Below, in pieces: positions 1 through 64,000 of a stretch of 64,000 nucleotides of DNA. The DNA is from Natronococcus occultus SP4 (lineage in GTDB: Archaea; Halobacteriota; Halobacteria; Halobacteriales; Natrialbaceae), in the NCBI RefSeq assembly GCF_000328685.1, contig NC_019974.1, positions 1,045,001-1,109,000 on the forward strand. Direction: 5' to 3'. The notes under the pieces were generated by a model. The model did no database searches. It was not told the DNA's origin and saw only the letters and a program-made list of their open reading frames with translations. Each line of letters starts with the position of its first letter. Position 1 is the stretch's first letter. The position numbers were made by a program, and so were the translations under genes.

Positions 1-55
1 GCTCGTCGCAGTCGCGCCGGTGGCACTCGCCGTCGGTCGCTGTCTCCTCACTCAT
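1..55 (-). CDS. N-terminus of an unidentified protein (cut by the left edge)
   Basis: A reading frame opens with ATG at 53-55 on the minus strand and runs off the left edge. The visible 18 residues (MSEETATDGECHRRDCDE) are acidic and include two cysteines four residues apart, which could belong to a metal-binding site. Too little is present to name a family. It is transcribed away from the small gene at 121-285 in the same direction, with a 65 bp gap between them. Confidence 0.5.
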   Translation of the reverse strand, partial: MSEETATDGECHRRDCDE

Positions 56-120
56 ACGGTCCCCTTGTGGGGAGGCGACAAAACGCTGTGGTCGTCGCTC
101 GAGCGGAAGCGTCCCGGAGG

Positions 121-285
121 TCACTCCTCGTCGTCCTGCTCGTGGAGGATCGTCGACACGGTGTCCGAGACCTCCTCGAGGGCGACCGCGTTCGTCTTCC
201 GGAGATCGCCGTCCTGTGCCTCACTGAGGTGTCGGACCGCCTCCCGAAGGTGGTGCTCGGTCTCCTCGTTTCCGTTCTCGGTCAT
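121..285 (-). CDS. Small acidic protein of unknown function (54 aa)
   Basis: This short frame starts with ATG at 283-285 and ends with TGA at 121-123. The product begins MTENGNEETEHHLREAVRHL and is mostly predicted helix with many Glu, Asp and His residues. There is no signal peptide or membrane segment. The composition is typical of a soluble haloarchaeal protein, and the helix pattern (LREAVRHLSEA, then VALEEVSDTVSTIL) suggests a small helical bundle. It lies upstream of and divergent from the cobyrinate synthase gene. I do not recognise the family. The long minus-strand frame that extends it into 1581 is a shadow of the cob gene, so the ATG at 285 is the sensible start. Confidence 0.55.
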   Translation of the reverse strand: MTENGNEETEHHLREAVRHLSEAQDGDLRKTNAVALEEVSDTVSTILHEQDDEE

Positions 286-510
286 GGGGACCAGCAGCGG
301 GCGTACGAACCTGAAGCTGTTAAGCTCGTCGCCGATCGACTCCGGACTGCGTCGGTTGTGTACGGCGTTCCGTGGCGCCCACTCGACGCGACGACGCGAG
401 CGTCCTCGCGCTCCCACCTCCCTCGCCACCGACGGATTCAAGTCTGGTTGCGGTAACGCAATCATAATGATCCGAGGCGAACGACCGACGCGCCGTTCGG
501 GGGCCGAGCG

Positions 511-1827
511 ATGAAGGGGTTCGTCCTCGGCGGCGTCAGCTCCGGCGTCGGCAAGACCGTCGCGACGCTGTCGGTGATCCGGGCCCTCGAGGACGCGGGC
601 CACGACGTCCAGCCCGCGAAGGCGGGGCCGGACTTCATCGATCCGAGCCACCACGAGGCAGTCGCGGGACGGCCCTCCCGCACGCTCGACCTGTGGCTCT
701 GCGGCGAGGACGGCCTCCGCCGGAACTACCGTCGCGGCGAGGGCGACGTCTGTGTCGTCGAGGGCGTGATGGGACTGTACGACGGCGACGGCTCGAGTAC
801 GGCGATGGTCGCCGAGGCGCTCGACGTTCCCGTCGTCCTCGTCGTCGACGCCAGCGCGGGGATGGAAAGCGTCGCCGCGACGGCCCTCGGCTTTCGCGAG
901 TACGCCGACCGGATCGGCCGCGACGTCGAGGTCGCGGGGATCGTCGCCCAGCGGGCCCACGGTGGTCGCCACGAGCAGGGGATCCGGGACGCGTTGCCCG
1001 CCGACCTCGAGTACTTCGGTCGGATCCCGCCGAGAGACGACCTCGAGATCCCCGACCGCCACCTGGGACTCGAGATGGGCGAGGAGGCGACGCTGCCCCG
1101 TGCGGCGCTGCGGGAGGCCGCCGAAACCCTCGAACCGGAACAGCTGGCCGCGGTCGCCAGCGAGCCTCCCGCGCCGGCGTCCTCGCCGGAACGTCCATCG
1201 CGCCCAAGAGCCGTCGACGCTCGCGTCGCGATCGCCAGCGACGCGGCCTTCTGTTTTCGGTACCCCGCGACGATCGAACGCTTTCGCGAGCGCGCGGAGC
1301 TGGTGACGTTCTCCCCGGTCGCCGACGATCCGGTTCCCGACTGCGACGGCGTCTACCTCCCCGGCGGCTACCCCGAACTCCACGCGACGGAACTTGCGGG
1401 CGGCGACACCCTCTCGGAGCTCGGCGAGCGAGCCAGCGAGGGGCTTCCCGTCTTCGGGGAGTGTGGCGGGCTGATGGCCATGTCGCGGTCGCTGACGACC
1501 GCCGACGGCGAGCGCGCCGAGATGGCCGGGATTCTGCCGGCGGACGTGACGATGCACGACCGCTACCGGGCGCTCGACCACGTCGAGCTCGAGGCGATCG
1601 ACGGCACCCTGACCGCCCGCGCCGGCGAGTCAATCCGAGGCCACGAGTTCCACTACTCGAGCGCCGACGTCGACGGCGACGCCCGCTTTGCCTTCGAGAC
1701 GGTCCGGGGTGAGGGAATCGACGGCGAGCGCGACGGCCTCGTCGAACACGAGTCGCTCGGCACCTACGCCCATGTCCACCCCGAGAGCGGGGCGTTCGAC
1801 CGGTTCCTCGAACTGCTCGGGGACTGA
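511..1827 (+). CDS. cbiA: Cobyrinate a,c-diamide synthase
   Basis: This 438 aa protein amidates the a and c side chains of cobyrinic acid using glutamine and ATP, a step in cobamide synthesis or salvage. The N-terminus carries the P-loop of the dethiobiotin-synthetase-like ATPase fold (GGVSSGVGKT, residues 7-16). The C-terminal half is a class I glutamine amidotransferase-like domain with the nucleophile Cys318 in GLPVFGECGG and a terminal His pair in GTYAHVHP. Length matches the CbiA/CobB family (about 430-460 aa). The start ATG at 511 directly precedes the P-loop strand and is the only plausible one. The next gene, a glycosyltransferase 75 nt downstream, is not functionally related. No other cob genes lie in the window. 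Confidence 0.93.
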   Translation: MKGFVLGGVSSGVGKTVATLSVIRALEDAGHDVQPAKAGPDFIDPSHHEAVAGRPSRTLDLWLCGEDGLRRNYRRGEGDVCVVEGVMGLYDGDGSSTAMVAEALDVPVVLVVDASAGMESVAATALGFREYADRIGRDVEVAGIVAQRAHGGRHEQGIRDALPADLEYFGRIPPRDDLEIPDRHLGLEMGEEATLPRAALREAAETLEPEQLAAVASEPPAPASSPERPSRPRAVDARVAIASDAAFCFRYPATIERFRERAELVTFSPVADDPVPDCDGVYLPGGYPELHATELAGGDTLSELGERASEGLPVFGECGGLMAMSRSLTTADGERAEMAGILPADVTMHDRYRALDHVELEAIDGTLTARAGESIRGHEFHYSSADVDGDARFAFETVRGEGIDGERDGLVEHESLGTYAHVHPESGAFDRFLELLGD

Positions 1828-1902
1828 GACCGATCGGTATCTCGTCGGACGCGTCGCCGTCCTCGGACCGTCCTGTCGTTTGATGACAATTGACGCGAAT
1901 GG

Positions 1903-2829
1903 ATGGGTATGGACGCGCCGACGCCGATCGCCGTCATCCTGCCGACGACGGGGTGGAACGACGTCTGCGAGCAGATCGCCGACCAGCTCCAACCGGACGA
2001 CGAACTGCTCGTCGTCTGTGACGAGTTCCACGAGTCGGTCGCCGATCGTGCCGAAGCCCGTGACGGCGTCCGTTCGATCGTCGCGGGCGAACCCGAGGAC
2101 TGCTCCGGGAAGGCCAACGCGATCGCGGCCGGGATGGAGGCTGCCGACGCCGAGCGGATCGTCTGGACCGACGACGACTTCTCCCACCCGTCCGGCTGGC
2201 TCGAAAAGCTGCGGATCGACTACGACCGCCGAGGGCCGACCTCCGAGCTGCCGGTGTTCGTCGGTCGGGACCCGCTTGCCGCGGTGCTCGAACCGACCCA
2301 CGCGATCAGCGGAACGCTCGCCGTCTCCCTCGCGAACATCCCGTGGGGTGGGTCGCTCGTCTTCGAACGCGACGATCTCGACGACGAACAGCGGTTTCTC
2401 GACGAGCTTCGACAGACGGTAAGCGACGACGGCCTCCTCTCGGAGCACGTCGAGTTCACGACGATCAAACGGCCACGCCACGTCGAAATCGGCGGTTCGA
2501 CCCGCGAAACTCTCGAGAACCAGGCCCGGTTCGTCAAGATCGTACGATACCACGATCCGACGGGAACCGCCGCTCAGGGGATGCTTGCGGCCGTGTTGAC
2601 CGTCGCCTGCCTGCTGTTTCCGCTGCCGATGCTCGCACTGACGACGCTCTCGATGGCCGCGATCTACGCCGCGTTCGGCATCCACCGGTGGACGTTCCTC
2701 GCGGCCTACCCCGTGGCGCTGGCGGCGATCCCCCTGCTCGTCTACGGGCTAGCACGTCGAACGTTCGTCTGGGGTGGGCGACGCTACCGATGGGACGGGA
2801 AGTTCGATGTCACGATCGAACCGCTCTAA
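1903..2829 (+). CDS. Family 2 glycosyltransferase with C-terminal membrane anchor
   Basis: A 308 aa GT-A fold glycosyltransferase. The N-terminal nucleotide-sugar domain (about residues 8-130) begins PIAVILPTTGW, contains the acidic metal-binding stretch WTDDDFSHPSGWL near residue 88, and an acceptor-side region around PWGGSLVFERDDL. The last 90 residues contain three hydrophobic segments (from GMLAAVLTVACLLFPLPML onwards) that would anchor it in the membrane, as in ceramide glucosyltransferase-like or lipid glycosyltransferases. Substrate cannot be read from sequence. Two in-frame starts (1903 and 1909) differ by two residues. It may share transcription with cbiA, but the 75 nt gap leaves room for its own promoter. 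Confidence 0.8.
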   Translation: MGMDAPTPIAVILPTTGWNDVCEQIADQLQPDDELLVVCDEFHESVADRAEARDGVRSIVAGEPEDCSGKANAIAAGMEAADAERIVWTDDDFSHPSGWLEKLRIDYDRRGPTSELPVFVGRDPLAAVLEPTHAISGTLAVSLANIPWGGSLVFERDDLDDEQRFLDELRQTVSDDGLLSEHVEFTTIKRPRHVEIGGSTRETLENQARFVKIVRYHDPTGTAAQGMLAAVLTVACLLFPLPMLALTTLSMAAIYAAFGIHRWTFLAAYPVALAAIPLLVYGLARRTFVWGGRRYRWDGKFDVTIEPL

Positions 2830-2934
2830 CAGCTTTCCCCGTCGAACCCAGGTGCTCGTGCCCTGTCTCCTGAAAGCAAACTTGTCCTACGACAACCAAA
2901 ATTGTTTTAGTATCGACCATCCATCCCTCGGACG

Positions 2935-3078
2935 ATGATAGCTGCTGTCTCGCTCGGCGAGCGGGTCGGGCCGCGGACCCGCGACGTCGGTCGATCGAAA
3001 CGTTCGCTCGAGGACTCGACCGGGCCGTGCCCTGCGATCTGCGGGACGGGTTTCGAAGCGGCGGAGGCGCGAGCGTGA
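2935..3078 (+). CDS. Possible leaderless upstream ORF (47 aa)
   Basis: A TATA-like AT-rich stretch at about 2898-2912 is followed at 2935 by an ATG opening a 47-codon frame (MIAAVSLGERVGPRTRDVG...). Its TGA stop (3076-3078) overlaps the GTG start at 3075 of the propeller gene in a GTGA arrangement, as in translational coupling. The peptide is basic, unlike normal haloarchaeal proteins, so it may be a non-functional leader or chance. I list it because it decides how the next gene is read. Confidence 0.25.
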   Translation: MIAAVSLGERVGPRTRDVGRSKRSLEDSTGPCPAICGTGFEAAEARA

Positions 3079-4229
3079 GCGGAACGAACACCGGTCCGGA
3101 GGCGACGTTTCGACGGCGGTCGCTGGGCGAGACCGATCACCGATCGGCGCCGTGCCTCGCCGTTGCTGGCGTGTTCGTCGTCGTCGCTCGGCGGGACGGC
3201 ACCGTCACGGCCTTCGAGGACGACTCCCTCGAGTCCCGGTGGACGACCGCCACCTCGGGCCGGATCCACGAACTCGCCGTCTGCGGAGACGTCGCGGTCG
3301 TCGCGACCGGCTGCGAGGGAACGGCGACGGTCGCGGCCTACGCACTCGAGGACGGCCGTCGTCGCTGGCAGTACGACGTGTCACCGCCCGACGGCGACGA
3401 CGTCGGGGCCTCTCGTGTCGTCGCGCTCGAGGACGGCGCGACCGATCGGCTGTACGCGGCCGTCCGTCGCGTCGGCGACGGGAGACGGTCGGGGACCGTC
3501 CTCGCGTTCGACCGCGACGGGCGGGTCCGCTGGCGCTACGGGACCGACGCCTCGCCGGTCGCGCTCGCCGCGACCGAGCGGGGCGATCGGCTGGCGGTTG
3601 GCTACGATCGCTGCCCGGGCGCCCACGACAACGGGTTGGTCGTCCTCGAGACCGATGCCGGCGAACTCGCCTGGACCTGGGATCCCGGAACCGCGGGCGA
3701 CCGCCGCGTGAGCGACGTTGCGTTCGACGGCGACACTGTCGCGGTCGCGAGCTGTGGCGACGGCTGTGGCTACCTGCTCACGGACGGCGGTGCCGAACGC
3801 TGGCGAGTCCCGTTTGGAACCGAGGACGGAGCCAGGGCTCCGACCCATGCGTACGCCCACGACGGCCGAGCGGTCTTTGCCGTCGAACCCATCGAGCACC
3901 GCGACACCGACCACCGAATCGTCGCTGTCGACGGCGACGGCGGTGCGCTGTGGACCGCTTCCGGACGGGGCCGTATCGACGGATTCGCGACGAACGGCGA
4001 CGTCCTCGTCCCCCGTCCCGTCGGGGCCGACGTCGACACCCACGCGGTTCGTCGGTTCGTCCTCGAGACCGGTTCCGCCGAGGACGTGAGACTCGACGGA
4101 ACCGTCACCGCCGCGACCGTCGGCGAGGGGACGATCGCGGTGATCGAACGCCGCCGTTCGTTCAGTGACGGGGAAACGACGCGCGCCGAGGACACTCTCC
4201 TCGTCGGAGCAGTCATGCAGCAGGACTGA
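3075..4229 (+). CDS. PQQ-like beta-propeller protein
   Basis: The protein consists of repeated blades of the PQQ/BamB type. Short beta motifs recur with W/Y at the end of each blade, for example GTVTAFEDDSLESRWTT, RWQYDVSPPDGDD, VRWRYGTDASPVAL, LAWTWDPGTAGD and ALWTASGRGRID. There are about seven blades, enough for a closed propeller. No signal peptide is visible, so it is probably cytoplasmic or surface-associated by other means. Such proteins usually act as scaffolds; no enzymatic residues can be read. The frame is open from ATG 3027, but I prefer GTG 3075 because residues before it are low-complexity and the start overlaps a preceding stop. It stands alone, with the acidic protein cluster downstream. 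Confidence 0.7.
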   Translation: MSGTNTGPEATFRRRSLGETDHRSAPCLAVAGVFVVVARRDGTVTAFEDDSLESRWTTATSGRIHELAVCGDVAVVATGCEGTATVAAYALEDGRRRWQYDVSPPDGDDVGASRVVALEDGATDRLYAAVRRVGDGRRSGTVLAFDRDGRVRWRYGTDASPVALAATERGDRLAVGYDRCPGAHDNGLVVLETDAGELAWTWDPGTAGDRRVSDVAFDGDTVAVASCGDGCGYLLTDGGAERWRVPFGTEDGARAPTHAYAHDGRAVFAVEPIEHRDTDHRIVAVDGDGGALWTASGRGRIDGFATNGDVLVPRPVGADVDTHAVRRFVLETGSAEDVRLDGTVTAATVGEGTIAVIERRRSFSDGETTRAEDTLLVGAVMQQD

Positions 4230-4337
4230 CTCTATCACGGGAACGGTTCGGTTCGTCGCGTTCCGTCGAGACGAGTCGACGGTCGCATACGCAAGGCAAA
4301 CCACCACAACGGACACTCTCGTCTGTTTTTCCAGATA

Positions 4338-5528
4338 ATGACAGAGACGAGAGAGTACGATGACTCGGCGGAGCGTTCGGATTCAGCGGACGACCGACCG
4401 GGCTTTCGTTCGGCACTGACCGACGACGAAGGTCGACCACGCCGCGTGATGACCGACGGCGGAGAGGAAGAAGCTGAGGAAGAGGAGGACGAGGAAGCCG
4501 AAGAAGACGAGGAAGCCGAAGAAGACGAGGAAGCCGAAGAAGACGAGGAAGAAGCTGAGGAAGAGGAGGACGAAGAAGCCGAAGAAGAGGAGGATGAAGA
4601 CGAGGAAGAAGGTGAGGAAGGGGAGGACGAGGAAGCTGAAGACGAGGAAGAAGCTGAGGAGGACGAAGAAGCCGAAGAGGACGAGGAGGAAGCTGAGGAA
4701 GGGGAGGACGAGGAAGCTGAAGACGAGGAAGAAGCTGAGGAGGACGAAGAAGCCGAAGAGGACGAGGAGGAAGCTGAGGAAGGGGAGGACGAGGAAGCTG
4801 AAGACGAGGAAGAAGCTGAGGAAGAGGACGAAGAAGCCGAAGAGGACGAGGAGGAAGCTGAGGAAGAGGACGAAGAAGCCGAAGAGGACGAGGAGGAAGC
4901 ACCCGTCGGACACGAACAGGGCGCTGAGGAGTCCTACGAGGACGACGACGCCACGAACGTGCTCCACCTCGATCTCGATGGACTGTTCCTCGACCTGCTG
5001 GGTCTCGAGGTCAACCTGGATCCGGTCGTCCTCAACCTGTCGGCCCGGCCGGGAGAGGGGAACCTGCTCGGCAACCTGCTGTCGGCGGTCTCCGGACTGC
5101 TCGACGGCTCCCAGGAGCTGCTGGGCGGCGTCCAGTCGCTGCTCGAGCGACCGGCCGAGGCGCTCTCCTCGATCGTCGACCGCTCCCAGGAAGCGCTCGC
5201 CTCCCTGGTGAGTAGGCCACAGGAGTTCGTTAGCGAACTCCTGGGCGGCGACGAGGAAGACGAGGAGGGTGATGAAGACGAGGGCGACGAGGCCGAAGAC
5301 GGCGAGGACGAACAGGGCCGGATTTCGTCCGCGGCCGGGGCGGCAAGAGAGCGGATCTCGTCCGCGATCGAGACGATGACCGACAGTCTGCGCGGACTGA
5401 TTCCGGATCTCCCCGTCGAGGAGTTCATCGCCACGGTAGTCCGTGAGATCCTCCAGGCGCTGATCGACCAGCTCGAGGGCGACGAAGAGGCCGACGACCA
5501 GAACGGCAACGCGGAGGCGAGTGCATAA
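4338..5528 (+). CDS. Acidic repeat protein 1 with LLGL/LLGNLL domain (396 aa)
   Basis: First gene of a four-gene acidic cluster. Residues 1-45 are ordinary. About residues 44-195 are almost only Glu, Asp and Ala in repeats such as EEAEEDEEAEEDEE. Then follows a hydrophobic domain (about 210-300) with the motif LDLDGLFLDLLGLEV, a PGEGNLLGNLLSAVSGLLDG stretch and amphipathic helices (VQSLLERPAEALSSIVD). A second acidic stretch and a C-terminal amphipathic helical region (VEEFIATVVREILQALIDQL) complete it. The motif resembles a short LxLLGLxV...LLGNLL element that I recall from many uncharacterised bacterial and archaeal proteins. No catalytic residues are seen. ATG 4449 is an alternative start. 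The next gene begins 2 nt after its stop. Confidence 0.75.
   Translation: MTETREYDDSAERSDSADDRPGFRSALTDDEGRPRRVMTDGGEEEAEEEEDEEAEEDEEAEEDEEAEEDEEEAEEEEDEEAEEEEDEDEEEGEEGEDEEAEDEEEAEEDEEAEEDEEEAEEGEDEEAEDEEEAEEDEEAEEDEEEAEEGEDEEAEDEEEAEEEDEEAEEDEEEAEEEDEEAEEDEEEAPVGHEQGAEESYEDDDATNVLHLDLDGLFLDLLGLEVNLDPVVLNLSARPGEGNLLGNLLSAVSGLLDGSQELLGGVQSLLERPAEALSSIVDRSQEALASLVSRPQEFVSELLGGDEEDEEGDEDEGDEAEDGEDEQGRISSAAGAARERISSAIETMTDSLRGLIPDLPVEEFIATVVREILQALIDQLEGDEEADDQNGNAEASA
4608..4898 (+). repeat. Codon-phased tandem repeats (81 bp and 42 bp) in the acidic gene
   Basis: Copies of an 81 bp unit (27 codons) begin at 4608, 4689 and 4770 and are nearly identical. They are followed by a 42 bp unit (14 codons) repeated about twice from about 4815. 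Upstream, from about 4487, an 18 bp unit (gaggaagccgaagaagac) repeats four times. All periods are multiples of three, so copy number can change without a frameshift. There are no spacers, so this is not a CRISPR. Confidence 0.85.
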
Positions 5529-5530
5529 CA

Positions 5531-6007
5531 ATGAGTGAAGCATCCGAGTCACTGACGGAACAGATCGACTACGACAAGATTACCGAGAGCCTCGAGCTCG
5601 ACGACCTCCTCGAGGGAACCCAGTGGGAAGACGAGATCGACGAGGACGAGCCCCTCGGCGAGACCCTGGGAGGACTGATCGGTGCGATCATCGGTCGGAA
5701 GATCGGCGAGCAGGTCGGACAGCGGATCGGCGAACTCGTTGTCGAGGAGTTGCTGAGCGCCGACGAGGACGAAGCCGAAGATGGCGAAGACGAGGACGAA
5801 GCCGAAGATGGCGAAGACGAGGACGAAGTCGAAGATGGCGAAGACGAGGACGAGGAATCGGAGGGCGAGGACGAATCGTCCGACGGTGACGACGACGGCG
5901 AAGGGGACGAGGAGGACGAAGCCGAAGACGACGAAGGTGAGAACGAGGACGAGGAGACGGACGAAGCGGACGACGGGAACGAAGACGACGAGGACGGAGG
6001 AGAGTAG
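5531..6007 (+). CDS. Acidic repeat protein 2 with glycine zipper (158 aa)
   Basis: Second gene of the acidic cluster, starting 2 nt after the previous stop, so surely co-transcribed. The N-terminal third (DYDKITESLELDDLLEGTQW) is a soluble amphipathic region. Residues about 44-72 form a glycine zipper (LGGLIGAIIGRKIGEQVGQR and the following helix) with GxxxG spacing, able to pack helices or insert in a membrane. The rest is Glu/Asp-rich, including three EAEDGEDED units encoded by a 27 bp tandem repeat at 5771-5851. The zipper resembles that in acidic protein 3. There are no cysteines and no recognisable enzyme motif, and I assign no function. Confidence 0.75.
   Translation: MSEASESLTEQIDYDKITESLELDDLLEGTQWEDEIDEDEPLGETLGGLIGAIIGRKIGEQVGQRIGELVVEELLSADEDEAEDGEDEDEAEDGEDEDEVEDGEDEDEESEGEDESSDGDDDGEGDEEDEAEDDEGENEDEETDEADDGNEDDEDGGE
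5771..5851 (+). repeat. 27 bp tandem repeat, three copies
   Basis: Three adjacent 27 bp units start at 5771, 5798 and 5825 and encode EAEDGEDED (third copy EVEDGEDED). The phase is in codons, so expansion or contraction keeps the reading frame. Confidence 0.85.
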
Positions 6008-6049
6008 TCGTGGTGCCGAGTTCTCTACCAGCGACTCGAGGTGAGCGCG

Positions 6050-6805
6050 ATGAGTGAGGACTCCGGACTGAAACAGATGGTCACCGACGAGGTCACCGAA
6101 CAGGTCGACGTCGCCGATCTGCTCGGGGACGGCGACCTCAAGGACAACCTCGACGGCGGCGAGGTCGGTGCGGCCGTCGGCCGCCAGTTCGGCGAACAGC
6201 TCGGTCGCGAGATCGGCGCGACGGTCGGTCACGACGTCCAGGACACCCTCAGAGAGGGGCTCGAGAGCGGCAAGAGCCTCCGGGAGCTGCTCTCCGATCT
6301 CGTGGAGGCGATCCGCGCAGCGATCAGCAAGGCGATCGGTAACGTCCTCGGACAGGACGTCCTCTCGTCGGCGACCGGCGCGTTGACGGACGGTGAAACC
6401 GAGGCCGAGGACGACGAGTCGCCGGAAGCGGACACCGAGGACGAAGCGGACGAAGAGTTAGACGAAGACGAGCCGGAAGAAGCGGACACCGAGGACGAGT
6501 CGGAGGAAGAACCCGAGGACGACGACTCCGACGCCACAGACGAGGAGGCCGACGAAAGCGACAAGGCCGACGACGACGAACCCGAAAGGGAGGAGCCCGA
6601 CGAGCCGTCGGTCGAAGAGCTCGAGGACCTGCGCCAGGAGACCCTCGAGGACTTCCTCGGCGTGATGTCCTACCAGGATCTCCAGTCGGTCGCCAAGGAC
6701 GTCGGCGTCAAGGCCAATCTCAGCCGCGAGGAGATGACCGACGGGATCATCGAGGCCGTCGCTGACGACGACGCCGGGGCCGACGATTCGGACGACTCCG
6801 AGTAG
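6050..6805 (+). CDS. Acidic protein 3 with glycine zipper and SAP-like C-terminal domain (251 aa)
   Basis: Third gene of the acidic cluster, 42 nt after gene 2. I chose ATG 6050 because a Shine-Dalgarno-like gaggtga (6038-6044) precedes it at normal spacing; a GTG at 6041 is in frame. The N-terminus (LKQMVTDEVTEQVDVADLL) leads to a glycine zipper (VGAAVGRQFGEQLGREIGAT) and an amphipathic helix (LSDLVEAIRAAISKAIGNVL). A long Glu/Asp region follows (about 120-195). The C-terminus (about 200-240, with DFLGVMSYQDLQSVAKDVGV and a basic helix after it) looks like a SAP, Rho-N or LEM-type helix-extended-loop-helix. That would hint at nucleic-acid or protein binding, but the match is by eye only. Confidence 0.72.
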   Translation: MSEDSGLKQMVTDEVTEQVDVADLLGDGDLKDNLDGGEVGAAVGRQFGEQLGREIGATVGHDVQDTLREGLESGKSLRELLSDLVEAIRAAISKAIGNVLGQDVLSSATGALTDGETEAEDDESPEADTEDEADEELDEDEPEEADTEDESEEEPEDDDSDATDEEADESDKADDDEPEREEPDEPSVEELEDLRQETLEDFLGVMSYQDLQSVAKDVGVKANLSREEMTDGIIEAVADDDAGADDSDDSE

Positions 6806-6829
6806 CCTCACCGCTACCCCCATCCGACC

Positions 6830-7795
6830 ATGACCGACGAACTCTACGACCGTATCACGGAGATACTCGACGACGCCAGCACGGAAAGTGGCGCCCTCGC
6901 CGTTCCAGACGAGGACGACGGCGCCGACGACGACCTGCTCGAGCTGGCCGAGGAGGCGGCCGACATTCTCGAGGAGACCGACCCCAAGGAGCTGCTCGAG
7001 GCGGTCGGACTGGGCACCCTCGAGGACGGTACCGAGCCCGAGACCGTCCCGGAGGCGATCACCGAGGGCAAGCCCGAACACGTCGAGGAGCTCCAGCGGC
7101 TGGTCCGGCTCGCGAAGCTCGCCGACCGGTCGGAGGAGGACGAACTCGGCGACGTGATCGCTGGACTCCGCGAGGCGACCGGCGAGGACGGCGATGCCGA
7201 CTCCGAAGCCGATGACGAGGAAGAGACGGACGACGAGGACGCCGAGAGCGAGGGAGATGCAGACGATGAGGACGCCGAAAGCGAAACGGACGACGACGCG
7301 GACAGAGATGACGACGAGGCCGCGGACGAGGAGTCGGCGGACGCGAGCGACGAACTCGAGGATCGCCTCCGGGACGCCGTGGGTTCGTCGTTCGAGGAGT
7401 TCGGCGCCGACCTCGAGTCGGTTCGGGACCAGCTAGAAGCGGCGGCGGGTTCCGACGACGGGTCGGACGAGGCCGAGGAGGAAGAGGGGCTCCTCGAAGC
7501 CGCCGACGACCTCCTGGACTCCGAGGACGAGGACGACGAACTCCTCGAAGCCGCCGACGACCTCCTGGACTCCGAGGCCGAGGACGACGAACTCCTCGAC
7601 TCCGACGACGAAGACGAGGAGGAGGCGGACAACGATGAGGACGAAGACGACGAGGACGATGGCCTTCTCGGCTCCGACGAGGGACTCGGCTCGAGCGAGT
7701 CCTCCCGCCACTCGACGATGGCGCCACCGCCCAACGAGCGGGCGGACATGAACGCGGTCAAGCGCCACTCGACGATGCCGAAACGAAACCGGTAG
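6830..7795 (+). CDS. Acidic repeat protein 4 with basic RHSTM tail (321 aa)
   Basis: Fourth gene of the cluster, 24 nt after gene 3. Residues 1-110 are a helical acidic domain (LYDRITEILDDAS, LLELAEEAADILEETDPKEL, VEELQRLVRLAKLAD). A Glu/Asp/Ser region follows, then a helix (LEDRLRDAVGSSFEEFGADL), then a 17-residue repeat (LLEAADDLLDSEDEDDE) encoded by a 51 bp DNA repeat starting at 7490 and 7541 with a partial copy at 7592. The last 31 residues change character: basic, Pro-rich, and containing RHSTM twice (SRHSTMAPPP and KRHSTMPKRNR). Such a tail on an acidic protein may be a docking or sorting signal. I know no characterised homologue. Confidence 0.72.
   Translation: MTDELYDRITEILDDASTESGALAVPDEDDGADDDLLELAEEAADILEETDPKELLEAVGLGTLEDGTEPETVPEAITEGKPEHVEELQRLVRLAKLADRSEEDELGDVIAGLREATGEDGDADSEADDEEETDDEDAESEGDADDEDAESETDDDADRDDDEAADEESADASDELEDRLRDAVGSSFEEFGADLESVRDQLEAAAGSDDGSDEAEEEEGLLEAADDLLDSEDEDDELLEAADDLLDSEAEDDELLDSDDEDEEEADNDEDEDDEDDGLLGSDEGLGSSESSRHSTMAPPPNERADMNAVKRHSTMPKRNR
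7490..7642 (+). repeat. 51 bp tandem repeat, two full copies and a partial
   Basis: Units start at 7490 and 7541, with a third truncated and diverged unit at 7592. They encode the 17-residue LLEAADDLLDSE motif with an acidic spacer. The leucine spacing would give amphipathic helical segments. Confidence 0.75.
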
Positions 7796-7835
7796 CGGTC
7801 CGTATCTCTTTGACGCTTGCTCGCGTAGCTCCGGT

Positions 7836-8264
7836 ATGTACGATTCGATCCTCGTGGCGACCGACGGGAGCGAAGCGGCCTCGGTGGCGGTCGAACACGC
7901 GATCGACCTCGCGAGCGGACTCGGAGCGACGCTGTACGGCGTCGCCGTCGTCGAGACCCGAACCGAGTACGACAACGCCATCGTCGATCCCGACGAAGCC
8001 GAAGACCACCTCTGCGAGCGAGCGGAGGCGACACTGGCGTCCCTCGAGGAGCGAGCCGCCGGGGCCGACGTCCCCGTCGAGACGGCGGTTCGGGTCGGGG
8101 TCCCCCACGACGAAATCGTCACCTACGCCGACGACTGCGGCGTCGACGCGATCGTCGTCGGCGCCCGCGGCCGCTCCTCGTTCAAGGGCGCCCTGCTCGG
8201 CAGCACCGTCGACGCCGTCGTCAGGCTCGCAACTCGCCCGGTGCTGGTCGTCGGTGACAGGTGA
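7836..8264 (+). CDS. Universal stress protein (UspA family)
   Basis: A 142 aa single-domain Usp. It opens with the family strand YDSILVATDGSEAASVAVEHA and ends with the nucleotide-binding loop GARGRSSFKGALLGSTVDAVVR followed by the last strand PVLVVG. The G-x2-G-x9-G(S/T) pattern typical of ATP-binding Usp proteins is present (GARGRSS...GST). Length is normal. It lies 40 nt downstream of acidic protein 4 in the same direction and could be read through from that cluster, although haloarchaeal usp genes often have their own promoters. Confidence 0.92.
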   Translation: MYDSILVATDGSEAASVAVEHAIDLASGLGATLYGVAVVETRTEYDNAIVDPDEAEDHLCERAEATLASLEERAAGADVPVETAVRVGVPHDEIVTYADDCGVDAIVVGARGRSSFKGALLGSTVDAVVRLATRPVLVVGDR

Positions 8265-8299
8265 GGAGTTTTGTTCCTCCTTCGAGTACCCGTTCGTGA

Positions 8300-9367
8300 A
8301 TGCACGACTGGATCGACGGCTACGACGAGCGAGACTGGCAGACTACCGAGGAGGGAACCGTCCGCTACGCGCTGATCGGACTCGGCTGGTGGACCGTCGA
8401 CGTCGCGATCCCGGCGATCGAGCACTCGGATCTCGGGGAGGTGTCGGTGCTGGTCAGCAGCTCGACGGAGAAGGCGGAACGGCTCGCCGCGGAGAACGAC
8501 GTCGAGCGCGGAATCAGCTACGATCAGTATCACGACGGGGCGGCGAGCGACGCCTACGACGCCGTCTACGTCGGCACGCCGAACGCCTTCCACCTCGAGT
8601 ACGCCGAAACCGCCGCCGAGCTCGGCAAGGCCGTCCTCTGTGAGAAGCCGATGGAGGCGACCGTCGAACGGGCCGAGCGACTGGTCGAGGCCTGCGAGAA
8701 CGAGGTGCCGCTGATGATCGCCTACCGGATGCAGACCGAACCCGCGGTCCGACGGGCCCGAGAGCTCGTCGAGTCGGGCTTCCTCGGCGAACCAGTTTCA
8801 GTCTACGGCGCGAACGGCCAGCCGCTGCTCGAGATGAACCCCGATCACGACCAGTGGCGCCTCGACCCCGACCTGTCGGGGTACGGCACCTCGGTGATGG
8901 ATCTGGGAATCTACTCGATCAACACCACCCGATACCTGCTCCGGCGGGAGCCGGTGAGCGTCGCCTCGCGCATGTCGTCTCACCACGTGGCCTTCGCCGA
9001 CGTTCCCGACGAGCGTGCGTCCTCGTCGCTGCTGCTCGAGGACGACGTCCACGTGATCACGACCTCGAGCCAGCGGGCCCACGAGGACACGCACCTGAAG
9101 CTCACCGGAACCGAGGGGACGATCGAGCTCGATCCGGCGTTCCACGGCGAGGCGACCCTGAAACTCTCCCGTAGCGCCGTCTCGGTCGAGGTCGATCACG
9201 GCGAGTTCGACGCTCAGCGGGAAGTACGGGAGGTATTCGACTACTTCGCGGATCGCGTGCTGACCGACGCCGAGATCTATCCCGACGGTCGCCACGGTCT
9301 CGTCGACATGCGGATCATCGAGGCGATCCACCGGGCCGCCGAGGAGGGTGAACCGGTCGAGCTCTAG
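8300..9367 (+). CDS. gfo6: Gfo/Idh/MocA oxidoreductase, likely D-xylose 1-dehydrogenase (NADP+)
   Basis: A 355 aa NAD(P)-dependent sugar dehydrogenase. An N-terminal Rossmann fold starts at RYALIGLGWWT (residues 22-32). The family EKP motif at 115-117 supplies the catalytic lysine, and the C-terminal alpha/beta domain contains the D-x3-(Y/H) region (MDLGIYSINTTRYLL). The N-terminus with the double Trp in IGLGWW closely resembles haloarchaeal Gfo6, the xylose dehydrogenase of the oxidative pentose route; that identification is from memory of the family. None of the later xylose-pathway genes are visible nearby. It starts 35 nt after the usp gene. Confidence 0.8.
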   Translation: MHDWIDGYDERDWQTTEEGTVRYALIGLGWWTVDVAIPAIEHSDLGEVSVLVSSSTEKAERLAAENDVERGISYDQYHDGAASDAYDAVYVGTPNAFHLEYAETAAELGKAVLCEKPMEATVERAERLVEACENEVPLMIAYRMQTEPAVRRARELVESGFLGEPVSVYGANGQPLLEMNPDHDQWRLDPDLSGYGTSVMDLGIYSINTTRYLLRREPVSVASRMSSHHVAFADVPDERASSSLLLEDDVHVITTSSQRAHEDTHLKLTGTEGTIELDPAFHGEATLKLSRSAVSVEVDHGEFDAQREVREVFDYFADRVLTDAEIYPDGRHGLVDMRIIEAIHRAAEEGEPVEL

Positions 9368-10037
9368 GGTTGGCTGGGGAGCTCGTAGCACGCTGCGTAG
9401 AAGATATCAAATTTAGAGAGAAAGACCGATCTATATAGTTCTATATCTCATCCCACAGAAGTGGGATCGATTTCACGAAGTAATACCTCGAATTCTCCAT
9501 CGAACGTCGTATTTACGGTCCTGAGACGTCCCTCCAGAGAAGTCGATCAACAGTAGGTAGAATGACGCCATGGGGAACGTGAGAAAAGCTGAGAGCCGCT
9601 GAACCGGGCCATATAACGCGGAAAACTCCTATAGAATATAGAACTCGTGAAATTATATAGATATTGTGGCTCGGGGATAACAGTCTATATCCTGATATCA
9701 GTACTATCGATTCGAAACGAACCGTTCATCGCCAGGAAGCGCAGTCTCGGTCGAGCAACCCGGCCCGACCGAGACGACGCGGGGAATCCGTCGATCCCGA
9801 ATGCGGCTCTGACAGGGGAGGAAGTTCGCGAACGGTAGCGCTGACCGATGGCGTTCGAACTGCGGAAACAGCGATCGGTTGATCGTGGTAGCCGTCCTGC
9901 CCTCCAATAATTTATACAGATGTATGGGTGTAATAGATTTGAGGTCGCTCGAACGTCCCTTTCGAACAGGAAGCTCTTCTCGCCCGTGCGTTCGAAAGAG
10001 CCGAACGGAGGTGCGACGATTGCGCAGCGCCCCGTCG
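9368..10037. other. AT-rich intergenic region with inverted repeats
   Basis: About 670 bp without a convincing gene, clearly richer in A and T than its surroundings between 9400 and 9720. It holds a perfect hairpin at 9450-9467 (ATCCCAC, loop AGAA, GTGGGAT), a 10 bp inverted pair (AGTTCTATAT at 9437-9446 with ATATAGAACT at 9636-9645), a 9 bp inverted pair (9470-9478 with 9645-9653) and a 9 bp inverted repeat CTTTCGAAC/GTTCGAAAG at 9959-9998. Short frames here have no family features. It may be a decayed element or a regulatory region. Confidence 0.6.
9450..9467. promoter_or_regulatory. Perfect palindrome ATCCCAC-N4-GTGGGAT
   Basis: A 7 bp perfect inverted repeat with a 4 nt spacer, downstream of the sugar dehydrogenase. 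The same half-site (TCCCA/TGGGA) recurs in the divergent promoter at 12253-12266, which suggests a regulator site rather than a terminator. No T-run follows it. Confidence 0.4.
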
Positions 10038-10799
10038 CTACCCGTGGGCGAAGTTGATCTCCACCTCGTTGGTCGCGCCGAGCAGCAGCGCCGGGAGCTC
10101 GTCAGTTAGCCGGTCGCCGCGCAGCCGGTTGGCCGGTCCCGCGACGCTAATCGCGCCGATCGCGGTCCCGGACTCGTCCCTTATCGGCGCGCCGACGGCG
10201 TGTACTCCTCGAACCGACTCCTCTCGGTTGAAGGCGTACCCCCGCTTGCGGATCGTTGCTAGCTGCTCGGCCAGCTCGCTGCGGTCGGTGATCGTCCGAT
10301 CGGTCGTTGCAGCGAGTCCCCGCCGGTCGACGATTTCCTCGACCCGTTCGTCGGGGAGATTCGCGAGGATCGCCTTCCCCGCGGCGAACTGGTGGAGCGG
10401 GGTTCGCTTGCCGATACGGGCGTGGGTTCGCACCGAGTGGCGTCCCTCGGCGCCGTAGATGTGGACGCCGACCCCGTGCTCCTCGATCACACACCAGACC
10501 TTCTCGTCGGTTTCGTCGGCGAGTTCGTCGACCTTCGGCTGGACGAACTCGTACAGCGGATGGCGGTTCCGGACGTAGACCCCGTAGTCGAGAAAGCGCA
10601 TGCCGATGCGGTAGGTATCTCCGTCCCGGACGAGCAGCTCCCGGGCCTCGAGGGTCTTGACGTGGCGATAGACCGTGCTCTTCGCGAGCCCGAGCTCGTC
10701 GGCGATCGCGGTGATTCCGGCGCCGTCCCGTCGTTTCAGGAGGTCGACGATCTCGAACGCCGTGTCGACGGTTTCGACCGGTCTGTGTCCCGATTCCAT
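10038..10799 (-). CDS. IclR family transcriptional regulator
   Basis: A 253 aa regulator. An N-terminal winged helix-turn-helix (about residues 8-70: VDTAFEIVDLLKRRDGAGIT, ELGLAKSTVYRHVKTLE) is followed by the IclR effector-binding domain (about 75-250), including the family stretches GVHIYGAEG, PLHQFAAGKAILANL, GYAFNREES, GVHAVGAPI and AISVAGP. Length is normal. The gene is the first regulator seen before the minus-strand HD and EthD genes and probably controls this catabolic region and its plus-strand half. The operator is unknown; repeated TCCCA/TGGGA palindromes nearby are candidates. Confidence 0.93.
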   Translation of the reverse strand: MESGHRPVETVDTAFEIVDLLKRRDGAGITAIADELGLAKSTVYRHVKTLEARELLVRDGDTYRIGMRFLDYGVYVRNRHPLYEFVQPKVDELADETDEKVWCVIEEHGVGVHIYGAEGRHSVRTHARIGKRTPLHQFAAGKAILANLPDERVEEIVDRRGLAATTDRTITDRSELAEQLATIRKRGYAFNREESVRGVHAVGAPIRDESGTAIGAISVAGPANRLRGDRLTDELPALLLGATNEVEINFAHG

Positions 10800-10878
10800 A
10801 CCGAACCCACCGTGCGGACCTCCAAAAGCATTGTTCCCGTTATTCGAACGGCGCCGTCTCGCCGGCAGCGTCGCCCAG

Positions 10879-11472
10879 CTAGGTGGTCTGGGAGTACTCT
10901 TCGATCCACTCCTGGAGCGTGATTCCCATCGTCGCCTGCGTGATCGCGTTCGAGGACGCCGAGTTTGCGCTCTTGACGAGCTCCGCTTCGAGGGTGCGCG
11001 TCGGCACCTCCCCGAAGAAGTGGGGGATCGCCCGCTGGACGGCGAGCGGACAGCCGACCTCGTGGGCCAGCGCGTACCCCGAGATGGAGTGGGGAATCTC
11101 CTCGCTGACGTACCGCGGGTCGGGATCGTCGAGGAGCGTCTCGTCGACGTGAGCGGGGTACTCGTAACACTTCCCGACGTCGTGGAGGAGACACGCGGCC
11201 GCGATCGTGTCCGTATCGGGGTCGGCGCCGTGGAACGTCCGCTGTTCGGCGGCGCTCTCGAGCGCGATACGGGTGACTCCGCGGACGTGCTCGACGTTCG
11301 TCACCTCCTGGATGTTCCAGGCGTAGGGGACGTCCTCGATATCGCGCCAGCCGCCGCGTTCCAGCCCGAGCACCCACGCCTCGACGACCCGCTCCCGGAG
11401 GTCGTCGCTCTCGATGCGCTCGAGTTCGGGGAACGCGTCACGGACTTGCTCGCCGAAATCGACGTCTGTCAT
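10879..11472 (-). CDS. HD-domain hydrolase
   Basis: A 197 aa HD-superfamily protein. The metal-binding His comes in VEHVRGVTRIALESA (about residue 65), the HD doublet in AACLLHDVGKCYEYP (about 98), and further His/Asp ligands in IPHSISGYALAHEVG and AIPHFFGEV. Small HD proteins of this kind are hydrolases such as 5-prime-nucleotidases or cyanamide-hydratase-like enzymes. The substrate here is open. The start at 11472 lies 5 nt downstream of the EthD gene stop, so the two form one transcript with the promoter at 12225-12233. The neighbouring ThDP and epimerase genes suggest a catabolic rather than signalling role. Confidence 0.85.
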   Translation of the reverse strand: MTDVDFGEQVRDAFPELERIESDDLRERVVEAWVLGLERGGWRDIEDVPYAWNIQEVTNVEHVRGVTRIALESAAEQRTFHGADPDTDTIAAACLLHDVGKCYEYPAHVDETLLDDPDPRYVSEEIPHSISGYALAHEVGCPLAVQRAIPHFFGEVPTRTLEAELVKSANSASSNAITQATMGITLQEWIEEYSQTT

Positions 11473-11477
11473 CGCGA

Positions 11478-12200
11478 TCAGCGCTCGTCCTCGCGCTTGA
11501 CGAGTCGTTCCCGCCCGATGAACCGGGGGCGCTCGCCGATCGCGAGGAAATTGTCGACGTCCTCGCGGGCTTCCCTGGCCGTCCCCTTCTCTGGGTTGTA
11601 GTCCCGCGACCCTTCGCTGCCAAGCGCGTCGTACAGTTTCTCGACGTCCTCGAAGTAGAGCTCGGCGACGCCGTCGAACTCGGCGCTTTCGGGATCGGTC
11701 GGGGCGACCGTGTTGTACTTCACGACGCCGTCGATCTCGCGGGCGATCGGGGTGTGTTCGGTCTGCCAGTAGTCGACGAACTCCTCGTGGCTCATCCCCT
11801 CCTTCCGGACGAGGAAGGCGGAGTGTTTGTAGAGCCCGTCCGTGTCGCCGTCGACCTCGTCCTTCTGGACGGTCTCCTCGCCGATGATCCGGGGTCGCTC
11901 GTCGATGGCGAGGAAGTGTTCGACGTCCTCGCGGGCTTCCCTGGCCGTCCCCTTCTCGGGATCGTAGTCCCGCGACCCCTCGCTGCCCAGCGCGTCGTAC
12001 AGTTTCTCGACGTCCTCGAAGTAGAGTTCGGCAAGCCCGTCGAACTCGGCGTTTTCGGGGTCGGTCGGCAGCACCTGCTGGTAGCGAACGACGCCCTCGA
12101 TCCCGCGGGCGATCGGGGTGTGTTCGGTCTGCCAGTAGTCGACGAACTCCTCGTGGCTCATCCCCTCCTTCCGGACGAGGAGGGCGACGTGTTTGTACAT
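11478..12200 (-). CDS. Tandem EthD-domain protein (two repeats)
   Basis: A 240 aa protein made of two nearly identical halves. Each begins YKH(V/S)A(L/F)LVRKEGMSHEEF and continues VDYWQTEHTPIAR, the hallmark of the EthD/dimeric alpha-beta barrel superfamily, whose members include muconolactone-isomerase-like and ether-degradation accessory proteins. The protein repeat is 122 residues and the DNA repeat 366 bp. The two halves probably form an intramolecular version of the usual dimer, with the active cavity between beta sheets. The start ATG at 12198-12200 is 25-33 nt from a TATA box, fitting a leaderless mRNA. A single-domain homologue lies divergently at 12389. Substrate unknown. Confidence 0.85.
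   Translation of the reverse strand: MYKHVALLVRKEGMSHEEFVDYWQTEHTPIARGIEGVVRYQQVLPTDPENAEFDGLAELYFEDVEKLYDALGSEGSRDYDPEKGTAREAREDVEHFLAIDERPRIIGEETVQKDEVDGDTDGLYKHSAFLVRKEGMSHEEFVDYWQTEHTPIAREIDGVVKYNTVAPTDPESAEFDGVAELYFEDVEKLYDALGSEGSRDYNPEKGTAREAREDVDNFLAIGERPRFIGRERLVKREDER
11500..12200 (-). repeat. 366 bp internal duplication in the EthD gene
   Basis: Corresponding positions in the two halves are offset by exactly 366 bp (for example gatcggggtg at 11745 and 12111). Long blocks are identical at the DNA level, including synonymous positions, which points to a fairly recent duplication or ongoing gene conversion. Confidence 0.8.
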
Positions 12201-12224
12201 CGGAACGACGGTTCTCCGCACAGA

Positions 12225-12266
12225 CAAATAAAGCATGAGGGGAGTGACCGTTTCCCACTGATGGGA
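12225..12266. promoter_or_regulatory. Promoter of the EthD/HD operon with upstream palindrome
   Basis: On the minus strand a TATA box (ctttatttg, 12225-12233) lies 25-33 nt from the ATG at 12200, matching leaderless haloarchaeal promoters. Just upstream of it is the palindrome TCCCA-N4-TGGGA (12253-12266). A further CTCCCAC/GTGGGG pair lies at about 12304-12331, between the divergent genes. These are candidate sites for the IclR regulator. Confidence 0.5.
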
Positions 12267-12388
12267 CCATCTGTCGGCTACGAACGGTATCTCGACCGTA
12301 GCTCTCCCACCTACGGATGAGATTTGTGGGGTACGAGACCGTACCGCACCGATAGAACGAAGTCGAGGGATCACGACGGTACGGCTGC

Positions 12389-12709
12389 ATGATCAAACAG
12401 GTCGAGTTTCTGGTTCGCAGAGACGAGTACGATCACGAGGAGTTCGTCGAGTGGTGGCAGGGCGACCACGCCGACCTCGCGCGCGACCTGCCCGGACTGA
12501 AACGCTACAGCACGTCCGTTCCGACGAACCCCGAGGCCGTCGCGTACGACGGCGTCCTCGAACTGGCTTTCGACGATATGGCAGCGCTCGAGGACGCCTT
12601 CGACTCCGAGACGGGCCAGGCAGTCATGGCCGACGCAGCCGACTACATCGATTTCGACGCCGGCGAGCGCATGATCGTCGAGGAGACGGTTCACGTCGAC
12701 GAGAGATGA
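12389..12709 (+). CDS. Single-domain EthD-type protein
   Basis: A 106 aa protein of the EthD/dimeric alpha-beta barrel type. It starts IKQVEFLVRRDEYDHEEFVE with WWQGDHADLAR, parallel to the YWQTEHTPIAR motif of the tandem protein across the divergent promoter, and ends with a strand RMIVEETVHV. It should work as a homodimer. Its stop codon overlaps the ATG of the ThDP enzyme (ATGA at 12706-12709), so the two are translationally coupled and likely act on the same pathway. The specific reaction is unknown. Confidence 0.82.
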   Translation: MIKQVEFLVRRDEYDHEEFVEWWQGDHADLARDLPGLKRYSTSVPTNPEAVAYDGVLELAFDDMAALEDAFDSETGQAVMADAADYIDFDAGERMIVEETVHVDER

Positions 12710-14400
12710 CGACCACCGCCGCCGCGATCGTCGAGACCCTCGAAGCGCTCGAGGTCGAGTACGTCTTCGGCTACCCCGGCGGGCGCGCGATCGAGCTGCT
12801 CGAACACGTCCCGGACTCGGAGATCGACCTCGTCCGACCCCGCGACGAGCGCGAGGCCAGCGTCATGGCCGAGACCTACGGCCGACTCACCGGGAATCCG
12901 GGAGTACTCACGGGGCAGGGACCGTGGATCGGCAGTCTGGGGCTGATGGGCCAGCTGGAGGCCCGCCTCGGCTCCTCGCCGATGGTCGTGCTCACCGAGG
13001 CCTCCGAACGGGGCGAGTACTCGACGCTGGCGCCGTACCAGCAGGCCCGCGGGGATTACGGGGGGTTCAGTCTCCCGAAGATCCTCGACGGCGTCAGCAA
13101 GGAGTGGTGGTTCCCCCGGACGCCGACCGAGACGCTGCGAAGCGTCCAGCTCGCGTTCAAACACGCCGTCGCGGGCCGTCCCGGTCCCACGGCGGTCGTG
13201 CTGGACGGGGACGCGATCACCGACGCGGTGCCCGACGACCCGACCCCGCCCGCGTGGGAGGCGAGCGAACAGGTCCGGAGCTGGGACGCCGCGCCGACCG
13301 CGACAGACGTGGCCTCGGCGGCTGAAGCGTTCGAGGACGCCGACCGACCGGTAATCGTCGCGGGCAACGGGGTCCACGCCGCCCGAGCCTACGACGAACT
13401 CGCCGCGGCCGCCGACGCCTACGACTGCGCCGTCGTCACCTCCTACCTGGGGAAGTCGACGTACCCGGAGACCGACGACCGCGCCGCGGGCGTCATGGGC
13501 TCGTTCGGCCACGAGGGTGCCAACCGGGTCGTCAGCGAGGCCGACGCGTTGCTCGTGGTCGGCTGCCGACTGAACCCGATGGACACCAACTGGCAGGCGC
13601 CCGACTTTATTCGTCCGGGGGAGCAGACGATCGTCCACGCCGACGTCGACGCCCGCAACGCCGGCTGGGTCTACCCCGCGGATGTGGGACTGATCGGCGA
13701 CGCGAAAGCGAGCCTCACGGCGCTCGCCGAGGCCGGCGGCGCCGAGAACGGCTGGGCGCTCGAGCGAGCGGCCCAGGCCCGGGAGTGGTTCACCGCACCC
13801 GAATGCGAGGACGACGCGGCGCCGATCAAGCCCCAGCGCGCAGCGACGGAAATCCAGGCCGTCGTCGACGAGGACACCGTTGTCACGGCAGACTCCGGCA
13901 ACAACCGGTTCTGGCTGCTGTACTACCTCCAGACGCCCGCGGTTCGCACCTACTTCGGCAGCGGCGGCGTCGGCGGGATGGGGTGGGCGAACCCGGCGGC
14001 AGTGGCCGCGGCGCTTGCCACCGAGAAGGACGTGATCGCCGTTGCGGGCGATGGGGGGTTCTCGATGACGATGAACAGCGTCGAGACGGCCGCCGAGTAC
14101 GGCGTTGCACCGATGTTCGTCGTCCTGAACGACACCAGCCTCGGGATGGTCCGCCAGATGCAGGGCGAGGACGAGATCGCCGGCGTCGAGTTCCACGACA
14201 CGGACTTCGTGGCCGTCGCCGAGGCGTTCGGCGCGGTCGGAACTCGCGTGACCGCTCCCGACGAGTTCGCCGACGCGCTCGCCGAGGGGAAGGCGGCGGA
14301 CGTCCCCCACGTCCTCGACGTGCGAATCGACCGCGAGGAGGAGATGGCGGAGACGCTTTCGTCCTCGTTCTACGAGTCGGTCGGGGGGCTCCACGAGTAA
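12706..14400 (+). CDS. Thiamine diphosphate-dependent enzyme (acetolactate synthase/benzoylformate decarboxylase-like)
   Basis: A 564 aa three-domain ThDP enzyme. The PYR domain (about 1-165) begins AAIVETLEALEVEYVFGYPG, with the activating Glu in RPRDEREASVMAETYGRLTG. A central domain (about 185-330) resembles the FAD/NAD-fold domain of this family. The PP domain (about 370-550) holds GDGGFSMTMNSVETAAEYGV and ends LNDTSLGMVRQ, the GDG...N motif that binds magnesium and diphosphate. It is probably a 2-oxoacid decarboxylase or C-C ligase/lyase. It is not ilvB, as no small subunit or isoleucine genes are near. It is coupled to the EthD gene and followed 45 nt later by an epimerase gene. Confidence 0.87.
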   Translation: MTTTAAAIVETLEALEVEYVFGYPGGRAIELLEHVPDSEIDLVRPRDEREASVMAETYGRLTGNPGVLTGQGPWIGSLGLMGQLEARLGSSPMVVLTEASERGEYSTLAPYQQARGDYGGFSLPKILDGVSKEWWFPRTPTETLRSVQLAFKHAVAGRPGPTAVVLDGDAITDAVPDDPTPPAWEASEQVRSWDAAPTATDVASAAEAFEDADRPVIVAGNGVHAARAYDELAAAADAYDCAVVTSYLGKSTYPETDDRAAGVMGSFGHEGANRVVSEADALLVVGCRLNPMDTNWQAPDFIRPGEQTIVHADVDARNAGWVYPADVGLIGDAKASLTALAEAGGAENGWALERAAQAREWFTAPECEDDAAPIKPQRAATEIQAVVDEDTVVTADSGNNRFWLLYYLQTPAVRTYFGSGGVGGMGWANPAAVAAALATEKDVIAVAGDGGFSMTMNSVETAAEYGVAPMFVVLNDTSLGMVRQMQGEDEIAGVEFHDTDFVAVAEAFGAVGTRVTAPDEFADALAEGKAADVPHVLDVRIDREEEMAETLSSSFYESVGGLHE

Positions 14401-14412
14401 TCTCACCGCGAA

Positions 14413-14420
14413 CTTATACG
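14413..14420 (+). promoter_or_regulatory. TATA box of the epimerase gene
   Basis: cttatacg lies 26-33 nt before the ATG at 14446, the spacing of a leaderless haloarchaeal promoter. The epimerase therefore probably has its own transcript in addition to any readthrough from the ThDP gene. Confidence 0.55.
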
Positions 14421-14445
14421 TGAACGATCGACATACCACGAACAC

Positions 14446-15411
14446 ATGAACGACGACACAACGGTACTGGTAACCGGCGGCACCGGCTTCATCGGTTCCT
14501 ACGTGGTACAGGAGCTGCTCGAACACGACCGCGACGTCGTGGCCTACGACCGCTCGACGGAGACGGAGATCCTCGAGAAACTCGGCGTCGCCGACGAGGT
14601 CGCGGTGCGACGCGGCGACGTCTCCGAACCGACCGACATGATTCGTGCGGTCAAGGAGACGGGGGCGACCCACGTCATCCACCTCGCCGCGTTGCTGACG
14701 ACGACCGCCCGGGAGCACCCGCGGGCCGCGGCCGAGGTGAACATTATGGGGACGAACACCGTCCTCGAGGCCGCCCGCGTCCTCGACGACCAGGTCGAGC
14801 GCGTCGCCTGGGCGTCCTCGGCGGCGGCGTACGCCCCGCCGCATAACTACGACGCCGAGTGGGTCGACGAGGACGAGCTCCTCTATCCGGAGACGCTCTA
14901 CGGGGCGACCAAGGAGTACAACGAACACCAGGCACGGGTCTACCACGAGGAGTACGGACTCGACCACGTCGCGCTCCGGCCGACGGTCGCCTACGGGCCC
15001 TACCGCGAAACCGGTGGATCGGCCTTTCTCGCGAACATTATCGAGAAACCCGCGCTCGGTGAGTCCTACAGCGTCGAGTACGGCGACCAGGCGATCGACT
15101 GGCAACACGTCGAGGATATCGCCCAGGCGTTCCGGAAGGCGGTCTTTACCCCGGAGTCGGAGCTCACCCAGCGCGTCTACAACGTCCGCGGCGTGCTGGC
15201 GACGGTCCGTGAGGCCGCCGAAACCGTCGAATCGATCGTGTCCGACGCCGAGGTCGAGGTTTCCGACGACGGCGAACTTCCCTGGACACAGAACCTCGAC
15301 ATGACGAAGGCACGGGAGGATCTCGGCTACGAGCCCGAGTACGACCTCGAGTCGGGCTTCCGGAAGTACGTCAACGTGCTTCGCGAGGAGGCGGGGCTCG
15401 AGTCGGTGTAG
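14446..15411 (+). CDS. NAD-dependent epimerase/dehydratase (extended SDR)
   Basis: A 321 aa extended SDR. The NAD motif GGTGFIGSY is at residues 11-19, HLAALLT is around residue 80, the catalytic serine region is SSAAAYAPP (about 125), and the catalytic YGATK is at about 151. RPTVAYGPYRETGG is the substrate-side loop. The C-terminal half matches UDP-sugar or nucleoside-diphosphate-sugar epimerases but also sugar-acid and aldehyde-reducing members. Its place after the ThDP enzyme suggests a catabolic oxidoreductase rather than cell-surface sugar synthesis, which is inference. Confidence 0.85.
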   Translation: MNDDTTVLVTGGTGFIGSYVVQELLEHDRDVVAYDRSTETEILEKLGVADEVAVRRGDVSEPTDMIRAVKETGATHVIHLAALLTTTAREHPRAAAEVNIMGTNTVLEAARVLDDQVERVAWASSAAAYAPPHNYDAEWVDEDELLYPETLYGATKEYNEHQARVYHEEYGLDHVALRPTVAYGPYRETGGSAFLANIIEKPALGESYSVEYGDQAIDWQHVEDIAQAFRKAVFTPESELTQRVYNVRGVLATVREAAETVESIVSDAEVEVSDDGELPWTQNLDMTKAREDLGYEPEYDLESGFRKYVNVLREEAGLESV

Positions 15412-15475
15412 TCGCTCGGGTCGAGCGACCGGACACTGATCGTCCGCTCCTTTCGAGCCGGATCAGCGGTCGAAC

Positions 15476-15679
15476 TCAGTCCGGGACGTCGATCGGCGCG
15501 TCCTTGCGCTCGAGGATCCCGTGGATCTCTTCGCCCTCGAGGAGATCGACCAGGCTCTCCTCGCCGGCTCGGTAGGAGGCGAGCTCCGAGTCGCTCAGGT
15601 AGGTTTCGATCTCTTCGTCCTCGAGGAGTGCTTCGAGGGTGTCGTCGACGTCTTCCGGATCGTAGCCGGGAACTGGCAT
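15476..15679 (-). CDS. Small acidic protein of unknown function (67 aa)
   Basis: A short frame with product MPVPGYDPEDVDDTLEALLE and onwards, mostly helical and acidic, with motifs ETYLSDSELASYRAGEESLVDLLEG. I chose ATG 15677-15679 rather than 15691 because a TATA box (15703-15711, minus strand) lies 24-32 nt upstream of it. It lies between the epimerase and M24 genes on the opposite strand. I know no function for it. Confidence 0.6.
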   Translation of the reverse strand: MPVPGYDPEDVDDTLEALLEDEEIETYLSDSELASYRAGEESLVDLLEGEEIHGILERKDAPIDVPD

Positions 15680-15702
15680 GCGATAGCACATGCCGTCGAC
15701 GC

Positions 15703-15711
15703 TCTTATACT
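15703..15711 (-). promoter_or_regulatory. TATA box of the 67 aa gene
   Basis: tagtataag on the minus strand, 24-32 nt from the ATG at 15679. It supports the shorter start. Confidence 0.5.
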
Positions 15712-15768
15712 ATGGCGTCGACACCCGCCAGCGGTACGGTTTAGTGGATTGCACTGATATGTCACCCC

Positions 15769-17043
15769 ATGACGTTCCATGAGCGCGATTACATGCAGGG
15801 GACGCTGGGAACCCAGGCCGTCGACTGGGAGGAGCGGATCAATACCCAGCGGCTGCGCGAGGAGCGCAGGGAGCGGGCGCTCGCCCGGCTGCAGGAGACC
15901 GACCTCGGCGCGATGTTGCTTCTCTCGGATCCGAACATCCGGTACGTGACCGGGCTGGCGATGACCGGCGGGAGCGGCGCGGACCACTACACGCTGCTGA
16001 CCGAGGACGGCGATATCGTCCACTGGGATACCGCCGACCACGCGAGCAACCAGCGGGCGAACTGCCCCTGGCTCCACGACATCCGGTACGCCTGCCCCGG
16101 TCTCGGCAACGTCCCGCGGGCTTCGGGCAGTCCCTCCGCCCGGCAGTTCCTGTTGTCGACGATGGCCGAAACGGTCCACGAGGCCATGGAGGAGTACGGC
16201 GTTGCCGACGAGAAATTGGGGATCGACGTCGGCAACCGGAGACTGCTCGAGGCCTTCGAGGACCGCGGGGTCGAGACCGACCACGGAACGGCCCAGTCGG
16301 TGATGGAAGACGCCCGGAAGATCAAGACCGACGAGGAGATCGAGTGTCTGCGACAGGTCGCGGCGATCTGCGAGGCCGGCTTCCAACGGATCACAGAGTC
16401 CGCAAGGCCGGGAAAGCGCGAGAACGAGGTCTGGGGCGACGCCGTGCAGGAACTCTGGCGCCACGGCGCGTTCGTCGGCGGCGGCTATCTTACCTCGGGG
16501 CCGAACACTTGGCCGAAACACCAGGCCAACACCACCGATCGGGCGATCCGACCCGGCGACCTCGTCTACGCCGATTTTTACAATATCGGCTACCTGGGCT
16601 ACCGGTCGTGTTACTACCGCACGTTCTCGATGGGCGAGCCCACCCAGGAACAGCGGGAGGCCTACGAGACCGCTCGAGATAACCTCTACGACGTCCTCGA
16701 ACGGATCGAACCCGGCGCAACGACCGACGAGATTGCGCAGGGATTCCCGGACATGGAGGGCGAGCATGCCGACTACTACGACGCCGACGAACACTGGCAG
16801 CTGACGACCAACCACTGGGCCCACGGGCTCGGTCTACAGCTGTACGAGGTGCCGCTGATCTGGCGAGGACTCTCCCCCGACCATCCAATCGAGATCGAGG
16901 AGGGGATGACGATGGCCGTCGAGACCCAGGAGCCTGCCGGTCGGCAGGGCGTCCGCGTCGAGGAGATGGTCGTCGTCCGATCGGACGGCGTCGAGATCCT
17001 GAGCCAGTGGCCCGTCGAGGAGATCACTGTTATCGACTACTGA
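15769..17043 (+). CDS. M24 (pita-bread fold) metallopeptidase-like protein with altered metal site
   Basis: A 424 aa creatinase/prolidase-fold protein. The N-terminal domain (about 25-200) contains LLLSDPNIRYVTGLAMTGG. The C-terminal pita-bread domain shows most M24 ligand motifs: Asp in GDLVYADF, His in HWAHGLGLQLYEVP, Glu in AVETQEP and Glu in VRVEEMVVV. The second Asp, normally in SDxTRT, is replaced by Cys in GYRSCYYRTF. One metal ligand is therefore changed, so a dinuclear prolidase is unlikely. Family relatives with other chemistry include ectoine hydrolase DoeA and the DMSP lyase DddP. Linked to the ThDP/EthD cluster by position only. Substrate unknown. Confidence 0.82.
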   Translation: MTFHERDYMQGTLGTQAVDWEERINTQRLREERRERALARLQETDLGAMLLLSDPNIRYVTGLAMTGGSGADHYTLLTEDGDIVHWDTADHASNQRANCPWLHDIRYACPGLGNVPRASGSPSARQFLLSTMAETVHEAMEEYGVADEKLGIDVGNRRLLEAFEDRGVETDHGTAQSVMEDARKIKTDEEIECLRQVAAICEAGFQRITESARPGKRENEVWGDAVQELWRHGAFVGGGYLTSGPNTWPKHQANTTDRAIRPGDLVYADFYNIGYLGYRSCYYRTFSMGEPTQEQREAYETARDNLYDVLERIEPGATTDEIAQGFPDMEGEHADYYDADEHWQLTTNHWAHGLGLQLYEVPLIWRGLSPDHPIEIEEGMTMAVETQEPAGRQGVRVEEMVVVRSDGVEILSQWPVEEITVIDY

Positions 17044-17200
17044 ACGCGCTGTAACGTCTGCCGGCCTCTGTACTCGAGGTAGCATGCGTCGCTCGTTTCG
17101 ACAACTCGCTCAACGGCGGTAGAGTGACTCACATCGAACCGGAGTCCCATCACTAGCTGGTTCGCCAACAGTTATGCCGAGTCCCGGTGATACGGTGAGT

Positions 17201-18208
17201 ATGAAACTCGGGACCGGCCTGTTCACCGCCCAGCAGCGGCCCGACGACGACCGCGAGCCCAGCGCGCTGTATGACGAGCTCCTGGGGCTGACCCGCGAGA
17301 TCGAGGACGCGGGACTGGACAGCGCGTGGGTGTCCGAACACCACTTCGAGGCGGACGGCTACCTCTCGGGAACGATGCCGACGCTGGGGGCGATGGCCGC
17401 CGAGAGCGAGGAGCTCGAGATCGGCAGCTGCGTCGCGCTCGGGCCGCTGTACGATCCGATCCGACTCGCCGAGGACGCGGCGACGGTCGATCTCCTCTCG
17501 GACGGGCGGCTCACGCTCGGGCTCGCCATCGGATCGAACCCGCGGGAGTTCGACGTCTTCGGCGTTCCGCGCGAGGAACGCGCCGAGCGCCTCGAGGACC
17601 TGCTGTCGTTCCTGCGGGGCGCCTGGAGCGACGGCTCACTCGAGTACGACGCCGACTTCCACGACGTGTCGACCGACGTCTCGATCACACCGAACCCCGT
17701 CGACGGGGACGTCCCGGTTATGCTCGGCGGCGCGGCCAAACCCGCGGTCCGTCGCGCGGCCCGGATCGCGGACGGCTGGTGTGCTCCCTCTGCGCTATCG
17801 GTCGCGGACGTCCGGAAGCGCGTCGAGGACGTCCGTCGGGTCCGGAACGAGGAGGACGCCTCGGGCGAGTTCACGATCTACGTCCTCCAGCACGGCTGGG
17901 TCGGCGACTCCCGCAAGGACGCCTGGGAGACGATGCGCGACGGCTACTTCTACCTTCAACGGCGGTACGCGGAGATCTTCTCGGGCGACTCGGTCGACGA
18001 ACTCGACGAGAAGCGCAAACAGGAACTGAAGGAGCAGGCGATCTTCGGCACGCCCGAGCAGGTCCGCGACGAGCTCGAGACCTACCGCGAGGCGCTCGGC
18101 GACGACGTTCACTTCATTCTCCGGACGTACTACCCCGGCGTCGAGACCGAGGCGACGGTCGACTGCGTCCACCGTCTCGGCGAGGAGGTCGCGCCGGAGC
18201 TGCGATAG
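17201..18208 (+). CDS. LLM-class flavin-dependent oxidoreductase (luciferase-like)
   Basis: A 335 aa TIM-barrel luciferase-like monooxygenase. It starts MKLGTGLFTAQQRPDDDREP; the ATG at 17201 is preferred over 17174 because the first beta strand begins there. Typical elements are DSAWVSEHHFEADGYLSG (about 42-60), the flavin-site region ELEIGSCVALGPLYDPIRLA, GRLTLGLAIGSNPREFDVFG and PVMLGGAAKPAVRRAARIAD. It resembles F420- or FMN-dependent members. Haloarchaea use F420, but the cofactor cannot be read here. The last gene of the plus-strand run; a hotdog thioesterase converges from the other side 20 nt away. Confidence 0.87.
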   Translation: MKLGTGLFTAQQRPDDDREPSALYDELLGLTREIEDAGLDSAWVSEHHFEADGYLSGTMPTLGAMAAESEELEIGSCVALGPLYDPIRLAEDAATVDLLSDGRLTLGLAIGSNPREFDVFGVPREERAERLEDLLSFLRGAWSDGSLEYDADFHDVSTDVSITPNPVDGDVPVMLGGAAKPAVRRAARIADGWCAPSALSVADVRKRVEDVRRVRNEEDASGEFTIYVLQHGWVGDSRKDAWETMRDGYFYLQRRYAEIFSGDSVDELDEKRKQELKEQAIFGTPEQVRDELETYREALGDDVHFILRTYYPGVETEATVDCVHRLGEEVAPELR

Positions 18209-18228
18209 CCCGACTGCAGGAAACGGCG

Positions 18229-18660
18229 TTATCCTGTCTTGTACACGCCGCGGGCGTCCGCGATCAGCGTTCCGACGGCTTCGCCGTCTTCACGGGACTC
18301 TCTCGGAGTCTCGCTGTCGTCTTCCGCCGCGTAGACCTCGACGTCGACGGTCCCGACGTCGCCCCCACAGCGCACCACGTCGGCCTCGGCGTAGAGATCG
18401 CCGGTCCCCGCGCTGAGGTAGTCGATGCGCATATCGATCGTCGGGACGGGCTGGTCGACCAGCGAGACCAGCGCCGCGCCGCCGACGGTGTCGGCCAGCG
18501 TGAACGTGACGCCGCCGTGAGCCATCAACTCCTCGTCGTTCCAGGAGAGCTCCTCGCGCATCTCGAGGCGTCCCTCGGCGCGACCGTCGGCACACTCCGT
18601 GAGCTCGATTCCCAGCAGGGACGCAAAGGGCATCCCCTCGAAGAACGCTTCGATATCCAT
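18229..18660 (-). CDS. Hotdog-fold thioesterase (PaaI-like)
   Basis: A 143 aa acyl-CoA thioesterase. The hotdog signature is LMAHGGVTFTLADTVGGAAL (about 50-70), followed by the strands PTIDMRIDYLSAGTGDLYAEADVV. PaaI proteins release CoA from stalled aryl-CoA or hydroxyphenylacetyl-CoA esters in phenylacetate catabolism. The gene runs in the same direction as the paa operon and would be its distal gene if the TnpB element at about 18693-20055 were removed, since only about 90 bp of original spacer would separate it from paaK. The insertion ends some 33 bp upstream of its start. The function in the pathway is inferred from fold and position. Confidence 0.82.
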   Translation of the reverse strand: MDIEAFFEGMPFASLLGIELTECADGRAEGRLEMREELSWNDEELMAHGGVTFTLADTVGGAALVSLVDQPVPTIDMRIDYLSAGTGDLYAEADVVRCGGDVGTVDVEVYAAEDDSETPRESREDGEAVGTLIADARGVYKTG

Positions 18661-18693
18661 GCAACACGGTGCCGTACGAATCCCATTGAATGT

Positions 18694-18850
18694 TACCCCG
18701 CGCACGGTGGCGCGGGGAATCCTGCTCTCACGAGGGCAGGCTTCCTGTTTCGATGACGTGACTTGCAGAGACCTCTCGAAAGTCATCGGCGTCCGTAGCG
18801 GTCACAGTCTCCACAGGCGTTTCTTCGGGCCATCCCAGTCCTAACTCAGC
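18694..18850 (-). ncRNA. Predicted omega RNA (reRNA) overlapping the tnpB 3-prime end
   Basis: TnpB nucleases use an RNA made from the right end of the element, overlapping the 3-prime part of tnpB and ending in a guide that reads into flanking DNA; sense-overlapping transcripts at haloarchaeal tnpB 3-prime ends have been reported. Here two hairpins lie at the end: 18721-18740 (CCTGC/GCAGG stem) and 18696-18717. The guide would start near 18693 and read attcaatgggattcg on the minus strand. Boundaries are estimates. Confidence 0.5.
18696..18717 (-). repeat. Right-end hairpin of the TnpB element
   Basis: Perfect stem CCCCGCGC/GCGCGGGG around the loop ACGGTG (plus strand). It shares the loop with the left-end hairpin but has a different inner stem, with compensating changes. 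Confidence 0.85.
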
Positions 18851-19969
18851 AAAGCCGCGCTTGAGGACGTTCATCGCCGCGTTCGCGTCCCTGTCCGTCT
18901 CGAATCCACAACTCGGACAGGAGTGTTCACGAATCCAGATGGGCTTCGCTGTCTCCACACCGCACGATGCACATTCTTTGGTGGTGCCTCGTGCTTCGAC
19001 CTCTACGACGTGCGTCCCGTACAGGTCGGCCTTGTAGTCAAGGAGGGTAATGAACTGTCGCCACGCCGCGTCCTGCTTGTTCCGAGCGTTCCCATCCTCT
19101 TGAAGCATTCCAGCGACGTTGAGGTCTTCCACGAACACGGCATCGTACTCTTTGACGAGCCACGTCGTACTCTTGTGCTGGTAGTCCAGCACTTTCCGCT
19201 TGATGTGACGCTTGACCTTCGCCACTTCTCGGCGGTGCTTCTCGTAGTTGTTTGACCCCTTCTCCTTGCGAGACAACTTGCGTTGTTCGCGGCGCAATCG
19301 CTCGTAGTCGTCTTCAAGATCGAGCCAATCCACGGTCTTGCCATCGCTGGTGTGGACGTAGTTCTGGATGCCGAGGTCAATTCCGACGCTGTTACTCGCG
19401 TCCAGCGAGTCACCGTCGGGTTTCTCCGGTAGGCCAGCTTCGTCGGTTTCCAACCCGAACGAGACGAACCACTCGCCGGTCGTCTCCTTTTTGAACGAGA
19501 CTTCTTTGATGGTGGCGTGGTCGGGAATCGGACGGGAATACCGGATTTTCACCCACCCGATTTTGCTGAAGCGGACGTAAGCGTAGTTGTCGTGGCCCCT
19601 CTTTTCATCGAGGTCGAAACCAGACTGGTTGTACGTCACGCTTCGGTACTCGCTGGGTGCTTGCCGCTTGAGCCGACCGACGGTGTATCCCTTCTCTTTG
19701 AGTTCGCTGAGGACGGTGAGGTTGTGGTGGAAGCGTGCGACGGTGGCTTGCGCGGCCTTCGAGTGTAGTTCACCGAATAGTGACCACTTTTGCTTCCACT
19801 CGGGAAGCTTGTTGTTCTGGTCGTATTCACTCGGTTTGTCGTCCTGTGGGCTGTTCTGGTAGTCCCAGCGGACGTGGTTGTAGAGTTGGCGATGAACGTC
19901 GAGATGGTGTTCCAGTCGCTCCGCTACCTCTTGTGTCGGGTAGGCGCGGTAGCGGTGACTGTATTCCAT
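18728..19969 (-). CDS. tnpB: TnpB, RNA-guided endonuclease of an IS1341-type element
   Basis: A 413 aa OrfB/TnpB protein of full length. The N-terminal helix-turn-helix/WED part begins YSHRYRAYPTQEVAERLEHH. The split RuvC nuclease has its catalytic residues: Asp in VGIDLGIQNY (about 198), Glu in VFVEDLNVAGM (about 281) and Asp in ETDRDANAAMNV (about 360). A four-Cys zinc ribbon sits between the last two motifs (CASCGVETAKPIW, then CPSC). All three acidic residues and all four cysteines are present, so the enzyme looks intact. It uses an omega RNA to cut DNA matching the guide, which helps keep the element in place. Base usage is less GC-rich than the neighbours. Confidence 0.95.
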   Translation of the reverse strand: MEYSHRYRAYPTQEVAERLEHHLDVHRQLYNHVRWDYQNSPQDDKPSEYDQNNKLPEWKQKWSLFGELHSKAAQATVARFHHNLTVLSELKEKGYTVGRLKRQAPSEYRSVTYNQSGFDLDEKRGHDNYAYVRFSKIGWVKIRYSRPIPDHATIKEVSFKKETTGEWFVSFGLETDEAGLPEKPDGDSLDASNSVGIDLGIQNYVHTSDGKTVDWLDLEDDYERLRREQRKLSRKEKGSNNYEKHRREVAKVKRHIKRKVLDYQHKSTTWLVKEYDAVFVEDLNVAGMLQEDGNARNKQDAAWRQFITLLDYKADLYGTHVVEVEARGTTKECASCGVETAKPIWIREHSCPSCGFETDRDANAAMNVLKRGFAELGLGWPEETPVETVTATDADDFREVSASHVIETGSLPS

Positions 19970-20031
19970 CGCTGTCTGTTGGGTAGAGATATGTTTACTT
20001 AATGGATTGTGTCACGAGTTGTCGGCTTCAT

Positions 20032-20053
20032 CCCCGACCACGGTGGGTCGGGG
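20032..20053 (-). repeat. Left-end hairpin of the TnpB element
   Basis: Perfect stem CCCCGACC/GGTCGGGG around the loop ACGGTG (plus strand), about 63 bp upstream of the tnpB start. It is the counterpart of the right-end hairpin, with two covarying base pairs per arm. Confidence 0.85.
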
Positions 20054-20113
20054 TATTCGCCTCGGTGACCAATATAAAAGTAACAGGCCGCTCCGATTTC
20101 CGGCGCGAGCGCG

Positions 20114-21397
20114 TCAGCGGTGATCGTAGACGCGCTTGACCTTCCCCACCTCCGTCCGCTCGATCGTATCGTGCTCGACCAGCTCGAGGACGTCGGGTCG
20201 GATGGAGAGGACGTTCGTCAGCCGGTCGAGGACTGCCTCCCGGAGCGACTCCCGGTCGCCGTCGAACCCCGTCGTCAGCTCGACGGTCAGCGCCATCCGA
20301 TCCAGTTCGTCCTCGCGGGAGAGATCGATCCGGTAGTACGGCGCCACCGCGTCGAACTCGAGGACGACGTCCTCGATCTGGCTCGGATACAGGCTGACCC
20401 CCCGGACGACGAACTGGTCGTCGGCCCGGCCCGTAACGCTGTCCATTCGGGCCGTCGTTCGGCCACAGCCACACTCGTCGGTAGTGAGCGAGGTGAGATC
20501 ACCGGTTCGGTAGCGCAACACGGGGAGCGCTTCCTTCGACAGCGAGGTCAGTACCAGTTCTCCCTCCGCTCCCTCCGGGAGCGTCTCGCCCGTCTTCGGA
20601 TCGATCACCTCGGGGTAGAAGTGGTCCTCCCAGACGTGCATCCCGTTCTGGGCCTCGCGACACTCGACGGCGACGCCGGGGCCGATCAGCTCCGAGAGGC
20701 CGTAGTTCTCGATCCCGACCGCGCCGAGCCGCTCCTCGAGTTCCGCGCGCATCGGTTCGGTACAGGGTTCGGCGCCGTACAGCACCGTCGAGAGCGGCAG
20801 CTCGCGGGGATCGACGCCCATCTCGTGGGCGGTCTCGGCGAAGTACAGCGCGTACGACGGCGTGCAGGCGAGGACGTCGCTCCCGAGGTCGCGGGCGAGT
20901 TCGACCTGTCGCCGGGTGTTCCCGCTTCCCGACGGGATCACCGTCGCGCCGAGCTCCTCGGCCCCGGCGTGGAACCCCAGGCCACCGGTGAAAAGGCCGT
21001 AGCCGTAGGCGTTCTGGACGGTATCGCTCGAGTCGATCCCCGCCGCGGCCATCGAACGGGCCATCACCTCGTCCCACAGCTCAAGGTCGCGTTCGGTGTA
21101 GCCGACGATCTTGGGTTTGCCCGTCGTGCCCGACGAGGCGTGGATACGCAGGAGCTCGTCGTCGTCCACGGCGAAGAGGCCGTCGGGGTACTCGTCGCGG
21201 AAGTTCTCCTTCGTCGTGAACGGCAACAGCTCGATGTCCTCGACTGACTGTACGTCCTCGGGCGAGATTCCGGCCTCGTCCAGCCGTTCGCGGTAGAAGG
21301 GGACGTTCTCGTAGGCGTGGGCGACGGTCTCGTTGAGCCGCTCGGCCTGCAGCTCACGGCGCTCCTCGCGGGCGGCGCGCTCGGTGGTCCCTGCCAT
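20114..21397 (-). CDS. paaK: Phenylacetate-CoA ligase
   Basis: A 427 aa AMP-forming ligase activating phenylacetate to phenylacetyl-CoA. The P-loop motif HASSGTTGKPKIVGYTERDL (about residues 82-101) is followed by YGLFTGGLGFHAGAEELGAT, the PaaK signature, the acyl-adenylate motif ENYGLSELIGPG, and the hinge region RYRTGDLTSL with the Cys pair DECGCGR. The C-terminal domain VRGVSLYPSQIEDV carries the catalytic-lysine region (TEVGKVKRV). The start is placed at ATG 21395-21397; an in-frame ATG at 21430 would add 11 residues. It is the last gene of the paa run before the TnpB element. Confidence 0.93.
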   Translation of the reverse strand: MAGTTERAAREERRELQAERLNETVAHAYENVPFYRERLDEAGISPEDVQSVEDIELLPFTTKENFRDEYPDGLFAVDDDELLRIHASSGTTGKPKIVGYTERDLELWDEVMARSMAAAGIDSSDTVQNAYGYGLFTGGLGFHAGAEELGATVIPSGSGNTRRQVELARDLGSDVLACTPSYALYFAETAHEMGVDPRELPLSTVLYGAEPCTEPMRAELEERLGAVGIENYGLSELIGPGVAVECREAQNGMHVWEDHFYPEVIDPKTGETLPEGAEGELVLTSLSKEALPVLRYRTGDLTSLTTDECGCGRTTARMDSVTGRADDQFVVRGVSLYPSQIEDVVLEFDAVAPYYRIDLSREDELDRMALTVELTTGFDGDRESLREAVLDRLTNVLSIRPDVLELVEHDTIERTEVGKVKRVYDHR

Positions 21398-21509
21398 GGC
21401 TCGTCCCGAGTCCACGACACCGAATACCAAAGCTCTTGGCTCCCGGTCGTCGACGAGCGTGGACGCTCACACGTCGACGGCTGCGGAGCGGAAAACGAAC
21501 GGCCGCTCG

Positions 21510-21680
21510 CTACTCGAACTTCTCGAACGGTTGCTCGCAGGCGTTGCAGTAGTGCATCGACCGACAGAGCGACGGCCCCTTCGGGTGTTCGCGGACGGTG
21601 TCCGTCGACTCGCAGTACGGACACTCCGCGCCCGCGTCCTCGCCGCCGGTCGTGACACTCGGGTCCCGGCTCCGTCTCAT
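21510..21680 (-). CDS. Zinc-ribbon half of PaaD/PaaJ encoded as a separate gene (56 aa)
   Basis: A 56 aa protein with CPYC (residues 20-23) and CRSMHYCNAC (39-48), a four-Cys zinc ribbon ending EQPFEKFE. In bacteria this ribbon (C-x2-C...CKALxxCxxCxEPFxxFK) is the C-terminal part of PaaD, the Fe-S maturation factor for phenylacetyl-CoA epoxidase. Here it is a free-standing gene whose ATG overlaps the stop of the MIP18-type half in ATGA fashion. The two short proteins together cover the length of one bacterial PaaD, so I infer that they act as a complex. Too short for many gene callers. Confidence 0.8.
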   Translation of the reverse strand: MRRSRDPSVTTGGEDAGAECPYCESTDTVREHPKGPSLCRSMHYCNACEQPFEKFE

Positions 21681-22096
21681 ATGCTCAGTCCGAACTCCCG
21701 GAGATCGTCTTTCCCCTGCTCGGTCACCATCTCGATCGTCCACTCGGGGCTCCAGACGAGCCGCACCTCGGCGTCGTCGACGTCCTCGACGTCGGCCGCC
21801 GTCTCCTGGACCTGCTCGGTGAGCATGTTTCTGGCCGGACAGCCCGAGTAGGTCAGCGTCATGTCGACGAGCGCATATCCGTCCTCGACGGTCACGCCGT
21901 AGATCAGCCCGAGGTCGACGACGCTGATCGGCATCTCGGGATCCTCGATCCCGTAGAGGGCCTCCCAGACGTCGGCCTCGACGCCCGTTGCGTCCTCGCC
22001 GGTTGCCGGCAGTTCCTCGGCGCCCTCGCCCTCTCGGTACTCCGTGTACGCACACGGCGTCGCGTCCGCGTCCGGATCCGGAATCTCGCTGCTCAT
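21677..22096 (-). CDS. paaD: PaaD-type MIP18 (DUF59) protein, epoxidase maturation factor
   Basis: A 139 aa MIP18/DUF59 protein with the core DPEMPISVVDLGLIYGVTVEDG (about 52-73) and SGCPARNML, holding the conserved Cys. PaaD is needed for assembly of the phenylacetyl-CoA epoxidase, probably for Fe or Fe-S delivery. The first 40 residues are an acidic extension. The bacterial C-terminal zinc ribbon is missing from this frame and follows as its own overlapping gene. The start ATG (22094-22096) overlaps the paaC stop. Confidence 0.88.
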   Translation of the reverse strand: MSSEIPDPDADATPCAYTEYREGEGAEELPATGEDATGVEADVWEALYGIEDPEMPISVVDLGLIYGVTVEDGYALVDMTLTYSGCPARNMLTEQVQETAADVEDVDDAEVRLVWSPEWTIEMVTEQGKDDLREFGLSI

Positions 22097-22947
22097 TCTG
22101 GTTTGTCCATGATTTTGGTGGTCTCGCTGCGTCCAAGGTCGCGGTACGTGTGGGTGAGTTCGTCGTGGAGGTCGAACCACGCGTCGGTGTGCCCCCCATC
22201 CCGGCCGCGCTCCTCGGGGAGCATGTCTTCGGTGATCTCGAACGTGTCGTCGTCGACCTGCGCGCTGACCGGGGGTTCGAGGTCGAGGGACTCGAGGGAG
22301 GGCACCACGATCGAGAGCCACTCCTCGCCCAGCTCCTCGAGGGTCGCGTCCCGTAGCCCCAGCTCGACGATGTCGTCCTCGACGTCGGGGTCGACCGGTT
22401 CGAACAGCGTCAACGCGTACGGGAACAGCCGATCGAGGGCGTCCTGCAGGCGCTCGTGACCCTCGTCGCCGTCGGCGAGCCGCTCGACCCAGTTCTGGGC
22501 GTGTTCGAGGTGGTACTCCTCCTCGCTTCGGATCTTGCCGACCCGGTCGGCGATTTTCGGGTACGCCGAGTCCTCCAGCGCCTCGAGCCGGAGCTTTTCG
22601 GCGGCGTCGTAGAGGTACGATCGGAGCACGGCGTCGGCCCAGTCCCCCTCCTCGAAGGGGCGCTCGACGAGCGTCGCGTGGCGGAAATCGGCGGGATCGC
22701 GCTCGTAGATCAGCGCCTGTTCCTCGAAGCCCAGATCCTCCAGCACGTCGTACCACAGCCGCGCGTGGCCCAGTTCGTCCTGGGCGTTGTTCGCCAGCGC
22801 GAGATCCGACTCGAGGGTCGGCGCGCGGACCTGCCACTCGGTGTAGCGCTCGGCCAGCACGAACTCGTCGTCCGCGAGCCGCTTCAGCAGCGTCTCGAGG
22901 GCGTTGCGCTCGCGGGCGTCGAGCTTCCCGGGGTCCAGCGCCGCCAT
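22093..22947 (-). CDS. paaC: 1,2-phenylacetyl-CoA epoxidase structural subunit
   Basis: A 284 aa ferritin-like protein. It pairs with PaaA in the multicomponent monooxygenase that epoxidises the ring of phenylacetyl-CoA. Helices contain QDELGHARLWYDVLEDLG (about 56-73) and SEEEYHLEHAQNWVERL, matching PaaC; PaaC stabilises PaaA and binds substrate rather than providing the diiron centre. The C-terminal 60 residues end in a haloarchaeal acidic tail. The start overlaps the paaB stop by one base and its stop overlaps the paaD start, typical of a tight operon. Confidence 0.93.
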   Translation of the reverse strand: MAALDPGKLDARERNALETLLKRLADDEFVLAERYTEWQVRAPTLESDLALANNAQDELGHARLWYDVLEDLGFEEQALIYERDPADFRHATLVERPFEEGDWADAVLRSYLYDAAEKLRLEALEDSAYPKIADRVGKIRSEEEYHLEHAQNWVERLADGDEGHERLQDALDRLFPYALTLFEPVDPDVEDDIVELGLRDATLEELGEEWLSIVVPSLESLDLEPPVSAQVDDDTFEITEDMLPEERGRDGGHTDAWFDLHDELTHTYRDLGRSETTKIMDKPE

Positions 22948-23264
22948 CAGTCGTCACCCCGCTGTCGCTCGGCGGTCGCCTGTTCGTCCTCGCTCTCGAC
23001 GACCTCGCGGGCGTCCTTCCCGCTGGTGTTGTAGGCCGTCGCCCACCGGTAGCTCTTGTCGGTCGTTCCGCCGAAGGCGACGTCCTCGGTGTCGATTTCG
23101 CCGATCTCCTCTTTGGGGACGACCCAGAGGCTGTTCGTCGGTTTCCGGCGGCCGTGCTGGATCGCGGCGAACTGCGTTGCCATCTCCCGGTCGGGCGCGT
23201 GAACGTTCCCACAGTGGGTGTGGTAGTTGCCAGCTTTCTCCTGGCGGAACACTTCCCAGATCAT
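22947..23264 (-). CDS. paaB: 1,2-phenylacetyl-CoA epoxidase small subunit
   Basis: A 105 aa PaaB. Conserved parts are MIWEVFRQEKAGNYHTHCGN, VHAPDREMATQFAAIQHGRR and NSLWVVPKEEI, followed by TDKSYRWATAYNTSGK. PaaB bridges PaaA-PaaC dimers in the epoxidase. It begins 2 nt after the stop of paaA. The length is slightly above the bacterial form because of an acidic C-terminus. Confidence 0.93.
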   Translation of the reverse strand: MIWEVFRQEKAGNYHTHCGNVHAPDREMATQFAAIQHGRRKPTNSLWVVPKEEIGEIDTEDVAFGGTTDKSYRWATAYNTSGKDAREVVESEDEQATAERQRGDD

Positions 23265-23266
23265 GG

Positions 23267-24208
23267 TCAGTCGGCCGCCTGCGGCGCCGTTCCGCCGGCG
23301 GCTGTGGCGTCGTCCTCGATCGTGTCACGAACCCACTGAACGGCCTCCTGGGCGCGTTTGCGACCGTTGATCTGCCCGAGACCGGGCTCGTAGTCGTTCT
23401 TCGCGATCGTGAAGAACTCGTCCCAGTCGAGGTCGTTCTCCTCGACCGCGTAGGTGCCGTCCTCGCGCTCGCGGATGCGTGGCTCGTCGGGGATCTCGAG
23501 GCCGTACTTCCGGGCCTTCGGGATGTACTGGTCGAGGAAGGCGTCCCGGAGTTCGTCGTTGGACTGCTGTTTGAGCCCGACCGAGGCGGCGAAGTCGTGG
23601 TGGGTGCTCTTGTCGTCGGTCGGCCCGAAGAACTGGATGATGCGGGGCCACCACTCCTCGAACGCCTCCTGGGTCCGTCGCTGTTCGGCGCGCGACCCGG
23701 TCATGAGTTCGCGAAGGATGTCCTCGCCGTGCTTGACGTGAAATCCCTCCTCGAAGCAGACCTTGTCCATCGCGTGAGCGTAGGGCTCCCAGCTGGTTCG
23801 GCGAAGCGTCGCCTGCCGGCGCATCGCCGCCCCGTCGACGAAAAACGAGATCATCGGTATCTCGACCCAGCTCTTCAGCGGGTAATGGAAGCAGTTGAGG
23901 AACTTCCCGTCCCCGTTCGCGAGGTCGTCGATCATCTCGTCGCGGCTCTTGACGCCCAGTGACTCCGCGGCGCGGTACAGTAGCTGGGCGTGACCGATCT
24001 CGTCCTGGACCTTCGCCGAGAACGCCAGCTTCCGGTCGATACTCGGCGCCTGTCGGATGAACGGGCGCTCGAGGTACGCGCCCATGATCTCACTGTTGGC
24101 GTGGAACTCGATCATCCGCGTTGCTGCCTCCCGATACTCCCGCGGAAGGTCGTCCGCGGGGCTGAACTCCCGTGGCCCCGCGCGTGCTTTGACTGCGTCA
24201 AGATCCAT
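23267..24208 (-). CDS. paaA: 1,2-phenylacetyl-CoA epoxidase catalytic subunit
   Basis: A 313 aa ferritin-like diiron oxygenase subunit that inserts oxygen into the aromatic ring of phenylacetyl-CoA. Diiron helices show QDEIGHAQLLYRAAESLG (about 69-86) and CFEEGFHVKHGEDILRELM (about 150-168), each giving Glu and His ligands. The stretch HYPLKSWVEIPMISFFVDGA is typical of PaaA. First gene of the operon, transcribed from the 81 bp divergent promoter shared with the HTH_10 regulator. PaaE, the ferredoxin-type reductase, is not in the window, so electrons must come from another locus. Confidence 0.95.
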   Translation of the reverse strand: MDLDAVKARAGPREFSPADDLPREYREAATRMIEFHANSEIMGAYLERPFIRQAPSIDRKLAFSAKVQDEIGHAQLLYRAAESLGVKSRDEMIDDLANGDGKFLNCFHYPLKSWVEIPMISFFVDGAAMRRQATLRRTSWEPYAHAMDKVCFEEGFHVKHGEDILRELMTGSRAEQRRTQEAFEEWWPRIIQFFGPTDDKSTHHDFAASVGLKQQSNDELRDAFLDQYIPKARKYGLEIPDEPRIREREDGTYAVEENDLDWDEFFTIAKNDYEPGLGQINGRKRAQEAVQWVRDTIEDDATAAGGTAPQAAD

Positions 24209-24220
24209 AGTTCATTATAA

Positions 24221-24234
24221 AGAACGATAGTTCT
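24221..24234. promoter_or_regulatory. Palindrome AGAAC-GATA-GTTCT in the paa divergent promoter
   Basis: A perfect 5 bp inverted repeat with a 4 nt spacer, 13-26 nt from the paaA start. Another GTTC...GAAC pair overlaps it. It is a plausible operator for the adjacent HTH_10 regulator. Confidence 0.45.
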
Positions 24235-24265
24235 ACCCTTAGCAGTTGACCGCTACATAACGGGG

Positions 24266-24275
24266 TTTTAAATAA
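24266..24275 (+). promoter_or_regulatory. TATA box of the paa regulator
   Basis: ttttaaataa precedes the ATG at 24290 by about 15-24 nt, with a G-rich BRE-like cgggg before it. The transcript would be nearly leaderless. Confidence 0.5.
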
Positions 24276-24289
24276 GGCACGAGTTAATC

Positions 24290-24943
24290 ATGTCACAGTC
24301 TCGCATGATCGACGACTGTCTCGCCGTGGAGTTTCGGGTTCGAAACGACGACTGCCCGCTCGCGGAGGCGAGTCGTGACGTCGGCGTCGAGATCGACGCC
24401 CGGGCGCCCCAACGGCGCAGCGACGGCTACGATCTCCTGCAGTTTCGCTCGACGAGGACGGACCGGCTCACGACGCACCTGGACGAGGACGATCGGATCT
24501 CGCACCTGTACGTCTCCCGGACTGACGGTCGCTCCCGGTACCGGTGTCTCTCGAAACAGCCCTGCGTCGTCCGACGGCTGATCGACGGCGGTCTCATCGT
24601 CGAGACCCTGCGATACCGCGAGGGGGAGGCGCGGATCTTCGGGACCGTCGTCGGGCGCGACGTACTGAAAGGCGTCATGGAGGCGGCGGGCGAGACCGTC
24701 GGCGTCAAACTCGAGCGGGTCTTTCCCCTCGAGTCGGAGGTCACGGAGTCGCCCGGTCAGCGGTGGGAGCTCACGCCGGCCCAGGAGGAGTGTCTCCGGA
24801 CGGCCCTCGAAGCGGGCTACTTCGAGATTCCGCGACGGACCAGTTCTGAGGCGGTCGCCGCCGAGCTCGGGATCAGCAAGTCGGCGTTTCTCGAGCGGCT
24901 CCGTCGAGCCGAGGCGGCGCTGTTCGAACAGATGTTCGGGTAA
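24290..24943 (+). CDS. HTH_10 (bacterio-opsin activator-type) regulator of the paa operon
   Basis: A 217 aa archaeal regulator. The first 150 residues are a divergent sensor-like domain common in this family (LAVEFRVRNDDCPLAEASRD..., VLKGVMEAAGETVGVKLERV). The C-terminal HTH_10 domain (about 160-215) shows LTPAQEECLRTALEAGYFEIPR and VAAELGISKSAFLERLRRAE. It is transcribed divergently from paaA, so it most likely controls phenylacetate degradation, perhaps in response to phenylacetyl-CoA; the ligand is inference. Confidence 0.87.
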   Translation: MSQSRMIDDCLAVEFRVRNDDCPLAEASRDVGVEIDARAPQRRSDGYDLLQFRSTRTDRLTTHLDEDDRISHLYVSRTDGRSRYRCLSKQPCVVRRLIDGGLIVETLRYREGEARIFGTVVGRDVLKGVMEAAGETVGVKLERVFPLESEVTESPGQRWELTPAQEECLRTALEAGYFEIPRRTSSEAVAAELGISKSAFLERLRRAEAALFEQMFG

Positions 24944-24982
24944 ACGGTTGCTTTCCGTTTCGACCGGCGATTCTCGCGGTAA

Positions 24983-24993
24983 CTTATTTATGA
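24983..24993 (+). promoter_or_regulatory. TATA box of the maoC gene
   Basis: cttatttatga lies 22-32 nt before the ATG at 25015, standard leaderless spacing. The hydratase therefore has its own promoter. Confidence 0.6.
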
Positions 24994-25014
24994 TACGGTT
25001 TTGATGAGTATCGT

Positions 25015-25476
25015 ATGGCCTACAGCTACGAACCGCACTACTTCGAGGACTTCGAGGAAGGCCAGACCTTCGAGAGCGTCGGCCGCACGGTAACGGAAGC
25101 CGACTTCGTCATGCACTCGGCGCTCGCGGGAGACTGGACGGAACTCCACACCAACAAGGAGTACGCCGAGGACAGCCCCTTCGGCGAGCGGATCGCCCAC
25201 GGACCGATGACGTTCGTTCAGGCGACCGGGTTCGTCTACCGGACCGGGATCGTCGAACGGACCGCCTTCGCCTTCCTCGGGATGAACTACATGGATCTGC
25301 CGAACCCGGTCTACATCGGCGATACGCTCTCGCTGGAGATCGAGGTCACCGAGGTCGAGGACACCGCCAGCCGCGACGACGCCGGACTGGTCGTCCTCGA
25401 CACGGAGATGACGAACCAGGACGACACCGTCGTCTTCCAGGGCGACATGAAATTCCTCATCAAAACCGCCGAGTGA
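25015..25476 (+). CDS. MaoC-like (R)-specific enoyl-CoA hydratase
   Basis: A 153 aa hotdog-fold hydratase. The catalytic Asp/His motif is in LAGDWTELHTNKEYAEDSPF (about 37-56), followed by GERIAHGPMTFVQATGFVYR. Such enzymes hydrate trans-2-enoyl-CoA. In the phenylacetate pathway a MaoC-type domain of PaaZ opens the oxepin-CoA ring, and some organisms carry it as a separate protein. Its place directly next to the paa regulator makes that role plausible, but a PHA or fatty-acid role remains possible. Confidence 0.87.
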   Translation: MAYSYEPHYFEDFEEGQTFESVGRTVTEADFVMHSALAGDWTELHTNKEYAEDSPFGERIAHGPMTFVQATGFVYRTGIVERTAFAFLGMNYMDLPNPVYIGDTLSLEIEVTEVEDTASRDDAGLVVLDTEMTNQDDTVVFQGDMKFLIKTAE

Positions 25477-25896
25477 TCGCGGCGGTCTCGATCGGGATCG
25501 AAGATTTCTCTGCTACTATTTCATACCAACCATTCGAGATGCGACAGTCAGACTGTTTTGCCATCGGTAGATCGAACTCCCGGCATACCAGACCAGTTAG
25601 CGTTGTACCCGGCGGTCCGGATCCAGCCGTATCCGAGGCAAATCACTGGCGCCGAACTCGGTATCTGTCTGTCTGTGGGAGTCTGGCGTGGCTTCGACGG
25701 AGATCTCTGTGACGAACTGGAAAACTCTACAGAGTGATCTGTTAACTGGTACTTATCCGAAAGCATAACCTATCCGATTGGTAAAGCGACACCGCGATTC
25801 GGCGGCTTCGTCCCCGGCCGGCCCGGACGACACCGTCGTTTCGATCGGTTGTTCGAGACCGAACATTTACTGTCGCTCTCAGTGTGGGTAGGCGTA
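25477..25896. other. Intergenic region without a recognisable gene
   Basis: About 420 bp. Short frames on both strands lack family features. A small inverted repeat (ACAGTCAGACTGT type) lies at about 25543-25556. A TATA-like acatttact at about 25862 lies 26-35 nt before the usp start at 25897. The rest shows nothing I can interpret. Confidence 0.5.
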
Positions 25897-26385
25897 ATGT
25901 CACTGCTCGTTCCGTTCGACGGTTCGGTGCTAGCCCGCAAGGCCCTCGAGCGCGCCTCGACGTTCGGCGACCTCCTCGAGGAGGAACTCGTCGCCCTGAC
26001 CGTGATCCCCGACGACGAGGACTACGCCCGCGACAGAGGCTGGATCAGCGAGGGAGAGCCGTTCGATCCCGAGGCAATCGCCTCGGGGATGCAACGACGC
26101 GTCGAGGACGTCGCGCCGGAGGCGACGTTCCGTGTCGAGCGCGTCACCTCCGACGAGCCGACGGCGACGGCGACGACGAACGTGGTTCGGGAGATCAGAC
26201 GGTTCGCCGGCGAGCTCGGCGCCAGCGTCGTCTTCATCGGATCGGAGAACGCCGGCTCGGTGATCTCGCCACAGTCCAGCGTCGGCAGTCCCGTCGCCAA
26301 CGACCACCGCTACGACGTCTACGTCGTCCGCCACTCCGAGTCCGAGGCCGGCGACGTCGAGGACGTCGACTCCGTGCGGTCGTAG
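25897..26385 (+). CDS. Universal stress protein, divergent
   Basis: A 162 aa Usp-fold protein beginning MSLLVPFDGSVLARKALERA. The longer frame from 25849 adds a hydrophobic 16-residue stretch, but the Usp beta strand 1 starts at MSLLVPFDGS and a TATA-like box fits ATG 25897. The C-terminal loop is GSENAGSVISPQSSVGSPVA, which lacks the canonical G-x2-G-x9-G(S/T) ATP loop, so it may not bind ATP. It precedes the acetate module by 72 nt. The acidic tail EAGDVEDVDSVRS is non-conserved. Confidence 0.8.
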   Translation: MSLLVPFDGSVLARKALERASTFGDLLEEELVALTVIPDDEDYARDRGWISEGEPFDPEAIASGMQRRVEDVAPEATFRVERVTSDEPTATATTNVVREIRRFAGELGASVVFIGSENAGSVISPQSSVGSPVANDHRYDVYVVRHSESEAGDVEDVDSVRS

Positions 26386-26422
26386 CGTTCCGTCCCGACT
26401 CCGCCTGCCGATCGGAGGAACG

Positions 26423-26428
26423 TTTATT
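26423..26428 (+). promoter_or_regulatory. TATA box of the first acetyl-CoA synthetase gene
   Basis: tttatt at 26423-26428 lies 30-35 nt before the ATG at 26458, consistent with transcription starting at or just before the start codon. Confidence 0.5.
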
Positions 26429-26457
26429 CGCTTGAACGACCTCGGGTCAACCAAGAC

Positions 26458-28434
<1,977 letters not shown>

Positions 28435-28562
28435 TACGGTTCGCGATCACGAGAATCGCGAAACGCACCTCAGTGCAGCTAGGCTGGATCAAGACCGAGT
28501 AGCCGTCGACTATCCGACCGATCCCGATACAGTTATTTTCGCTCACCCAAAACACTCGAAGC

Positions 28563-30809
28563 GTGAGTCTCGAGGAGCCCGAATCCGCGTCCGCCACGCT
28601 CTCCCGCGAGGAGTACGAGTCGCTTCTCGACGCCGCCGAGACCTACCGGGAGGCGCTTGTCGTCCGCTGTTGTGGCGAGGTCGGGCTCCGGCCGACCGAT
28701 CTCGCGTCGGTGACCCTCGCCGCCATCGATCAGGTACGAACCGATCCGCCTCGCTACCTGCTTCGCCTCCCGGAGTCGCGGGTCGCGTACCTGCCGACCG
28801 AGATCGAGCGGGAGCTGCGGCGGTACGCCCGGAGCAACGGGATCTCGAGCGACGAGTCCGTGTTCTCGGTCTCGGCTCGACGGCTCCAGATGCTCGTCGC
28901 CGAGGTCGCCGAACGCGCGAGCGAGCGGTTCGACGACCCCGTCCTCGAGTCGGTCTCGACGGAGGATCTCCGGCGATACTTCCTCGAGACCGCGCTGACC
29001 GACCACGGGATCAACCCGCTGGTCGTCAAACGCGTCGGCGGCTGGAGCAGCTTCGAGGCCCTCGAACCCTACCTCTCGAGTCCGACCGACGAGGAGATCG
29101 TCGAGGAGTTCGCTACGGTCGAGGCCGGACCGGGGACGCGATCGGGCGGCGAGCGCGCGGTCAGCGACGGCAGCGTCGTTCGATCCTTGCTCGCGGCAAG
29201 CGACCGCTGCGGACTGGTTCGTCTCGATCCCGACGGCTACGTCGACCGGTGGAACCGCAGCGCCGAGTCGACGTTTGGCTACCGCGCCGGCGAGATCGTC
29301 GGCACCCACGTCTCGGCGCTGTACGCCGACGAGGCGGTCGAACGGGGGCAGCCCGATCAGACGCTGACCCGGGCGCTCGAGGACGGCGGCTACGAGGGCG
29401 ACTGCTGGCTCGTCCGCGAGGGCGGAAGCCGATTTCGCGCACTCGAGCTCGTCACGCCGCTGCGCGACGAGCGACACCGCCTCCAGGGGTTCGCACTGCT
29501 GGTCTGTGACGTCTCCCGGTACCAGGAACGGCTCGAGGAGGCTCGCTCGGTCCGCGAGGACCTCGAGCGGGTCCACAACGTCGCCGCCCGCCACCGGGCG
29601 CTGACGGACGCGTTGCTCGAGGCGACCAGCCACGAGGAAGTCGAGACCGCGACCTGTTCCGTCCTCGCGGACGGTCGGACCTACGACGCCGCCTGGATCG
29701 ATCGGACGACCCACTCGGACCGCCACGGCGGGTGGCGAACGGCAAGCGGGCTCGAGGCCGAGCAGGTCGATCGGCTCGTTCCCGAGGGGTGGAACGAGCC
29801 GGGGGCGGCGGCACCCGGTCGTCGTCCGGACGACGACTACGGCGCGATCGGGTCGGAGCTCGAGGATCCGGAGGCCGGAACCCCCGAATCGGCGGGGCCA
29901 CGAACGGTCTCGGTCGCGACCGGAATCGAGGCGACGATCGGCGACGGGGACGCCTTCGCGGGTCGTGTCGCGGCCGTCCCGATCTGGTACGGCGACACGG
30001 TGTACGGACGGCTGGCGGTCGCGACCGAGCGCGCGGCCGCGTTCGACGAGCGCGAGCGAGCCTGGCTCGGGACGATCGGTCGGCAGGTCGGATACGCGAT
30101 CGCCGCGATTCGGCGCCGAAACCTCCTGCTGTCGGATCGGGTAGTCGAACTCGAGTTCGTCTGCCGGGACGAGGACTCCTTTTTCGTCGAGACGAGCCGT
30201 CGACTCGACTGTCGCGTCGAACTGGACTCGCTGGTGCCGCTGTCGGACTCGACGCAGCTGTACTACGTCCGACTGGAGGGAGCGTCGCCGGCCGATGTCT
30301 TCGAGCGCGCGGAGACCGATCCGGGGATCGACGACTGTCGGCTCATCGAGACCTACGAGGACGCCTGCCGGCTCGAGTTCGTCGTCGAGGGCTCCTCGCC
30401 GACGCTGACGTTGACCGAGTACGGCGTCACCGTCCGCGAGGCCCGCTTCGAGGAGGGGACCGCGACGATCGTCGCCGAGTGTGCGGCCGACGCCGACATC
30501 AGGACGATCGTCGCCGGGCTGCGCTCGGCGTTTCCCGACTGCGAGCTGGCCGGCAAACGCGAGACCGAACGGCCGGTCCAGACCGGACGCGAGTTCCGGG
30601 AGGGGTTAGAGGAGCGACTGACCGACCGCCAGGAGGCCGCCCTGCGGGCCGCCTACTCCGGCGGGTACTACGACTGGCCCCGGGAGAGCACTGCCGAGGA
30701 GATCGCCGACGCGATGGGCGTCTCCTCGCCGACGCTGCACAGCCACCTCCGGAAGGGTCAACACGAGCTGTTACGGACCTTCTTCGACGACCCGACGGCC
30801 GACGAGTAG
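28563..30809 (+). CDS. Bat-like regulator: integrase-like domain, PAS, GAF, HTH_10
   Basis: A 748 aa multidomain regulator starting with GTG 28563. Domains in order: a degenerate tyrosine-recombinase-like segment (about 10-180; GLRPTDLASVT and STEDLRRYFLETALTDHGIN, GGWSSFEALEPYL), a PAS domain (about 195-320), a GAF-like domain (about 345-520), a bacterio-opsin activator middle region and an HTH_10 domain (about 680-740; RQEAALRAAYSGGYYDWPRE). The His of the recombinase HxxR box is changed (EDLR), so recombinase activity is unlikely and it probably serves in DNA or protein binding. It lies between two acs genes and may regulate both; signal unknown. Confidence 0.85.
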   Translation: MSLEEPESASATLSREEYESLLDAAETYREALVVRCCGEVGLRPTDLASVTLAAIDQVRTDPPRYLLRLPESRVAYLPTEIERELRRYARSNGISSDESVFSVSARRLQMLVAEVAERASERFDDPVLESVSTEDLRRYFLETALTDHGINPLVVKRVGGWSSFEALEPYLSSPTDEEIVEEFATVEAGPGTRSGGERAVSDGSVVRSLLAASDRCGLVRLDPDGYVDRWNRSAESTFGYRAGEIVGTHVSALYADEAVERGQPDQTLTRALEDGGYEGDCWLVREGGSRFRALELVTPLRDERHRLQGFALLVCDVSRYQERLEEARSVREDLERVHNVAARHRALTDALLEATSHEEVETATCSVLADGRTYDAAWIDRTTHSDRHGGWRTASGLEAEQVDRLVPEGWNEPGAAAPGRRPDDDYGAIGSELEDPEAGTPESAGPRTVSVATGIEATIGDGDAFAGRVAAVPIWYGDTVYGRLAVATERAAAFDERERAWLGTIGRQVGYAIAAIRRRNLLLSDRVVELEFVCRDEDSFFVETSRRLDCRVELDSLVPLSDSTQLYYVRLEGASPADVFERAETDPGIDDCRLIETYEDACRLEFVVEGSSPTLTLTEYGVTVREARFEEGTATIVAECAADADIRTIVAGLRSAFPDCELAGKRETERPVQTGREFREGLEERLTDRQEAALRAAYSGGYYDWPRESTAEEIADAMGVSSPTLHSHLRKGQHELLRTFFDDPTADE

Positions 30810-30993
30810 CCGCGAGCGACCGCGGTCGACGATCGACGAACGGATCCACGACGCCGACCTAGGTCTTTAGCCCTCCGTCGGCTTCGTGGACCGTCCCGGC
30901 GACGATTCCCCCGTCGCGCGCCCGAATCGGGACCGCTGACCGCCGCTATTTCTGTCCGATACCCCCGTCGATCAGTTGGCTGCCTGTCACTGA

Positions 30994-31012
30994 ACCCCCT
31001 GTGTTCGGGGGT
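30994..31012. promoter_or_regulatory. Hairpin ACCCCC/GGGGGT upstream of the second acs
   Basis: A perfect 6 bp inverted repeat with a 7 nt loop about 60-78 nt before the acs start and upstream of its TATA box. A short T-run (31015-31018) follows, so it could also end transcription from the regulator gene. Confidence 0.4.
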
Positions 31013-31016
31013 CGTT

Positions 31017-31070
31017 TTGTACAACTAGAGGCGGGCTTTACTATGGCTGTTGTACACTGAGTGGTTGTAC
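31017..31070 (+). promoter_or_regulatory. Second acs promoter with three GTTGTAC elements
   Basis: The heptamer occurs three times: as TTGTACAAC (inverted) at 31017-31025, GTTGTACA at 31049-31056 and GTTGTAC at 31064-31070. The TATA box ctttacta (31036-31043) lies 29-36 nt before the ATG at 31072, so one element is upstream of TATA and two sit around the transcription start. This suggests a regulator site. Confidence 0.5.
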
Positions 31071-31071
31071 C

Positions 31072-33045
31072 ATGTCACAGGACGACGTCAGTCTGGAGGC
31101 ACGGCTCGAGGAGCAGGATACCTTCGAGCCGCCCGAATCGTTCGTCGAGCAGGCGAACGTAACAGACGAGGGGATCTACGAGGAGTTCGAGGAGAACTGG
31201 CCGGAGTGTTGGGAGGGTGCTGCCGATCTGCTCTCCTGGGAGCAGGAGTACGACACCGTTCTCGACGAGGGGGGCGCACCGTTCTACGAGTGGTTCACGG
31301 GCGGGGAGCTCAACGCCTCGTACAACTGCATCGACAGACACGTCGAATCGGGCGACGGCGACAGAACCGCCGTCGAGTGGGAGGGTGAACTCGGCGAGAC
31401 CCGTTCCTACACCTACGAGGAACTCCTCGAGGAGGTCCAGGCCGTCGCCGCGACGCTCCGGGAGCTCGGCGTCGAGGAGGACGACGTCGTCACGCTGTAC
31501 ATGCCGATGATCCCGGAGCTGACGGTCGCGATGCTCGCCTGTGCCCGGATCGGCGCACCCCACTCGGTGGTGTTCGCCGGCTTCTCCGCGGACGCGCTCG
31601 CGACGCGGATGAATTCGTCCGACAGCGAGTACCTGATCACCGCCGACGGCTACTACCGGCGCGGCGACAGCCTCGATCATCTCTCCAAAACCAACGAGGG
31701 TCTCGAGGACGTCGAGCACGAGACGGCGACGATCGTCGTCGACCGGCTCGGCGACGACCTCGATCACTCCCTCGCGGACGGCCAGCACGACTACGAGGAG
31801 CTGGTCGACGAGAACCGCGGCGAGACCGTCGAGCCGGTAACCCGCGACGCCGAGGACATGCTGTTCCTGATGTACACCTCGGGGACGACGGGCCAGCCCA
31901 AGGGGGTCAAGCACACGACCGCGGGTTATCTCGCCTACACGGCCTGGACTTCCCAGGCCGTCCTCGATCTCGAGCCCGGCGACACCTACTGGTGTTCGGC
32001 CGACATCGGCTGGATCACGGGCCACTCCTACATCGTCTACGGTCCCCTCGCGCTGGGGACGACGACGGTGATGTACGAGGGCACTCCCGACTACCCGGAC
32101 AAGGACCGGTTCTGGGAGATCGTCGAGAAAAACGAGGTCGACGTCTTCTACACCGCGCCGACGGCCATCCGCGCGTTCATGAAGTGGGGCAAGGAGTACC
32201 CGGAGAAACACGATCTCTCCTCGCTGCGCCTGCTCGGGACCGTCGGCGAACCGATCAACCCCCGCGCCTGGAAGTGGTACTACAAACACATCGGGGGCGA
32301 GGAGTGCCCGATCGTCGACACCTGGTGGCAGACCGAAACCGGCGGGCACATGATCACCACGCTGCCGGGCGTCAACGAGATGAAGCCCGGCTCCGCCGGC
32401 CCGGGTCTCCCCGGCGTCGACACGCGGATCGTCGACGCGCAGGGCGAGGAGGTCGACGCCGGCGAGGCCGGCTACCTCACCGTCCAGAAGCCGTGGCCCG
32501 GCATGCTCCGGACGCTCTACCAGAACGACGAGCGGTTCATCGAGGAGTACTGGGAGGAGTACTCCGACCCCGACGCCGACGAGTGGGTGTACTTCCCCGA
32601 GGACGGCGCGAAGATCGACGAGGACGACTACATCACCGTCCTCGGTCGGGTCGACGACGTGATCAACGTCTCCGGTCACCGGCTGGGAACGATGGAGATC
32701 GAGAGTGCGATCGTCGGCGTCGAGGGCGTCGCCGAGGCCGCGGTCGTCGGCGGCGACCACGAGGTGAAAGGCGAAGCCGTCTACGCCTACGTCATCACCG
32801 AAGACGGCTACGAGGGCGACGACGAACTCGCCGAGGAGATCGTCGAGGGCGTCGTCGACGCCATCGGTCCGATCGCAAAGCCGGAGGACGTCGTGTTCAC
32901 GCCCGAGCTCCCCAAGACCCGCTCGGGGAAGATCATGCGTCGCCTGCTCGAGGATATCGCCAGCGGCAACGAACTCGGTAACACGTCGACGCTCCGGAAC
33001 CCCGAAGTCGTCGACGAGATCGCAGCGCAGGTACAGGACGAGTAG
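31072..33045 (+). CDS. acs: Acetyl-CoA synthetase (second copy)
   Basis: A 657 aa Acs closely similar to the copy at 26458. Motifs: [33 protein letters not shown] and LPKTRSGKIMRRLLEDIAS. The two copies share long identical stretches even at DNA level (for example around the ITGHSYIVYGPLALGTTTVM block), pointing to duplication within the lineage. Directly downstream are the two symporter subunits and a Usp, so this copy belongs to the acetate uptake operon. It is probably the main acetate-activating enzyme. Confidence 0.95.
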   Translation: MSQDDVSLEARLEEQDTFEPPESFVEQANVTDEGIYEEFEENWPECWEGAADLLSWEQEYDTVLDEGGAPFYEWFTGGELNASYNCIDRHVESGDGDRTAVEWEGELGETRSYTYEELLEEVQAVAATLRELGVEEDDVVTLYMPMIPELTVAMLACARIGAPHSVVFAGFSADALATRMNSSDSEYLITADGYYRRGDSLDHLSKTNEGLEDVEHETATIVVDRLGDDLDHSLADGQHDYEELVDENRGETVEPVTRDAEDMLFLMYTSGTTGQPKGVKHTTAGYLAYTAWTSQAVLDLEPGDTYWCSADIGWITGHSYIVYGPLALGTTTVMYEGTPDYPDKDRFWEIVEKNEVDVFYTAPTAIRAFMKWGKEYPEKHDLSSLRLLGTVGEPINPRAWKWYYKHIGGEECPIVDTWWQTETGGHMITTLPGVNEMKPGSAGPGLPGVDTRIVDAQGEEVDAGEAGYLTVQKPWPGMLRTLYQNDERFIEEYWEEYSDPDADEWVYFPEDGAKIDEDDYITVLGRVDDVINVSGHRLGTMEIESAIVGVEGVAEAAVVGGDHEVKGEAVYAYVITEDGYEGDDELAEEIVEGVVDAIGPIAKPEDVVFTPELPKTRSGKIMRRLLEDIASGNELGNTSTLRNPEVVDEIAAQVQDE

Positions 33046-33098
33046 TCCTGTCCCTTCCTTTCGTAATCGACTACCAACCACCAGAATGACGCGTTAAT

Positions 33099-33506
33099 AT
33101 GACAGAGAATACCACTCAAGAAACGGACGACGCCGTCGAGACCGACGGTGGCGTGAAAACCGAGGCGTACCTCGACAAGGAGATCAACATCTTCAAACCG
33201 GCGACCCCGTTCATGCGGGATCACCTGAAGGTGATCTGGATCTCGTTTGCCGCGTGGGTCCTGGTCGTCTTCGGACCGACGACTGCCACCGTCCTCGCAC
33301 CGGATCTGATGACCGAAACAACGATCCTCAACGGGTTCCCGCTGCACTTCTTCCTGGCAGCGATCTTCACGCCGCTTGCCGCGCTGTTGCTGTCGGTCGG
33401 CTACGCGATGCAACGCGACCGGCTCGACACCAAGTACGGCATCTCCCACGAGAGCGAGGAAGAGACCGACTCCGGTACCGTCGCTGCCGACGGAGGTAAC
33501 GAATGA
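33099..33506 (+). CDS. DUF4212 small subunit of a sodium/solute symporter
   Basis: A 135 aa membrane protein. An N-terminal soluble part (YLDKEINIFKPATPFMRDHL) is followed by two transmembrane segments (VIWISFAAWVLVVFGPTTAT and FPLHFFLAAIFTPLAALLLS) and the conserved end YAMQRDRLDTKYGI, which is the DUF4212 pattern. DUF4212 proteins pair with an SSS-family permease, here the next gene, whose ATG overlaps this stop (ATGA at 33503-33506). Confidence 0.9.
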   Translation: MTENTTQETDDAVETDGGVKTEAYLDKEINIFKPATPFMRDHLKVIWISFAAWVLVVFGPTTATVLAPDLMTETTILNGFPLHFFLAAIFTPLAALLLSVGYAMQRDRLDTKYGISHESEEETDSGTVAADGGNE

Positions 33507-35167
33507 TCGAGGCTATCGATCCGATCGTCCTCCAGGAGACGGCGCTGGACGTCGGTGAGTTCAAGCTGATTCCGGCGCTGACAGTCGTCGCGATGCTGGT
33601 GTTGTTCCTCGGCGTCGGCTACTTCTTCCGAGTCGCCGCCGTCGACGAACTGTGGGTCGCCGGCCGCTCGATCGGTTCGATCGAGAACGGGATGGCGATC
33701 GGCGCCAACTGGATGAGCGCCGCCTCCTACCTCGGCGTCGCCTCCCTGATCGCGCTGTCGGGGTACTTCGGGCTGGCGTACGTCGTCGGCTGGACAACGG
33801 GGTATTTCATCCTGCTGATCTTCCTGGCCGCGCAGTTCCGCCGGTTCGGGAAGTACACGGCGCCCGACTTCGTCGGCGACCGCTTCTACTCCGACTGGGC
33901 TCGGGGCATCGCGGCGTTTACGACCCTCGCGATCGCCTTCACCTACGCGATCGGCCAGGCAAGCGGGATGGGGCTGATGGCCCAGTACATCTTCGGGATC
34001 TCCTACGAGGTCGGCGTGATCGGGCTGATGGCCGTCACCATCGCCTACGTCGCCCTCTCCGGGATGCTGGGGACGACCAAGAACATGGCGATCCAGTACA
34101 CCATCCTGATCATCGCCTTCACGCTCGGGCTGTACGCCGTCGGCTGGACCCAGGGCTGGTCGACGGCGCTGCCGTACCTCGAGGCCGGACCGCAGGTCGC
34201 CGAGGCCGCCAGCATCGAGGCCCAGTTCGTCGAGCCGTTCGCGAACGCGAGCTACTACGCCTGGATCGCGCTCGCCTTTAGCCTGATCGTCGGTACCTGC
34301 GGCCTGCCACACGTGCTGGTGCGGTTCTACACCGTCGACAACGAGCGAACGGCCCGCTGGTCGACCGTCTGGGGGCTGTTCTTCATCTGCCTGCTGTACT
34401 GGGGAACGGCCACCTACGCGGCCTTCGGTGGGCTGCTCTACGACAGCGAGGTCACCGGCGGCGACGGCTTCGCCCAGATGCTCGGCATCGAGGCCGACGC
34501 GCTCGTCGTGTTGACCGCACAGCTCGCGGATCTCCCGACCTGGCTCGTCGGGCTGGTCGCCGCCGGTGCCGTCGCTGCGGCGCTGGCGACGACCGCCGGA
34601 CTGTTCATCACCGCCTCCTCGGCGGCCGCACACGACATTTACACCAACCTCTACAAGGAGAACGCGACCCAGCGCGAACAGATGATCGTCGGCCGCTCGA
34701 CGATCGTCGGCGTCGGCGTCCTCGTGGCGCTGATCGGGCTCAACCCGCCCGCGCTGATCGGCGAACTCGTCGCGATGTCGTTCGCGATCGCCGGCACCGT
34801 CTTCTTCCCGGTGTTCTTCCTCGGCCTCTGGTGGGAGAACACGACCCGGGAGGGAGCCCTCGCCGGCATGCTCATCGGCATCGCCATCTCGTTCGGCGCG
34901 ATTCTGAACGACACCGCGATCCCGATGTACACCGGCGTCGAGGAAGCCGTCATCCCCGGGCTGGCGACGTGGGTGCCGGGAACGTCCTCGGCGCTGGTCG
35001 GCGTGCCGGTGGTGTTTGGCGTGATCATCGTCGTCTCGCTGATCACGGACGAACCGCCCCAGCACGTCAAACGTCTCGTCCGCCAGTGTCACAGTCCCGA
35101 ACCGATGAGCAAGATGGAATCGGCCGAAGACGCCGCCGCTGATGGTGGCACTCCCGCAGACGACTAA
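33503..35167 (+). CDS. Sodium:solute symporter (acetate permease type)
   Basis: A 554 aa SSS-family transporter with about 13 transmembrane segments. It contains the family stretches DELWVAGRSIGSIENGMAIG and ANWMSAASYLGVASLIALSG near the N-terminus and GTCGLPHVLVRFYTVDNERT in the middle, which is typical of ActP-like and VC_2705-type permeases. It works with the DUF4212 subunit. The cargo is probably acetate or a short-chain monocarboxylate, because the acs gene stands just upstream; this is inference. A C-terminal acidic tail is cytoplasmic. Confidence 0.9.
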   Translation: MIEAIDPIVLQETALDVGEFKLIPALTVVAMLVLFLGVGYFFRVAAVDELWVAGRSIGSIENGMAIGANWMSAASYLGVASLIALSGYFGLAYVVGWTTGYFILLIFLAAQFRRFGKYTAPDFVGDRFYSDWARGIAAFTTLAIAFTYAIGQASGMGLMAQYIFGISYEVGVIGLMAVTIAYVALSGMLGTTKNMAIQYTILIIAFTLGLYAVGWTQGWSTALPYLEAGPQVAEAASIEAQFVEPFANASYYAWIALAFSLIVGTCGLPHVLVRFYTVDNERTARWSTVWGLFFICLLYWGTATYAAFGGLLYDSEVTGGDGFAQMLGIEADALVVLTAQLADLPTWLVGLVAAGAVAAALATTAGLFITASSAAAHDIYTNLYKENATQREQMIVGRSTIVGVGVLVALIGLNPPALIGELVAMSFAIAGTVFFPVFFLGLWWENTTREGALAGMLIGIAISFGAILNDTAIPMYTGVEEAVIPGLATWVPGTSSALVGVPVVFGVIIVVSLITDEPPQHVKRLVRQCHSPEPMSKMESAEDAAADGGTPADD

Positions 35168-35169
35168 CC

Positions 35170-35625
35170 ATGTACGATACAATACTCGTCCCGACCGATG
35201 GAAGCGACACCGCCGAGTACGCGGTCGAACACGCCGTTGACCTCGCCGAGAAGTACGACGCCGACATCCACGCGCTGTACGTCCTCGACACGAGCGCGAT
35301 CGACGTCAGCCTCGGCACCGAGCAGGTCGACCGCATCCAGCAAGGCCAGTTCGAGGATATGCCCGAGCTCCAACAGCGAGCCAACGACGCGACCGGCGCT
35401 GTCGCGTCGAGAGCCGAGACCCACGACATCGACGTGACCGAGGCGGTCGTCGCCGGACAACCCCACAAACAGATCAACAGCTACGCGACGGACAACGATG
35501 TCGACCTGATCGTCATGGGATCGGCGGGCCGCAGCGGCGTCCGACGGGCCCTGCTCGGTAGCGTCGCCGAACGGACGCTGCGCTCGACACAGATTCCGGT
35601 GTTGGTCGTCGATAGACAGGACTGA
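35170..35625 (+). CDS. Universal stress protein of the acetate operon
   Basis: A 151 aa UspA. It begins MYDTILVPTDGSDTAEYAVE and has the ATP-binding loop GSAGRSGVRRALLGSVAERTL then the final strand IPVLVVD. The start is 2 nt after the symporter stop, so it is co-transcribed with the transporter. Usp genes are commonly attached to haloarchaeal SSS and APC transporters, where they may regulate transport. Confidence 0.93.
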   Translation: MYDTILVPTDGSDTAEYAVEHAVDLAEKYDADIHALYVLDTSAIDVSLGTEQVDRIQQGQFEDMPELQQRANDATGAVASRAETHDIDVTEAVVAGQPHKQINSYATDNDVDLIVMGSAGRSGVRRALLGSVAERTLRSTQIPVLVVDRQD

Positions 35626-35661
35626 CTCGACAGCGGTTCGCCACGTTCGTTTTCGTCGTTC

Positions 35662-35877
35662 TCACCGATCGTCCGTCGCTACCTCGAGGCTCGTGACGAA
35701 CCCGAAGTACGCGACGATTCCTGCGAGCATGAGCATGTAGTACGCCCAGGTCGGTCCCTCGAGGACGCGAAAGATGATCTCGACCATCGTCACCCAGCCG
35801 ATGGCAAAGACCAGATCGACGAAGATCCCCCATCGCTGTTCGCGTGCGTCCTCGAGCCACTCGCCGATGTTCGTCAT
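35662..35877 (-). CDS. Small two-TM membrane protein (71 aa)
   Basis: The product starts MTNIGEWLEDAREQRWGIFV. Two hydrophobic segments (FVDLVFAIGWVTMVEIIF and YYMLMLAGIVAYFGFVTSL) flank a short loop with PTWA. Family not identified. It converges with the usp gene and diverges from trm56. Confidence 0.75.
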   Translation of the reverse strand: MTNIGEWLEDAREQRWGIFVDLVFAIGWVTMVEIIFRVLEGPTWAYYMLMLAGIVAYFGFVTSLEVATDDR

Positions 35878-35983
35878 CGGACGGAGGGTTCCGTCGGCGC
35901 GTCGAAAAGTCTGCCGCTGTCGGTCCAGTGACTCTTACTGGCAAAGCGAAACCCCCTAACCTCGTCCGGGACTGAACTGCGGT

Positions 35984-36529
35984 ATGAACGAGACAGCCGA
36001 GGTCGCCGTTCTCCGGCTCGGTCACCGCCCCGGCCGGGACGAGCGGATGACGACCCACGTCGGGCTGACGGCGCGTGCGCTCGGGGCCGACCGCGTCTGG
36101 ATCCCCGACAACGCCGGCCAGTCCCTCGAGACCGTCGCCGACATCACCGACCGGTTCGGCGGCCCCTTCGAGGCCGAACTGACCGATTCGCCACAGGCGC
36201 TGATCCGGAACTGGGAGGGGCGAGTCGTCCATCTCACGATGTACGGTGAGCGGATCCAGGACGTCGAGGACAAGATCCGTTCGGCCCGGGAGGACGACGG
36301 GGAGCCGCTGTTGGTTGTCGTCGGCTCCGAGAAGGTTCCCTTCGACGTCTACGAGGCGGCCGACTGGAACGTCGGCGTCACCAACCAGCCCCACTCCGAG
36401 GTAGCGGGGCTTGCGGTGTTTCTCGACCGGCTGTTCGAGGGTCGCGAACTCGACCGCGAGTGGGTCGACGCCGACCGCGAAGTGATCCCGATGGAGACGG
36501 GCAAGCGCGTCGAACCCGTCGAAGAATAG
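35984..36529 (+). CDS. trm56: tRNA (cytidine-56-2-prime-O)-methyltransferase
   Basis: A 181 aa archaeal SPOUT methyltransferase that methylates C56 in the T-loop of tRNA using SAM. Characteristic stretches are EVAVLRLGHRPGRDERMTTH (6-25), ALGADRVWIPD, VHLTMYGERIQD (about 80-91), the trefoil-knot region LLVVVGSEKVPFDVYEAADW and VGVTNQPHSEVAGLAVFLDR. Length and motifs match aTrm56. A decayed copy of a small gene follows directly after its stop. Confidence 0.93.
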   Translation: MNETAEVAVLRLGHRPGRDERMTTHVGLTARALGADRVWIPDNAGQSLETVADITDRFGGPFEAELTDSPQALIRNWEGRVVHLTMYGERIQDVEDKIRSAREDDGEPLLVVVGSEKVPFDVYEAADWNVGVTNQPHSEVAGLAVFLDRLFEGRELDREWVDADREVIPMETGKRVEPVEE

Positions 36530-36534
36530 AGCAG

Positions 36535-36604
36535 CCCTGTCCCCCAGAGGATCGTCAGTACGGAGCCCGAGTAACCAGCCACAAGCCTTCCGCGAGTCAT
36601 CTAC
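36535..36604 (-). pseudogene. Decayed copy of the 29-residue membrane peptide gene
   Basis: On the minus strand this segment encodes VDDSRKACGWLLG in one frame and GSVLTILWGTGLL in another. Together these match the intact peptide at 37310-37399 (DDSRKGL..., GSVLTILWGSGII), with an internal deletion and frameshift. The two DNA copies share atcgtcagtacggagcc and ccttccgcga. A relic of duplication. Confidence 0.65.
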
Positions 36605-36712
36605 ACGACCGGTATATTCACGGAACGGTGTATGTAAGCATCCATAGGGACGTTCCTCGTTCCGATCACCCCCATATCTTTTACCCCCTTCGGAAAGTTG
36701 TTGATAGACAAC

Positions 36713-37201
36713 ATGAATCGACGACACGTTCTCGGCAGTGTCGGTATCGGCATTCTCGGCGCGGGGTGTACGGGAAGTGTGGTATCTTCCTGTCCTGACC
36801 CGGATATAGACGAGGAGTTGGCTTACGAAGCACGCAACGCCGAGCAATTCACAGATGGAGAGGAGACAATACTGGTTACGTCTCCCGACGACGTTGGGCG
36901 GTTCAACGAGCGACTAATGGATATTCAGGATGAGGGGTGGGTTCGGGAAACCGACTTCCGAACCGAATTCGTTCTCGGAATTCAGGCCACGACATCCAGC
37001 GAATCGTCGGAGATCGAATCTCTTGGTGTCGAACGGGTGGACTCGAGCGAGGTTCGCGCGTACACCTGCATCGAGAACCGGGGTCGAACCGACGACGCCG
37101 CACCGCATCCGATTCTCCTTCGTGTTGTTCACGACGGCACCGTACCAGAGGATGTGTCCGCCATTCACTGGGAAGACGGCGACGAGCGGACGATCGAGTA
37201 G
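36713..37201 (+). CDS. Tat-type lipoprotein of unknown function
   Basis: A 162 aa protein beginning MNRRHVLGSVGIGILGAGCT. The twin Arg and the lipobox LGAGC at residues 15-19 indicate export by Tat and lipid attachment at Cys19. The start at 36713 fits the signal better than the upstream frame start at 36698. The mature part has two Cys (SCPDP and YTCIENRG) and a TILVTSPDDVGRFNERL stretch. No family is recognised. Codon and base use are less GC-rich than neighbours, and the gene is bracketed by two related copies of a small peptide gene, so it looks like a recent insertion. Confidence 0.72.
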   Translation: MNRRHVLGSVGIGILGAGCTGSVVSSCPDPDIDEELAYEARNAEQFTDGEETILVTSPDDVGRFNERLMDIQDEGWVRETDFRTEFVLGIQATTSSESSEIESLGVERVDSSEVRAYTCIENRGRTDDAAPHPILLRVVHDGTVPEDVSAIHWEDGDERTIE

Positions 37202-37309
37202 CGACGAGCGCCCAATCTTCGGTCGGGGTACGACGAGTGAGCAGACGCGGATCGAGAAGTGATTTTTTGATGGAGGTGGTCGCTGCGACGGCGGAGCGCT
37301 CGAGGACCG

Positions 37310-37399
37310 CTAAATGATCCCGCTGCCCCATAGAATCGTCAGTACGGAGCCGAGAATCCCGAGCAGTCCCGCGATGAGTCCCTTCCGCGAATCGTCCAT
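37310..37399 (-). CDS. Very small membrane protein (29 aa)
   Basis: A complete short frame from ATG 37397-37399 to TAG 37310-37312. The product is a short charged head (MDDSRKG) followed by one transmembrane helix with glycines (LIAGLLGILGSVLTILWGSG). The existence of a second, broken copy at 36535-36604 that keeps the same residues supports that this is a real gene family and not chance. Function unknown; too short for standard gene calls. Confidence 0.6.
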   Translation of the reverse strand: MDDSRKGLIAGLLGILGSVLTILWGSGII

Positions 37400-37506
37400 A
37401 CCGTCGCGTGAGACCGCAGTGGTATATGCTTTGTCTCTGTTGGTGTGGGGGGTGAATTTATCTCTGGATTCGGTGCATGAAGCGACGTCTCGCGAGGACG
37501 GGGCAC

Positions 37507-38184
37507 CTATCGCCGGAGCGAGCCCAAGAGTCTCAGCGGTCGAAGCAGGCGGCCACCGACCGCCCGAACGACCGATCGAGTCATCGCCGTCGTCCCGGTC
37601 TCGGACTCGTCGAGGACGTAGCCCGTCCCGACCCGCTCGATCGGCCCCGAGTCGCCGACGGTCTCGAGGACGCGTTCGAAGTCCTCGTTGGGCAGCCCCG
37701 TTCGATCCTGCAGTTCCGCGCGCGACAGTGGGCGGTCGGCCTCGCGAAGCTCCCGGAGGACTGCCCAGCCGTGGGCCGAGACCAGGTAGTACTCCGCCTC
37801 CGAAATATCCTCGTCGGGTTCGCTCGAGCGGTCGATCCCGAGACGAAGGTCGTACAGCGAGTCAAGACAGAGCCACGCGGCGACGGCGGCGAGGACGCCG
37901 AAGACGACGGCGCCGTCACCGATCGCGAGGGACGCGAACACGAGGACGCCGACTGCGCCGAGAACGGCCCCCGCGATGGCGTCCGGATACCCGCGTGCGG
38001 TACAGACGGCCCTGAGCGCGGCGATCCCGACGAGCCCTGCTGGAATCGCGATCACCGTCCCCGCAGAGAGATCCGCCAGAACGGCGAAAACGGCGAGGAC
38101 GGCCGTGACTCCGAGGATCGCTCCCGGGTCGAGCTCGTCGCCCATCGCCGCTCGAAACGACGTCATCGGTCGGTCGTACGTCAT
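37507..38184 (-). CDS. Membrane-anchored winged-helix protein (225 aa)
   Basis: The N-terminal half holds three or four hydrophobic helices (AILGVTAVLAVFAVLADLSA, TVIAIPAGLVGIAALRAV, IAGAVLGAVGVLVFASLAIG, GAVVFGVLAAVAAWLCL). After a linker, residues about 130-195 look like a winged helix (YLVSAHGWAVLRELREADRP, RAELQDRTGLPNEDFERVLE). Such proteins may link membrane state to transcription, but no partner can be named. It is divergent from tfe; the start at 38184 is taken as the first ATG, with an alternative at residue 7. Confidence 0.72.
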   Translation of the reverse strand: MTYDRPMTSFRAAMGDELDPGAILGVTAVLAVFAVLADLSAGTVIAIPAGLVGIAALRAVCTARGYPDAIAGAVLGAVGVLVFASLAIGDGAVVFGVLAAVAAWLCLDSLYDLRLGIDRSSEPDEDISEAEYYLVSAHGWAVLRELREADRPLSRAELQDRTGLPNEDFERVLETVGDSGPIERVGTGYVLDESETGTTAMTRSVVRAVGGRLLRPLRLLGSLRR

Positions 38185-38257
38185 ATCAACCCATATACCT
38201 TTGTGAGTCGCCGGGATTCGAACCGGAGCCGTCGGCTCGGTACGGCGTCGCTCAAAA

Positions 38258-38266
38258 GACTTAATG
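38258..38266 (+). promoter_or_regulatory. TATA box of tfe
   Basis: gacttaatg lies 25-33 nt before the ATG at 38291, fitting a leaderless transcript. Confidence 0.5.
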
Positions 38267-38290
38267 GGCCGATCGCGCTACGTGTAGGCA

Positions 38291-38815
38291 ATGGCTTTTG
38301 AGGACCTGCTCGAGGATCCGGTCATCCAGAAGTACTTGCACGAGCTGGTCGGTCCCACGGGGATGCCCGTCGCGGCGGCGCCGCCGGACGGGGAAGTGAC
38401 CGACGAGGAGCTCGCCGAGGAGCTGGATCTCGAGTTGAACGACGTCCGGCGCGCGCTGTTTATTCTCTACGAGAACGACCTCGCCAGCTACCGCCGGCTG
38501 CGCGACGAGGACTCGGGCTGGCTGACCTACCTCTGGACCTTCGAGTACGACAACATCCCCGAGAACCTCGAAGAGGAGATGTACCGGCTCCACGACGCCT
38601 TAGAGGACCGACGCGAGTACGAGCGCAACCACGAGTTCTACCTCTGTGAGATCTGCTCGATCCGCTTCGAGTTCGGCGAGGCGATGGACTTCGGATTCGA
38701 GTGTCCCGAGTGTGGCTCGCCCGTCGAATCGATGGACAACGACCGCCTGGTCGACGCGATGGACGACCGCCTCGACGCCCTCGAGGACGAACTGAACATC
38801 GACGCGGACGCCTGA
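38291..38815 (+). CDS. tfe: Transcription initiation factor TFE (alpha subunit)
   Basis: A 174 aa archaeal TFE, the homologue of TFIIE-alpha that helps open promoters with TBP/TFB and RNA polymerase. The N-terminal winged helix (about 1-100) includes PDGEVTDEELAEELDLELND and VRRALFILYENDLASYRRLR. The C-terminal zinc ribbon has CEIC (about 118) and CPEC (about 138). An acidic C-terminus follows. The stop shares a base with the next start (TGATG), so tfe and the DUF2110 gene are coupled. Confidence 0.95.
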   Translation: MAFEDLLEDPVIQKYLHELVGPTGMPVAAAPPDGEVTDEELAEELDLELNDVRRALFILYENDLASYRRLRDEDSGWLTYLWTFEYDNIPENLEEEMYRLHDALEDRREYERNHEFYLCEICSIRFEFGEAMDFGFECPECGSPVESMDNDRLVDAMDDRLDALEDELNIDADA

Positions 38816-39486
38816 TGGTCACACTCGCAACCAAACTCTACGTCGAAGGCGACGCCCGCGAGCGGTCGCTGGACTCGCTTCGCTCGCTGATCGGCAACGA
38901 GATCGGCGAACTCGACGTTGCGTTCGAGCTGACGGTCCGGGACGACGACTTCCCCGAAGTCGACCTCGAGGGCGAAGACGCCGTCGTCGCGGGCAACGTC
39001 CTCCGCGAGGAGTTCGGCGAGATCGTCCCCGAGCTCGAAGCCGGCGAGACCTACGTCGGGACGCTCGACTCCTGGAGCGACGAGGGGTTCGTCCTCGACG
39101 CGGGCCGTCCGGTCGAGATTCCGGCCGACGAAATCGGGCTCGGCCCCGGCTCGCCGACCCAGATCCGCGATCGCTACGGCCTCGTCCAGCACCTGCCGAT
39201 GCGGTTCGTCTACCGCGAGGACGACCCCTCCCGACTGGCCGACGAGGAGCGCGATCGCCTCTACGAGTGGACCCGCAGTGACGGCCGGCTCAACGTCAAC
39301 AGCGCCACCCGAGCCGAGGTTCGGGCGACGCTCAACCGCGCGGGCCACGCCCAGGACTACGTCACCGTTGAGCGTCTCGGCCTGCTCGAACAGAGCGTGA
39401 TCTGTACCGAAGGAACCGATCCACCGGGGCTGCTCGCGAGCGTCGGCGAGTACCTCCCGGCGGAGCTGCGGTGTGTCGTTCCCTAG
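38815..39486 (+). CDS. DUF2110 family protein
   Basis: A 223 aa conserved archaeal protein beginning MVTLATKLYVEGDARERSLD. It matches the DUF2110 family, which I recall as regularly next to tfe. The middle segment VGTLDSWSDEGFVLDAGRPV has an S1/OB-like character, and the C-terminal part (LNVNSATRAEVRATLNRAGH, VERLGLLEQSVIC) suggests a small helix-hairpin unit. The strict link to tfe implies a role in transcription or RNA metabolism, which is untested. Confidence 0.85.
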   Translation: MVTLATKLYVEGDARERSLDSLRSLIGNEIGELDVAFELTVRDDDFPEVDLEGEDAVVAGNVLREEFGEIVPELEAGETYVGTLDSWSDEGFVLDAGRPVEIPADEIGLGPGSPTQIRDRYGLVQHLPMRFVYREDDPSRLADEERDRLYEWTRSDGRLNVNSATRAEVRATLNRAGHAQDYVTVERLGLLEQSVICTEGTDPPGLLASVGEYLPAELRCVVP

Positions 39487-39487
39487 C

Positions 39488-40261
39488 ATGAACCGACGGC
39501 TCGCTCTCGCGGTGATCGCGGTCGCGTTGCTCGCGACGACGGCCGGCTGTTCGGCGATCTTCGGCGGCATCTCCGACGAGGAGCTCGACCGCGAACAGGA
39601 GTACGACGACCTACAGGACAGCGACGCCGACGTCGCCGTCGACATCGAGGGCGGCTCCATCATCACCAGCGGCGAGTTCCGCGCGGTCTATGACCTCAAC
39701 GAGACCGAGGAGCTGTCGCTGTACCGCTCGAGTTTCTACACCGAGGACGCACTCGACATCCACAGCGTCCGCTACTGGTATCCGAACGGAACCGAGGTAA
39801 CCGGCTCCGACCTCGCGATCGACCAGGGTCGCTCGAGCACCGAGGTCGAAGTGCCGGACGGCAACGGCACCCTCGCCTTCTCGGGTAGCGCCGGAGGCCG
39901 AACCTTCCAGCTGCCGGCCTACGTCTCCGGCTCCTACGAGGTGACGTTGCCCGAGGACTACCGAACCTCGAACTTCCTGTTCGGCGACGTCAACCCCGGC
40001 GGCTACGAGCGGGAGGTGATCGACAACCGCGAGCAGCTGGTCTGGGACGACGTCGACAGCACGATCTCGCTGCGGTACTACCAGACCAGGGATATACCGC
40101 TGTTTGCCGGGCTCGTCGGCACCGTCGTCCTGCTTGGCGGTGGCGCGATGGCCTACTACTACCGGAAGGTCAAGAAGTTAAAGGAGCAACGCGAGGAGAT
40201 GGGTCTCGACGTCGAGATCGAGGACGACTCCGACGACGGCCCGCCGCCGGGAATGAAGTAG
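39488..40261 (+). CDS. DUF5803-like lipoprotein with C-terminal membrane helix
   Basis: A 257 aa protein. The N-terminal signal MNRRLALAVIAVALLATTAG is followed by Cys21, a lipobox pattern (TTAGC). The extracellular part is a beta-rich domain (YDLNETEELSLYRSSF, FQLPAYVSGSYEVTLPEDY). Near the end lies one membrane helix (PLFAGLVGTVVLLGGGAMAY) followed by basic residues and an acidic tail. It starts 1 nt after the DUF2110 stop, so the three genes form one operon. Assigned to DUF5803 from memory of haloarchaeal gene order; function unknown. Confidence 0.78.
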   Translation: MNRRLALAVIAVALLATTAGCSAIFGGISDEELDREQEYDDLQDSDADVAVDIEGGSIITSGEFRAVYDLNETEELSLYRSSFYTEDALDIHSVRYWYPNGTEVTGSDLAIDQGRSSTEVEVPDGNGTLAFSGSAGGRTFQLPAYVSGSYEVTLPEDYRTSNFLFGDVNPGGYEREVIDNREQLVWDDVDSTISLRYYQTRDIPLFAGLVGTVVLLGGGAMAYYYRKVKKLKEQREEMGLDVEIEDDSDDGPPPGMK

Positions 40262-40327
40262 TCCGGCGTCGCCCTCGGCCGAACCACCGCCCACACCCGC
40301 GGTCCTTCACCGTCCGTTTTTCGTCCG

Positions 40328-41038
40328 TCAGTTCGCGATCGAGACCGTCGTGACCGTCAGTCGCAGGCGGTCCGCCTCGCAGTCCTCTAGATCGGCCGCG
40401 GCGGTCCGCCACGCCCGCTCGTAGTCGGTCTCGACGACCGTCATCGACACGGCGTCCTCGACCGCGTAGCTCTCGACGGTTCGGTCCTCGACCCGAGCCG
40501 TTACCACCGCTTGCCCGCCCGTCCGGACCGTCGGGTCGGCCGACTCGACCTGGACCAGCGAGACCGTCGCGGTCCCGCCGCGACAGCTCACGGGCGGTCG
40601 CGTTCGGAACCGACTGGTTTCCTCGTCGGCTCGAACCACCGCACCGCCGTCGTAGGCGACCGTCTCGTCTCCCGACCGGTAGGCGACCGCTCCCAGCTCG
40701 ATCGGATCGCCGACGGGATCACCGTCGACCACGAGGCCGAGCTCGGTCCCCCCGCCGACGGTCAGGCTGCCGTCGCCGAGCGGGACGACGCCGCTTCGGC
40801 GCTCGAGGCCGGGGTTCCGGGCGAGATCCTCGAGCTCGGCCGCGAGGCTCGTCACGCCCCGTTCGGCCGTTCGGAGCTGCTCGGCCTCCCGGTGGTCGTC
40901 GACGATCCCCAGCCCCGCGACCGAGAGGACGGCGACCGATCCGAAAACGAGCCCAAAGACGAGCACGAACGAGAGCAGTTCCGAGACGGCCCTGTCGTCG
41001 GCTCCGGACCGCCCCGACCGATCCCGGTTCCGGATCAC
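40328..41038 (-). CDS. Pilin-like protein of the pil operon (236 aa)
   Basis: Last gene of the pil operon. After a basic leader the protein has DRAVSELLSFVLVFGLVFGS, resembling the class III (type IV pilin) signal, in which PibD-type peptidase cuts before the hydrophobic helix. The exported part is beta-rich, with GDGSLTVGGGTELGLVVDGD and a C-terminal domain containing two Cys. Its start overlaps the stop of the preceding gene (ATGA). It is probably a minor pilin or pseudopilin. Confidence 0.78.
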   Translation of the reverse strand: MIRNRDRSGRSGADDRAVSELLSFVLVFGLVFGSVAVLSVAGLGIVDDHREAEQLRTAERGVTSLAAELEDLARNPGLERRSGVVPLGDGSLTVGGGTELGLVVDGDPVGDPIELGAVAYRSGDETVAYDGGAVVRADEETSRFRTRPPVSCRGGTATVSLVQVESADPTVRTGGQAVVTARVEDRTVESYAVEDAVSMTVVETDYERAWRTAAADLEDCEADRLRLTVTTVSIAN

Positions 41039-41502
41039 GCCTCGCTCACCTCGAGTGCGAGCCGTCCGTCCGCGGCGACGACCTCGAGGGGACCACCCGG
41101 GACGGTTCCCGTCTCGAGGACGGCCTCGGTTCGGATCGGGACGACGACCGCGTCCTCGAAGCCGTGTGCCGTCAGCCGGAGACAGCCCGTCTCGCCCGGG
41201 CGCCCGTCACACTCCTGCCGGAGTTCGACGTCGTACCCCGTCTCCACGACCGTCCGTGGCGCGTCGACGCGGACGACGGCTGCGTCTCCGTCGCCGGCGA
41301 CACGATCCGCGGCCTCGATCTCGCCGGCCAGCTCCTGTCCGACCGTCTCGAGCGAGCGCTCGGCGGCCCGTTCAGTTTCGGCCTCGAGCACGGCTCCGGC
41401 GCCCGCCAGCAGCGTCGCGAGCAGCGCCGCCGAGATCCCGAGCGCGAGGACGTACGTAATCGTCATCGAGACGCCCCGCTCCGCGCCGTGGCCGTCGATC
41501 AC
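41035..41502 (-). CDS. Pilin-like protein of the pil operon (155 aa)
   Basis: Begins MIDGHGAERGVSMTITYVLA; the RGVSMTITY sequence before a hydrophobic helix (LALGISAALLATLLAGAGAV) is a type IV pilin-like signal. The C-terminal part is beta-rich with a Cys pair (QECDGRPGETGCLRL) likely to form a disulfide outside the cell. It overlaps both neighbours by 4 nt, so translation is coupled along the operon. Confidence 0.78.
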   Translation of the reverse strand: MIDGHGAERGVSMTITYVLALGISAALLATLLAGAGAVLEAETERAAERSLETVGQELAGEIEAADRVAGDGDAAVVRVDAPRTVVETGYDVELRQECDGRPGETGCLRLTAHGFEDAVVVPIRTEAVLETGTVPGGPLEVVAADGRLALEVSEA

Positions 41503-41960
41503 GGTCCGCCCTCCGGACAGCCCGCCTCGATCGATCGCGTTCGCTCGGCGTGCCGATCGGGGGCGTCGCTCGTCACCCGAACGGTCGCGCGATCGACCGC
41601 GGCGGTTCCGTCGCCGCCGCGCTCGAGGACGACGTCCTCGAGCTCGATCGTCGTCGCCGTCGATCGAACGGCGCCGTAGCCGGCCGCGAACGCCTCGAGA
41701 TCCGTCTCGACGGTCCGCTCGAGCGTTTCGGGATCGGTCGTCGCCGATCGCTCGTTCGCACGTACGAGCAGACAGCCGATCCCGCGCTCGAGTTCGGCCT
41801 CGACGACCGCGTCCGGACCCGTCCCGGGCGAGGACGCGGTTCCGATCGTCCCGACGGCGGCGACGAACCCGAGCACGACGATCGCGAGCGCGACGGCCCC
41901 GAGGACGAGGAGCTGTCCGCGGTCGCGGGGCGTTCGCTTACGTCCGATCGGATCTACCAT
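41499..41960 (-). CDS. Pilin-like protein of the pil operon (153 aa)
   Basis: The N-terminus RDRGQLLVLGAVALAIVVLG has the basic-residue-then-hydrophobic-helix arrangement of membrane-anchored pseudopilins, without a clear class III cleavage site. The rest is extracellular, with two Cys (GIGCLLVRANERS and AGCPEGGP). It belongs to the tightly packed pil operon. No close characterised relative is known to me. Confidence 0.75.
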   Translation of the reverse strand: MVDPIGRKRTPRDRGQLLVLGAVALAIVVLGFVAAVGTIGTASSPGTGPDAVVEAELERGIGCLLVRANERSATTDPETLERTVETDLEAFAAGYGAVRSTATTIELEDVVLERGGDGTAAVDRATVRVTSDAPDRHAERTRSIEAGCPEGGP

Positions 41961-42592
41961 ACGGTAACCCGCACCTCCACGACGGCGTAGACAGCGCCGT
42001 CCTCAGCGGTCGGCGTGATCGGGTACCCACGGGTCTCGTGGGCCGTCTCGAGGTCGATCGGATCGCCCGCGGTCAGGCGGTCGTCCGCGAACAGCGTCAC
42101 CGCGTAGCTCGCGGTGACGGCCTCGGTCGACGGCGACTCCTGATCGACGAGCACCGTCGAGTCCTCGTCGCCTCGAGTGACGAGCTCGACGTTGTAGCTC
42201 CGGTCGCGCTCGGCGAACCGCGCCTGCAGGATCTCTCCGAGGACGGACTGCTCCGCGAAGGCGTCGACCCCGTAGGTCCGCTCGTCGCCGTCTCCCGCGG
42301 GCGGACGGTCGGTGCCGTAGAACGCGCTTTCGTTCGGCTCGGCGCTCCCGTTCCACGCCGTCGCGTCGCCGTGCCAGTTCCGTACCGTCGCCGAGAGCCC
42401 GTCGTCGCCGGCGACGACCAGCGCGTCCCGGGTCTCCTGCTGGAGCTGGGACTGGGTCTGGGATCCCCGGTCGTCGATCCCGTGGGGTGTGACCGCCGCC
42501 GACTGGGCCGCGATCAACAGCGCCGTCAGCAGGATCGTCGCGGCGACCGCCCCCTCGAGGGCATACGCCTGGCCCCTGTCGGGTCGGGTCAC
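41954..42592 (-). CDS. Pilin-like protein of the pil operon (212 aa)
   Basis: The N-terminus RGQAYALEGAVAATILLTAL gives a single membrane helix near the start, with GQAYALEG resembling the pilin-type signal. The external domain includes the acidic stretch AEPNESAFYGTDRP and ends in beta strands (GYPITPTAEDGAVYAVVEVR). It overlaps both neighbours. Probably a minor pilin or an assembly component. Confidence 0.75.
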   Translation of the reverse strand: MTRPDRGQAYALEGAVAATILLTALLIAAQSAAVTPHGIDDRGSQTQSQLQQETRDALVVAGDDGLSATVRNWHGDATAWNGSAEPNESAFYGTDRPPAGDGDERTYGVDAFAEQSVLGEILQARFAERDRSYNVELVTRGDEDSTVLVDQESPSTEAVTASYAVTLFADDRLTAGDPIDLETAHETRGYPITPTAEDGAVYAVVEVRVTVW

Positions 42593-43077
42593 GTCCGGGT
42601 CACCTCCACGACGAGCCGATAGGCCGGATCGTCTGCACTGTCCTCGAGTTCGATCGACGAATCGAGCGAGACGATTCGGGCTGCGCTCGCCGCGGGTCGG
42701 CCGTCGCGGTCGGCCGGTTCCGTCGCGAGTTCGAACCCGCCGTCGGCGAGCTCGAGCTCCCCTCCGTCGAGTCGCTCGAGGCGGACGTCGACGCCGTCGT
42801 CCGCGATACCAGAGGGTCGGTCGCGGTCGCCTCCCTCGGTGCCGACGGCGGCGACGAACCGCTCGCCGTCGAGCTCGCCGTGGGTCGCAAACTCCGCGAC
42901 GAGCCGATCAGCGATCCGTTCGGCCCGCTCGCGCTCGGCCTCGGCAGCGTCCGACGGCGCCGCGAGCGTTGGGAGCGCGGCAAAGACGAGCGCGACCGCG
43001 AGCAGGAAGATACTGATCCCGACCGCGAAGTCCTGGGCCGTCTGTCCGCGATCGGTCGCCCGGAAGTCGCCAGCCAC
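42589..43077 (-). CDS. Pilin-like protein of the pil operon (162 aa)
   Basis: The N-terminus DRGQTAQDFAVGISIFLLAV is followed by AFVFAALPT-like hydrophobic residues, a single membrane helix of the pseudopilin type. The external part is acidic with a terminal strand YRLVVEVTRT. It starts 1 nt downstream of the pilC stop. All five small genes share this one-helix design. Confidence 0.75.
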   Translation of the reverse strand: MAGDFRATDRGQTAQDFAVGISIFLLAVALVFAALPTLAAPSDAAEAERERAERIADRLVAEFATHGELDGERFVAAVGTEGGDRDRPSGIADDGVDVRLERLDGGELELADGGFELATEPADRDGRPAASAARIVSLDSSIELEDSADDPAYRLVVEVTRT

Positions 43078-43078
43078 G

Positions 43079-45118
43079 CTAGCTCACCACCGTCCAGCCG
43101 ACGAGCGCCACCGTAGCCAGCCCGATCGCGTACTTCAGCCCGCTCGCGAGAGCGCCGTTCCGGACGTAGCCACAGAGCATCCCCGAGACGACCGCCTGCA
43201 GCGTCACCGCGTGGAACAACAGCAAGCCGAGGACGTCCGTCCGAACCCCGCCGTCGGCAGCCGGGCCGGCGCTCCCGCCCGTCGCTCCGAGCTCACCGAC
43301 GCCGGACCCGGCCATCGAGTCGAGGAACCGCGCCTCGAGGATCGCGATCACGGCGAACACCGTCAGGAACGTCATGACGATGACCACGACCTGCATCCGG
43401 GTGCGGGAGCGACGTTCGCGCTCGAGTTCGTCGTGGATCTCGCTCGTCCGGGCGGCCGTCCGCAGGACGGGCGCAATCCGGTTCGACGCCGCCTGGCTCT
43501 CCGCGATCAGCCGCGTCGTCCTCGCCAGGAGGGGCAGCCGGTAGGCGTTGGCGAACTCGACGAGCGCCCGTTTCAGGGTCGTTCCGTAGTCGACCTTCCG
43601 TCGGATCCGCGCGAACTCGCGGCTCAGTTTCCCGGTGCCGGTCTCGGCGACCGACTCGATCGACTCGAGCAGCGTCAGCCCCGTCTCGTTCGCACTCGAG
43701 AGTTTCCACAGCTCCTCCGAGAGCGTCTCGCGAACGGCGACGCGGTGACGACGGTTCCACTCGTGGGCGACCGCGAGCGGTCCGCCGACGACGTACAGCG
43801 GGAGGTAGGCGTAGAGGACGGTTCCGGAAAGTGGTCGCTCGACCAGTCCGCTCCAGGTCGTCGGTGCGGCTCCGCTCGCGACCGCGACCCCGAGGACGGC
43901 AAGCGACGCGGGAACGGTAAGCGCGAGGGTGTAGCGGGGGTTGTCCCGGAAGAAGACGTGGGGTCGACGAAGCGCCGTCGCGATCCGGTGACACCGCTCG
44001 CGGAACGCGATTCGATCGAAGACGGCGTCCTCGCGCTCGCAGCGCTCGAGGACGTCCGGCTCGAACGCCCGCCCTCCGTCCTCGTTGCGGGCCCGCCCGT
44101 CGCCGGTATCGAGCGCGAGCGTCCCGTCCCCGGGATCGTCGTGAGTGACCGTCGAGATCAGAACGAGGAAGGCGATTCCGATCAGCGGCACCAGCCCGTA
44201 GACGGTCAGGTACAACACGCCGTCCGGAACGGCGGCGTTCGGCAACAGCTGCATGACGACCGTGACGATGAGCAACAACAGCGGGAACAGCGAGAGGGTC
44301 ATGTACAGCTCTCCGAACAGTTCGAGCGTCTCGAGGGTGCGTTTCTGCTCGGCGTTCGCGGCTCGCTCGAGTTTCGTCCGTTTCTCCTCGAGGAACCGCT
44401 CGACGTCGCCGCCGCTGTCGACGACCGAGAGCAGATCTGTCAGGAACTTCGAGAGGTCGTCGCTGGGTGTCTCCCGGGCTCGGCGGCGGATCGCGGTCCG
44501 GTAGTCGCCGTCGGCGTACGTCGCCTCCCGGTGGATCGTCCGGAACTCCCGGGCGACCTCGCCGTAGGCGTCCTCGGCTCGCGCCGTCGCCGCGACGATC
44601 TCAAGACGGTTCAGCCCGCCGACTGACAGCGCATACATAAACGAGACCGTGTCGGGAAGCAACATGTTGATCTCCCGTCTGCGGGCCCCGGCTCGCATGT
44701 AGGGGCGGCCTACCACCGTCCCGAACCCGGCCAGAAACCCGATCGAGCCGAACGCGAGACCGGTTGCGGCGACGAGCGACGGAACCTTGAGCGTCTCGAC
44801 GACCCCGACGACGGTTCGGTTCGGAAGCGGGACGCCGACTACCTCGCCGACGTCGACGAACCCGGTCCCGAACAGCCCGTAGCCGACGACGACGCCAAGT
44901 GCTGCCAGCCAGAGGCCGGCGACGACGCCGATCCCGACCGCTCGCGAGAGATATCGCTCGACGGGAACGGCGATCCGGGCCTTGGTGAGCGTTCGTTCGA
45001 GGCGGGCGACGAACCGGCCATCCTCGGCGAGTCCCTGCGCGTACAGCGGGGAGAGCCGGTCGCCGATCCGAACGCAGAGCGAGCCGGTTCCGGGAAGCGA
45101 CTCGCCGTCGTGACTCAT
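43079..45118 (-). CDS. pilC: PilC/TadC-type membrane protein of a type IV pilus system
   Basis: A 679 aa type II secretion F-domain protein with two F domains and about nine membrane segments (for example LFGELYMTLSLFPLLLLIVT and LYLTVYGLVPLIGIAFLVLI). The cytoplasmic parts carry the typical FLTDLLSVVDSGGDVERFLE and ETGTGKLSREFARIRRKVDY segments. It forms the platform on which the ATPase PilB acts. Archaeal PilC proteins usually have this duplicated form. The start overlaps the pilB stop by 4 nt. Confidence 0.92.
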   Translation of the reverse strand: MSHDGESLPGTGSLCVRIGDRLSPLYAQGLAEDGRFVARLERTLTKARIAVPVERYLSRAVGIGVVAGLWLAALGVVVGYGLFGTGFVDVGEVVGVPLPNRTVVGVVETLKVPSLVAATGLAFGSIGFLAGFGTVVGRPYMRAGARRREINMLLPDTVSFMYALSVGGLNRLEIVAATARAEDAYGEVAREFRTIHREATYADGDYRTAIRRRARETPSDDLSKFLTDLLSVVDSGGDVERFLEEKRTKLERAANAEQKRTLETLELFGELYMTLSLFPLLLLIVTVVMQLLPNAAVPDGVLYLTVYGLVPLIGIAFLVLISTVTHDDPGDGTLALDTGDGRARNEDGGRAFEPDVLERCEREDAVFDRIAFRERCHRIATALRRPHVFFRDNPRYTLALTVPASLAVLGVAVASGAAPTTWSGLVERPLSGTVLYAYLPLYVVGGPLAVAHEWNRRHRVAVRETLSEELWKLSSANETGLTLLESIESVAETGTGKLSREFARIRRKVDYGTTLKRALVEFANAYRLPLLARTTRLIAESQAASNRIAPVLRTAARTSEIHDELERERRSRTRMQVVVIVMTFLTVFAVIAILEARFLDSMAGSGVGELGATGGSAGPAADGGVRTDVLGLLLFHAVTLQAVVSGMLCGYVRNGALASGLKYAIGLATVALVGWTVVS

Positions 45119-47178
45119 TCGGCTGCCTCGCTTCGATACCGGTCGAAAAGCGACTCCTCGGCCCGATCGAGTACCGTCGCCGCTGTGCGTGCCGTCTTCG
45201 CCGACGGCTCCGGGCGGGTAACGCGCTCTTCGATCGCCGGATCGACGTCGATCGAGACGCTCTCGAGTCCTCGGAGCGCGGGAAGCCGCGCCTCCAGCTC
45301 GCCGTCGGCGATCGCCGCGAGGATCGTTTCCGGCTCGTTCATGTACGCCTGGAGGGTCGCGGCGACGTCGGCGTAGCCGTCGATCCCGTTCGCGACGAGG
45401 GCGGCGAGGACGGCCCGGCGCTCGAACAGCTCCTGTTCGAGGCGACGCTCGCTCCAGCCGCGGTCGAACGCGATCTCCTCGAGAACGTTCGAGGCGCCGA
45501 CCCGTCGGAAGTCGTCGCTTTCGGCCTCCCAGCGGTAGACGTCTTCGACGTTGATCTCGTCGCGCTCGGAGTCGTAGCGGTTGATCTCGGTCAGCGCCCG
45601 GTTCCGCCGGACCGTCGCCCCGTCGACGCGGGTCTGGGTCTGGACCGCGACCAGGTCAAGCGCCGGGAACATCGTCTTCGAGACGTCGATCGGCGCCGTT
45701 GTGAACCGCTTGAGCACCTCGTCGACGGAGTCGGCGTGGAAGGTCGTGTGGGTGGTGTGGCCCGTCGACATCACCTGGAACAGGGTCCGACCCTCCTCGC
45801 CGCGGACCTCCCCCATCACGATGTGGTCGGGACGTTGCCGGAGCGTCGCCTCGAGCAGGTCGAACTCGTCGACCGCGTCCGCGCCGTCGTCGGCGAACGA
45901 GGGGCGGGTCACGCTCGCGATCCAGTTGCGCTGGGGCAGCTCGAGCTCGCGGGTGTCCTCGATCGAGACGACCTTCGTGCTTGCGGGGATAAACAGCGAG
46001 ACGGCGTTCAGGCTCGTCGTCTTCCCCGAGGCCGTCCCGCCGGCGAACAGCAGGCTCTTGCGGTTCTCGATCGCGAGCCAGAGCAGCGCCATCTGCTCGA
46101 GTGAGAAGGTGTGCCAGTTGACGAGGTCGATCGGCGTGTACGGAACGTCCGTGAACTGGCGGATCGTGTAGTTGCTGCCGTGATCAGAGACCTCCCGACC
46201 GAGGGTCAGCTGGGCCCGGGATCCGTCGGGCAGCGTCGCGTCGACCTGCGGTCGGCGCTTGCTGATCCCCGCGCCCGAGCGCTGGGCGAGCGAGACGACG
46301 AACTCGTCGAGCTCGTCCGTGCCGTGTCGAACGTTCGTAACGAGCTGTTCGTACTCGGTGTGGTAGACGAACACCGGCGACTCGTAGCCGTCACAGGAGA
46401 TGTCCTCTACCGCGTCGTCGCGGGTGATTCCGTCGATCCGCTCGTAGCCGACGAAATCCCGAGTCAGGTAGTACCGCAGCTTCGCGACCTGGCGGTCGCT
46501 CAGCGCCGCCGAACCGGCGGCGAGGACGGTCCGGCCGGAACCGGCGTCGACATCGGTGCCGGCGTCTTCAGGTTCGATGTCGTTTCCACCGCCGCCGACG
46601 GCCCCGAGCGCGCTCGCTACCCGCGCGACCAGTCCGACGGGGTCAGTCGTCGACTTCCCGACGAGTCCGTACCGCTCGAGCAGGTCCTCGAGTTCGGACT
46701 CGACGACCCGTCGTCGACCGTGCTCGCCGTTCTCGGAGGTTTCATCGTCGGCGTAGGCAATCGACGTTCGCAGCCGCTCGGCCAGCACCGTCCGGAGCTC
46801 GCGCTCGGTCGGCGTCAGGAACGGCTCGACCAGGTAGTACTTCCGTTCGTTCTCCCGTTCGGAGCGAAAGACGACGACGAAGGCGAAGGGCTCGTTCACC
46901 CAGTAGCGGTCGAGCTCTCGAAGGTGTGGCTTCTCCGCGTCGGGAACCGCCCGCTCGAGATCGGCGCGGTTCGCGACCGTCGGTGTCCCGTCGGCCCGCG
47001 TAAAGAAGGCGTCCTCGTCGAATCCCTTCCGAACGGAGACGGTTCGGTCCTCGGCGATCGACGCGACCTCCAGCCCGCTTCGGGCACCGGCCGCGAGTCG
47101 GTCCCCGAGGACGGCGTCCCCTGACTCGTCGCTCGGACGCCGACGCCGCCCGGTCGTTCCGGTGTCGTCGGTGTACAT
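45115..47178 (-). CDS. pilB: PilB-type secretion/pilus assembly ATPase
   Basis: A 687 aa type II/IV secretion ATPase (VirB11/PilT superfamily) that powers pilus assembly. Walker A is LLFAGGTASGKTTSLNAV (about 380-397) and Walker B DHIVMGEVRGEEGRTLFQ (about 448). The Asp box SIEDTRELELPQRNW and His box GHTTHTTFHADSV are present. An N-terminal part of about 280 residues precedes the ATPase. Start MYTDDTG at 47178. First gene of the operon and divergent from an SDR gene. With PilC and five small one-helix proteins it forms an adhesion-pilus type system; no archaellum genes are near. Confidence 0.94.
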   Translation of the reverse strand: MYTDDTGTTGRRRRPSDESGDAVLGDRLAAGARSGLEVASIAEDRTVSVRKGFDEDAFFTRADGTPTVANRADLERAVPDAEKPHLRELDRYWVNEPFAFVVVFRSERENERKYYLVEPFLTPTERELRTVLAERLRTSIAYADDETSENGEHGRRRVVESELEDLLERYGLVGKSTTDPVGLVARVASALGAVGGGGNDIEPEDAGTDVDAGSGRTVLAAGSAALSDRQVAKLRYYLTRDFVGYERIDGITRDDAVEDISCDGYESPVFVYHTEYEQLVTNVRHGTDELDEFVVSLAQRSGAGISKRRPQVDATLPDGSRAQLTLGREVSDHGSNYTIRQFTDVPYTPIDLVNWHTFSLEQMALLWLAIENRKSLLFAGGTASGKTTSLNAVSLFIPASTKVVSIEDTRELELPQRNWIASVTRPSFADDGADAVDEFDLLEATLRQRPDHIVMGEVRGEEGRTLFQVMSTGHTTHTTFHADSVDEVLKRFTTAPIDVSKTMFPALDLVAVQTQTRVDGATVRRNRALTEINRYDSERDEINVEDVYRWEAESDDFRRVGASNVLEEIAFDRGWSERRLEQELFERRAVLAALVANGIDGYADVAATLQAYMNEPETILAAIADGELEARLPALRGLESVSIDVDPAIEERVTRPEPSAKTARTAATVLDRAEESLFDRYRSEAAE

Positions 47179-47291
47179 TGCCCATGCCTGGTCGTCCGAT
47201 GGTACAAAAACTCGAGGCCGACGGTCACCGATCCCGGTCGGGCCTGTCGCGAGGAAAGAACTACCCGGTTCGGCCGTCCTGCTACGAGACG

Positions 47292-48056
47292 ATGCAGGAT
47301 CCCTTCGACCTCTCGGATCGAGTCGCGCTGGTAACTGGCGGCGGCCGCGGCATCGGCCGGGCGATCGCGCTTGGGCTCGCAAACGCCGGCGCCGCGGTCG
47401 CTCCGTCGGCCCGATCGACCGACGAGATCGAGACCGTCGCCGACGAAATCCGCTCGGCGGGCGGTGACGCGGTCGCCGTTCCGGCCGACGTCACCGATCC
47501 CGACGCCGTCGCGGCCGCGATCGAGCGCGCCGAGGACGCGCTCGGTCCCGTCGACGTCGTCGTCAACAACGCCGGCATCAACCCCGACGGTGCGCTCGGT
47601 CGTCCCGAGGACGTCCCGGGCGAGGAGCTCGACCGCGTCCTCGAGGTCAACCTGCACGGTGCCTACGAGGTCACGCGCGCGGCCGCCGAGTCGCTTCACG
47701 AGACCGGCGGAGCCGTCGTCAACGTTGCCAGCGTCGGGGGGCTTGTCGGCCTCCCCCGTCAGCACCCCTACGTCGCCTCGAAACACGGGCTGGTCGGACT
47801 CACGCGGAGCCTCTCGCTGGACTGGGCGCCCGAGGTTCGGGTCAACGCGGTCGCGCCGGGGTACGTCTCGACGGAACTGACCGCGGATCTCGAGGCCGAT
47901 CCGGAGCTTCGGGACTCGATCCTCGAGCGAACTCCCCTCGAGCGGTTCGCGGAACCTGCCGAGATCGCCGGTCCGGTCGTCTTTCTCGCGAGCGACGCCG
48001 CGAGCTACGTCACCGGCGAGGTCCTTGCCGCCGACGGCGGGTGGACGGCCAGGTGA
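47292..48056 (+). CDS. Short-chain dehydrogenase/reductase (FabG-like)
   Basis: A 254 aa classical SDR. NAD(P) motif TGGGRGIGRAIALGLANAGA (residues 15-34), NNAG at about 93, catalytic Ser in VVNVASVGG, and YVASK at about 160. The C-terminal ADGGWTAR is FabG-like. It probably reduces a 3-oxoacyl or similar substrate; specificity is open. The frame extends upstream to 47178, but ATG 47292 is the natural family start. Confidence 0.9.
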   Translation: MQDPFDLSDRVALVTGGGRGIGRAIALGLANAGAAVAPSARSTDEIETVADEIRSAGGDAVAVPADVTDPDAVAAAIERAEDALGPVDVVVNNAGINPDGALGRPEDVPGEELDRVLEVNLHGAYEVTRAAAESLHETGGAVVNVASVGGLVGLPRQHPYVASKHGLVGLTRSLSLDWAPEVRVNAVAPGYVSTELTADLEADPELRDSILERTPLERFAEPAEIAGPVVFLASDAASYVTGEVLAADGGWTAR

Positions 48057-48390
48057 GCGCGTCCCGGGTCTGGTACGGTCGTCAAACCGTCGTTCGTTCG
48101 AGCGACGCGATTCCCGCACTTGTCGGCGAGCGAGTAGATAACAAAGTAGTGCTGTAGAGAGTAGAATAAAACGGATGTGGGGTAACGAGAAGGATTTCTT
48201 TATCGACGTAAATGGTGTGGACGACGTCGCGGGTTCGAGAGCCGGGGCGCGCCGAGCCGTGGTTCCTCGGGGCAGCTGTTTCGGTTCGCGTCGGCTCGCC
48301 GTAGGAGGGGAGTGTGCCCCCGGAGTGTCGTTGCTCGAGACGAGGAGTGGCGTGGTCGAATCCCGTGCCCGTTCGCTCGTCGTGCAGAAC
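48057..48390. other. Intergenic region before tRNA-Arg
   Basis: About 330 bp between the SDR gene and the tRNA. It contains an AT-rich part (about 48137-48215, including gaataaaacgg) but no frame with protein features. A frame running into the tRNA (48175-48480) encodes the sequence typical of false genes over tRNAs and is not real. Confidence 0.5.
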
Positions 48391-48462
48391 GGGCGTGGCG
48401 GGATTCGAACCCACGATCAGAAGGTTAGGAACCTTCTGCCCTCTCCGCTAGGCCACACGCCC
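48391..48462 (-). tRNA. tRNA-Arg (anticodon CCU)
   Basis: On the minus strand the 72 nt sequence folds as a cloverleaf: acceptor GGGCGTG/CACGCCC (48456-48462 and 48391-48397), a D-arm with GCC...GGC, an anticodon stem GAAGG/CCTTC with loop TTCCTAA (anticodon CCT) and a T-arm with GGGTTCGAATCCC. CCA is not encoded. No intron. It reads AGG codons, which are rare in this GC-rich genome. Confidence 0.95.
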
Positions 48463-48476
48463 CGTCGAGAAAAGCG

Positions 48477-48803
48477 CTAGTTCGGTTCCGTGTCGGCCTC
48501 GGTCTCGTCTTCGGAGGTAACCGGCTCCGTGTCGACGAACTCGTCGTCGGTGTCGCCAAAGTCCTCGTCGCCGAACTCGTCGTCGCCGTCGAAGTCGGCG
48601 TCCTCGTCGAACCCCTCACGCATTTCCTCGAGTTCCGTTTCGACCTTTTCACGCCCCTTCTGGAATTCGCCCATCGCCTCGCCAGTCGACCGCGCCAGTT
48701 TCGGGATCTTGTTCGCCCCGAAGAGCAAGATGGCGATGAAAAGGATGATCAGTAGTTCCGGACCCCCTGGAATAGGGGCAAACAGCGGTGCGATTTCTAC
48801 CAT
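48477..48803 (-). CDS. tatA: TatA/E family twin-arginine translocase component
   Basis: A 108 aa TatA-type protein. The N-terminal membrane helix PGGPELLIILFIAILLFGAN ends in the FG hinge and is followed by the amphipathic helix KIPKLARSTGEAMGEFQKG. A long acidic C-terminal tail (GDDEFGDEDFGDTDDEF) is typical of haloarchaea, which export many proteins folded through Tat. The start at 48803 (MVEIAPLFAP) is preferred over 48830. tatC is not in the window. Confidence 0.9.
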   Translation of the reverse strand: MVEIAPLFAPIPGGPELLIILFIAILLFGANKIPKLARSTGEAMGEFQKGREKVETELEEMREGFDEDADFDGDDEFGDEDFGDTDDEFVDTEPVTSEDETEADTEPN

Positions 48804-49105
48804 CTCTATCCGTGGCTTACGGGCTGGCAATTATAACCTTTTTGGACCGGACGGTAAATCGCCACTCCTGGCGGCTAGAGCGGCCAAACGCCTGCCAGGG
48901 ACGGCAGAAAGCCCCGACTCGACCGTCTCGAAGACACTCATGCCAGCCGATAGCTCTGGCCAGGTGGATCCACAAAACGTACTCGCCTCGCCTCGATTCG
49001 TACTTCGAATCCGTGTTCATTGTACTGTCGTCGTCGGGTTCCAACCGATCCGTTGCGTTCGCCAACAAGTATATATGTAAGAATTACTGATAGTAAGGTA
49101 AGATT
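48804..49105. other. Intergenic region with a TATA box at its end
   Basis: About 300 bp between tatA and a small plus-strand frame. The end is AT-rich, with aagtatatatgtaag at 49067-49081 acting as a probable TATA box (core 49070-49077). Other frames have no protein features. Confidence 0.45.
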
Positions 49106-49201
49106 ATGGTAGCGGGGACGATCGTCGACGGTTCGCGAACGCACGAGGCCCGATCCAGGGTACCGGAGACGAGGAACCGGGACGGTGATCGACGTGGGTA
49201 A
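49106..49201 (+). CDS. Possible short leaderless ORF (31 aa)
   Basis: ATG 49106 lies 29-36 nt after the TATA box at 49070-49077, so a transcript would begin almost at this codon. The frame encodes a basic 31-residue peptide and overlaps the next frame by 17 nt. It may be a leader peptide or an accident. Confidence 0.25.
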   Translation: MVAGTIVDGSRTHEARSRVPETRNRDGDRRG

Positions 49202-49409
49202 GTCGATCGTCCTCGAGTGGACGCCGCTGAACGCGTGCCGCCGCCGACTCGTCTTCGAGCCCCGGGATCTCGGCGGCTGGACCCGAACCGAAGCGGAGCG
49301 ACGGGACGACGAGTGGCAGATCGTCGATCAGGAGATCGTCACCCACGTCGAACTGGATAGTTCGGGACCCGACGACACCTCGGGCATAACGACCTATCGC
49401 GGTCCCTAG
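49185..49409 (+). CDS. Small conserved-looking protein (74 aa)
   Basis: This frame starts with GTG 49185 and encodes MIDVGKSIVLEWTPLNACRR and onwards (LVFEPRDLGGWTRTEAERRD, DEWQIVDQEIVTHVEL). The balanced composition and regular beta-strand pattern look like a real protein rather than a shadow. No family is recognised. The TATA box at 49070-49077 is its likely promoter. A later start is possible. Confidence 0.45.
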   Translation: MIDVGKSIVLEWTPLNACRRRLVFEPRDLGGWTRTEAERRDDEWQIVDQEIVTHVELDSSGPDDTSGITTYRGP

Positions 49410-49505
49410 CGGAACGTTCGCATCTCGTCGCTTCGATCCGTCGCCGAACGATCTCGTGTTCCGGGAGCGAAACTGTCTTTCCGGTCTGGGCGTAAGTCGG
49501 GGGCG

Positions 49506-49985
49506 ATGGTAGATACCGGAGACGCTGCACCCGACTTTACCGCACCGCTCGCGAACGGGGATGTCGACTCCTTTACGCTCTCTGAGCGCCTCGAGGACGA
49601 GGCGCCGATCGTCCTCGCGTTCTTCCCCGGCGCGTTCACGGGCGTCTGCACCGACGAGATGTGTACGTTTCAGGACCGTCTCTCGGCGTTCGACGACGTC
49701 GACGCGACGGTGTACGGCGTCAGCCGTGACACCCCGTTCGCCCAGAACGAGTTCCGCGAGCAAAACGACCTCGAGTTCGGCCTCATCAGCGACCTGAACA
49801 AGGAGATCATCGCCGACTACGGCGTCGAGATGGACTTCGACGACATGGGCGTCTACGGCGTCGCCAAACGCTCCGTGTTCGTCGTCGACGCCGACGGCGA
49901 GATCACCTACGCGTGGGTCAGCGACGATCCCGGCGTCGAACCCGAGTACGCCGAGGTCGAGGACGCCGCTGCCGACGCGGCCTGA
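49506..49985 (+). CDS. Peroxiredoxin (Bcp/AhpE type)
   Basis: A 159 aa thioredoxin-fold peroxidase that reduces H2O2 and organic hydroperoxides. The peroxidatic Cys48 lies in FFPGAFTGVCTDEM, and Cys53 follows five residues later, the spacing of the Bcp resolving Cys. GVSRDTPFAQNEFREQNDLE and the end of the fold are standard. The C-terminus is acidic. It fits the oxidative-stress set that includes katG at the right edge. Confidence 0.92.
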   Translation: MVDTGDAAPDFTAPLANGDVDSFTLSERLEDEAPIVLAFFPGAFTGVCTDEMCTFQDRLSAFDDVDATVYGVSRDTPFAQNEFREQNDLEFGLISDLNKEIIADYGVEMDFDDMGVYGVAKRSVFVVDADGEITYAWVSDDPGVEPEYAEVEDAAADAA

Positions 49986-50070
49986 GGGGGTCTGTTAGAA
50001 GTCAGTTCCGGACCGTCCCGCAGTCGCTTCGGGAACCAGTGCTCCCGAAGCGTACGAGCACCCGCAGTCC

Positions 50071-50078
50071 TTTTTAAG
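50071..50078 (+). promoter_or_regulatory. TATA box of the HD phosphohydrolase gene
   Basis: tttttaag lies 21-28 nt before the ATG at 50099, consistent with a leaderless mRNA. Confidence 0.5.
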
Positions 50079-50098
50079 CCGGATCGCCTCGTCCGGAT

Positions 50099-50914
50099 AT
50101 GAGCGACTCTTCGACCGACGAGCAGGCGGGCCGTCTCTACGTTCCCACTGCGGATCATCACTTCCCCGACGAAAAGGTCAACCGCGTCCTCGAGTTTATC
50201 AAGGAAGACGAGGAGATCCAGACCTACCTCGAGGCACAGAACATCAACGCCGTCGACCGAATGCGGTACAACGACCACGGCGAGAAACACATCGAGATCG
50301 TCCGTAACCGCGCGCTTTGTCTGTACGATCTGTTGAAGGCGGGTGACGTCGAGTTCAACGGTGCCGCCGAGCAGGGTCTCGAGGAGGCCGACGAGGCGGT
50401 GATCGTCGCGCTCGCGGCGACGCTTCACGACGTCGGCCACGTCGTTCACCGCGACCAGCACGCCTACTACTCGATCCCGCTCGCCGCGGACATCCTGGAG
50501 CGGGTACTGCCGGAGTTCTACGACGTCGCCGAGACCGTCCGGATGAAGGGGGAAGTGCTTCACGCGATCCTCTGTCACCACACCGCCGAGACCCCCCTGA
50601 CCACCGAGGCCGGCGTCATCCGCGTCGCCGACGCGCTAGATATGGAACGGGGTCGCTCCCGTATCCCCTACGAGCAGGGCGGTCGCGGCATCAACACGCT
50701 CTCGAGCCAGGCGATCAGTCACGTCTCCCTACAGGAGGGCGACTCCCGCCCGGTGATGGTCGAGATCGCGATGACCAACGCCGCGGGCGTCTACCAGGTC
50801 GACAACCTGCTGAAGGCGAAGCTCCGGGATTCGGGGCTCGAGGACGAGATCCGGATCGTCGCCGTCAACACGAACGAGAACCACGAACAGCTGGTCGAAC
50901 GGATCGAGTTGTAG
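50099..50914 (+). CDS. HD-domain phosphohydrolase
   Basis: A 271 aa HD-superfamily protein. Metal ligands are in HGEKHIEIVRNRALCLYDLL (about 60), the HD pair in ALAATLHDVGHVVHRDQHAY (about 112-131) and AILCHHTAET. VIRVADALDMERGRSRIPY is the later family motif, similar to phosphohydrolases acting on nucleotides. The C-terminal part (from VSLQEGDSRPVMVEIAMT) is an extra domain. It is a larger type than the HD protein at 10879 and not paralogous to it in an obvious way. Confidence 0.88.
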   Translation: MSDSSTDEQAGRLYVPTADHHFPDEKVNRVLEFIKEDEEIQTYLEAQNINAVDRMRYNDHGEKHIEIVRNRALCLYDLLKAGDVEFNGAAEQGLEEADEAVIVALAATLHDVGHVVHRDQHAYYSIPLAADILERVLPEFYDVAETVRMKGEVLHAILCHHTAETPLTTEAGVIRVADALDMERGRSRIPYEQGGRGINTLSSQAISHVSLQEGDSRPVMVEIAMTNAAGVYQVDNLLKAKLRDSGLEDEIRIVAVNTNENHEQLVERIEL

Positions 50915-50918
50915 CGGG

Positions 50919-51137
50919 TCAGGCCAGCCGGTAGCGGCCCTCGACCCGTTCGACGTGCTCGCGCTCGCGAAGCGTCCGTGCGACCGAGAGGAAGGTCCCT
51001 TTCTCGATGCCGAGCGCCGTACAGATCTCGTCGGCGCTCGCGTTCGGCCACTCCCGCAGGTAGAGGTAGATCAGCTTCGCCTGTGCCGAGTCGAACTCCT
51101 CGGGGATCGAAACCGTCGGTCGCGAGTCGAGTTGCAT
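50919..51137 (-). CDS. Small winged-helix transcription regulator (72 aa)
   Basis: A compact wHTH protein: AQAKLIYLYLREWPNASADE, then the recognition region ICTALGIEKGTFLSVARTLR and the wing EREHVERVEGRYRLA. It resembles MarR/TrmB-like regulators reduced to the DNA-binding domain. Its promoter contains a perfect 9 bp inverted repeat around the TATA region (51155-51183), so autoregulation is likely. It converges with the HD gene and diverges from xapX, which it may also control. Confidence 0.82.
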   Translation of the reverse strand: MQLDSRPTVSIPEEFDSAQAKLIYLYLREWPNASADEICTALGIEKGTFLSVARTLREREHVERVEGRYRLA

Positions 51138-51154
51138 ACTCGTCCGTCCGGGGT

Positions 51155-51183
51155 TCGACGATATTAAAATTGAGTATCGTCGA
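51155..51183. promoter_or_regulatory. Perfect 9 bp palindrome around the TATA region
   Basis: TCGACGATA (51155-51163) and TATCGTCGA (51175-51183) form a perfect inverted repeat with an 11 nt AT-rich centre (ttaaaattgag) that serves as the TATA box of the small wHTH gene. Binding here would block TBP, the layout of a repressor operator. Confidence 0.65.
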
Positions 51184-51252
51184 TCGTCGAAAAACGGGAC
51201 GATCCACGAGCGAGTCAGGATCCTTTTACTGTCGCCGTTCGTCCCGGGCGGT

Positions 51253-51447
51253 ATGAATATTCAGCTCATCGTCCTCGGTCTGCTGACCGGTACGCTCACC
51301 GGGGCCTTCTTCGCACTCGTCGACGTTCCGATCCCCGCACCGCCCGAACTGCCGGGCCTAATGGGGATCGTCGGTATTTACTTCGGCTACAAACTGGTCG
51401 AGGTTTCGGGTGTGAGTCTGAACGTCCTCGAATCGATCGGACTCTAA
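51253..51447 (+). CDS. XapX domain membrane protein (64 aa)
   Basis: A small protein with two helices: NIQLIVLGLLTGTLTGAFFA and ELPGLMGIVGIYFGYKLVEV, separated by the DVPIPAPPELPG loop that is the XapX signature. XapX proteins are small membrane proteins of unknown role. A TATA-like ccttttact lies about 30 nt before the start. Confidence 0.87.
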   Translation: MNIQLIVLGLLTGTLTGAFFALVDVPIPAPPELPGLMGIVGIYFGYKLVEVSGVSLNVLESIGL

Positions 51448-51471
51448 CGTCGACTGTCGAACCCGGTATCG

Positions 51472-52776
51472 TCAGGGAGCGACATCCAGCCCGGCGGCGA
51501 ACTCCCGGGCCCGCTCGCGGATCGCTCCGGCGTCGGCGACGAGGACGTCGCCGTCGCGCTGGAGGACCTCGCCGTCGACCATCGTGAAGGTTACGTCGTC
51601 GCCGTGTGCGGCGAAGGTGAGGTGTGAGAGGACGTCGTGGATCGGCGTCGCGCGCGTCAGCTCGGTCTCGAGGCCGATCACGTCGGCCTTCCATCCCTCA
51701 CGGAGCTTCCCGACCCGTTCGAAGCCGGCGGCTTCGGCGCCGTTTACCGTCGCCATCTCGAAGACCGTCCGTGCGGGCAGGGCCTGGGGTTCGAGCCGAT
51801 CGACCTTCTGTAAGAGCGAGGCCTGACGCATCTCGGTGAACGGGTCGAGCGCGTTGTTACACGGCGGCCCGTCGTTGCCCAGCGCGACGTTGATCCCGCG
51901 ATCCAGGTAGTCGAGCACCGGCGCGACGCCGCTGGCGAGTTTCATGTTCGAGGACGGACAGTAGGTGACGTTGGTACCGGTCTCGGCGAGCACCTCTCGC
52001 TCGCTCTCGTCGGTCCAGACGCAGTGGGCGAGCACGACGTCCTCGCCGGTGAGGCCGACCTCGTCGAGCCAGTGGACGTTCCGGCGACCGGTTTCGTTCT
52101 CGACGGTCTCGATCTCGCCGCGGTTCTCGCTGGCGTGGGTGTGGATCCGGACGCCGTCGTAGGCGTCCGCGAGCTCTCGACTCCCTCGGAGACAGGACTC
52201 GGTACAGCTCACCGCAAACCGGGGAGTGACGGCGTACTGGATCCGCCCGTCCGCCGCGCCGTGGTAGCGCTCGATCAGCCGCTCGCTCTCGGCCAGGGCG
52301 TCGTCGGTGTCCTCGAGCAGCCCCGGTGGGGACTCCTTGTCCATCAGTACCTTCCCGAGCCGACCGCGGACGCCGAGTTCGCGGGCGGCCTCGAAGGCCT
52401 CCTCGGCGTGGGCGACCGAGAGGTGGTCGATACAGCTCGTCGTCCCGCTCTCGATCAGCTCGAGATACCCCAGCTCGGCGGCGGCGCGCATCTCCGTCGC
52501 CGAGAGCTCGGCCTCCATCGGCAACACGTACTCGAAGAGCCAGTCCAGCAACTCGGTGTCGTCGGCGATCCCGCGTCCGAGACTCTGGACCGAGTGGACG
52601 TGTGCACCGACCGTGCCGGGCATGAGCACGTCACACGAGTGGCGCTTGTGGTCCGGGTACGTCTCGAGACAGTCCGACCGCTCTCCGACGGCGACGATTT
52701 CGTCGTCCTCGACGACGACCGCACCGTCCTCGATCACGGTGTCGGCGTCGGCGACGACGGTTCCCGTCAGCAACAT
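51472..52776 (-). CDS. Amidohydrolase (nucleoside/nucleobase deaminase type)
   Basis: A 434 aa metal-dependent hydrolase of the SsnA/MtaD group, which includes adenosylhomocysteine, methylthioadenosine and guanine deaminases. The first metal motif is PGTVGAHVHSVQSLGRG (HxH), and further ligands lie in VRIHTHASENRGE, VVLAHCVWTDE and ALGNDGPPCNNALDP. TYCPSSNMKLASG is typical of deaminases of this group. In haloarchaea such enzymes may deaminate 5-prime-deoxyadenosine or related nucleosides; the exact substrate is open. Confidence 0.87.
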   Translation of the reverse strand: MLLTGTVVADADTVIEDGAVVVEDDEIVAVGERSDCLETYPDHKRHSCDVLMPGTVGAHVHSVQSLGRGIADDTELLDWLFEYVLPMEAELSATEMRAAAELGYLELIESGTTSCIDHLSVAHAEEAFEAARELGVRGRLGKVLMDKESPPGLLEDTDDALAESERLIERYHGAADGRIQYAVTPRFAVSCTESCLRGSRELADAYDGVRIHTHASENRGEIETVENETGRRNVHWLDEVGLTGEDVVLAHCVWTDESEREVLAETGTNVTYCPSSNMKLASGVAPVLDYLDRGINVALGNDGPPCNNALDPFTEMRQASLLQKVDRLEPQALPARTVFEMATVNGAEAAGFERVGKLREGWKADVIGLETELTRATPIHDVLSHLTFAAHGDDVTFTMVDGEVLQRDGDVLVADAGAIRERAREFAAGLDVAP

Positions 52777-52826
52777 TTCCGCTCTCGGTAGTTCGCCCAG
52801 CGGCTTATCGTTGTGGATCTATGCGC

Positions 52827-53012
52827 TCAGGAGCGAAGCTTCATCGACGCCACCGACAGCCCCCACCCGAAGCAGATCAGCAGCGCGAACGTAAGGTAGC
52901 CGACGCCGAGAGGTAAAACGAGCACCGGCAGCGAGTCGGCGAACAGGTAGCCCGCCAGAATCAACGCCGGCACGAGAACGAGGTTGATACGGACGAATCG
53001 CTCGATTCCCAT
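52827..53012 (-). CDS. Small two-helix membrane protein (61 aa)
   Basis: The product has two hydrophobic segments (RINLVLVPALILAGYLFADS and LVLPLGVGYLTFALLICFGW), with a short basic end (ASMKLRS). Family unknown. It lies between the amidohydrolase and sdhA on the same strand, 64 nt after the sdhA stop, and may be read with the sdh operon. Confidence 0.65.
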   Translation of the reverse strand: MGIERFVRINLVLVPALILAGYLFADSLPVLVLPLGVGYLTFALLICFGWGLSVASMKLRS

Positions 53013-53076
53013 GTGTTCGAGCTCAGTGGGCCCGAACGGATAGCGCTGCTGGTTTTTGCGCGATCGACACCGGCGG

Positions 53077-54912
53077 TCAGTAGCTGCGCACCTTCGGCTC
53101 GTAGGTCTTCTCCTGACCCTCGAGGATGACGGGCCGATAGAAGATGTTCGGCTCGCCGTCGTCCCACGAGATCAGCGTGTGCTTGAGCCACTCGTCGTCG
53201 TCGCGCTGTTGGTTCTCCTGGCGCCAGTGAGCGCCGCGGAACTCGTTGCGCACCAGGGCACCCAGCGCGATCGTCTCGGCGACGTCGATCAGGTTGCGCG
53301 TCTCGTAGGTCTGCTGGAGGTCGGTGTTGAACGTCCGGGACGGGTCGTCGACGTAGACGTCCTGGTACTCCTGGCGGCACTCACGGATCACACGCAGGGC
53401 CTTCTCGATCCCATCCCTGGTGCGGAAGACGTTGACGTAGTCGGTCATCGCCTGCTGGAGCTTCGCGCGGATCTGGGCGTGCTGGACGCCGTCGTCTTTG
53501 TCCATCAGGTGATCGACGCGGGCCCGTTCCTGCTCGACGGCACGCTCGAGAAGGCCATCGGCCTCGGTCGTGACGCCGCCGTCCGCGGCGACGCCTCCCG
53601 TAGTATCGATGCCGGCACTGCCGGGCGTCACCGGGAGGTCGGCGTCCTCGTCCTCGACGTCGTCGCCGTACCCCGTTCGGATCTTGGCCTCGCCTAAGTC
53701 CTCGCCGGCTGCGTGGCGACCCGCCCGCTTGCCGAAGACGATCAGCTCGGGGAGTGCGTTCCCGCCCAGCCGGTTGCCGCCGTGGACGGAGACACAGGCA
53801 CACTCACCGGCCGCGTAGAGCCCGCTAATGTTTGTCTGGCCGTTCTCGTCGACGTCGATCCCGCCCATCGCGTAGTGCTGGCCGGGTTTGACCGGCATCG
53901 GCTCGACGAGCCCGTCGACACCCTCGAAGTCCTCTGCGAGGTGCAGAATGTTTTCGAGGCGGCTGAGGATGCGCTCCTCGCCGAGGTGGCGCATGTCGAG
54001 GTGGACGTACTCGTCCTCGACGCCCCGTCCCTCGCCGACCTCGGTGAGCTCGGCGCGGGCGACGACGTCGCGGGAGGCGAGCTCGCCGGAGTTGTTCGCG
54101 TACCCGTGCTCGAACATGAACCGTTCGCCCTTCGCATTGTAGAGGATCCCGCCCTCGCCGCGGACTCCCTCGGAGATGAGGACGCCCGTTGACGGCAGCG
54201 ATGTGGGGTGGAACTGGATGAACTCCATGTCCTCCAGCGGTGCGCCGGCCCGGTAGGCCATCGCGTGGCCGTCGCCGGTACAGGAGACGGCGTTTGTGGT
54301 GTGGTCGAACGCCTGGCCGGGACCGCCCGTCGCGAGGACGACCCCGTTGTTTGCCTTGAACCCCTCGACGTTGCCGGACTGGACGTCGTAGGCAACGACG
54401 CCGTGACAGGATCGGTCGTTCGGGTCGGCGGCGTCGTCGGTGACGAGATTCATCACGTACCACTCGTCGTAGACCTGGATCCCGCGTTTGACGACCTGCT
54501 CGTACATCGTGTGCAGCAGGTGGTGGCCGGTCTCGGCACCGGCGTAGGTCGTTCGTGGATACGAGAGTCCGCCGAACGGCCGCTGGGAGACGCGTCCGTC
54601 CTCCTCGCGGGAGAAGGGCATTCCCCAGTGTTCGAGCTGCATCGTCTCCTCGGGCGCGTCTTGGGCCAGCGTCTCGACGGCGGGGGCGTCGGCGAGGTAG
54701 TCCGACCCCTTCATCGTGTCGTAGGCGTGGAGTTCCCAGTCGTCACCCTCCTGGAGGGCAGCGTTGATCCCGCCCTCGGCCGCGCCGGTGTGGCTGCGGA
54801 CCGGGTGGAGTTTCGAGACGATCGCCGTGTCGGCGCCCGCCTCGTGCGCTGCGATTGCGGCCCGGAGGCCGGCGCCGCCGGCGCCGACCACGATAACGTC
54901 GTGTTCGTACAT
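53077..54912 (-). CDS. sdhA: Succinate dehydrogenase flavoprotein subunit
   Basis: A 611 aa FAD subunit of complex II, oxidising succinate to fumarate. FAD-binding DVIVVGAGGAGLRAAIAAHE (residues 5-24); the flavin-linking His41 in SHTGAAEGG; the catalytic stretch HYAMGGIDVDENGQTNISGL and HGGNRLGGNALPELIVFGKR. A C-terminal domain with EARVDHLMDKDDG-like segments is normal. The gene begins 1 nt after the sdhB stop. Confidence 0.96.
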   Translation of the reverse strand: MYEHDVIVVGAGGAGLRAAIAAHEAGADTAIVSKLHPVRSHTGAAEGGINAALQEGDDWELHAYDTMKGSDYLADAPAVETLAQDAPEETMQLEHWGMPFSREEDGRVSQRPFGGLSYPRTTYAGAETGHHLLHTMYEQVVKRGIQVYDEWYVMNLVTDDAADPNDRSCHGVVAYDVQSGNVEGFKANNGVVLATGGPGQAFDHTTNAVSCTGDGHAMAYRAGAPLEDMEFIQFHPTSLPSTGVLISEGVRGEGGILYNAKGERFMFEHGYANNSGELASRDVVARAELTEVGEGRGVEDEYVHLDMRHLGEERILSRLENILHLAEDFEGVDGLVEPMPVKPGQHYAMGGIDVDENGQTNISGLYAAGECACVSVHGGNRLGGNALPELIVFGKRAGRHAAGEDLGEAKIRTGYGDDVEDEDADLPVTPGSAGIDTTGGVAADGGVTTEADGLLERAVEQERARVDHLMDKDDGVQHAQIRAKLQQAMTDYVNVFRTRDGIEKALRVIRECRQEYQDVYVDDPSRTFNTDLQQTYETRNLIDVAETIALGALVRNEFRGAHWRQENQQRDDDEWLKHTLISWDDGEPNIFYRPVILEGQEKTYEPKVRSY

Positions 54913-54913
54913 C

Positions 54914-55801
54914 TTACCAGAACTTCAGGTTCTTCTTGACTGCCTCCCGTTTGAGCTCCTGAATGTGCTCGGTCAGGGGGATGTCTTTCGGACACACCTC
55001 GGTACAGGAGAACTGGGTCTGGCACCGCCAGACGCCGTGTTCCTGTTCGAGGATGCGGAGTCGGTGCTCCTTGATCTCGTCGTCCTCTCGGTCGTCCATC
55101 GCGAACTTGTAGGCCTTGTTGATCGCCGCCGGGCCCAGATACTCGTTGTCGCCGGCCGCGATGTTACAGCTGGACATACAGGCGGCACACCAGATACACC
55201 GCGAGGACATCTTGATCTTCTCGCGGTTCTCGGGGCTCTGGCGTTGCTCCTCGAGGTCGGCCGTATCCGGGGTGTCCTCGTCCTGGAAGTACGGCTCGAC
55301 GGCGTGCATCTGGTCGTAGAAGTGGTCCATGTCGACGACCAGGTCCTTGACGACCTCCTGATGCGGAAGCGGTTCGATCCGGATCGGCTGTTTGAGCTCC
55401 GAGATCTGGGTTTTGCAGCCGAGCTGCTGTTTGCCGTTGACGAAGAAGGCGTCGGAGCCACAGACGGCCTGCCGACAGGAGTGACGGAAGGTCAGCGAGG
55501 AGTCGAACTCGTCGCGGGCGTACATCACCGCGTCGAGGACGGTCATCCCCTTCTCGAAGGGGACGTAGAAGTCGTCGAAACGGGGTTCCTGTTTGCCCTC
55601 GACCTCGGGGTCGTAGCGGAACACCTTGAGGTGTACCGTCTCACCCTCGACGTCGGACTCGTCGACGGCCTCGTCCTGGGCCAGTCCCTGCTCTTTTTCC
55701 TTGAGTCGCTCCTGCTGTGGCGACTCGGCACCCCGCATCTCGGGGTCTTCCGGTGCTTCCTGCGATTCGGGTTCTTGCGGTTGTTCCTGTTGCGTACTCA
55801 T
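54914..55801 (-). CDS. sdhB: Succinate dehydrogenase iron-sulfur subunit
   Basis: A 295 aa Fe-S subunit carrying electrons from FAD to quinone. The [2Fe-2S] site is SCRQAVCGSDAFFVNGKQQL with Asp as the third ligand, as in E. coli SdhB. The [4Fe-4S] site is CIWCAACMSSC and the [3Fe-4S] site CQTQFSCTEVCPK. The first 50 residues are a haloarchaeal acidic extension (EQPQEPESQEAPEDPEMRGA). Confidence 0.96.
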   Translation of the reverse strand: MSTQQEQPQEPESQEAPEDPEMRGAESPQQERLKEKEQGLAQDEAVDESDVEGETVHLKVFRYDPEVEGKQEPRFDDFYVPFEKGMTVLDAVMYARDEFDSSLTFRHSCRQAVCGSDAFFVNGKQQLGCKTQISELKQPIRIEPLPHQEVVKDLVVDMDHFYDQMHAVEPYFQDEDTPDTADLEEQRQSPENREKIKMSSRCIWCAACMSSCNIAAGDNEYLGPAAINKAYKFAMDDREDDEIKEHRLRILEQEHGVWRCQTQFSCTEVCPKDIPLTEHIQELKREAVKKNLKFW

Positions 55802-55802
55802 G

Positions 55803-56168
55803 TTAGGTCCACCCCGCCATGGCGACTGCGACCCAGATACCCTGGACGATGAGTGCGATTCCGGCCAGCACGAGGACCGCGAGGACGACCTTCTTGGGCG
55901 TTCCCTCGAGTCCCTGGTTGACCAGGGCGTTGTAGACGCCGTTGACGCCGTGGAACGTCCCCGCGATCAGGAACAACACCATCGTCAGGAAGTATCCAAC
56001 GTTCTCCATTCGGGCCTGCGTACCCATGAAGGTGACGTCGGCCGCGTGGTTCACGAAGTGCAGCTGGAAGAAGTGAAACGCCAGCACGACGATCAGAAAC
56101 GCCGCGGTAACCCGCTGGAGGAACCAGTTGGTACCGCCCCGCGTGAAAGAGGAGTAGCGTTCGGCCAT
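55803..56168 (-). CDS. sdhD: Succinate dehydrogenase membrane subunit D
   Basis: A 121 aa membrane anchor with three helices: FLQRVTAAFLIVVLAFHFFQ (His ligand for haem), NVGYFLTMVLFLIAGTFHG, and VVLAVLVLAGIALIVQGIWV. HFFQLHFVNHAADVTFMG is a typical loop for haloarchaeal SdhD. The start is 1 nt after the sdhC stop. Confidence 0.92.
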   Translation of the reverse strand: MAERYSSFTRGGTNWFLQRVTAAFLIVVLAFHFFQLHFVNHAADVTFMGTQARMENVGYFLTMVLFLIAGTFHGVNGVYNALVNQGLEGTPKKVVLAVLVLAGIALIVQGIWVAVAMAGWT

Positions 56169-56169
56169 C

Positions 56170-56598
56170 TTAGATCGCCACCCCGTCCATGAACGTCGGC
56201 ACGCTCGCGACGGTGATGATGCCGGTCAACACCAGCGAGGCGTAGAAGCTCTTGTCCTGTGCGGTGAGGCCGATTCCGAGATCGACCATCAGTAGCCGCA
56301 GCCCGTTCAGGATGTGGAAGACGGCGACGGCAAGCAGGCCGACTTCGAGCACACGGATGATAAACAGCGACTCGAGACCCTGGATGGTCTGGGTGTAGAC
56401 GTCCTCGCCCTGTGGGATCAGCGCTGGATCGCCGCTTGCGGCGCCGATGGCCGTACTCAGCACGGCGATGTGGGTAAACAGGTAGCCGATCAACATCCAC
56501 CCGGTGAACTTGTGGAAGATCCACGCCCACATTCCGGCCGAGAACTCCTTCCAGCGACCGAAGTCCTCGATGAGACCGCGATTGTAAGACTGACTCAT
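56170..56598 (-). CDS. sdhC: Succinate dehydrogenase cytochrome b subunit
   Basis: A 142 aa membrane anchor and first gene of the sdhCDBA operon. The helices are [20 protein letters not shown] (with haem and quinone-site residues), [20 protein letters not shown] and [18 protein letters not shown]. The start MSQSYNRG at 56598 gives the expected cytoplasmic N-terminus; the upstream in-frame part is non-conserved. The region before it has an AT-rich ttctatacgg. Confidence 0.92.
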
Positions 56599-56701
56599 AC
56601 GCTCATCTGGACGGTTTGACCGTGACCGTATAGAAGTTACCTTTATCGGCTGGTTTACCGGGTTCCAAATTCCACTCCCTCGAGCCGTGGTCAGCGACGG
56701 C

Positions 56702-57802
56702 TCACATCGGGAGCTGGGACCGCGAGCCGGTTCTGGATCCCGTCCGGTCGTTTTCGAGAGCCGTCCGAGTATCGGGCTCGAGGCCAACCAGATGACAGAG
56801 CGGGTTCCCCGGGTAGACGACCGGGTTCTCGAGGACGCCGACGATCAGCCCGGTGAACGGCGCCTCGACGGTGACGATGTCCTCTTTCTCCTTGAACGGG
56901 TTCGTGATGGTACAGATCACGTCTCCCTCCTCGACGAGCGATCCGCGGCCGTGTTTCATGTCGACGATCCCGCCGGCGTCGGCCCGGAGCCAGGTCTTCT
57001 CGTCGTCGCTGTCGATGACGGTCCGCCAGCCCGGCCAGTGGACGGCCGCGCCCGGATGGAGGCCGAACTCCGCGAACACGCTGGCGACGCCGGTGAGCGC
57101 GCGGTCGATCAGCCGCCGCTGGAAGCGGTGGGCCTCGCCCATTTCGATGGTCACCGTCGGAACGCCGGCGTCGGTCGCCTCGCGACGAAGGGTGCCCGAC
57201 GGCCCCTGGCCCGCGATGATGACGTGGGAGCTGAACGCACAGGCGACCCGTGCAGCGCCGGGGTCGTCCATATTCGCCCGCGCGTGAAGCATGTTGGTCC
57301 GTCCTCGGGTCGAGGTGTGGAAGTCGATCCCGAAGTCGCAGGGCTCGATGAAGTTCGTGAAGATCCGGTGGGCCATCCGCCTGGCGCTGGTCGACCCCTC
57401 CCGTCCCGGGAACGATCGGTTGAGGTCCCGATCGTAGATCGGCAAGTACCGTTCCTGGGCCAGAAAGCCGGGAACGTTCATCACCGGCAGACAGACCAGC
57501 GTTCCGTGGAGTTCGGCGTGATCCCAGTCGTGAGCGACCTCACGGACGACTTCGATCCCGTTGAGTTCGTCGCCGTGTGCAGCCGCCGAGAGAAACGCCG
57601 TCGGCCCGGGATGGTCCCCGTTGATGATCGTCACCGGAATCCGCACGGGATCGCCGAGATACGTCTCGCTGATTCCGTACCGAATGTTTGCCGACTCACC
57701 GGGATCGACCCGGCCGCCGTCGTACGTAAAGACGTCGTCGTCGATCGCCGGCGGATCGGACGACTCTCTCGAGTCGTCGTCCGCCGCGTCGTTACCGCTC
57801 AT
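56702..57802 (-). CDS. Succinylglutamate desuccinylase/aspartoacylase-like deacylase
   Basis: A 366 aa M14-type AstE/AspA family protein. Zinc ligands are in [20 protein letters not shown] (HxxE) and [14 protein letters not shown]. The catalytic Glu lies in [19 protein letters not shown]. The C-terminal 100 residues form a lipoyl-like beta barrel ([20 protein letters not shown]). Such proteins often stand next to RimK-type ATP-grasp ligases, as here about 2.7 kb away, which suggests a role in removing or recycling amino-acid modifications. Substrate unproven. Confidence 0.85.
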
Positions 57803-57982
57803 AGTTGCTTCTGGAGCGGCACCCTCGTGAATCTTTGTTCGTCGTCCGGGGTCGGGTTCGGGCAGCCACGAACCGTCTTGGGGACCACCGTTGTAGCGTC
57901 CGTCCGAAATCGCCCGCGAACGTGCCGAGGTCAGTGTGATTCAGGGCATGAATTTTGTATGCGCGAATGGTACGGTACAGCC

Positions 57983-58735
57983 ATGGAGATTCGCGAAGCG
58001 ACAGACGCCGACGTCGAGACGATCCGTTCGATCGCAGACCGTTCGCTCTCTTCGACTTACACCGACTTCCTCGGCGAGGAGACGATCGAGGCAGCCATCG
58101 AACAGTGGTACGGCGAAGAGTTCACCGAGGAAATCGATGACGACCACTCGCTGATCCTGGTCGTCGAGCGCGACGACGAGGTGATCGGGTTCTCCCACAG
58201 CGAACTGGTCGGTCAGCAGTACAGCAACGGCCAGCTGCTGTGGCTCCACATCGATCCCGACGCCCGCGGCGACGGCATCGGCGTCCGGCTGCTCGTCCGG
58301 ACCCGGGAGAAGCTCCTCGACGACGGTGCCGACCAGGTCCAGTGTTTCGTCCTCGAGGACAACGAGGGCGGGAACACGTTCTACGAGAACCACGGGTTCG
58401 AACAGGCCGATCAGCGCGAGGTCGAGATCGGCTCGGAGACGTTCACCGAGAACATCTACGTCGAAGGCGAGCTCGAAAGCGGCGACGAGTGGACCGCCAT
58501 CGACGAGCGCGAGATCGACGACCAGACGGTGTACGTCAGCTACGGTGACGCGGACCGAGGGTCGAAGGCCCCGTTCTACGGCGCTTACGAGAGCGAGGGC
58601 CAGGCCGACCGGTACGGCTGGCTCTGTGGCAACTGCGATTCGATCGACAACGCGATGGATACGATGGGGCGAATCGAGTGCAACGCCTGTGGCAACCGCC
58701 GCAAGCCGACCCGCTGGGACTCCTCGTACCTGTAA
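57983..58735 (+). CDS. GNAT acetyltransferase fused to a C-terminal zinc ribbon
   Basis: A 250 aa protein. Residues 1-150 are a GNAT fold: MEIREATDADVETIRSIADR, the acetyl-CoA-binding stretch LHIDPDARGDGIGVRLLVRT (about 92-111) and NEGGNTFYENHGFEQ. The C-terminal part (about 165-250) contains CGNC and CNACGNRRKPTRWDSSYL, a four-Cys zinc ribbon that I recall as a haloarchaeal DUF5816-type domain. The ATG at 57983 is at the natural domain start. Acceptor unknown; protein or peptide amines are possible. Confidence 0.85.
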   Translation: MEIREATDADVETIRSIADRSLSSTYTDFLGEETIEAAIEQWYGEEFTEEIDDDHSLILVVERDDEVIGFSHSELVGQQYSNGQLLWLHIDPDARGDGIGVRLLVRTREKLLDDGADQVQCFVLEDNEGGNTFYENHGFEQADQREVEIGSETFTENIYVEGELESGDEWTAIDEREIDDQTVYVSYGDADRGSKAPFYGAYESEGQADRYGWLCGNCDSIDNAMDTMGRIECNACGNRRKPTRWDSSYL

Positions 58736-58950
58736 CGGTTCGGTGACCGCGCCAATTGCCCCACTCCGCCAGTAGGCTCCCCCTACCGTCGGTACCGACG
58801 GCTCCGAGCCGCCGGCGTCGGATTCCAGCGCGCCGTTTCGTTCCTCGTCTCGGAGTTGTCTCCGCATTACAATTACGTCCTCGCTGGTCGTCTTCTGCGA
58901 GTCGCGGTCCGTCCCCGTTCGGTAGCACGGCGTCCGACGACCCCTCTAGC

Positions 58951-60420
58951 ATGAACAGACAGGAGCACATCGTTCGCGGGTTCAAGGCGACGCTGGTCTC
59001 GCGGGCGGTATACATGGTTTCGAGCGCGCTGTTGATGCTCGTCCTGGCGCGCTTTCTCCTCGATCCAGACGGCTACGGCGCGCTGTACTGGGCGATCGGC
59101 GTCCTGGCCGTGATCCAGCTCGTCGCCGATCTCGGACTCGGGAAATCGGCCGCACGATACTTCTCGGAGTACAGCGAGCGGGACCCGGGCCAGATCCCCC
59201 ATCTGATCCGGACGACGCTGGCGCTGAAGCTCACGTTGCTCGCGATCGTTACGACCGCCCTTCTGGCGTTTCACGAGCAACTCGCCGCGGCACTTGGCGA
59301 TCCCGGCGCCGCCCCCTTCCTGGCAGCGGGTGCGCTTTATATCATCGCCTTCTCGTTTAGCACGACCTCCCAGATCGCGCTCCAGGGGTTCAACCGCCTC
59401 GAGTACAGCGCGGCGATCCAGGCGATCAGTGGCGTCGCCCGCCTGGTGTTTGCGGTTGCGTTCGTCGTCCTGGGGATGGGTGCGCTCGGCGCGCTGTTTG
59501 GCTACGTCGTCGGATACGCCCTCTCCGCGGCCGTCGGGGTGACGATCCTGTACCTCGAGTACTACGCCCGGTACGAGCCCGCCGAGCAGTACGAGCCCGG
59601 ACTCGCCCGGCGCCTCGCCGAGTACAGCGTTCCCCTCACCGCCACCCGCAGCGCGAACGTGATCGACAAACGTATCGACGTCGTCCTCGTCGGCGTCTTT
59701 TTGACCCCCGCGGCGGTCGCGTTCTATCAGCTGGGGAAACAGATCGCGGACTTCGCGCTCGCGCCCGCGGAGGCGCTCGGATTTACGATCTCCCCGAACT
59801 TCGGCGAGCAGAAAGCCACCGGACAGCTCGCGGACGCCCGGGGGATCTACGAGACGTCGCTGACGAACGTGCTTCTGTTGTACGTTCCCGCGGCGGTCGG
59901 ACTCGTGATCGTCGCCGAGCCGTTCGTCACGATGGTGTTCGGTGCCGACTACGCCGGGGCAGCGCCCGTGTTACAGATCCTCGCGGGGTTTATCGTCCTG
60001 CAGGCGATCACGAACCTGACGAGCGATAGCCTGGACTACCTCGGACGGGCCCGTTCCCGAGCGATCGCCAAGGGGGTGACGTCGGTCGCGAACTTCGGGT
60101 TGAACCTCGTGCTCATCCCGACCCTCGGCGTTGTCGGCGCCGCCGCGGCGACGGTCGCGACCCACACCGTCTACGTCGCCGTGAACCTCTATATCCTCCA
60201 CAGTGAGCTCTCCCTGCGGCTCGAGCGGCTCGCACGAACGGTCGTTCGTATCGGCGCCATCACCGGCGTGATGGCCGTCGCTGTGTTGCTCGTAACGCCG
60301 CTGATATCGAACGTCATCATGCTGTTCGTCGCGATCGGGCTCGGTGCGGCCACCTGGTGGGTCCTCGCGGTGACGACCGGGATGATCGACGTCCAGGAGG
60401 TTCGGTCGGTGATCTCCTGA
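58951..60420 (+). CDS. Polysaccharide flippase (Wzx/MATE-type, MOP superfamily)
   Basis: A 489 aa membrane protein with about 12-14 helices. It starts MNRQEHIVRGFKATLVSRAV, with helices VYMVSSALLMLVLARFLL, GALYWAIGVLAVIQLVADLG and more, and the typical DLGLGKSAARYFSEYSERDP. It resembles the RfbX/Wzx group that flips lipid-linked glycans across the membrane, for example for S-layer N-glycans or exopolysaccharide. No glycosyltransferases lie next to it, so the substrate is unclear. Confidence 0.88.
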   Translation: MNRQEHIVRGFKATLVSRAVYMVSSALLMLVLARFLLDPDGYGALYWAIGVLAVIQLVADLGLGKSAARYFSEYSERDPGQIPHLIRTTLALKLTLLAIVTTALLAFHEQLAAALGDPGAAPFLAAGALYIIAFSFSTTSQIALQGFNRLEYSAAIQAISGVARLVFAVAFVVLGMGALGALFGYVVGYALSAAVGVTILYLEYYARYEPAEQYEPGLARRLAEYSVPLTATRSANVIDKRIDVVLVGVFLTPAAVAFYQLGKQIADFALAPAEALGFTISPNFGEQKATGQLADARGIYETSLTNVLLLYVPAAVGLVIVAEPFVTMVFGADYAGAAPVLQILAGFIVLQAITNLTSDSLDYLGRARSRAIAKGVTSVANFGLNLVLIPTLGVVGAAAATVATHTVYVAVNLYILHSELSLRLERLARTVVRIGAITGVMAVAVLLVTPLISNVIMLFVAIGLGAATWWVLAVTTGMIDVQEVRSVIS

Positions 60421-60489
60421 TCCGGACTCCGGCTCCGACGCTTGCCATCGCTCACGAACGCTTATCAGTACCGTTGGTCTCTATCCTGT

Positions 60490-61833
60490 ATGGCTGTTTC
60501 CGATTCCGTCACCGTCGGCGTACTGAGCCTTCACACCAGTAAGGAAACCAAGGCGATTCTCAACGCTGTCGAGGAACTCGGCCACGACACCGAGTGGCTC
60601 CGCGCCGAGAACACCGCCGTCAGCGTCGCCGACGGGAGCGCTACCCTCGAACCCGCTGTCGACGTTATCGCCAACCGGATGCTGCTATCGAACACGGAAC
60701 AGCCCTGCGAGGAGCTCGGCCTGGCGAACACCGTCTCAGGGCTGGTCCCGATGCTCAACGAGCCCCAGTCGGTGCTGACGGCGATCCACAAGCTCTCGAC
60801 GGCGACGGCGCTCGCAGCCAACGACGTCAGGGTCCCCGACGTGACGCTTGCCCTCGGTAACCAGACGCTCAACGCGGTCCGATCCCGGTACGGCGAGGAA
60901 GCCGTCTACAAGACGGCGATCGGCACCCACGGCGGCGGAACCTGGAAGGTCGGCCCGGACGACCCGATCAACGCGAAGGTCGGCAATCGATACGCCTTCC
61001 TCCAGGAGCTGATCGACCGCGAGGACGCCCGCCACCGCGACGTTCGAGTTTACGTCGTTGACGGGGAGATCATCGGGGCGATGTACCGCTACGCGCCCGA
61101 CAACGACTGGCGGACGAACGTCGCCCTCGGAGGCTCCGTCGAGAACGCGACCGACGATCTTCCCGAGACGGCCCGCGAGATGGCTCGCCGAGCCAGCGAC
61201 GCCATCGGGCTCGATTACGCCGGCGTCGATCTCGTCGAGGGCGACGAAGGCTGGTTCGTCCTCGAGGTCAACCCGACCGCGGGGTTCAAGGGGCTGTACG
61301 AGGCGACCCAGGTCAGCCCCGCTCCCTACATCGCCAAGCTCGCGATCGAACGCGGCGGCGGCGAGGTCGACGAGGACCGCGTCGCGGAGCTGTCAGCGGT
61401 GCTCGACGACTCCCGGCCGTCGGCCCAGCCGGCGGACGCGTCGGCGTTCGACGGGGAGCCGGCGGTGATCGGCTACACCGAGGAGGTCGTTCTCTCGGGG
61501 ACCAGCGGCTCGAAGACCGTCCTCGCGAAGTCCGACACCGGAGCGACCCGGACGAGTATCGACACCTCGCTGGCGGCCGACATCGGCGCCGGTCCGATCA
61601 AGTCGATCACGCGGGTCAAATCCGGCAGCAGCAAGACCTCCAAGAGCCGTCCCGTCGTCGACGTCGTCGTCGGCGTCGGCGGCAACCAACATACCGTCAC
61701 CGCAAGCGTCGAGGATCGCAGCCACATGGACTACCCCGTCTTGCTTGGTCGGGACATCCTCGAGAACTACCAGGTCGACGTCAGTCGACGGATCGATCGC
61801 GACGCACAGGACAGACCCGAAGAGGAGGAGTGA
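60490..61833 (+). CDS. rimK: RimK-type ATP-grasp ligase fused to a RimB-like retropepsin domain
   Basis: A 447 aa fusion. The N-terminal part (about 1-295) is a RimK-family ATP-grasp ligase: VTVGVLSLHTSKETKAILNA, KTAIGTHGGGTWKVGPDDPI, ARHRDVRVYVVDGEIIGAMY and VDLVEGDEGWFVLEVNPTAG (metal and ATP ligands E and N). The C-terminal part (about 325-447) is a retropepsin-like zinc/aspartic protease (DUF785/RimB): the catalytic Asp about 349 in AKSDTGATRTSID and a second motif MDYPVLLGRDILENY. RimK adds glutamates to proteins such as S6 and RimB trims them; having both in one chain is notable. ATG 60490 is the natural start. Confidence 0.9.
   Translation: MAVSDSVTVGVLSLHTSKETKAILNAVEELGHDTEWLRAENTAVSVADGSATLEPAVDVIANRMLLSNTEQPCEELGLANTVSGLVPMLNEPQSVLTAIHKLSTATALAANDVRVPDVTLALGNQTLNAVRSRYGEEAVYKTAIGTHGGGTWKVGPDDPINAKVGNRYAFLQELIDREDARHRDVRVYVVDGEIIGAMYRYAPDNDWRTNVALGGSVENATDDLPETAREMARRASDAIGLDYAGVDLVEGDEGWFVLEVNPTAGFKGLYEATQVSPAPYIAKLAIERGGGEVDEDRVAELSAVLDDSRPSAQPADASAFDGEPAVIGYTEEVVLSGTSGSKTVLAKSDTGATRTSIDTSLAADIGAGPIKSITRVKSGSSKTSKSRPVVDVVVGVGGNQHTVTASVEDRSHMDYPVLLGRDILENYQVDVSRRIDRDAQDRPEEEE

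Positions 61834-64000
<2,167 letters not shown>

Follow-up and report, generated by a model that had tools for sequence, protein, structure and literature searches.

The window analysed here is a 64,000-nt stretch of the Natronococcus occultus SP4 genome (4.31 Mb, three contigs; NC_019974.1, positions 1,045,001 to 1,109,000). Between 4338 and 7795 it holds four adjacent, tightly spaced genes on the plus strand (Table 1), whose products are extremely acidic: D and E make up 47, 51, 36 and 42% of the residues of ORF1, ORF2, ORF3 and ORF4, respectively, and K and R 3-6%, against 16-20% D+E for the products of the three flanking genes. Within the four proteins, D/E climbs to 65-85% in the most acidic stretches of 60 residues, and long disordered acidic regions are common to all of them. 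The intergenic gaps are 2, 33 and 24 nt if the start of ORF3 is taken at 6041; 6050 is the likelier start, since most orthologues begin there (MSDxxxLK), and it leaves a gap of 42 nt after ORF2. A preliminary description of this DNA had listed the close spacing (including a 42-nt gap, which fits the likelier start), the Glu/Asp richness of all four products, an LLGL/LLGNLL core in ORF1, glycine zippers in ORF2 and ORF3 and a duplicated basic tail in ORF4. All of these held up: the core is seen in the alignment, the zippers have Gly every four residues, and the tail reads RHSTMAPPP...RHSTMPK. Scans of ORF1-4 against Pfam and NCBIfam gave no credible family, and the low-scoring matches look like artefacts of acidic composition. 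An identity as phasins or PHA granule proteins was rejected, as no phasin family of Pfam or NCBIfam matched at E<=1.

Table 1. Features of the four-gene locus (window coordinates)
Feature	Position	Strand	Description
Conserved 5' element CGCAYACGCAAGG..AA..ACCACAACGCT	4284..4313	+	30 nt, near-invariant, 54 nt before ORF1 start
ORF1	4338..5528	+	396 aa: acidic arm, 60-residue LLGL/LLGNLL core, 11-residue-periodic amphipathic helix, C-terminal helices
ORF1 conserved core ATNVLHLDLDGLFLDLLGLEV...GNLLGNLLSAVSGLLDG	4950..5129	+	from alignment
ORF1 hendecad helix	5127..5225 (approximate limits)	+	lag-11 repeats RPAEALSSIVD / RSQEALASLVS / RPQEFVSELLG
ORF2	5531..6007	+	158 aa: glycine-zipper helix (Gly every 4), then acidic tail
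ORF3	6041..6805	+	254 aa: glycine-zipper helical hairpin, acidic linker, three-helix C-terminal domain
ORF4	6830..7795	+	321 aa: predicted GvpI paralogue; acidic linker, basic tail with two ST(M)P motifs
ORF4 tail RHSTMAPPPNERADMNAVKRHSTMPKRNR	7706..7795	+	very likely homologous to the GvpI C-terminus

The 38 loci retrieved, which represent 26 genera of the family Natrialbaceae, all have ORF1-2-3-4 in the same order and on the same strand, a recurrence that puts the arrangement far outside chance. The ORF1 core and ORF3 were each found in 104 of the 121 family genomes, almost always the same genomes. In nearly all loci the ORF1 stop and the ORF2 start overlap by 4 nt (ATGA) or lie 1-2 nt apart (genes in the relatives were called with our own script, with approximate start codons). 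The kept order, the coupling of ORF1 to ORF2 and the joint presence and absence bear out the joint function that had been proposed from the shared design. A search of plasmids with the ORF1 core gave no match.

The 5' element is the best-scoring site upstream of ORF1 in all 37 family loci examined, 39-60 nt (mostly 53-60 nt) from the first in-frame ATG, and occurs as a single copy in the N. occultus SP4 genome. It may be an operator, a leader RNA or a promoter. An Rfam search of the ORF1 leader with this element gave nothing near the gathering score; the element was not found before gvpA, nor was any other upstream element common to ORF1 and gvpA. Two neighbouring genes were considered as further members and set aside. 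The gene at 3027-4229, encoding a PQQ beta-propeller (BamB-like), immediately precedes ORF1 in only about half the family loci, cbiA taking that place in others, and a downstream universal stress protein gene is a common neighbour at variable distance.

Homologues outside the family led to loci, annotated with gvp seed sequences, in which the gas vesicle genes gvpO, gvpA, gvpF, gvpG, gvpH, gvpJ, gvpK, gvpL and gvpM adjoin. The annotation also showed that gvpA-gvpO-ORF1-ORF2-ORF3-ORF4 is contiguous in two genomes of Natrialbaceae (L224 and L225), L226 and L233 have gvpA-gvpO-ORF1 followed by an ORF2/3 fusion, and in L228 (gvpF-G-H-ORF1-zipper-gvpI) ORF1 and a zipper gene stand between gvpH and gvpI. 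In some genomes the module is immediately downstream of gvpA-gvpO, in others at a different chromosomal site. Among the genomes with both coordinates at hand, the distance from ORF1 to gvpA is bimodal: <4 kb in 16 genomes from several families, the two Natrialbaceae included, where the genes lie in or next to the gvp genes, and >170 kb in 34. N. occultus SP4 does not belong to the former; its gvpA, in an O-N-A / F-G-I-J-K-L cluster, is 1.67 Mb from ORF1. In most relatives, too, the four-gene set is hundreds of kb away from gvpA, which may explain why it has been overlooked. Conservation of all four genes together, named in the preliminary description as support for a system, is seen in 26 genera; in some haloarchaea the locus is inside or beside the gvp cluster.

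Several other features of these loci were noted. A zinc-ribbon protein of 112-117 aa is encoded between gvpO and ORF1 (L198:11778-12116 and L226:9338-9691), and because GvpC of Halobacterium has a zinc finger at its end (PMC9372576), this gene may be a further unrecognised gas vesicle part. The 288-kb replicon of N. occultus SP4 (contig C3, L203:8314-10899) carries a second, partial gvp cluster with GvpJ-, K-, L- and M-like genes, apparently without gvpA, gvpF or gvpG. L192 and L201 have an expanded module with three glycine-zipper genes and an ORF1 of ~780-840 aa, in which inserted repeats resemble Ig or carboxypeptidase-regulatory domains.

The distribution of the set follows that of gvpA. 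Within the family, 105 out of 108 genomes with gvpA have the set, as against 0 out of 13 without it (Fisher p=6e-15). In a sample of 242 Halobacteria genomes that are >=90% complete, the ORF1 core is found in 78 of 97 gvpA-bearing genomes and in 0 of 145 others (p=1e-45), and with Natrialbaceae removed the figures are 26 of 42 and 0 of 139 (p=9e-21); these Fisher values overstate the significance, because related genomes are non-independent samples. One match (G098, L085) was judged to be a secreted, cysteine-containing paralogue of ORF1 and was counted as an absence. In both the class and the family samples, then, the set occurs only in gvpA-bearing genomes. The family genomes lacking gvpA are spread over six genera, several of which include sister species with the two loci unlinked; given this and the bimodal distances, the joint absence of gvpA and the set is not one deletion.

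ORF4 provides a connection with the gas vesicle proteins. It matches the protein in the gvpI slot of relatives along most of its sequence (hhalign prob 99.3, E 2.6e-20; negative controls, prob 0.3 and 7.3), and its tail aligns with GvpI of Halobacterium pNRC100 (a hand-written GvpI-tail consensus was used only to locate the annotated GvpI in Halobacterium). Both tails have two ST(M/V)P motifs (Halobacterium HSTMPPQKSNAENAVRNSHSTVPK; ORF4 HSTMAPPPNERADMNAVKRHSTMPK). We consider ORF4 very likely to be homologous to GvpI. ORF4 differs from Halobacterium GvpI in having neither its basic N-terminus nor the RIYGRRF block at its very end, and, whereas the latter is strongly basic, ORF4 is basic only in its tail; the long GvpI of relatives is also not basic overall. 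The slot between gvpH and gvpJ is occupied not by ORF4 but by another GvpI-like gene; as the genome thus has a GvpI of its own in the usual place, ORF4 is an additional paralogue and not the orthologous GvpI. The long GvpI of the main gvp cluster was recognised in the genome paper of N. magadii (PMC3403918), and ORF4 is, judged by its alignment, a second GvpI copy in addition to it.

ORF2 and the N-terminal part of ORF3 are paralogues through their glycine-zipper helix (hhalign prob 97.8, E 1.2e-12). The model of ORF3 has a helical zipper hairpin (residues 39-116) and a confident three-helix domain (191-251). The SAP-like end ascribed to ORF3 in the preliminary description is partly upheld: the three-helix domain is there, but its fold similarity to SAP/Rho_N is weak. 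The last ~50 residues resemble SAP or Rho_N-like three-helix domains, including the C-terminus of haloarchaeal ribosomal protein uS3, in a statistically weak manner, and unlike such domains elsewhere the ORF3 copy is joined to a glycine-zipper hairpin. Searches of the PDB by sequence and, with a model of moderate confidence, by fold gave no significant match for ORF3. A uS3 gene whose C-terminal domain is very like that of ORF3 (LSYRELQLLAKDVGVKANLSREEMTDEL) was seen at L194:9222-10166.

The helix that follows the ORF1 core is periodic, with identity peaks at 7, 11, 18 and 22 residues and a lag-11 identity of 0.24 (0.107 +/- 0.007 in shuffles). In a helix, a period of 11 residues keeps the same face aligned. 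The AlphaFold2 model of ORF1 has short strands for the core, then a 50-residue helix (mean pLDDT 66), and PDB sequence and fold searches with such moderate-confidence models gave no significant match. The core itself, of ~60 residues, is shared with secreted LLGL/GNLLCAVAGLLD proteins of bacteria and archaea, which belong to no Pfam family; unlike ORF1, these have signal-peptide-like N-termini and a conserved cysteine pair. This unnamed domain (LLGLxVxLxxVxLDIxAxPGxGNLLGNLLCAVAGLLD; seen e.g. in L127, L135, L152, L162, L164, L170 and L085), with no Pfam family in the members scanned, is found in secreted-looking proteins of actinobacteria, cyanobacteria, Bacillales, acidobacteria and haloarchaea; planctomycete proteins carry many copies of it in tandem.

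ORF1 resembles GvpC in being acidic, in its amphipathic repeat helix, in its position downstream of gvpA in the linked cases and in its complementary distribution. The resemblance is not one of detectable homology: ORF1 has no zinc finger, its units are of 11 residues instead of 32-38, it carries the additional LLGL core and long acidic arm, and Pfam finds no PF05465 repeat in ORF1 or in the N. occultus SP4 genome. In the linked loci ORF1 follows gvpO or gvpH and not gvpA directly, unlike the gvpACNO order. In the window copy the repeat spans about 33 residues (3 x 11), and the repeat of cyanobacterial GvpC, also 33 residues, runs along the GvpA rib (PMC9994262); by analogy, and not by homology, three ORF1 hendecads might parallel one such repeat.

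ORF1 and GvpC exclude each other. Haloarchaeal GvpC (PF05465) is found in 0 of 78 genomes with ORF1 and in 11 of the 19 gvpA-bearing genomes without it (p=8e-10). These 11 genomes, all with gvpA, are the only ones among the 242 with multi-repeat PF05465 matches; single weak matches in G217, G239 and G297 (each to one repeat, E 4e-4 to 7e-4) were put down to chance. PF05465 was used because PF01304 is uninformative here, being silent everywhere, controls included. A helical-repeat gene between gvpA and gvpN in L216 is, from its position and appearance alone, a twelfth GvpC candidate. An 11-gene gvp cluster without gvpC and gvpDE is known from Natrialba, Natrinema, Halopiger and others (PMC4390858, PMC3403918). 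The exclusion follows GvpC, not gvpDE, as three GvpC-bearing loci (L204, L208 and L214) have no gvpD found (3 kb each) and no module. There are also gvpA-bearing genomes with neither GvpC nor the module near gvp (G069, G174, G214, G239 and G255; such loci are L217-L221), so a part of this type is dispensable. GvpC loss gives weak vesicles (PMC7688916, PMC4390858), and species with the GvpC-less cluster are reported to be gas-vesicle negative in culture, for which the reviews have no explanation (PMC4390858).

Taken together, ORF1-4 are almost certainly involved in gas vesicles. They probably form an unrecognised gvp module of GvpC-less haloarchaea, in which ORF1 would be the protein most likely to do the job of GvpC. 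To a coat role like that of GvpC we give an even chance; ORF1 would be at the shell surface and bind GvpA, with a division of labour among the four proteins. The amphipathic 11-residue helix of ORF1 would lie on the outer face of the GvpA ribs, coating or bracing the shell in place of GvpC, while the core would oligomerise or anchor ORF1 and the acidic arms would keep it soluble in molar salt. The glycine-zipper helices of ORF2 and ORF3 could pack with each other or with the shell. GvpI binds GvpH, GvpL and GvpC, and its loss leads to very long vesicles (PMC7688916, PMC9501494); ORF4, as a second GvpI, might couple the set to the GvpH/GvpL assembly complex and limit vesicle length as GvpI does in Halobacterium. 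Equally balanced, in our judgement, is the broader proposal that the acidic four-protein module, by means of its hendecad amphipathic and glycine-zipper helices, is a second, evolutionarily unrelated way to coat and shape gas vesicles, which takes the place of GvpC in several families of haloarchaea and escaped notice since it is usually far from the gvp cluster.

The main rival to the coat role, which we prefer, is that the module acts during assembly and outside the finished shell, where it would nucleate, chaperone or gather the hydrophobic GvpA, GvpJ and GvpM and the accessory Gvp complex, the acidic arms keeping the partners soluble or clustering them, possibly in a condensate. GvpI, of which ORF4 is a paralogue, has GvpH, GvpL and most of the accessory Gvp proteins as binding partners (PMC7688916); ORF1 and a zipper gene of L228 are inside the accessory operon; and the disordered acidic regions of all four proteins would suit such a role. 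We nevertheless regard it as rather unlikely, as replacement better accounts for the exclusion with GvpC, which is a protein of the shell surface, and the linked genes of Natrialbaceae follow gvpA-gvpO on the same strand and are not in the accessory operon.

It is improbable that the module is regulatory and takes the place of GvpD/GvpE, with the SAP/Rho_N-like domain of ORF3 binding nucleic acid, perhaps the invariant element before ORF1. The literature has gvpDE missing from the genomes that carry the module (PMC4390858), and such a three-helix end of ORF3 and an invariant upstream element do exist, but GvpC-bearing loci without a detected gvpD are also without the module, the element is absent before gvpA, and ORF1, ORF2 and ORF4 do not look regulatory. 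Even less credit is due to the idea that the set is unrelated to gas vesicles, the acidic proteins and the gvp genes both marking the same lifestyle or large genomes. The great distance from gvpA in N. occultus SP4 and the reported lack of gas vesicles in such species (PMC4390858) would agree with it; the absence of ORF1 from all 145 genomes without gvpA, the tight linkage to gvp in several families and the homology of ORF4 to GvpI speak against it.

The coat role remains our preferred reading, and the membrane-associated or condensate-forming assembly suggested in the preliminary description is not supported over a role in gas vesicles. Its candidate undescribed system is new in that the ORF1-3 families appear unnamed in the libraries searched, but it is part of a known organelle and not free-standing. 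A match to gas vesicles, named there as evidence against a new system, was indeed obtained through ORF4 and through the genes in or beside gvp clusters elsewhere, and ORF1-3 had no named match. Among open-access papers we found no report naming ORF1-4. If the module is the missing part, the GvpC-less gvp gene set would comprise ~15 genes rather than 11, and its vesicles could be built and tested; inventories of gvp genes drawn from the cluster alone would be incomplete. Gas vesicle engineering, which at present relies mainly on GvpC as a handle, would also gain a new family of shell-associated proteins.

Elsewhere in the window, three consecutive copies of what appears to be an EthD-like dimeric alpha-beta domain are encoded at 11478-12709, in a duplicated minus-strand protein of 298 aa and a plus-strand protein of 106 aa.
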